Shown one piece after another: positions 1 through 26,105 of a DNA stretch of 26,105 nt. Location: IMG/VR virus record IMGVR_UViG_3300037245_002345, positions 1 to 26,105 of that record, one strand, 5' to 3'. Source of the stretch: a virus. The first letter of the stretch is position 1. The number at the start of each line of letters is the position of its first letter. The position numbers and the translations under genes are program-made. The notes under the pieces are model-generated. The model made no database searches and was not told the DNA's origin. It saw nothing but the letters and a program-made list of their open reading frames with translations.

Positions 1-3000
1 CTGGATACCGTGGACCCGGGCATACTCCAGGAGGTCCATCGCTTCCTGGGTTTCCGCCGTGACGTCCCACCCTTCACGACCGTCGAGCTTCGGCTTCTCC
101 TGGATCGTGATGACGCCAGCGTCGACAAGGCGGTTGATGATCTGTGTCCCGGCTGGGGTTCTCAGAACATCCGCAAGGCTCGCGTTCTCTCCCGCTGCTT
201 CGATCTTTCCGGCAATGTACTCCGCTTCTTTCTCGGGGAGTTGCCGTGCGTCTGCCGTGGCTCGCTCAGCCGCGGTCAGTTCCGCAACGCCGGTCTTGTT
301 CGTTGCTCGAATGATCGTATCGGCAAGGCCGGGAGTTGCTTTAAGAACGGACGCTGGAATCTCGCGCACCAGGACGGGGTTCTCGACCCCTTCGAACTCT
401 TTCGGGTCGATGCCAAACTGTCGCGCTTTCTTCGCGAGAAGTTCCTTGTATGCCTGCGCTCCCTTGGGGTTCTGCGCATAGGCCCGCTGGATCTTCATCA
501 CTCGCGAGTTTCCGCCAAGCGTATTACCTTGCGGGTCAATGACCGGAGGACCATTCAGCGCGTCGGGATTGTCCGTGATGAGGAAGCGCGGGTTGAAGAT
601 GCCGGGGCTCGCGTCATGAACAACGCGCTCCTGATTGGCCGGATCGGAGTAGTCCCGTTCGTTCTTGATTTGGTAGCCCTCGAAGGGCTGGAAGGTCAGG
701 CCGCTGTGCGACGGGTAGACGTCACTCAGTTCTCGGACTGAGTAGCGGGCTTGGAAGGTGGTTGACTCTCCCGGGACGAGGACTTCCGTTTCATCGCCCT
801 GTGAAGATCTGCCGACCGGCGGACGCGGTTCAGGAACCGCTGGGACTTCTGTTTCAGTTCCTTGCTCTTCTCGTCTTGGCTCATCGGTAGCCTCTATCTT
901 TGATTCTACAGCAGGTTTCTCAATTTCCGGCTTCTTCTTCGCCTTGGACCGTCGCGCCGCCGGATGTGCGGCTTTCGGTTCGACCACCTCCTCTCCCGCC
1001 TTGGATGGCGTCTTGAATTCCCAAAATTGTACTCGATTATTGGCGCTGACTCTGGACCCGCCAGCCTTGATAAAGGCGCTGGGGGCGTATGACCCCGGCA
1101 GCATCTTGACAACCGCTCCACGCCCAAACTCTTTTGGTTCCCCGACGTATCCTCGCCCTTCGTGTAGGTAGACATTCCCGACGTGCTTTCCCGCTGCATC
1201 GTGTAGTTCGCCGCGATAGGCACCCTTTGGGAAGTTCCGTTCGGGAACCGCAACGAGGTCTTCGCTTGTCATTCGCCACGGCTCTTTAGCGGCCTTGGGT
1301 TCCGGTTCGACCACCTCCTCTCCCGCCTCGCCAACCGGTTCCACGTCCGGCAGTCCAGATTCTTGCGGAGATTCCCCCGTATGGGTGGGTTTGTCCGGTT
1401 TAGTCCGGTCAACTTCGGGGCCGCTCTCCGCGGGCGGGATGTCGGGTTTCGTTGCTGGCATGCGCGCCGGGGTCGTTGCGACCTCCGCCACCGCCGGCAA
1501 CTCATCGGACGGCTTGAGGCTGCCAAGCTCACTCGATGACCTAATTGTGTCTACGTTGAAGTGTTCGCCTCTGCTGCCCGAGTAGGTCTTTGTGCTAGGT
1601 GACCAAGTGAATTCCTCACCCGTGGCGGGGGAGGTATATTTCTCAACCATTCCATCGGGGATGCGGGCCTCCGCTGATTCTGGCGCATCTGCCCGTACTT
1701 CTGGCTCCTCTTTGCCCGCCGGGGTCGTCGCATCCGGCTCCGTTGATTCCACAGAACTTACGGGCGGGATATCGGGTTTCGTTGCTGGCATGCGCGCCGG
1801 GGTCGTTGCCACCTCCGCCACGTCCGGCAGTTCATCGGACGGCTGCGCTTCGATGGCTTCCTGCACCTCCGGTATCGAGAGTGCTTCGTCAGCTTCATCG
1901 GTGTCGACCTCGAACGGTTTCTTCGTCCGGCTGTAGACGGCATCGCCGTTCTTCTTCGGCTTTGCGGAAACAACGCCGTCCTCTACCAAGCGGTCAAGGA
2001 TCGGCTGGGCCTTGTCCCTCGGAATCCCGAACTGCTTCTCCAGCTTGGTTTTGCCGAAGACGGGTTGCTCGGCGGCCCACTTCTTAATGCTGTCGTAGCT
2101 CTCGGTCGCTTCGGCTTTAGGCGCTTCGGCTACCTTGGCTTCGGCCAAACCCTTGGGTACTTCGAGCCCCGCATCACGGAACTGCCGCGCCGCCGCTCCT
2201 CTGGCTGCTTTGATATTCGGTGCGAGAACGTATCCCGGTGCCTGCCCCGGTTTCTCCACCCATACAGCCAGACCGCCGCGTTCACCTTCCGGCGCCTGCC
2301 TGATCGTGATCTTGACGTCTCCCTGCTCGAACGTCACTCCGGGCTCTTCCGTCGGCTTCCCGCCTTTGCGTCGTTCCCTGATTAAGTCGATGTTCTCGCC
2401 GTGCTCCCGCGAGGACTCTCCGAGCTGTTCATATTCGGCCTTGGCCTTTGCGGCCTGGACGTCGGTTCCGCCCTTGGCCCTTCTGGCGCTGAGCCAGTTG
2501 TGGACGTCGGCGGCGCGGCCGGCGTTCAGTACTTCGCCGGTTTCAGCGTCGACGACCCGCGCGCCCTTCGGTACGCCCTTGTCTACGCCATATCCAAACT
2601 CGATGCGGGCTTTCCGCCCGTTGACCACCACGTCAACTGGTTCACCGCCGGTCGGCTTGCCGGTCAGCTTCCCCCACTCCTGCGCTGCCAGCCTGTTTCC
2701 CTCGGCTTGCAGTTCCGTTGCCCGCTGTCCGGCGCCCCGGACCGGCTCACCGTATGTTTCCGGAACTTCCATACCCTCGGGCTTAATTTCCTTCACGCCC
2801 GGGCGGCTCTTCCAGCGAGTTGTAGCTCTCGGCTTCAGGTTGCTGAGTTCCGCGTCTGGGTAGAGTGCAGCTTTCCCCGTGGCTCCGGCCTTCACACCGG
2901 CTGCACCGAGACCGGCGAAGAGCAGACTTGTCAGTCCCTCTACTCCGGCTTCGATCATGGCCGCCTCGTCACCGGCTTCGGCCCCGGCTGCTACACCACG

Positions 3001-3798
3001 CGCACCCTGAACCGCCCCAGCCACACCCATCCCGCCAAATACAGCCGGCACAGCAGTAGCCGCGGCGATGTCTAAAGCCTCTGCAATTTTCGGGTACTCC
3101 TTGAGAAGTGGAACCAGTTTCGGAGAGTTGACTGCAGCTTGCAGTACCTGGGCACTGCCAGCACCCGCCAGCATTATGGCGAGATTCTTAGCACTGAGCA
3201 TCCCGAGTGCTGTCCTGGTGACGGCGTTGACCGCAACCTCAGATCTTGTTTCACCCCGCGGGATAAGGTCACCTGGTCCAGAGAGTATCGGCTCCATCGT
3301 TGCGGCCATACCCGGGCTGGAGTCGGGCGCGCCAACAGAAAGAAGCGCGCCACCGGGGCCGACGACGGTCTGATCCGGCGGGATAGATTCGATCGGAGGG
3401 GGAACATCAGGGATACCGGGCGGTAGGCCGCCGCCCAGCCGCTCCATACCGGGCACATTTTCGTACTCGTACATCGCGGGCTGCGGTACGCCGACGAACG
3501 GCCCTTCCACCGGCTCCACCGGCGGAATCTCTTCCTCCGGCACATACCCAGCTTCGGCTGCCATCATCCCGCCGGCGCCGGGAGTCATGCCCTGCGGCTG
3601 GAGCTGGTATCCGGGCGTCCACCTGGCATCCCATAGGTCACGCTTCACCTCTCGAGGGACGTTCTCGAATTGGTCAAATCGAGCTGTGAAGTCATTCGGG
3701 TCCTGCGCCTTCGTGAAATGATCCCAGATGTTCCTGCGGACCGTTTCATCAAAAGGTTGAGAATCCAGATAACCCTGAAGCTGATCGGGGGTAGTCAT
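1..3798 (-). CDS. Giant polyvalent/ejection-type virion protein with winged-helix and DdrB/ParB-like domains (partial, C-terminus beyond window)
   Basis: Reading the minus strand from the ATG at 3798-3796, all 1266 codons to position 1 are open, so the gene continues past the window edge. Residues about 195-306 are Ala/Gly-rich and hydrophobic, as in phage ejection proteins that meet membranes. Residues 567-622 (SYDSIKKW ... QFGIPRDKAQPILDRL ... DGVVS) resemble the FtsK-gamma winged helix, a DNA-binding fold. Residues about 1030-1150 resemble the DdrB-like ParB domain of phage polyvalent proteins, including the stretch around IDPQGNTLGGNSRV (1087-1100), where GNSR sits where ParB nucleotide-binding motifs lie. 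Pro/Glu-rich linkers join the domains, and two linkers are duplicated. It starts 3 bp after the previous gene and is the last gene of the late operon in view. The inferred role is injection into the host with the genome, then action on DNA or host defences. Domain calls are by eye. Confidence 0.88.
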   Translation of the reverse strand, partial: MTTPDQLQGYLDSQPFDETVRRNIWDHFTKAQDPNDFTARFDQFENVPREVKRDLWDARWTPGYQLQPQGMTPGAGGMMAAEAGYVPEEEIPPVEPVEGPFVGVPQPAMYEYENVPGMERLGGGLPPGIPDVPPPIESIPPDQTVVGPGGALLSVGAPDSSPGMAATMEPILSGPGDLIPRGETRSEVAVNAVTRTALGMLSAKNLAIMLAGAGSAQVLQAAVNSPKLVPLLKEYPKIAEALDIAAATAVPAVFGGMGVAGAVQGARGVAAGAEAGDEAAMIEAGVEGLTSLLFAGLGAAGVKAGATGKAALYPDAELSNLKPRATTRWKSRPGVKEIKPEGMEVPETYGEPVRGAGQRATELQAEGNRLAAQEWGKLTGKPTGGEPVDVVVNGRKARIEFGYGVDKGVPKGARVVDAETGEVLNAGRAADVHNWLSARRAKGGTDVQAAKAKAEYEQLGESSREHGENIDLIRERRKGGKPTEEPGVTFEQGDVKITIRQAPEGERGGLAVWVEKPGQAPGYVLAPNIKAARGAAARQFRDAGLEVPKGLAEAKVAEAPKAEATESYDSIKKWAAEQPVFGKTKLEKQFGIPRDKAQPILDRLVEDGVVSAKPKKNGDAVYSRTKKPFEVDTDEADEALSIPEVQEAIEAQPSDELPDVAEVATTPARMPATKPDIPPVSSVESTEPDATTPAGKEEPEVRADAPESAEARIPDGMVEKYTSPATGEEFTWSPSTKTYSGSRGEHFNVDTIRSSSELGSLKPSDELPAVAEVATTPARMPATKPDIPPAESGPEVDRTKPDKPTHTGESPQESGLPDVEPVGEAGEEVVEPEPKAAKEPWRMTSEDLVAVPERNFPKGAYRGELHDAAGKHVGNVYLHEGRGYVGEPKEFGRGAVVKMLPGSYAPSAFIKAGGSRVSANNRVQFWEFKTPSKAGEEVVEPKAAHPAARRSKAKKKPEIEKPAVESKIEATDEPRREEQGTETEVPAVPEPRPPVGRSSQGDETEVLVPGESTTFQARYSVRELSDVYPSHSGLTFQPFEGYQIKNERDYSDPANQERVVHDASPGIFNPRFLITDNPDALNGPPVIDPQGNTLGGNSRVMKIQRAYAQNPKGAQAYKELLAKKARQFGIDPKEFEGVENPVLVREIPASVLKATPGLADTIIRATNKTGVAELTAAERATADARQLPEKEAEYIAGKIEAAGENASLADVLRTPAGTQIINRLVDAGVITIQEKPKLDGREGWDVTAETQEAMDLLEYARVHGIQ
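976..1327. repeat. 25-nt exact direct repeat pair (linker B)
   Basis: Positions 976-1000 and 1303-1327 are identical over 25 nt and in the same reading frame. They encode part of the linker GEEVVEP(EP)KAA at residues about 823-837 and 933-944 of the giant protein. A compact segment of about 95 residues (838-932) lies between them. Confidence 0.9.
1431..1844. repeat. 84-bp imperfect direct repeat pair (linker A)
   Basis: Positions 1431-1514 and 1761-1844 match at 78 of 84 positions by my count, and lie exactly 330 bp (110 codons) apart. Both encode a linker of the form PSDELPxVAEVATTPARMPA followed by TKPDIPP, at residues about 653-679 and 763-789 of the giant protein. They bracket a segment of about 83 residues. 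Confidence 0.92.
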
Positions 3799-3801
3799 CG
3801 G

Positions 3802-4797
3802 TTAGTAGGGGTTCGACCACATTAGTGAGCCAGGTCCGAATTGAAGCGTCTGCAGCTGCTGCTGATAGCTTTCCTCAGTGGCAGCCTTACGCTCCTCAAG
3901 CTCCTGTGCTACGCTTGTCTTCTTCGCTTCGAGTGCTACTTTGTCTTCTTGCGGTAGTCCGCTTTCAAGTATTCTGTCGTCAATCTCGTCCAGAATCTCC
4001 TTCGCGGCATCCTCCGCATCCTGGAGTTGATCCTGCCTCCATTGCTCAAGTCTGATGAAGTCTACAGATTTCACGGCCGCGGGGGTGGGCGGCTTCACGG
4101 GTTTCGGCGGGTAGCGTAGCTTCATCCCAGACGCTGCCCGATTCCGGATTGCCTCTTCGTCGGACATGAGACCTTCTTCTAAGCCGAGCGGATCCGGCGT
4201 TGGTTCTGGGATCGGGTTGTTGTAAATCGTATCCTCTCCACCGTCTACGCCTGGGACGACAACCTTTCCGCCGCGCGGGATATTGATGTTCTTGGGCGGA
4301 GCCTCCCTCTCGTATCTCAGCTTGTCTGCCTCTGCGGCTCCCACCCGGGCATCGGCCACGCGGCCGGCGTTCGCCAATTCTCTATCCTGGTACTCCCGCT
4401 CCTCCTGTCGGGAGAGGTTATCCACCTCTGTCTTGGCCACGCTTACGTCGGTTTCCCAGTCAGCGAGATCGTCCTCGAAGCCGGGGCGGAGGAACTTCTC
4501 TCCGAATCCGGGGTCCGGTTTGATATAAGAGCGGCCGCCGGAATTGACATACCCCTCGGCCGCCCCGAGTCCTGCGGCAATGGCAAGGCGCAGCTTGCCT
4601 GGTTTGTACTCCTCGTCGTGAGGATTCGGGCGATTGCCTTCGAGTGTTTCCTGCCTCCGGTAGGACCGGTCAAGCGGAGTTTCCTCTTCCTGGGGGGGGA
4701 CAATAGAAGGGAACCCGCCGCCAGAAACAGGCTCCGTTTCTCCATAGAACTCCAGATCTTCTTCAAACCAAGGATCTTTGATCTTTTTAAGTGCCAT
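3802..4797 (-). CDS. Coiled-coil virion protein, probable ejection protein
   Basis: 331 aa, not recognised as a named family. The N-terminal half is Pro/Glu-rich. Residues about 105-170 and 245-315 are highly charged and predicted helical (for example LEQWRQDQLQDAEDAAKEIL), consistent with coiled coils. There is no signal peptide and no catalytic motif that I can see. It overlaps the 3' end of the 483-aa gene by 11 bp and is followed 3 bp later by the giant polyvalent protein, so the three are probably translated together. Its position at the end of a podovirus-like late operon, next to an Ala/Gln-rich protein and a giant multidomain protein, suggests an internal or ejection protein. That role is inferred from context only. 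Confidence 0.8.
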   Translation of the reverse strand: MALKKIKDPWFEEDLEFYGETEPVSGGGFPSIVPPQEEETPLDRSYRRQETLEGNRPNPHDEEYKPGKLRLAIAAGLGAAEGYVNSGGRSYIKPDPGFGEKFLRPGFEDDLADWETDVSVAKTEVDNLSRQEEREYQDRELANAGRVADARVGAAEADKLRYEREAPPKNINIPRGGKVVVPGVDGGEDTIYNNPIPEPTPDPLGLEEGLMSDEEAIRNRAASGMKLRYPPKPVKPPTPAAVKSVDFIRLEQWRQDQLQDAEDAAKEILDEIDDRILESGLPQEDKVALEAKKTSVAQELEERKAATEESYQQQLQTLQFGPGSLMWSNPY

Positions 4798-6238
4798 CGC
4801 TATTTACCCCCTTCCCGAGTCCAGGAATAAACGGCAGAACCGCCCTCGCGCCGCCGATTGCCGTTCCGATGATCCGTTCCGCGGTTCCCGGCGTCCGGTC
4901 ATAGGTGATTGCCTGCCCGGTGGTTCCGAGTCGCCCACGGGTCTGGGTGTTGTACACGCCGCTCTGGGTGTTCCTCTCGTTCGCCTCGCGGTTGGTTGCT
5001 ACTCCAATCTGCTCGCGGACGTAGCCGCGCCCCTCTCGTCCGGCGTCCAGGCGGGTGTCCGCAACTTGCGTATGGCGCCCGGAGAGCAGTTCCGTCTCAT
5101 TGAGCTTCTGGCCGTAGGCTGTCGCCTGGTTACCCTGGTTCACGCCCTGTCGATTCCCGGAAATGTAGGCGGAGCGATTGGACTGGTCCCGGTCAACTCC
5201 GGTGGCGATCTCAGTTCCCAGTCCGGCGTTGTACTGCAACTGCCCCTGTTGCGCCGCAAGGTGGCCAAACTTGGCATTCACGCCAGCCTGACCGAGAGTC
5301 TGGGCGGTGTCCATCCGGCGGTTGCTCACGTCCCGCTCTGAAGCTAGGCGGGTGCTCTCGGCCGTCTGAGTCTTGTCCATCTTCATGCCGCCGATTCCGA
5401 AGCCCTGCCGGGTGGCTAGATCGGTGGCGGAGCCCTCGCCGGACTGTCGAATGTACTCGGCCTGGCCAGCACGTCCCGAGCGCGCGTTGCTCGCCATGAC
5501 CTTCGCGTTCGTGGCGGCGTCTGCAGCATCGATGGCGGACTGTCGAGTGTACCGAAGCCGGCGGGCGGCCACACCCTGCGAGTCGGCGCCGGCGGCCCGG
5601 GATGACCGGTCAACCTGCTGGAGCTGGGCGCGGTAGGCGTTCCCAGCCGTCTTCCCGGCGGATGCTACCATCCGGGCCTCTTCTTCGGGACTCATGCGGA
5701 CAGCGTCCAGGGTCTCCTCCGAGGCGCGAAGGGCATCCGCATCAGCCTGATCTGTGAGCCAGTCTTCCGTCCCGGAGACCGCTTCGTCCATCTGGTCGTA
5801 GTATCCGGCCGACGGAGACAGTCCCGGGGTGATCCCGTTGTACATCCCCTCCTTCATGGTCCCAATGATCGCGTCGGTCTGCTTCTCTTTGTCGCGGCCC
5901 CGTTCCGTCATCATCTGCGGGTCAAAGTAGTCGTAGCGAGAGTTCGGGTCGCCCATGATGGCGGCCTCTTCGTCTGGACGCAGGTAATTGTCCTTGAGTT
6001 GCCCCTCCGGCGTCCGGGCCGCCCGGAGTTCGTTATCGCGAATGATATCCGCCCGTTCGGCCTCGGAGTACCCGCCATAGCCGTCGATGAGAGGTTCGTA
6101 GGCTTGGTCGGCGCGAGCTACCTGAGAACCGTAGCGCAGGAGGTCGTTGTCGCCGCGGTCCTTGGCCGCTTGGTTGAGCTGATTCCCCCGGCTGCTGATG
6201 TAGCCGCGGTCGCCTTCGATGTCTTGCTTGATGCCCAT
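4787..6238 (-). CDS. Ala/Gln/Gly-rich internal virion (ejection-like) protein
   Basis: 483 aa with low-complexity composition rich in Ala, Gln, Gly, Arg and Asn. Residues about 170-400 form a long, probably helical region with repeated AxxxxQxG-type spacing. A short hydrophobic stretch near the C-terminus (IIGTAIGGARAVLPFIPGLG) could contact a membrane. This composition is typical of podoviral ejection proteins such as the P22 gp7/gp16/gp20 or T7 gp14-16 groups, which are poorly conserved in sequence. No lytic transglycosylase motif is visible. It starts 3 bp after the 85-aa gene and overlaps the next gene by 11 bp. I am confident it is a real gene and only moderately confident of the role. 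Confidence 0.82.
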   Translation of the reverse strand: MGIKQDIEGDRGYISSRGNQLNQAAKDRGDNDLLRYGSQVARADQAYEPLIDGYGGYSEAERADIIRDNELRAARTPEGQLKDNYLRPDEEAAIMGDPNSRYDYFDPQMMTERGRDKEKQTDAIIGTMKEGMYNGITPGLSPSAGYYDQMDEAVSGTEDWLTDQADADALRASEETLDAVRMSPEEEARMVASAGKTAGNAYRAQLQQVDRSSRAAGADSQGVAARRLRYTRQSAIDAADAATNAKVMASNARSGRAGQAEYIRQSGEGSATDLATRQGFGIGGMKMDKTQTAESTRLASERDVSNRRMDTAQTLGQAGVNAKFGHLAAQQGQLQYNAGLGTEIATGVDRDQSNRSAYISGNRQGVNQGNQATAYGQKLNETELLSGRHTQVADTRLDAGREGRGYVREQIGVATNREANERNTQSGVYNTQTRGRLGTTGQAITYDRTPGTAERIIGTAIGGARAVLPFIPGLGKGVNSDGT

Positions 6239-6241
6239 GAG

Positions 6242-6499
6242 TTACCTCCGGGTGCGTTTTCTGGTGGCTTTGACCGACTTCTTAGGTGGTGTCTTTTTGG
6301 TCGGGTCGACCACTTGGACCAACTGCGTCCCGTCATCGCTGAGCTTGTGCTGGCCCGGGGCGCTATGCTCTGCAAGGATGCAGTCAATGAACATCTTGTT
6401 GGCTACACTGAGGCTCACAGCTTCACACTCTAATTCCATGAGCCGTCTACTGTTGTTGCGAATAACGCTGATTTGTGATTGCGTGAGTGGGATTGGCAT
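6242..6499 (-). CDS. Small protein with a basic tail, function unknown
   Basis: 85 aa. Residues 1-60 look helical, with cysteines in LECEAV and FIDCIL. The last 20 residues are strongly basic (KKTPPKKSVKATRKRTRR), a composition seen in DNA-binding tails. It is the first gene of the ejection-like module and ends 3 bp before the 483-aa gene. No clear Shine-Dalgarno sequence precedes its ATG. A plus-strand gene lies immediately upstream (34 bp between start codons), so transcripts reaching it from the tail fibre gene must cross that gene antisense, unless a local promoter exists. I do not recognise a family. Confidence 0.7.
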   Translation of the reverse strand: MPIPLTQSQISVIRNNSRRLMELECEAVSLSVANKMFIDCILAEHSAPGQHKLSDDGTQLVQVVDPTKKTPPKKSVKATRKRTRR

Positions 6500-6527
6500 T
6501 GATTTTTACCGGTCCAGGGTGCATAAT
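6499..6527 (+). promoter_or_regulatory. Candidate sigma70 promoter for the plus-strand moron
   Basis: TTGATT (6499-6504) is followed after exactly 17 nt by CATAAT (6522-6527). These match 4/6 and 5/6 positions of the sigma70 consensus. The expected start of transcription, about 7 nt downstream, falls at or next to the A of the ATG at 6534. No Shine-Dalgarno sequence is present, so the mRNA may be leaderless. Confidence 0.5.
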
Positions 6528-6533
6528 TCGGAC

Positions 6534-6926
6534 ATGCACCGCTTGATTCTTCTCGGATTGTTGACTTGTCTGTCAGTATTTCCGGAGAGCTACCCGCAGC
6601 CGCGACTCTTCATTGCCCCTTACGACACTCAGGTTCTGTTCGGGGCGATGGCAACCGAGGATCTAGCCGGCTACCGTGTTCAAGTCATCGACATCCCGGA
6701 GGACGAAAAGCCGGACGCCTTCGAAGCGACACTCCGCTACGTGGGGCCGGACGGTAAGACGTGGTCACGAACCCAGATAATCTCGGAGGACCGGAACGGT
6801 TTCTTCAACTCCTATTTCTGGGTTGGCCGCGGGACTTCTCTTCTTTCGAGTTCTTTCCGGCCGCTTCAGTGGAAGTCAGTCCAGGAGGATCGGTCTCCAG
6901 CTTCACGAGTGACTTCCCGTCGCTAA
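6534..6926 (+). CDS. Secreted or membrane-anchored small protein on the opposite strand (moron candidate)
   Basis: 130 aa from the ATG at 6534. I chose this start because it gives a compact signal peptide (MHRLILLGLLTCLSVFPES: basic n-region, hydrophobic core); the open frame extends upstream to 6219 but that part overlaps the 85-aa gene antisense. The Cys at residue 12 sits in LLTC, close to but not a clean lipobox. The mature part contains beta-like segments (YRVQVIDIPEDEK, FEATLRYVGPDGKTW). No family recognised. It is the only plus-strand gene inside the late operon. Its stop overlaps that of the tail fibre gene, so the two genes converge with a 4-bp overlap. Morons of this kind often encode surface proteins that change host phenotype or exclude other phages; that role is inference. 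The C-terminal 25 residues look less protein-like than those of the next frame. Confidence 0.68.
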   Translation: MHRLILLGLLTCLSVFPESYPQPRLFIAPYDTQVLFGAMATEDLAGYRVQVIDIPEDEKPDAFEATLRYVGPDGKTWSRTQIISEDRNGFFNSYFWVGRGTSLLSSSFRPLQWKSVQEDRSPASRVTSRR

Positions 6927-8878
6927 CCCAATGCCACCTTTAGCTGGGTTCCAGCGGAAGACCGGAAAATCACGTGACTGATTCCGGTATCGGTGTCAAT
7001 CCAAATACCGAGTTCGCCGTTTTGCAGCGTCGGTTCGGCTGACTGCGAAATCACTACGGGAAAATATCTGCGGTTGCTGTCGATGACGGTGGTGCCGTTG
7101 ACCTCGTAGCTATTCCCGTTGATGTTGTGAGATGTGTCTACGATCTCCAGGGCGCTGATAGCAATGTTCGACCCGGAAATCTCGCCACTAAAGGCGCAGC
7201 CAAGCCCAGTGATGCCCGCCGAGAAGTTGTTAACCTGCGTCCATGTCTGACCAGATCCGGTGAGCTTTCCGACCTCATCGTAGTAGGCCAGCTTGCGCCA
7301 CGAGGCGGTATCCGGGTCGTACCACATGGCGTCCCCGGACTGCGGGCGCAAGGCTGTATAGCCGCTTGCCGGCGCCGTCGCGGAACTGGAGTTTCTAAAC
7401 TGAAGCTGATTGACGTCAGCCTTCATATAGATCTGGGTATTGCCGAAGCCGTCGGTGACGAACATCTCGCCGTAGCCGGCATCGGACTGCATGAACGCTC
7501 CCCTGAACCCGCTTGCACCCACTCCGTAAACTGTTGAAACGGAGTGAGAATCTATAACGCTGGCTTTGTTCTGCGTGGGGTCGCCGGTTTCGGTGGTGTC
7601 TTGGACTGCAAAGAACCCGTATGTCGGGTTCATGAAGATCCTGCCGCCCGAAGTGATTGAATTAATCACCAGCTCCCCATTGGCATTCGTATACAGCGGA
7701 GCATCCGACGGATCGTTCCCGCCCACCCAGAGCTGCTTGAACCAGGCGCCATACCAGTACCCGGCGCCGCCGTCGTCCTGTTCGCCGATCCAGCCGATGA
7801 GGGTATCAGTCGCCGAGAACACCCCGAGTTGCCCGGGCTTATTCGAGCCACCGCCTACCTTCAGGATGCCGGTCTGAATCTTGTCGGCGTTCAGCACCTT
7901 GACCCGGAACCCTTCGCCGGGGTCTATCTCGAACTCGTCGGTGTTGAACGTCCCGGTGTCTACCAGCGTCAGCTTCAGGCCGCCGAGCCCGACCTGACGT
8001 TCCACGGTCACGTTCGCGCTGGGAGTTGTGCCGGGAACTATCGAGTTCATCCGGTAGTGCGGGCCCTGGCTCTGCGCGTAGACTGTGATCGGGGTGGAGT
8101 CCTCCGGGACCGGATACCAGGGGGAGACGTAGACGCCATTGTCCTTGGGGACGTAGGTGAGCTGCCACTGGTCGGCTCCATCATCCGCCACGAACCTGAC
8201 GCCGCGGAACGTGATGTCGCTCGGGTCGGTGAACGTGCCGTAGATTCGGTAGAGTTGAATCCCGGCCTCGTTCACACCATATTCCACGCTTGCCGTGAGG
8301 TTGGTGACGTTCGAGGTCCATTCTGTCCCTGATCCGCCATCGGGAAGCGGCGCCACCGTGACCTGGTAGCTCGGGCTCGGGTTGCTCTGGGTGAATAGCC
8401 GAAGCGGATTGAAGTCTCCGTCTACGTCACCAGAGACCACGTAGACTCGCCAGTCTTCAGAACTCGTGGGCGGTTCGTAGAAGACTGCTACCGAAGTCGC
8501 ACTGCCGGCGGCCGCATACGGGAACTCTTCGACCAGCCGGATTTGCTCGCTGCCATCCGGGACCTCGAGGTAGACCTTCACCCGATCGAAGTTGAACAGG
8601 GGGAGTGGCGGCTTGTAGGTGATGGTCAGCTTGACGAGTACGTTCTCGTTATCCGTTGGCGACTCGTAAGTCGGGATGACGTTCTGGATGTAGACGTTTC
8701 CCAGGGAAGATGGTGCAATCGCCTCAACTTCTTCGGCCTGTGTTTCTACCGTGTCTTGGAGCGACCGGAGCTTGCCGTCAATCCCCTCGAGGGCTTCGGC
8801 CACAAGTATCGCGCCGTCGAAACGCTGGTTCCTGATGATGGTCGCCAATGCCGTAATGTTCATCGGTTTGTTAGCCAC
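6923..8878 (-). CDS. Tail fibre / receptor-binding protein
   Basis: 651 aa. Residues 1-60 are helical with a likely coiled coil (LEGIDGKLRSLQDTVETQAEEVE). Residues about 60-290 form beta-rich, immunoglobulin-like segments. Residues 329-342 (LNADKIQTGILKVG) resemble the 'ADKI..G' segment common in tail fibre and host-specificity proteins. The C-terminal 300 residues are Gly/Ser/Asn-rich, and the end (LQNGELGIWIDTDTGISHVI ... LKVALG) is typical of the terminal region of phage fibres. It probably trimerises and binds the host receptor. It overlaps the upstream nozzle-like gene by 19 bp. No tail-spike hydrolase motif is evident, and no intramolecular chaperone was recognised. Confidence 0.83.
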   Translation of the reverse strand: MANKPMNITALATIIRNQRFDGAILVAEALEGIDGKLRSLQDTVETQAEEVEAIAPSSLGNVYIQNVIPTYESPTDNENVLVKLTITYKPPLPLFNFDRVKVYLEVPDGSEQIRLVEEFPYAAAGSATSVAVFYEPPTSSEDWRVYVVSGDVDGDFNPLRLFTQSNPSPSYQVTVAPLPDGGSGTEWTSNVTNLTASVEYGVNEAGIQLYRIYGTFTDPSDITFRGVRFVADDGADQWQLTYVPKDNGVYVSPWYPVPEDSTPITVYAQSQGPHYRMNSIVPGTTPSANVTVERQVGLGGLKLTLVDTGTFNTDEFEIDPGEGFRVKVLNADKIQTGILKVGGGSNKPGQLGVFSATDTLIGWIGEQDDGGAGYWYGAWFKQLWVGGNDPSDAPLYTNANGELVINSITSGGRIFMNPTYGFFAVQDTTETGDPTQNKASVIDSHSVSTVYGVGASGFRGAFMQSDAGYGEMFVTDGFGNTQIYMKADVNQLQFRNSSSATAPASGYTALRPQSGDAMWYDPDTASWRKLAYYDEVGKLTGSGQTWTQVNNFSAGITGLGCAFSGEISGSNIAISALEIVDTSHNINGNSYEVNGTTVIDSNRRYFPVVISQSAEPTLQNGELGIWIDTDTGISHVIFRSSAGTQLKVALG

Positions 8879-10758
8879 CTTCGCCAGTAGACGCGGATAC
8901 GTGAGAGATCAAACCATGCGTCAGCCGAGTTTGTCTGGATCCGGATGCTCGCGTTGTCGCCCGTGAGATCGAACCTGCGGTGCGGTTCCTCGTCGGGACT
9001 CTCCTCCAGTTCGATAGGGTCTGCATCGTCGGAGACCTTGCGCCCCTTCTCGTAGACCGTGATGCGGGCCGTTCCTGCTCCGGCAATTGCGAAGTCGCCG
9101 CCGCCGAATCGATTGATCTTCGAGCCGCCGTCGGACCGGGTTATCAGCAGGCCGGTCTCGTAGACGCTGTCGATTGCGTCTCCGTCGTCATCCTTCGTGT
9201 CTGAATCTTCCTGCCAGATGTCCGTACTTCCGTCGTCCGGCCCGACCAGAAAAACAGATTTCCTGGTGGTCGGATCGTTGACTATCGCGATTGAAGAGAA
9301 GTCTCCGACCGCAAAGTCGTCCAGCGAGAAGTCCACTGCGAATGGAGAGAACCCATTGCGGTAGTACCAGGTCAAGATGTGCGTCGGCTCGGTTTCGTCA
9401 TCCAGGGGCGCGGCCACTCGTATCCGTTGTTCGGCGACGTCATCGACCACTTGGATCGCCGCCGGGACCGCCCAGTTGATGCGCTTCCACTCTGTCTCGT
9501 TCATGAACGAGATCGGCATATCCTCGAACGCACCGATGAACCGCCAGAGTCCGGCCGGGTTTGCTACCCACGCGAAATCTCCTGACGTGCGGACGTTCAC
9601 GCCAAACGGCGCCGTCGTTCCTTGGCTCTCAGAGACGGTAAACGGTGCCGGCCAGGTGTCCGGAGTGTCCGTGTTGTCTGAGAAGGCGTAGGTCCAGTTT
9701 GGACCGAGGACGTAGAAGTTTCCACGCAACGAGAAACCGGTCACGACCTGCTTTCGCCCGGGCAGGTAGAGGACGTTCTGGTCTTCGGTGATGACCTCGA
9801 AGTCGTCCATGTCGGAGACATAGACCTTCTCATTGACGAAGTACGCCAACCGTTTACCAAGTTCGACTATCACCGAGGGTTCGATCGGCCCGTCTTCGCT
9901 GGTGTCCTGGGTCAGGTAGTCGAAGTGCTTGTCCGCCGAAACCGCGACACGTCCCAAGTCTGCGTCTGAGACGTCGATCGTTATAGAGACCGGCCAAGCC
10001 TCTCCGCCACCCGGAACAGCCAGCGCCGCCCCCGGGACGAAGAAGTATTCATGCGGATTGTCGATCGTTGTCATGATCGGATGGATGTAGGAGGCCCAGT
10101 CCGGAATGTCAGAGGTGAAACTGAAGTTGAGCTCCTTTCCCCCGCTGCCCACCGTGAAAGCGACTGGTGCGAATGTTGAACCAGCAACAGGGCTCCCGGT
10201 CCCGAGGAACCCACTTCTGCTCTCTACCAGGTAGGCGAAGTAATGCTGGCCTGCGTCAACATCCCCCGATCCGGATTCAGCAATAACGGGGACGGCCGTC
10301 ATCGGCGGAGAGAACGCCTTGTCGCTCGGAGCCCCGCCGATCAGGGCATGAATTACCCGCGCTTCGCCGGCGCTTTCAGCATCGCTGTCCATGATGGCCG
10401 CGTACAGGCGATTTCCAGCTTCGGCCACGGATGCGGCCCGCCCGGCGAGAGTGAAGAGTTCAACGCTGGCGGCGTAGATTAGATCCCTCATTACGAGGGT
10501 TTCTTCGCTGTGGAAATAAATCAGGCGATTGAGTCTGCCGATGCCAAACGAGGAAGTAACCCAGTTGTGCATCGACGTGATCTTGCCGGGGACATCGAGG
10601 AAAGATGAGTGCCCGTTTCGGGTGATTGGACCTTTGGGATCGTAGCTGACATTGCGGGCTATTTGAGCGCGAGTTGGGCGCGCACGCTTTCCGTCCATGC
10701 GGGACCACGCCCCGCGGAACCCTTCAATATCTTTGTCAAACCACCCGATCAGGGACAT
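8860..10758 (-). CDS. Probable beta-propeller tail nozzle / DNA stabilisation protein
   Basis: 632 aa, mostly short beta strands with aromatic-rich repeats such as GNFYVLGPNWTYAFSD and GDFAWVANPAGLWRFIG. This pattern fits a beta-propeller. Podoviruses place such proteins at the tail hub or nozzle (for example T7 gp12 and P22 gp10), where they close the portal channel. The gene lies between the head-completion genes and the tail fibre, as expected for that role. The C-terminal about 100 residues look like a separate beta domain ending in VYWRRWLTNR. Its ATG overlaps the stop of the 136-aa gene (TAATG), indicating translational coupling. The fold assignment is by eye and would need a profile or structure comparison. 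Confidence 0.68.
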   Translation of the reverse strand: MSLIGWFDKDIEGFRGAWSRMDGKRARPTRAQIARNVSYDPKGPITRNGHSSFLDVPGKITSMHNWVTSSFGIGRLNRLIYFHSEETLVMRDLIYAASVELFTLAGRAASVAEAGNRLYAAIMDSDAESAGEARVIHALIGGAPSDKAFSPPMTAVPVIAESGSGDVDAGQHYFAYLVESRSGFLGTGSPVAGSTFAPVAFTVGSGGKELNFSFTSDIPDWASYIHPIMTTIDNPHEYFFVPGAALAVPGGGEAWPVSITIDVSDADLGRVAVSADKHFDYLTQDTSEDGPIEPSVIVELGKRLAYFVNEKVYVSDMDDFEVITEDQNVLYLPGRKQVVTGFSLRGNFYVLGPNWTYAFSDNTDTPDTWPAPFTVSESQGTTAPFGVNVRTSGDFAWVANPAGLWRFIGAFEDMPISFMNETEWKRINWAVPAAIQVVDDVAEQRIRVAAPLDDETEPTHILTWYYRNGFSPFAVDFSLDDFAVGDFSSIAIVNDPTTRKSVFLVGPDDGSTDIWQEDSDTKDDDGDAIDSVYETGLLITRSDGGSKINRFGGGDFAIAGAGTARITVYEKGRKVSDDADPIELEESPDEEPHRRFDLTGDNASIRIQTNSADAWFDLSRIRVYWRRWLTNR

Positions 10759-11168
10759 TAGCCGGAGGTGTTGAGGAAGTAGATCACTCCAGCAATGGAA
10801 CCGCCGCCCGTCATGTCGGATCCGGTCGAGCGAAGCTGGATACCGTCACCGGCCCCAAGGTTCGCATCGAGGCCGGCGCCCTCAGTCTTCGTGCCACCGT
10901 CCGGAGAAATGCGGCCGGAAAGGTTGCCCTGAGTGACGGTGACGATGTCGACCGGGGTGTCGTTGTCGCTGCTGATTCGAATGTCAGTGAGGGTGTTGAT
11001 CGAACCGGTGACGTCGAGCCTGTACCCGATCGGCTTCAGGGTCTGCCGGGGCTTGCGGCCCGCTGTGATTGTTTTGCCTGCGATGATCTCGGCCTGCGTT
11101 GCCGTAAACGGCACAGCTTGGACGAGTTCGCTGACGTGGAAGGCCGTGCGGCCAAGTAGTTTGTTCAT
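10758..11168 (-). CDS. Small beta-rich virion protein related to the triplicated protein upstream
   Basis: 136 aa, beta-rich and glycine-rich. The C-terminal pattern GAGDGIQLRSTG ... GSIAGVIYFLN matches the repeated C-terminal pattern of the neighbouring 434-aa protein (AAGDRLSVDLTG ... LAGVVVMVEF), so it may be a single-domain form of the same fold. An AGGAG Shine-Dalgarno sequence lies about 8 nt before the ATG. The stop overlaps the next start as TAATG. Likely a capsid decoration or head/tail joining protein. A 22-nt hairpin sits just upstream in the 61-bp gap. The domain relationship is by visual alignment. Confidence 0.75.
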   Translation of the reverse strand: MNKLLGRTAFHVSELVQAVPFTATQAEIIAGKTITAGRKPRQTLKPIGYRLDVTGSINTLTDIRISSDNDTPVDIVTVTQGNLSGRISPDGGTKTEGAGLDANLGAGDGIQLRSTGSDMTGGGSIAGVIYFLNTSG

Positions 11169-11193
11169 AGCTGTTCTCCTGCTTCAAAGTGAT

Positions 11194-11215
11194 GGGGGAA
11201 CCGGTCGGCTCCCCC
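11194..11215 (-). other. Intergenic hairpin without a T-tract
   Basis: On the minus strand GGGGGAGCC pairs with GGTTCCCCC around a GACC tetraloop (9 bp with one G-T wobble). No run of T follows, so it is not a standard intrinsic terminator. It lies between the 434-aa and 136-aa genes and could stabilise or process the late mRNA, or weakly reduce readthrough. Confidence 0.6.
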
Positions 11216-11229
11216 TGTGAATAATTGCC

Positions 11230-12534
11230 CTAGCAGGGCTTCAGCACCACGACGATGACCATGCCCTCGAACGTAGTCATTGTGCCGCTGGGGTTGATAG
11301 AAAGCCGGTCTCCTTTGAGGAGGAAGTTGGTCGTGAGTAACCACGTTGCAACCTCCGGCGTGTATGCCGTTCCGTCAGACTGGAAACCATTATTTGAGTC
11401 ATTACTCAAAAGAGCGGTTCCGGCACCGGCGGCTTCTGCGGCAATGTCCACGAGAAGCTGGATGTTCGTCGCGGCTCCGGAAGCAACCTCCCACACCCCG
11501 GCGGCGTATACGACCTCGTACTTCCTGTCCGCGATGAAGAAGGTCTGGTCCACGAGCGCGGCCCCATCGGACGGGCTCATGAATGTGACGAGCTTGCGGT
11601 CCTCCAGTGGCTCGAACTCAACCATGACCACGACGCCGGCAAGGGCCGTCAGGGTTCCGGTTAAGTCGACAGAGAGGCGATCACCGGCTGCCAATCTGGT
11701 AAACGCCGCCGTGGCGTGGAGTGCGCCCTCCTGCACGGTGTTGATGGCCGCCTTGCAGTTGAAAGAGGCAGACAGGCAAGCATCGCCTTGAGCCGATGTC
11801 TCAGTGCCGTTCTGCTTCTTGACCATCGCCGTCACGGCGCTCCCGTGTGTCCCGAGGACCGTGTGGCAATACTTGATCGAGGCAATCTTCATCGCCATGG
11901 GCGCGAGGAAGAAGACGCTATCCGCGGGGGATGCCGACATTGTGAACACAGCGGTTTCGGTGGTGTGCCCAGGGGAGAGAACCAGCACGATGGTTACCCC
12001 GGCTAGGTCAGTCACGCCCTCGAGATCCACAGAGATACGATCGTCCTCCTCGATCTTGAGGTCGGCGGCCGTTGTCGAGAGCGTGGCCTCCTGAACGGTA
12101 TCGTCGGTGGTCTTCATCGACAGCGCCGTACAGAGCGCCGTGCCGTTGGCGATGGTGACGCCGGCGGCGCGGCTTCTCCGGATCGTGGCTGTGACCGTTC
12201 CCGAGTCGGTGTCCTTGGTTTTGTGGACCTCGTAGATCGCCTTGACTTCATAGTCGCGATCAGCGATGAAGAACACGTGATCCACGAGCAGGGCGTTCAC
12301 GTCCAAGGAGAACGTCTTGACGGTGTAGGACGGCTGCTTGCCGGTGCCTGCGAGTTGGACAAAGTCTTTCCTGCCAACCTTCAAGACCTCCACGTCGCCG
12401 TCGTCGTCATAGTTGCGCCACTTCCGGGTGAAGTTGTTGTCGAAGCCGTGCTTGTTGCTCCCCTCCTCGGGGTCGTTCCCGTGGCGGCGGGCCCAAGGAG
12501 CATAGAGTGCTTTTGCGAAATCAACCAATGCCAT
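11230..12534 (-). CDS. Virion protein with three tandem copies of one beta domain (candidate decoration protein)
   Basis: 434 aa. After a 70-residue N-terminal segment the protein consists of three repeats of about 120 residues (about 70-189, 190-309 and 310-434). Each starts with a strand ending in VFFIAD/VFFLAP/TFFIAD and ends with [DG]DR[IL]S[VI]-x(2-5)-G followed by a hydrophobic strand (AGVTIVLVL, AGVVVMVEF, EGMVIVVVL). The fold looks like a beta sandwich. The last residue is a cysteine. An AAGGAG Shine-Dalgarno sequence lies 8 nt before the ATG. The gene is in the head-completion part of the operon. Phage decoration proteins often sit at three-fold axes as trimers, so a chain with three copies might do this as a pseudo-trimer. 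That is inference; a tail role is also possible. Confidence 0.85.
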   Translation of the reverse strand: MALVDFAKALYAPWARRHGNDPEEGSNKHGFDNNFTRKWRNYDDDGDVEVLKVGRKDFVQLAGTGKQPSYTVKTFSLDVNALLVDHVFFIADRDYEVKAIYEVHKTKDTDSGTVTATIRRSRAAGVTIANGTALCTALSMKTTDDTVQEATLSTTAADLKIEEDDRISVDLEGVTDLAGVTIVLVLSPGHTTETAVFTMSASPADSVFFLAPMAMKIASIKYCHTVLGTHGSAVTAMVKKQNGTETSAQGDACLSASFNCKAAINTVQEGALHATAAFTRLAAGDRLSVDLTGTLTALAGVVVMVEFEPLEDRKLVTFMSPSDGAALVDQTFFIADRKYEVVYAAGVWEVASGAATNIQLLVDIAAEAAGAGTALLSNDSNNGFQSDGTAYTPEVATWLLTTNFLLKGDRLSINPSGTMTTFEGMVIVVVLKPC

Positions 12535-12546
12535 GATGGTTTCTCC

Positions 12547-13263
12547 TTAATCTGTTGTGTGATGAGGCGGCCTACCGCCCTGAATCGATTGGTTGCCGCC
12601 AGCGGTGTATGCTGACTGCTGGATTGGGTTTCTCTGGAGACTCCGTACCGGAGCCTTTAAAAATCTGTGAAGCGCCCCACCGGGGAACCGGTCGGGGTTT
12701 CTGCCGCGGGCTTCTGTGTCCCAGTGCTTCGCCAGCTCTGGGAAGCCCTTCCCCGGGCCGGCTAATGCTGCCAAGCGATACGCCAGGAAGTTCTGAGCAC
12801 CATCGAGGGCAACCACATCGTCATCGTCCAGATCGCCGCCGCTGGAGTAGTAGTCAATCCGAAGTTGGATGTCCTGGGTGGCGCCGACGAAATAGTAGAC
12901 CTCGCCACGCCATTCGGCCACGTAGAGGTACGATTCCGCGTCCCGCTGCGGGAGCGTTTCGACGATATGCACCTCGCGGTATTTATCGGATGAGCCGCTC
13001 GCCCGCTCTTCGAGGGAAATCAGTTCGCCGAAGTTGAGACTTCCGTCAGTGTAGGGATCGAAGGAGGTGCCCCCGGACGTCAGGGTAGCGGTGGTGATGA
13101 CTTCAACGCCGGGTATCTGGTGGTTCAGGCACTCCTGGTAAAGTTCCTCGAGGACCGCGGAAAACCATTCGCCAAGGTATTCGTCGTTGAACGTCTTCCC
13201 GACGCCGGACTCGCCAAGGCATAGCCGAGCCATCTTCTTGATCTCTTCCACTGTGCGTTTCAT
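12547..13263 (-). CDS. Probable head-tail adaptor (connector) protein
   Basis: 238 aa. The N-terminal 50 residues are helical (VEEIKKMARLCLG, EWFSAVLEELYQECL), and residues about 130-180 hold a conserved-looking core (DIQLRIDYYSSGGDLDDDDVV followed by a helix AQNFLAYRLAALAG). The C-terminal 50 residues are basic and disordered. This architecture, with helices followed by a small beta section and a flexible tail, together with a location between capsid and tail genes, matches the ring-forming adaptors that attach below the portal in podoviruses (T7 gp11-like, P22 gp4-like). No lysozyme motif is visible. It lies 12 bp before the 434-aa gene and 3 bp after the 232-aa gene. Confidence 0.6.
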   Translation of the reverse strand: MKRTVEEIKKMARLCLGESGVGKTFNDEYLGEWFSAVLEELYQECLNHQIPGVEVITTATLTSGGTSFDPYTDGSLNFGELISLEERASGSSDKYREVHIVETLPQRDAESYLYVAEWRGEVYYFVGATQDIQLRIDYYSSGGDLDDDDVVALDGAQNFLAYRLAALAGPGKGFPELAKHWDTEARGRNPDRFPGGALHRFLKAPVRSLQRNPIQQSAYTAGGNQSIQGGRPPHHTTD

Positions 13264-13266
13264 GGG

Positions 13267-13965
13267 TTAGGCTGCTTTGCTTCTTCCGCGACCTCCGCTG
13301 GTCTGCTCCTCTTCGGTTTCGACCTCGACTTCTTCCGGCTCCGGCTCCGGCTCCGGCTTGGCGGGAGCGCCAATCTTGAAGCGCATCGCCTCGTAGGCTT
13401 CGTAGTCGATGATTTCTGTGCAGTACTGGCACTTGATCGTGCCGCCGGGAACGGCTTTTTTGCAGAACGGGCACTTCATCGCCTGATTGAGGCTGGTCCC
13501 CTCCTGCCAATCGAGCCCCTCGACACCGCGCCAGGCGGCCATCATGTGATGGACTTCGTTGATGTCCTCGTACTTCTTCCGTCGCCAGAATCGCGTGGCT
13601 TGCTCGATCACGCTATCGGCGAACAGCATCTGGTCCCTCGTGGCCGCTTCGATCTCAGCGGCAGTGGGGATGCCATTCTTGCTCTCGGTGATCCAGATTC
13701 CAGGTTTTCCCTCAACGTTCCTGAAGCCGAACCCGTCACGGAAGGAACTCAACAGGTCGAGGGCGATCTGCTCCACCGCGATCGTCTCCGGCATGTCGAG
13801 TTTGTTGCCGACATACCGGCCTTGGGTTTGCTGCTCGATCTCAAGGGTTGAAAATGAGTCGGACGGCGCCGCTTCGAGGATGTACTCGCTCTTCGGCGTA
13901 AACATCTCGCGGCGTTCTACCTGCCGCATCGGAAAGACTGAACAGATGGTGATTATCGTTGGCAT
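13267..13965 (-). CDS. Zinc-ribbon protein of the late operon, function unknown
   Basis: 232 aa. Cys165, Cys168, Cys179 and Cys182 form CPFC-x10-CQYC, a classic zinc-ribbon pattern. The N-terminal 160 residues mix short strands and helices (SDSFSTLEIEQQTQGRYVG; EIEAATRDQMLFADSVIEQA). A Pro/Glu repeat (PEPEPEPEEVEVETEEE) and a short basic end (GRGRSKAA) follow. A perfect GGAGGAG Shine-Dalgarno sequence precedes the ATG by 5 nt, and the start overlaps the upstream gene by 13 bp. It lies between capsid and adaptor genes, so it is probably a virion or assembly protein. I do not recognise the family. Confidence 0.8.
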   Translation of the reverse strand: MPTIITICSVFPMRQVERREMFTPKSEYILEAAPSDSFSTLEIEQQTQGRYVGNKLDMPETIAVEQIALDLLSSFRDGFGFRNVEGKPGIWITESKNGIPTAAEIEAATRDQMLFADSVIEQATRFWRRKKYEDINEVHHMMAAWRGVEGLDWQEGTSLNQAMKCPFCKKAVPGGTIKCQYCTEIIDYEAYEAMRFKIGAPAKPEPEPEPEEVEVETEEEQTSGGRGRSKAA

Positions 13966-14537
13966 AAAACTCCTCCAGTTCTGGTAGGTGTCGGGAATGA
14001 AACGTGTTCCTTTTTCCCGGGGATATTCCCGAAAGCTGGAACCGCGTCGTCTACGGAGTCATCCACAATCCGCTGCTCGTGTCGTTGCTTGTTCGCGATG
14101 ACAGCGCGCGAGGCGTCGAGATGATCCCGGTAACTCATCCCAAGGTGCTCGTAGAGCTTCCGGATGGCGTACTGGTTCAGAGCTTCGTCTGGAACCCGTC
14201 CTTCCGGGAGCACCGTGGATTCAATCGGGCAGTACTGCCCCTTCGCCGGGAAGGGAATATCGCCCTGAAACTGTTCCCACCATTCGTCATAGTCGAGTTC
14301 CGGTGGGGTCCATTTCGCCATGAGCCAGACAAGCCCGTATGTTTCAACGAACGAGTGCTCTTGCCATTGGGTCCGCATTACTATCAGGCCGGACTCCGTC
14401 TTCATCTCCTTCATCCCGGTCTCGAAGAGGTAGAAGAGTTCCGCGGCGTGAGCCCAGATGTAGTTGGGCTCGCCGTGGGGGTTCCGGCCGAAAATAGATG
14501 CAAGTCGGCTATTCAGCTTTTGTATTGGGGTCTTCAT
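13953..14537 (-). CDS. Late-operon protein of unknown function, directly after the capsid terminator
   Basis: 194 aa, soluble, rich in aromatic residues (WWEQFQG, TYGLVWLMAKW). Its C-terminal part is helical and charged (QYAIRKLYEHLG, ANKQRHEQRIVDD). No family recognised. The ATG follows only 8 nt after the T-tract of the terminator, and no Shine-Dalgarno sequence is visible, so expression should need transcriptional readthrough and is probably low compared with the capsid gene. It overlaps the zinc-ribbon gene by 13 bp. A head-completion or tail-assembly role is possible from position alone. Confidence 0.72.
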   Translation of the reverse strand: MKTPIQKLNSRLASIFGRNPHGEPNYIWAHAAELFYLFETGMKEMKTESGLIVMRTQWQEHSFVETYGLVWLMAKWTPPELDYDEWWEQFQGDIPFPAKGQYCPIESTVLPEGRVPDEALNQYAIRKLYEHLGMSYRDHLDASRAVIANKQRHEQRIVDDSVDDAVPAFGNIPGKKEHVSFPTPTRTGGVLCQR

Positions 14538-14545
14538 GGGTTTCG

Positions 14546-14576
14546 AAAAAAACCCGGACCCGATCAGGGGCCCGGG
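14546..14576 (-). terminator. Intrinsic terminator directly after the major capsid gene
   Basis: On the minus strand CCCGGGCCC (14576-14568) pairs with GGGTCCGGG (14561-14553), a 9-bp GC-rich stem with one G-T wobble and a 6-nt loop. Seven T residues follow (14552-14546). It starts 28 bp after the capsid stop codon and ends 8 nt before the next start codon. Phage T7 has its late terminator T-phi in the same relative place, after gene 10. Confidence 0.88.
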
Positions 14577-14603
14577 CTGTCTATGGAGGGGAAGGATCAG
14601 GGT

Positions 14604-15860
14604 TTAGTATTCGGGCTGGGTGCAGCCGTAGATCACGCCGGCCTGTCCTGGGTTGTGGCAGACGAAGTTCTCATAGAGAACCAGACCTAGCCAGGTGGTC
14701 GTTGCGGGCGAACCGTCGCCCCCGAACAACTGGAAGAACCGGTCGCCATTGTCGTCCTCGAAGAACTGAATGTCGCCGTCCGGCAGGGTGGCGCGGATCC
14801 AGTCCTTCGGGATCATGAAGTCCATGCGGTCGGTTTTCTGGTGGATGTCCAGGCGGCACTTCATCCCGGCGTACCGGAACGACATATCGACGCCGTAATC
14901 CAGATCCTTCGCCAGCGAGCCCTTCGCGAGATCGTAGTTGGCAATTTCCTGGACCTGGGCGCGGATGTTCGCCTGTTGCTCGGGGGCCACGATTCCGACC
15001 AGATCACTGGGAATCTCGCCGCGCCGCTTCAACATCTTGTGCTTGAGCTGGGTTCCCTTCATGAACGTCGGAATACCGCCGGCGTTCACGGAGTTGGCAA
15101 CGATCTCCAGTTCGTTCGCACGGTTGACGCCGAGAGTCGTTCCCGACTTGGCGTAGTTGCTGAAGACGTACATGCCGTTCACGCTGGTCGGAGTTGAACC
15201 GGAAACGCCCTCGAAGGCGAATTTGTCGGTTGAGCTAGCGCCCGAGACGGTTGCGTCCAAGTAGATCTTGCGCACGTCGTAGTCAATCTGAACGATGCGG
15301 CGAGCGGTGCCAGAGTCCAATTGGGCCGTTCCGCCGGGGTTGTACGGAATCACGTACTGGCCGCGTCGAAGGTGCATGACGCCTACGCTTTCGTCCATCG
15401 TGTAGATGGACACTCCGCCGCTTGTGGTGTGCGCCGTCGCGGTCGCGATGAAAGCCGTTCCGGCGCCGTGGAAAATCTTGTCGCAATACTGCGCCATTTC
15501 CGGGATGGCTTTCTTCAGCACTCGCTTGAGCGCGTTGACCTGCGACACTTTCTTGCTCGCGGTCGCCTTCTTCGCCAGTTCGGTCAACTCGAAGTTGAGC
15601 CGAAGCGGGTAGAAGGACGCGATCATAGTGCCGCCCTTGGCCGCAGAACCGCGACCGAGTGCGCCGCCGTCGGGATCAAAAGTACCGAACCGGCCGCCTT
15701 CTTGAGTCATGAAGTTGACGCGGAAGTCGCGCTCTCCGATGACCTCGAGGTCGGACCGGCTCTTGATGAGGTTTCGCGTGAAATCGAACTTCCCGAACCA
15801 ATCGGGCAGTTCCTTCGCGATCACCTCGGATTGCTGGAAAAGATAGTCGGTATCAGCCAT
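14604..15860 (-). CDS. Major capsid protein
   Basis: 418 aa. The call rests on position and build: it follows the scaffold by 16 bp, comes two genes after the portal, and is followed by a strong terminator, as expected for the most abundant virion protein. The N-terminal part has an arm rich in charged residues, then a loop-like Gly-rich stretch (GGRFGTFDPDGGALGRGSAAKGG), then a long helix (ELAKKATASKKVSQVNALKRVL) compatible with the HK97-fold spine helix. The C-terminal half is beta-rich, with a strand pair around RMDFMIPKDWIRATLPDGD. A GAGGAC Shine-Dalgarno sequence sits 4 nt before the ATG. There is no sign of a fused protease or delta domain. HK97 fold is expected but not shown. Confidence 0.83.
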   Translation of the reverse strand: MADTDYLFQQSEVIAKELPDWFGKFDFTRNLIKSRSDLEVIGERDFRVNFMTQEGGRFGTFDPDGGALGRGSAAKGGTMIASFYPLRLNFELTELAKKATASKKVSQVNALKRVLKKAIPEMAQYCDKIFHGAGTAFIATATAHTTSGGVSIYTMDESVGVMHLRRGQYVIPYNPGGTAQLDSGTARRIVQIDYDVRKIYLDATVSGASSTDKFAFEGVSGSTPTSVNGMYVFSNYAKSGTTLGVNRANELEIVANSVNAGGIPTFMKGTQLKHKMLKRRGEIPSDLVGIVAPEQQANIRAQVQEIANYDLAKGSLAKDLDYGVDMSFRYAGMKCRLDIHQKTDRMDFMIPKDWIRATLPDGDIQFFEDDNGDRFFQLFGGDGSPATTTWLGLVLYENFVCHNPGQAGVIYGCTQPEY

Positions 15861-15876
15861 AGTGTCCTCGTGTGAA

Positions 15877-17334
15877 TCAGTCTGTAGAGAGGACCTTGTC
15901 TACGTAGTTCTCCCAATCCTCAGCCCTGATCTTTCCGCCCTTCGGCTTGGATGGCAGCTTCGGTTTTGGGGGAGTTCCAGACGGGGTCCGTCTCTTGCTT
16001 TGCGCCTTCTTGACGCGACGTTTCTGCGCGTTCGTAGTCTCTTCAAGGTGTTTCGCGTCCTCGCTCACAATTTTTGAGAGGACGGAGCCGATCACCTTGA
16101 CCGCTTTCGACTCGTAACGCTCTGCCAGTTCCTTCCGTAGCTCGTCGCGGACCCGTTCGGATGACGCTCTCGTTGCTCGGGTGACAATGGGCTCATTAGC
16201 CTGACGGAAAGCTCCGTCCTGCTTAATAGCCGACTTGATTTCTTTGCCCAATCGGGCTTTGATGTTGTTCAGTCGCTCCGGGAACTTTTCGTAGCTCTTG
16301 GAGTACTTCTTCAGGGCTTTGTCAATCGCCCCGCCGATGCGCTGGCCTATGTCCGCCTTGGTATCCTCAGAAAGTTTCCGAAGGGCCCCTGCGGAGACAG
16401 CAGGCTCAGCCGAATCCTTGGTCGCTGCCGGCTTTTCCTCGGCCGGCGGTTCAAAGTCGTCGAACTTCTCGTGTTTCTTGAACACAACGTTGTCAATGTG
16501 CCCCGCGGCATTGAAGAGATTCTTGTCCCCCTCGCGTTTGCCTTTCGCGTACAGGGTTTTGAGCACCTCCTGCAGGACATCATTGCTGATAGCCGTTGCC
16601 GTCTCTGGGTCTTCTTGAGAAACCAGATCCAGGAACGTCCTGGCCGCCGTGGGCAAGGGGTTAGTTGCAAGCGATCCGCTCTCCTGGTCCGTCTTCGACA
16701 GCTTGATGAAGTGGTTGAATACCTGGGCCTGCTTGGCAGGGTCGCCACTCTGGAAGTCCAACAGCATGAAATCCATGTCCTGTTGTGACTTGAGTGCTCT
16801 CTCGAATTGCTCGGGGGTGACATCATCACCGTCGACGATCTTTTGCAGGGCTTCGTACTTCTGCTTCTGTGCGTATATGGCCTTGCCCCGGGCCTCGGTG
16901 TATACCCACTCCTTCTTGCCGTTCTTGTCGGTTCGGACTTCTTCAACCTCGTCCGGGACATCCTTGTCTCTCTTGCTTTTGTCGGCGCCGTCAGCGTCAG
17001 CGTCTTCGTCAGACCCTTCCTCTTCTTCGCCGTCGGAATCCTCGGTGTCGTCGGATTCTTCGGCGTCGGACTCTTCCTCGTCGGATTCTTCGGCGTCCGG
17101 CTCTGCGATGTCCTCTTCGTCAGACTTTTCGGCGTCAGCTTCGTCGCCTTCCTCAGCGTCGTCGTCAGAATCGGCTTCTTCAGCCTCTTCGCTGGCGTTG
17201 TCGTCAGACTCTTCGGCGTCGGTTTCTTCAGCATCGTCGGCGTCGTTTTCAGGAGCCAACAGCGAGTTGAACGTGTCGTCAAAAGAGTCTTCGAACCCTT
17301 TATCGAAATTGCTTCCATCTACGTTTTCAGGCAT
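15877..17334 (-). CDS. Capsid scaffolding protein with acidic N-terminus and WEN[YF]VD tail tag
   Basis: 485 aa. Residues about 28-125 are almost only Asp, Glu, Ser and Ala (AEESDDTEDSDGEEEE-type). Residues 150-430 are largely helical. The C-terminal region is basic (QKRRVKKAQSKRR) and ends in DWENYVDKVLSTD. Between portal and capsid genes this composition fits a scaffold: acidic N-terminus, helical rod, and basic C-terminus that binds capsid protein. In P22 the C-terminal helix-turn-helix of the scaffold docks onto coat protein. The last residues share W-E-N-[YF]-V-D with the Pro/Gln-rich protein at 20453. No protease motif was found. The Shine-Dalgarno sequence before the ATG is weak and distant. 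Confidence 0.8.
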   Translation of the reverse strand: MPENVDGSNFDKGFEDSFDDTFNSLLAPENDADDAEETDAEESDDNASEEAEEADSDDDAEEGDEADAEKSDEEDIAEPDAEESDEEESDAEESDDTEDSDGEEEEGSDEDADADGADKSKRDKDVPDEVEEVRTDKNGKKEWVYTEARGKAIYAQKQKYEALQKIVDGDDVTPEQFERALKSQQDMDFMLLDFQSGDPAKQAQVFNHFIKLSKTDQESGSLATNPLPTAARTFLDLVSQEDPETATAISNDVLQEVLKTLYAKGKREGDKNLFNAAGHIDNVVFKKHEKFDDFEPPAEEKPAATKDSAEPAVSAGALRKLSEDTKADIGQRIGGAIDKALKKYSKSYEKFPERLNNIKARLGKEIKSAIKQDGAFRQANEPIVTRATRASSERVRDELRKELAERYESKAVKVIGSVLSKIVSEDAKHLEETTNAQKRRVKKAQSKRRTPSGTPPKPKLPSKPKGGKIRAEDWENYVDKVLSTD

Positions 17335-17394
17335 ACGTGTCCATTGCGTCCGTCCTTCGACGTCCGCTCCTTCTGCTATTCAGCTAGTTGGGGA

Positions 17395-19665
17395 TCAGCC
17401 CAATGGGGCTGGGCTGTCTGTCACCGGCGGAATGGTAGCCGGTGCTTCTCCGCCACCTTGCGGTGGTGCTTCTTCGCCGCCTTCCTCTGGAGGCATGGCG
17501 GCTGCCATCATCTGCTCCTGCAGCATCATTTCGAGTCGCTCAAGGTGCAGATAGACGTTTCTGAATCCGGGCATATCCTTCTGGGCTTGTCCGGCCGGCG
17601 AGTTACACCACGTTCGGAATAGCTCGGCGTACATCTCAACAGGCTTGTCCAAGATCGGATCCGGCTGTATCGTCGGCTCCTCCATGGGCTGCCCTGTCAT
17701 CGGGTCAAAGCCAACGACCATCGGCTCTTCGGCCAGCAAGTCCTTGATGCGCTTCATGACCTTCTGTTGTTCATAGGAACCAGGCACGTAAAGGCCATCG
17801 ACACCAAAGAAATCCTGCATGTCGGCGGCGTTCATCGGATGCTGGAACCCTAGCCCAACAGCTAAATCCGGGTTTTCAGTAGAGATGGAGACGATTCGGT
17901 CTACCTTCTCTGCGTAGGAGATCGGAGCTGATTCGGCGGCCTCAACATGCCACCCTTTGTCCTTGAGCATGTGGATGGTGAACGTGTAGGAGTTCTCCAG
18001 CCCGTTGTTCAGCTTCGGCGGAACCGTGACGTTGCCCGAACCGTTCTTCGCTAATTCGCGGATTCCGTTATCGCTTACCTCTGTGATGAAGTCGTTTATG
18101 TTCTGGAACGGCGGCTGCAACTGCATGAGAGCCTGATTCTTCCGCTGGGACTCGGCCCGCCAGGTGTTCGCGGCTTCGCCACCACCGAAGATCGCCGGCT
18201 GGATGCCGTCGCCCTCCCGGCTCATGTCCCGCATGATCTGGTATAAAGGCATCATCTGATCGGAGAACCGCGACATGGGAAGTTGCCCGATCTGTTTTGA
18301 AATATCGGTGGGGCCGATCTTGACCGGGATCATCTCCGCTACTTGAACGTCGTCCTCTTCTTGAATGCGCGCCCGGTCAAATAACTCGCTAGCAACCAGC
18401 GTCTTGGGAATCGCCCTGACGATGGTCTCTTTGCCGAGATTCATGAAGTCGTTGATGTCGTTCTGTATCGGGATTATCGGGTCGCACAATGCCGGCGATG
18501 TCAGGTGTTCACCGGTTCCCGTCTTACAGATCGACCAGAAATCGTCGAGTTTTTCGTGCTCCGCTTCAACGAGCTGCTTCCCTACGAATGTCGTCCGTAG
18601 GCCATCTGGAAACTGCCCCAGCAGGAGCTTCCTGGTTCTCGGGCCGAACGCATGATAAATCACCGGCCGAACCCAGCGTCTCTCGTGGATGTACCTGTCC
18701 TGCTCTTCGAGCTCCCGAGTTCCGCGATCAGAGGAGACCTCCTGGACAGCACGATCAGCCTCCCGCGCCGCCACGCTCTCCTCATCCGCGAAGTTCTGGA
18801 GGATGCCGGCTACCTTGTCGCCGTACATCGCCCGAATCTGGTACTCCGGAAGCATCTCCGAGTGGGTGAGGTAGTCAGTGTCTTTCCGCTCTTTCGCCTG
18901 CGCTGAGACGTTGACATGGAAAAGGTTGTAGATGTCCAGTTCCACGCCGCCGTTCTCGTACTTCTTTATCCCGTTGAACCGCGGGACTTCTTCAATCTCC
19001 GCGGACTCATAGGAGACTTCATTGACCATCTCTCCGCACTGCGGACAGAACGGCTCCATGGTCTTCGTTCCGCATGCACCGCAGCGGTAGCCCGCCGGCG
19101 AAACCTCTTGGTGCTCTACCGAGACGTCCGGGATCTCAATGTACCCGTGCCGCTGGGCATCGGTGACGTAGTGGGTGTGACCGAAGGCTGGGCCCACGGA
19201 CCAGAGAGTAAACGCTAAATGGTCGACCACTTTTGCAATCTTCCACTTCAGATGAAGGTGTCTCAGCGCCGCGTCCCCATCTCGCGCGAGTTCGGTCATA
19301 TCCTCGTCGTCCGGATTGTCGGCAACGCACTTCTGGTTCGGTTTCCTCTGGCCCACGACAGCAACGAACTTCAGGCCGTCACTCTGGATGATGTTGTACA
19401 CCGAGCAGTACTTGACGTTCTTTCGCTTGCTCCTGTCATCGAGAACAGAAATCCAATCAATTGTTCGGTCGCTCGTGTCCAGCTTCGGCTTCAGATATTG
19501 CTTCCCCTGCCAGTAGAGGTAGTTCCGTTTCGCCCGGGAAATCTTGGCAACGCGATCAAGTTCCTGCGGGTCGTCGATGTCAGTTTGGAATGTCTCGTGC
19601 AGTTCACGCTCGATCTTCTTCTTAATCTCGCGAAACGATAGTTTGGAGTCGGTGACTGCAAGCAT
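17395..19665 (-). CDS. Portal protein with zinc ribbon
   Basis: 756 aa, of the large podoviral portal type. The N-terminal helix and the motif RAKRNYLYWQGKQYL are typical of portal clip/wing regions. Residues 380-520 contain the stretch ICKTGTGEHLTSPALCDPII to MRDMSREGDGIQPAIFGG, consistent with stem and crown. Cys195, Cys198, Cys207 and Cys210 (CGAC-x8-CPQC) form an inserted zinc ribbon. The C-terminus is disordered (EEGGEEAPPQGGGEAPATIPP). Portals form a dodecameric ring at one capsid vertex through which DNA is packaged and ejected. The start overlaps the stop of the 120-aa gene (TGATG). The assignment rests on length, order (after terminase, before scaffold and capsid) and general pattern. 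Confidence 0.85.
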   Translation of the reverse strand: MLAVTDSKLSFREIKKKIERELHETFQTDIDDPQELDRVAKISRAKRNYLYWQGKQYLKPKLDTSDRTIDWISVLDDRSKRKNVKYCSVYNIIQSDGLKFVAVVGQRKPNQKCVADNPDDEDMTELARDGDAALRHLHLKWKIAKVVDHLAFTLWSVGPAFGHTHYVTDAQRHGYIEIPDVSVEHQEVSPAGYRCGACGTKTMEPFCPQCGEMVNEVSYESAEIEEVPRFNGIKKYENGGVELDIYNLFHVNVSAQAKERKDTDYLTHSEMLPEYQIRAMYGDKVAGILQNFADEESVAAREADRAVQEVSSDRGTRELEEQDRYIHERRWVRPVIYHAFGPRTRKLLLGQFPDGLRTTFVGKQLVEAEHEKLDDFWSICKTGTGEHLTSPALCDPIIPIQNDINDFMNLGKETIVRAIPKTLVASELFDRARIQEEDDVQVAEMIPVKIGPTDISKQIGQLPMSRFSDQMMPLYQIMRDMSREGDGIQPAIFGGGEAANTWRAESQRKNQALMQLQPPFQNINDFITEVSDNGIRELAKNGSGNVTVPPKLNNGLENSYTFTIHMLKDKGWHVEAAESAPISYAEKVDRIVSISTENPDLAVGLGFQHPMNAADMQDFFGVDGLYVPGSYEQQKVMKRIKDLLAEEPMVVGFDPMTGQPMEEPTIQPDPILDKPVEMYAELFRTWCNSPAGQAQKDMPGFRNVYLHLERLEMMLQEQMMAAAMPPEEGGEEAPPQGGGEAPATIPPVTDSPAPLG

Positions 19666-20027
19666 CAGTCCTTCCCTCCATACATCTGCCGAATCTCCCG
19701 GCGGAACGCATCGTTGCCATCGTCGACCAAACTGCGGATAGGGGTGTGAGTGCTGATCGGCCTCATATCCGCTTCCGGCCGGTCCGGCGGCGCCGGCGCG
19801 TCTTGGAACGGCACGAACCCGTACTTCGTCTTCATCTCGACGTTGACGAGTGTCTGGTAGGCTCTCCGTTCGCTCCCGGTCGCCTTGTCCCGCTCCATGC
19901 GAAGTTGCTCCACCTCCGCCCGGAGAGCATGGACCTCGCCTTGAAGTCCGCGGATATCGCCTCCGCCGGCCACCAGCTTCGCCTCCATGTCGCAGTAGGA
20001 CTCGAACAGCCGCAGGAACCGTTTCAC
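19665..20027 (-). CDS. Small coiled-coil protein upstream of the portal
   Basis: 120 aa. Residues about 24-55 form a clear heptad coiled coil (LQGEVHALRAEVEQLRMERD). The rest is Pro-rich (PFQDAPAPPDRPEADMRP) and ends in a short helix (DAFRREIRQMYGG). It overlaps the 85-aa gene by 4 bp (ATGA) and the portal gene by 1 bp, so its translation is coupled to the portal gene. A role in portal assembly or terminase docking is possible but not shown. No family recognised. Confidence 0.78.
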   Translation of the reverse strand: MKRFLRLFESYCDMEAKLVAGGGDIRGLQGEVHALRAEVEQLRMERDKATGSERRAYQTLVNVEMKTKYGFVPFQDAPAPPDRPEADMRPISTHTPIRSLVDDGNDAFRREIRQMYGGKD

Positions 20028-20281
20028 TGCAACACCTCCGGATGCTGGGTCAGGTAGTGAGCCACGGTTCTCAAATACTTGTCCTTCTGTGCGTCTGACG
20101 GTCCCCCGTCAGGGTGCAGTTTTCGCCGGTGCGTCTGGTGGTGGAGTGTGAACATTTCTGGCAACTTGAAGCCGTCGACAAAGACTTCAGCCGAGACCGG
20201 TGAGCCCGAGCGAAGTTCCAATAGAATCCCACCGATCTCAACGCTATAACTCTGAGAACTCTTCTTCTTGGCTGTCGTCAT
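20024..20281 (-). CDS. Small protein with HPD motif, possible J-domain-like fold
   Basis: 85 aa. Residues 12-40 are beta-like (YSVEIGGILLELRSG). Residues 41-85 read as helix, HPD (56-58), then helix (DAQKDKYLRTVAHYL). A helix ending in H-P-D followed by a helix with a hydrophobic-Ala-Tyr pattern is the signature of the C-terminal half of J-domains, which recruit and stimulate Hsp70 (DnaK). The fourth and first J-domain helices are absent, so the resemblance is partial. It overlaps the 65-aa gene by 38 bp and the 120-aa gene by 4 bp. Confidence 0.7.
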   Translation of the reverse strand: MTTAKKKSSQSYSVEIGGILLELRSGSPVSAEVFVDGFKLPEMFTLHHQTHRRKLHPDGGPSDAQKDKYLRTVAHYLTQHPEVLQ

Positions 20282-20441
20282 ACTCGGCGGCGTCTTCTTT
20301 CCCTAGATCGCGCACATCCTCATTGAGGACCAAGCACTTTCCGTTGTTGAAGAAAGGACAGCCCTCGTGGGCCTCCGGTTGTGGCGCCGCGGGTTCCGGC
20401 GCCGGCGCTTCGTCGACCGGGGTGATGTCTGGTAGTCCCAT
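20244..20441 (-). CDS. Small acidic protein with paired cysteines
   Basis: 65 aa. The N-terminal third is Pro/Ala/Glu-rich, then GCPFFNNGKC (Cys28, Cys36), then an acidic tail (KEDAAEYDDSQEEEFSEL). The two cysteines with His25 could bind a metal, but a full site is not visible. An AAGGAG Shine-Dalgarno sequence lies close before the ATG, supporting this start. It overlaps the next gene by 38 bp in another frame, unusual within this otherwise tidy operon. Function unknown. Confidence 0.65.
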   Translation of the reverse strand: MGLPDITPVDEAPAPEPAAPQPEAHEGCPFFNNGKCLVLNEDVRDLGKEDAAEYDDSQEEEFSEL

Positions 20442-20452
20442 AGGGGGTCTCC

Positions 20453-21823
20453 TTAGTGCCTGTACGCCTGGTCAACGAAGTTTTCCCATCCGTCAATGGC
20501 CGCTGGCTCCTCAACGGCCTGTTGCATTCGATTGTCTGGAGGTGGTACTGGCGGCGGGCCGAAGTATCTGTCGGAGTTGGCCCGCGCCGTTGCTGGATCG
20601 GTGAGATAGGCGCGTACATCGTTGACGGGTTGCGCCGGCGGCGGTTCCACCATCAGGCCGGCGGTAGAAGGGGGGCCGAACGCTCGATCGTAATTGGCCT
20701 GCATCGTTGCTGGGTCGGTGGGGACGTCAGGCATCTGCGGAGGCGGCGGTTGCTGGGGCTGCGTTGCCTGATATGCATCCCACTGCTGACGCTCCGCCTC
20801 CCATTCCGGAGGTGGCCGCTGGGGCCGACGCATCCGGCGCTGCGCCTGCGCCCGCTGGGGCCGACGCATCCGGCGCTGCGCCTGCGCCCGCTGGGGCCGA
20901 CGCATCCGGCGCTGCGCCTGCTGCCTGATTTGCGCCCGCGGTTGCTGCGGAGCTGGCTGCAGTTGCTCCGCCATGAGGCCGGCGGTCGGATCGAATGGCT
21001 GCGGGGTCATTGCCGGCGGCTGAGGTTGCGCTGGCGGTATTCGCTGCGACTGCTGTGCGGCCCCGAACCTGCGCCGCGCCGCCGCATAATTCTGCTGGTC
21101 CAGTTGCGCTGGCGGATGCTCCATCATCAAGCCGGCAGTATTCTGAGGAGGAACCCCACCACCCTGCCTCGTGGTGGCCGGCCTACCTGACCTGCTGCGG
21201 TTCAGGGAAGGGCCAGACCTGCTACTGGGATTCGGCGTCTGCACGGCTGGCTGCGCCTGCCTCGTAGTGGCCGGCCTACCTGACCTGCTAGGTGGGGCGG
21301 CCGCCTGCGGTTGCTCCATCATCAAGCCGGCGGTCGAAGGCTGGCCCGCCTGTTCTGCTAGTTGGGCCTGCGCCTGCCCATAAGACATCGGCGCCTGTGG
21401 AGGTGGTGGTTGCGGCTGCTGCGGAGCCGGCTGTTGCTCCATCATCAGGCCGGCGGTCATGGGGGCGGGCTGCGGCAGTAAACCCCGCGCTGCCAGACCG
21501 TATCTCCAGAACGGGTGAGTGCTACTGGGGTTAGGCGTCTGCACGGCCGGCTGCGTCTGCCTCGTAGTGGCCGGCCTGCCTGACCTGCTAGGTGGGGCGG
21601 CCGCCGGCTGGGGTGTCGGGTAAGTTTCACCCAGAGCGCCTGTTCGGTTACCGCCGCCACGCCCCACGGCATTCGTACTGCGGCTGGGCGCCACCGGCTC
21701 CTGCCTCTGCGGCTGCGGCATGGTTACGGTCGGCGTCTGTGGCTGCGCCTGCTTCTTCGCCCGCCTCTGCGCTTGTGCCTGCTGCGCCGGGGACGGCGGG
21801 GATGCTGCAGATGTCTCAAACAT
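20453..21823 (-). CDS. Low-complexity Pro/Gln/Arg-rich repeat protein with scaffold-like C-terminal tag
   Basis: 456 aa, almost all Pro, Gln, Ala, Arg, Ser and Thr, so intrinsically disordered. It contains five TAGLMxE motifs (x = M, A or V), three copies of SRSGRPATTRQ, and an Arg-rich block of three QRRMRRPQRAQA-type units. It ends in GWENFVDQAYRH, the same WEN[YF]VD ending as the scaffold. It lies 4 bp after the large terminase and 11 bp before the next gene; an AGAGG Shine-Dalgarno sequence precedes the ATG. The basic repeats could bind DNA and the tag could target it to the assembling head, making an internal, DNA-binding head protein the simplest guess. No family recognised. Confidence 0.82.
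   Translation of the reverse strand: MFETSAASPPSPAQQAQAQRRAKKQAQPQTPTVTMPQPQRQEPVAPSRSTNAVGRGGGNRTGALGETYPTPQPAAAPPSRSGRPATTRQTQPAVQTPNPSSTHPFWRYGLAARGLLPQPAPMTAGLMMEQQPAPQQPQPPPPQAPMSYGQAQAQLAEQAGQPSTAGLMMEQPQAAAPPSRSGRPATTRQAQPAVQTPNPSSRSGPSLNRSRSGRPATTRQGGGVPPQNTAGLMMEHPPAQLDQQNYAAARRRFGAAQQSQRIPPAQPQPPAMTPQPFDPTAGLMAEQLQPAPQQPRAQIRQQAQRRMRRPQRAQAQRRMRRPQRAQAQRRMRRPQRPPPEWEAERQQWDAYQATQPQQPPPPQMPDVPTDPATMQANYDRAFGPPSTAGLMVEPPPAQPVNDVRAYLTDPATARANSDRYFGPPPVPPPDNRMQQAVEEPAAIDGWENFVDQAYRH
20645..21457 (-). repeat. Five TAGLMxE-coding motif copies
   Basis: Near-identical 21-nt units lie at 20645-20665, 20966-20986, 21119-21139, 21314-21334 and 21437-21457 (plus-strand form c-t-c-c-a-t-c-a-t-c-a-[ag]-g-c-c-g-g-c-g-g-t with small changes). 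Spacing is irregular, and the sequence between copies is different each time except where the larger 300-bp-spaced repeat applies. The conserved peptide within disordered sequence suggests a short linear binding motif. Confidence 0.9.
20819..20926 (-). repeat. 36-bp tandem repeat, about 2.8 copies
   Basis: Units start at 20819, 20855 and 20891. The first two are identical over 36 bp and the third matches for 30 bp. Each encodes 12 residues rich in arginine (RRMRRPQRAQAQ-type). The perfect identity suggests recent slippage or unequal recombination. Confidence 0.95.
21221..21604 (-). repeat. 84-bp imperfect direct repeat, copies 300 bp apart
   Basis: Positions 21221-21304 and 21521-21604 match at 79 of 84 positions by my count and are exactly 300 bp (100 codons) apart. 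Both encode a stretch including PPSRSGRPATTRQ and QPAVQTPNPSS. A third, shorter copy of the SRSGRPATTRQ part lies at 21164-21196. These duplications keep the reading frame. Confidence 0.92.
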
Positions 21824-21827
21824 GGCT

Positions 21828-23819
21828 TCAACCTCTCAATGCCATCGCCTCACGGGGCAATGACCCGTGAATCTCAAGTCCCTTGTTCCGGCTCTCGTAC
21901 TTCATCCTGGCTCGCATGTGAGCTTGAATCTTCAGGTTGATGTCCGGCTCGTCCGGAGAGATGTGTTTCTCCACTTCCCGCTGCATCCACTCGTGGAACG
22001 GGATCTTGCTTTCGATGTCCCGGTAGGCCATGCAACCGAATCGGAGATTGTCCAAGGGATCGTCGCCAACCGTTTCCTCGTCGCCTACCCATTTCGCAAC
22101 GTCTTCCTGGTCCTTGTCGATACCAGCGCAGGCTTTCGGAATCGTCTCAATGAGAATTGGGCAGCCGGCACTGTCCGGATGGTTCCACCCCGGGTTCCGG
22201 CCGTGGATCAGTAATCCGGGAACGACTTCCGGCGCCTGGTCCTCGTACATCTTCAAGTACGCCTGAACCTTCAGATAGCCGTCTGTCTGGTTTGCCAGCT
22301 CATTTGCGTAAGCCATGTCCGGCTCGATGATCTGCAGGAGCTGCATCCATCGAAGAAGCGTCCGCATGTAGGACCAGCCGTTCTTCCTGTCCGGATTGCA
22401 CCGCCGGATCGTGATACTCAGCTTCCCTTGGATGTCCTGGTAACGCTCCATCATCCGCTTGAAGGCGGCTTCCTTGTCCCGCTTCTGGAGTTCCTTCTCC
22501 TCTTTGTCCGTCGTCAGAACAAATGCGCTCTCCGGCCCGAGAATCGCCTTGATCCCGTACTCGATCTGCTCGGCAACCGTGTGATTAGAGTCCAGGGTGT
22601 TGAACGCCTCATGCGAGAGGAACAGATTCATGTGCTGACTCTCCATCTGTTCCAGTTCAACCGCGGACAGCTTCGCTATCTCCACCCCAATCTGGTCGGC
22701 GCCAATGTTCCGGACTACATATTCCCGGTAGACGTGCATGCGCTTGTCCTGCGCCCGGGAGTACCACTGCACGCTGGAATGGTGGTTGTAGCCCCAGTCC
22801 ATCGCCATCCAGCGATGACACCACGGCGGAATCGGCTGAGCCGGTATGACGTGGTTCGCCTCTTTCGGCTCCAGCTTCCCGGTTTCGTTCAGCAGCGGAC
22901 CCATCGCCCGGAATTCCGGGAAGAACTGCGACGCCGGCGCGTCCCAATCGCCCTCGATCCACGCCTTCTGAAGGTGCGGCTTCAGAATCAGCAGCCGCTT
23001 GTAGTAGTTTGGGTCGAGTGCGAGGAGAGTCTTGTTCTCGTCCTTTTTGCCCGGAATGAACACCCGGATACGGCCGGTCAGCTTGTCAATGAACGGCTGG
23101 TTCGGTTGAATCTTGCCGTCTTTGCCGTAGACATTGATGAAATGCTTTTTAATCCAAGGATTTCCGGGACCGTCCGGATTTGACGTCAGACAGATCTTCG
23201 GATGCAGCCCCGGGACCGTCGACCTGTTCGAACCGAACAAAAGAGCATAGTAGTCTTTGCTCGGAATCTGAGTCGCCTCTTCAATCCCGATGCGGTGATA
23301 TTCGTGACCGCGGTAGCTCTCGTAGGACTTCGCATCCTTCAGGTGCCCCGTGTAGATCTTGGCGCCGCTTTCGAACTCCCAATACACCGGGCGCCCGCGC
23401 TGCCTGCCACCCATTTGCCTGTAGATCTTGGAGGCCTTGTCGATCGTCTCCTCGAGATCAGTCTGGGAAAACCGAAGGATGATCCCGACGTATTCCGAGA
23501 TATGCACCGGCTCCGCCATCCAAGCGATGAGGGCTGCGGTTTTTCCTGGGCCCCTCAAGCCGCCCAAAAGTATCTCGTCCGCCCCGAGCTGGTTCGAACA
23601 GGCGAACAGGTGATTCTGCATTCCCGCATGCGCCTGCCAGATGATCTCACCTGTCCTGGGATTTATCATCCGGAAGCGGGTGGGATCGCCGACCTGCGCC
23701 AGGTGGTCGTAGTTTTTCTGGTCCTGCTTGGCTCGCCTCGCCGCTATCTGGGCCTTCCGTTCCTTCGTCGGGAACTTATCCAGAACCAGGTCAATTGCCG
23801 AAATCGGCTTGTCGTCCAC
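21828..23819 (-). CDS. Terminase large subunit
   Basis: 663 aa from a GTG start (no in-frame ATG before residue 51). The Walker A motif GLRGPGKT is at residues 87-94, Walker B with catalytic Glu is at HRIGIEEA (175-182), and the coupling motif LTSNP at 211-215. The nuclease half has the first acidic residue in AMDWGY (Asp340) and a late DPLDNLRFG motif near residue 595 typical of the RNase H-like terminase nuclease. It pumps DNA into the procapsid through the portal using ATP and cuts the concatemer. It lies 3 bp after the 80-aa gene and 4 bp before the Pro/Gln-rich gene. A linked small terminase subunit was not recognised; the 80-aa or 122-aa protein just upstream is a candidate by position. 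Confidence 0.95.
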   Translation of the reverse strand: MDDKPISAIDLVLDKFPTKERKAQIAARRAKQDQKNYDHLAQVGDPTRFRMINPRTGEIIWQAHAGMQNHLFACSNQLGADEILLGGLRGPGKTAALIAWMAEPVHISEYVGIILRFSQTDLEETIDKASKIYRQMGGRQRGRPVYWEFESGAKIYTGHLKDAKSYESYRGHEYHRIGIEEATQIPSKDYYALLFGSNRSTVPGLHPKICLTSNPDGPGNPWIKKHFINVYGKDGKIQPNQPFIDKLTGRIRVFIPGKKDENKTLLALDPNYYKRLLILKPHLQKAWIEGDWDAPASQFFPEFRAMGPLLNETGKLEPKEANHVIPAQPIPPWCHRWMAMDWGYNHHSSVQWYSRAQDKRMHVYREYVVRNIGADQIGVEIAKLSAVELEQMESQHMNLFLSHEAFNTLDSNHTVAEQIEYGIKAILGPESAFVLTTDKEEKELQKRDKEAAFKRMMERYQDIQGKLSITIRRCNPDRKNGWSYMRTLLRWMQLLQIIEPDMAYANELANQTDGYLKVQAYLKMYEDQAPEVVPGLLIHGRNPGWNHPDSAGCPILIETIPKACAGIDKDQEDVAKWVGDEETVGDDPLDNLRFGCMAYRDIESKIPFHEWMQREVEKHISPDEPDINLKIQAHMRARMKYESRNKGLEIHGSLPREAMALRG

Positions 23820-23822
23820 GGC

Positions 23823-24065
23823 TTACCGTCGGCGGCGGCGCGGCACAACGGGCTCCGGCTCCGGGTACGGCTTCGGCTCCGCCGGCGCCGGCTCCACCCA
23901 CACAGGACGCGTCGCGGCCGCGGCGGCCAATTCTCTCTTAACGTCGTCCAATATCTGCCTCAGCTCCGAGGTCACCTTCACCCGGGGCCCACGGGCGGAA
24001 AATACCGCCACGTCTTCCTCAAGTGCCGTAGCGAGCTCCATGGCTCTTTCCAGTTTTTCTATCAT
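23823..24065 (-). CDS. Small helical protein with Pro-rich basic tail, possible small terminase or assembly protein
   Basis: 80 aa. Residues 1-50 look helical (MIEKLERAMELATALEEDV; ELRQILDDVKREL). The rest is Ala/Pro/Glu-rich (PAPAEPKPYPEPEP) and ends in five arginines. An AGGAG Shine-Dalgarno sequence lies just before the ATG. It overlaps the upstream gene by 4 bp (ATGA) and lies 3 bp before the terminase. A DNA-binding small terminase subunit is expected here, but no helix-turn-helix is visible, so this is only a positional guess. Confidence 0.75.
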   Translation of the reverse strand: MIEKLERAMELATALEEDVAVFSARGPRVKVTSELRQILDDVKRELAAAAATRPVWVEPAPAEPKPYPEPEPVVPRRRRR

Positions 24066-24430
24066 TGGCTCCTCGTTCCCCGGTAGGCGTTCGCCCGCCT
24101 GTAGTCTGGTTCAAAGTAATGCGCTGATCTGCCATTCGGTAGGTGAACTAAAACTTTCCGAACCGTGTAATTGTCTTCCGCCGCGATGCTCCGGCCGGTT
24201 CTCGCAGTCTTATTCAAAACGCGGTGCATGGCCGCTTTAGCGCCGGTGAGGATTAGGTGTTTGAAATCGCCCTGCTTGGTGACAGCAGCATTCACCAGCT
24301 TGCTCTCAGCGAGGTCTTTCGCTTGGTGGTAGTAAAGTCCGGACAGCATGAGAAAACCGTCTCGCCGCCTGACAGCTATGTTCTTTGCCGGTAGGACGTT
24401 AAGGACGAGACGGTTTTCTATTTCATTCAC
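24062..24430 (-). CDS. First gene of the late operon, function unknown
   Basis: 122 aa from a GTG at 24430-24428; an ATG at 24426 is out of frame. It has a basic middle (TGAKAAMHRVLNKTARTGRSI) and a C-terminal part with a likely beta-strand run (YTVRKVLVHLPNGRSAHYFEPDYRR). No family recognised. It starts about 90 nt downstream of the candidate late promoter and overlaps the 80-aa gene by ATGA. The Shine-Dalgarno sequence is weak. The start may be further inside (Met at residue 28), which would shorten it to 95 aa. Confidence 0.68.
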   Translation of the reverse strand: MNEIENRLVLNVLPAKNIAVRRRDGFLMLSGLYYHQAKDLAESKLVNAAVTKQGDFKHLILTGAKAAMHRVLNKTARTGRSIAAEDNYTVRKVLVHLPNGRSAHYFEPDYRRANAYRGTRSQ

Positions 24431-24527
24431 GCGGCTATCTCACGACAGGCGCTCCACTGGCCAACTGATCTACCCCGTTGGCGGGCTGCGCGCAACAGCT
24501 ATGCAAGATGCGCGCACTTTCACATTG

Positions 24528-24556
24528 ATACTACATCATGTTGGGGTTTATGGCAA
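24528..24556 (-). promoter_or_regulatory. Candidate sigma70 promoter for the late (structural) operon
   Basis: On the minus strand TTGCCA (24556-24551) is followed after exactly 17 nt by TAGTAT (24533-24528). These match 5/6 and 4/6 positions of the consensus. The start of transcription would be near 24521, about 90 nt before the first gene. Confidence 0.55.
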
Positions 24557-24729
24557 GGGCTACGACCAGTGGCCGCGGAGCCAAGCCGGGAAGCGGTCCG
24601 CGAAGTGCGCGCCTCGCAGACTAACAGGATGCTGGTCGCTGTCTGCTCCTCGCCGGCCTGGCTCTTACGGCATGCGACCTAACCAGACTCTAACACCACG
24701 CGCCCATGAGCGCAAGATCTGAATGGAAA

Positions 24730-24780
24730 AAGCTAACCCTGCCGGATATTAAGCTGACCTGCCATCGCCTAAGCTGATCC
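24730..24780. repeat. Three phased AAGCT(A/G)A repeats
   Basis: AAGCTAACCCTGCC (from 24730), AAGCTGACCTGCC (from 24751) and AAGCTGATCC (from 24771) are spaced 21 and 20 bp, two helical turns. This puts the copies on the same face of the DNA, as for binding sites of a regulator or an initiator. Confidence 0.5.
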
Positions 24781-24787
24781 CCACAAC

Positions 24788-24820
24788 AAAAAAGCCGCCC
24801 CGAGCCAAGGAGGCGGCTTT
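24788..24820 (-). terminator. Intrinsic terminator, better on the minus strand
   Basis: AAAGCCGCC (24791-24799) pairs with GGCGGCTTT (24812-24820) around a 12-nt loop. Read on the minus strand it ends in six T residues; on the plus strand only three. It would stop transcripts from the right before they reach the late promoter, and may work in both directions. Confidence 0.82.
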
Positions 24821-24867
24821 AATCGAAAGGAGATTGCAAGGCGATGAACCTAGAAACAGTCTAACCT

Positions 24868-24887
24868 ATTGCGCTCACGCGCGCAAT
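24868..24887. other. 7-bp inverted repeat with 6-nt loop
   Basis: ATTGCGC (24868-24874) and GCGCAAT (24881-24887) flank TCACGC. The left arm overlaps TTGCGC, which is followed after 17 nt by CATACT (24892-24897), a weak promoter-like pair for the rightward genes. It could be an operator. Confidence 0.45.
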
Positions 24888-24913
24888 ACCTCATACTGGA
24901 ATCGCCATGTACC

Positions 24914-24965
24914 GCTTAGGGCCCGTGGCCCACCTCTCCTCCTGGCCGCGGGCCCTGCCCTAAGC
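24914..24965 (+). other. Long imperfect hairpin just before the rightward cluster
   Basis: GCTTAGGG (24914-24921) pairs with CCCTAAGC (24958-24965), and GCCCGTGGCC with GGCCGCGGGC, with a small bulge. The 13-nt loop CACCTCTCCTCCT resembles an anti-Shine-Dalgarno sequence. No T-tract follows. It ends 2 nt before the ATG of the first rightward gene, so it could affect its translation. Confidence 0.6.
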
Positions 24966-24967
24966 TA

Positions 24968-25177
24968 ATGCTAATTATTCACCCGCCCCGAACCAACGAC
25001 CACTCCCTCGATATCCACGAACTCCGAGCCTGGATGGAAACCGCCCAAGATCTGCAGCTCGGCGATACCTCACCATTCCCCGTAGCACGCGAAATCCACG
25101 CCGCCGGCTTCTACCGCGGATTCAAAACCGGACTCATGCTCACCGGCGCCGTCAAGAAAAGGATTCCACTCGAATGA
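24968..25177 (+). CDS. Small protein of unknown function, first gene of the rightward cluster
   Basis: 69 aa. Helical pieces around LDIHELRAWMETAQDL and a glycine-containing segment (AAGFYRGFKTGLMLTGAVKKR). No family recognised. No Shine-Dalgarno sequence precedes the ATG; instead a large hairpin ends 2 nt before it. It overlaps the next gene by 4 bp (ATGA), which supports both as real. Probably part of an early or accessory phage operon. Confidence 0.7.
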   Translation: MLIIHPPRTNDHSLDIHELRAWMETAQDLQLGDTSPFPVAREIHAAGFYRGFKTGLMLTGAVKKRIPLE

Positions 25178-25569
25178 CACTCACACGCACCCAGTTCTTC
25201 CAGACCGTCACGGCCTTCATCGCCGCGGCGTTCGGTATCAAGGCCAAGCCACTCAGCCCAGCCCCCATCCTCCGCGCTGGCGACACCAACGCCATTTATA
25301 TCTTTGGCATGATGGAACCGGTCGAACACGCAGCGTTCGTCAGTAACCCCACGGGTCCCTCTTGGGACAAGTATCGGTTTATCAATTTCAAGAACGGGTC
25401 CGTTATAGCATATGTTAACCGCTACCCACCCCCGGGACCCAATGACTGGGCCAAAGAACGGTTCCTGCCAGGCGAAGATCCGTTCTGGAGAGACCCCTAC
25501 GGCCTGACTCGCCCCGAAAACAGGGAGACAGTGAAGGCGTTCCTAGCAGAGAAGACGAGGCAGAAATGA
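25174..25569 (+). CDS. Small protein with N-terminal hydrophobic segment
   Basis: 131 aa. Residues 7-22 (QFFQTVTAFIAAAFGI) form a hydrophobic stretch after a short polar start, like a signal anchor or signal peptide. The rest is soluble and aromatic-rich (NWAKE-like: PNDWAKERFLPGEDPFWRDP). No family recognised. An AAAAGGA Shine-Dalgarno sequence lies about 10 nt before the ATG. ATGA overlaps join it to the genes on both sides. A membrane-associated accessory protein is plausible. Confidence 0.74.
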   Translation: MTLTRTQFFQTVTAFIAAAFGIKAKPLSPAPILRAGDTNAIYIFGMMEPVEHAAFVSNPTGPSWDKYRFINFKNGSVIAYVNRYPPPGPNDWAKERFLPGEDPFWRDPYGLTRPENRETVKAFLAEKTRQK

Positions 25570-25913
25570 CATTCCCAAAGTACGACCCAACCCAGCCGCT
25601 TCCACCTTGGAACCCGACACCAGGGCCAGAAGGCGGCATAATCCTGGAGTGCGCCACCTTGGAAGAGTTAGAGATAATCGCACAGGCCATGGACGTGCTC
25701 AACAAGTACGCCACCCACGGAATCAGTAATCTGTTTCAAAAGGTAGGCGAAACCTACCGGTACACGCTCCACGACAAAAGGCTGGCAGACGCGGCGGTGA
25801 AAGATGCGCGGATAGAGAAACTCAGAGAGGAAATCCCAGCCAGGGAGATAGAACTCGACAAACTCCTAAAGGAGTGCGCGGAGATGAGCAATGAAAAACA
25901 CCCTACTATCTAG
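25566..25913 (+). CDS. Small helical protein of unknown function
   Basis: 115 aa. The N-terminus is Pro-rich (YDPTQPLPPWNPTPGPEGG), then helices (CATLEELEIIAQAMDVLNKY). The C-terminal 45 residues form a coiled coil (KLREEIPAREIELDKLLKECAEM). A GAGG Shine-Dalgarno sequence lies close before the ATG. It overlaps the previous gene by 4 bp and is overlapped by the next ORF by 23 bp. No family recognised. Confidence 0.76.
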   Translation: MTFPKYDPTQPLPPWNPTPGPEGGIILECATLEELEIIAQAMDVLNKYATHGISNLFQKVGETYRYTLHDKRLADAAVKDARIEKLREEIPAREIELDKLLKECAEMSNEKHPTI

Positions 25914-26085
25914 TCTGCACCTAAACAACCCCCAAAACACTGACGCTATACGCCAAATGCTCTTTCGTCCAACGCGGGCGAATCGATGGAAGTCATGGCG
26001 AGGGCAATTTCTTGATATGGCCAGAAGAATATCATCGTCTTTGGCGCGGATTGCGCACCGAGGTGCTGGAGCATCTCATTTGTAA
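25891..26085 (+). CDS. Possible small protein, or a frame-disrupted gene
   Basis: 64 aa, with a GGAG Shine-Dalgarno sequence 8 nt before the ATG. The first 30 residues look normal, but the last 30 are Arg/Ser-rich and shadow-like. In the next frame, from about 25985 to the window end, an open stretch reads GEGNFLIWPEEYHRLWRGLR and onward without an in-frame ATG. Either that stretch is the true end of the gene after a frameshift, or a second gene starts outside normal start codons. I cannot decide from the sequence. Confidence 0.4.
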   Translation: MKNTLLSSLHLNNPQNTDAIRQMLFRPTRANRWKSWRGQFLDMARRISSSLARIAHRGAGASHL

Positions 26086-26105
26086 GTTGTTGGTGTTCGA
26101 TCCAT

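Follow-up and report, generated by a model that had tools for sequence, protein, structure and literature searches.

A C-terminal tag common to the scaffold and a Pro/Gln-rich head-operon protein of a phage, probably a capsid-docking helix

The window analysed here is the whole of a 26,105-base stretch of a virus record and is itself a fragment. Its head genes are encoded on the minus strand, where terL is followed by a gene for a protein rich in proline and glutamine (PQ), three small genes, portal, scaffold and the major capsid protein gene (MCP; Table 1). An earlier reading of the letters of this DNA (the first-pass annotation) gave scaffold and PQ their correct coordinates, but both, like the whole head module, are read from the minus strand. 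The identity of the large terminase subunit (TerL) is clear. That of the portal protein is taken from its family, the portals of six of whose eight members match phrog_156. Thirteen of 17 members of the MCP family match phrog_14242 ('major head protein'), the matches being weak, and when a model of the window MCP was submitted to Foldseek the top matches were nearly all HK97-fold capsids (best E 3e-5); on this comparison the window protein belongs to the HK97-fold capsid proteins, through a structural model of low confidence, and it is the presumed docking partner of the tag discussed below. Among the window head proteins searched, neither Pfam nor PHROG revealed a recognisable protease gene or domain.

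Table 1. Head genes of the window and features of the two tagged proteins
Feature	Coordinates	Strand	Evidence
Terminase large subunit, 663 aa	21828..23819	-	phrog_979 (4.8e-30); Pfam Terminase_6N
PQ protein, 456 aa, Pro/Gln/Ala/Arg-rich	20453..21823	-	ORF, composition, repeats
PQ: five copies of TAGLM[MAV]E, residues 123, 164, 229, 280, 387	20642..21457	-	
PQ: three tandem copies of a basic 12-aa unit (QRRMRRPQRAQA)	20816..20914	-	repeats, charge
PQ: tag AIDGWENFVDQAYRH, residues 442-456	20456..20500	-	pair score; relatives-only scaffold-tail profile
Portal protein, 756 aa	17395..19665	-	family homologues match phrog_156
Scaffold, 485 aa	15877..17334	-	homologues at the same place in relatives; AF2 model
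Scaffold: tag helix AEDWENYVDKVLS, residues 471-483	15886..15924	-	AF2; ungapped alignment with the C-terminal motif of nearest relatives
Major capsid protein, HK97 fold (low-confidence model)	14604..15860	-	phrog_14242, Foldseek

Two observations concern the remainder of the window. The portal carries, at about residues 195-210, a Cys4 zinc-ribbon-like insert (CGAC...CPQC) whose four cysteines are invariant in the related portals of L130 and in those aligned from L118-L127, and which is missing from the L009 group (contigs described below). A very long minus-strand ORF at 1-3798, cut by the window end, has a ddrB-like ParB domain (PF18763, 1.9e-17), matches PHROGs of unknown function as well, and contains internal repeats of SDELPxVAEVATTPARMPATKPDIPP.

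The scaffold gene lies downstream of portal and directly upstream of MCP, a position that is kept in relatives and is that of the internal scaffolding proteins of tailed phages. The protein family has no PHROG or Pfam match, and the name given to it at first reading is upheld by the conserved terL-portal-scaffold-MCP order, the adjoining HK97-fold MCP and an AF2 model, built from an 18-row alignment, that is mostly helical (mean pLDDT 66). The chain comprises an acidic N-terminal third, a predicted helical middle, a basic Pro/Lys linker and a predicted C-terminal helix; in the model residues 449-470 have no secondary structure and are followed by an isolated helix, which is the tag. The C-terminus is AEDWENYVDKVLSTD, the tail reading ...KGGKIRAEDWENYVDKVLSTD up to the stop.

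PQ begins 4 bases past the terL stop, within the head operon. The description of one protein as acidic and helical and the other as Pro/Gln/Arg-rich proved accurate: the scaffold has a pI of 4.5 and a net charge of -51, PQ a pI of 11.5 and a net charge of +22, with 83 Pro, 69 Gln, 67 Ala and 47 Arg among its 456 residues. No Pfam or PHROG family was matched by PQ, and its composition suggests a disordered chain. It is rich in repeats: TAGLM[MAV]E, which occurs in no other window ORF, SRSGRPATTRQ, present three times, and the basic tandem unit of Table 1, a candidate nucleic-acid or polyanion-binding stretch to judge from its charge only. The high arginine content of PQ may point to DNA binding. 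The C-terminus is AIDGWENFVDQAYRH, and the tail up to the stop reads ...AVEEPAAIDGWENFVDQAYRH.

The ends of these two proteins, DWENYVDKVL in the scaffold and GWENFVDQAY in PQ, are the only places in the window where a six-frame search finds WENxVD. Their ungapped C-terminal score is 37, a value attained in 5 of 20,000 trials in which each tail's own residues were permuted. In a second control, comprising 14,131 same-contig pairs of ORFs from the window and from the viral loci collected by that stage, WENYVD/WENFVD was the top C-terminal 6-mer (score 35); the runner-up, at 34, looks like a pair of paralogues, and all the remainder score 30 or less. At the level of the window this gives p < ~0.02, a figure that falls if the scaffold is named beforehand as one partner. 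The tag common to both C-termini, as first noticed, thus stands, as does the statement that the proteins are unlike outside it: their Smith-Waterman score beyond the tag is 49, against 39 +/- 5.5 for shuffled sequences, 9 of 200 of which reach 49. Such similarity is little more than composition gives, and the sharing is confined to the tag. The DNA encoding the tag was also said to be similar, which is true in that 15 of 18 bases agree, but this carries no weight as evidence, because random codons for the same residues, drawn according to the phage's codon usage, would give 14.7 of 18. A DNA-level copy as the source of the tag finds no support in it; of the four codons for shared residues at which synonymous change is possible, two differ, which fits selection on the protein better than a recent DNA copy.

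Relatives of this phage were reached through successive alignments. No close relative came from single-sequence and exact-word searches with MCP, portal and TerL, none of the annotated phage records searched contained a protein related to the window MCP or portal, and a profile search of genome contigs with an MCP alignment gave no match. A TerL alignment that included remote phages led to L009 and L010 in IMG/VR, an MCP alignment built with these two to ten MCP-bearing loci, and a TerL alignment extended with the MCP-bearing loci to L130, a sister contig, and to a closer group, L118-L129. These came within reach only once the first distant relatives had been added to the alignments; a search with a portal alignment arrived at the same contigs. 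Identity to the window in L118-L130 is about 41-42% for TerL, 42-44% for MCP, 34-39% for portal and 23-28% for scaffold. The terL-portal-scaffold-MCP order is the same in distant relatives, and scaffold homologues lie between portal and MCP in L118-L130, L009, L010, L091-L098, L152 and L155. These contigs make up one phage family, in which MCP matches to PHROGs are weak.

Although the relatives' scaffolds differ by up to about 80% overall, they end in a linker and a short C-terminal motif: KFDSxSWAxEFxxAFN in L118-L129, TENYEASLDKLFANLG in L130, and FDPxxAxxQAxxLL or near to that in the L009 group. The relatives' tails ENYEASLDKLF, SWAQEFESAF and SKSWAREIDAAF align with the tag, at an overall scaffold identity of just 17-28%, and MAFFT places DWENYVDKVL at the motif position, ungapped with respect to the nearest group, whose pattern, [WY]xxx[FLIV][DE]x[AVL][FLY], is that of an amphipathic helix. 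The final residue varies within the family. A position-specific matrix (PSSM) trained on the relatives' scaffold tails alone, the window scaffold being excluded, was run on 3,175 ORF C-termini. Among ORFs not used in training, the window scaffold came first (12.5 bits); L152, likewise not used and later confirmed as a scaffold, ranked 26. PQ, at 8.0 bits, ranked 34 of 3,175 with about ten non-training ORFs above it, which places it in the top 0.4% of unseen ORFs (p about 0.0035 for this single hypothesis), though well under the 12-31 bits of that group's scaffolds. When the window scaffold was added to the training set, PQ became the best non-training ORF. The PQ tail therefore matches the family scaffold-tail motif even with the window scaffold left out. 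A 120-aa protein encoded upstream of portal has a tail, FRREIRQMY, that looks similar by eye; its rank with the PSSM was 747 of 3,175.

No second protein with the tail of its own scaffold was found in 11 relatives' contigs, read fully or largely, several of them fragmentary (G001-G004, G006, G008, G010-G012, G014 and G015); the best other tail matches there score 28-31 and look like chance. A protein downstream of MCP in L010, with the string GMYDRRKAAEQ, at first resembled a match; judged by eye, it belongs to an HNH-like insert containing pairs of cysteines. The scaffold/PQ tail pair is thus seen in one genome only. In PQ's place the sister phage L130 has a 392-aa Gly/Gln-rich low-complexity protein that lacks the tag, ending EEPGSFKSARLGS; it resembles PQ no more than the compositions would produce (z 1.3) and is a positional counterpart rather than a proven homologue. 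The other relatives have no PQ at all, and what occupies its position varies between them. The first-pass annotation had named as evidence against its reading a relative in which one of the two proteins is untagged; L130 supplies this in part, the protein being untagged and its homology to PQ unproven. The tag on PQ is lineage-specific, and its absence from L130 does not make it meaningless in the window phage.

The L130 protein has features of its own. It (9570-10748) and the next small protein (10751-11122) begin with a common MSPAMFGxxRRxGxGxP, and MSPxM is also the start of the protein that follows terL in the L118-L127 group and in L223, the window proteins being without it. This may be a further instance of a short terminal motif shared within the operon. 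A Trp motif is present three times in the 392-aa protein (RARWMQQVGGGG, RPEWMGQIVGGG, RPAWHQQVGGNN) and may be a short binding motif.

The best explanation of the scaffold/PQ pair, and one towards which we lean, is that PQ carries the scaffold's docking helix and by it would reach the same coat site and enter the procapsid. The WEN[YF]VD tag would be the window phage's version of a C-terminal docking helix belonging to the scaffold family, with hydrophobic or aromatic residues at positions 0, 4, 7 and 8, held at the end of a flexible linker; it is probably a capsid-docking helix of the scaffold that was copied onto PQ or converged upon by it. The scaffold helix would most likely bind the HK97-fold capsid protein on its inward-facing side. 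PQ, whose gene lies between terL and portal, would bear this helix at its own C-terminus, beyond a disordered chain, and would therefore most likely dock on the same site. There it would compete for a minority of the scaffold's coat sites and become enclosed, co-assembling with the scaffold into the procapsid as a minor internal (core) protein. With its basic repeats PQ could then pair with incoming DNA or with the scaffold's N-terminus, which is strongly acidic. That the tag targets PQ to the procapsid is likely, as far as comparison of sequences can indicate; we infer capsid binding, the recruitment and co-assembly of PQ, its DNA binding and the role of its basic repeats. More tentatively, the scaffold docking helix may be a portable sorting tag, through which an unrelated, disordered, basic protein is co-assembled by way of the same capsid pocket, and such sharing of tails may be a general but overlooked, lineage-specific route of loading.

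Three other explanations have to be weighed. Two unrelated C-terminal amphipathic helices might have converged on a similar hexamer, the PQ tail having no role at the capsid. That the pair is present in one genome only, that relatives have no second copy and that the tag DNA is no more alike than the amino acids require are all compatible with such a coincidence, as is the occurrence of the tag-plus-stop DNA pattern in viral contigs, where at least three in-frame cases at the C-termini of unrelated proteins are found among the 80 loci listed, all in unrelated contigs. It is nevertheless unlikely, given that the pair is the best of 14,131, that the match extends to the polar E, N and D in addition to the hydrophobic positions, that PQ fits a scaffold profile made from relatives only, and that its partner is the scaffold of the same operon. 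Alternatively, the helix could bind a partner other than coat, common to the scaffold and PQ: the portal, another scaffold molecule, or a host chaperone or scaffold-removing protease. In other phages, as in P22, scaffolds also recruit portal and ejection proteins (PMC8402733); the C-termini of herpesvirus scaffolds, however, bind coat (PMC12474303), an ordered contact of the phage 80-alpha scaffold C-terminus with coat is cited in PMC7552001, and the tails, unlike a degron, have no conserved last residue, so that we regard a non-coat partner as improbable. Least probable is a functionless duplication in which the 3' end of a scaffold gene was once copied onto PQ and persists neutrally: PQ is repeat-rich and probably recombinogenic, and the content of its position differs between relatives, but there is no similarity past the tag, and the two differing codons with a hexamer kept except for one residue suggest constraint.

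To our knowledge, how a phage selects minor internal proteins for its head has been worked out in few systems (T4, P22, HK97). Should the scaffold tail also serve as a sorting tag, internal cargo could be predicted without recourse to homology, by searching genomes for proteins that end in the same 10-15 residues as their scaffold, and scaffolded capsids would have in this tail a short C-terminal loading peptide ready for use. The remote relatives assembled here define a conserved C-terminal motif in a scaffold family that has no PHROG or Pfam entry.

The first-pass annotation knew of no described targeting tag of this form; this holds for the sequence but not for the principle, which is familiar from T4, herpesviruses and encapsulins. 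The capsid targeting sequence (CTS) of T4 is N-terminal and is cleaved by a protease, whereas the window tag lies at the extreme C-terminus. Like the tag, it is a short shared peptide for head entry; it directs proteins into the scaffolding core, while the tag is the scaffold's own tail. By this one peptide diverse proteins enter the T4 head, the internal proteins of T-even phages being otherwise highly diverse (PMC3012670). The herpesvirus proteins UL26 (protease-scaffold) and UL26.5 (scaffold) have a common C-terminal tail that binds MCP and brings a second protein into the procapsid (PMC12474303); they are the products of overlapping genes with 329 identical residues, whereas PQ, not an in-frame extension of the scaffold gene, is encoded separately, 3 kb away, and shares about 10 residues. 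The C-terminal part of the P22 scaffold is a small helical unit (PMC3185693), as the C-terminal part of the window scaffold is predicted to be helical, and cargo fused to it (residues 141-303 or 238-303) is packaged (PMC9962691). The P22 E-proteins are recruited through the scaffold, gp7 and gp20 at least by their own N-terminal parts (PMC8402733); they use no copy of the scaffold tail. In encapsulins a C-terminal peptide of ~10 residues docks cargo on the inner side of the HK97-fold shell (PMC7355545); encapsulins, unlike the window phage, have no scaffold, and the likeness drawn to the tag is one of principle. In the open-access literature searched we did not find a case in which the scaffold's final ten or so residues, and no more of it, are encoded at the end of a separate gene. 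On the reading preferred here the tag is a lineage-specific variant of known scaffold-mediated targeting, its principle known from the T4 CTS, herpesvirus UL26/UL26.5, engineered P22 fusions and encapsulin peptides.
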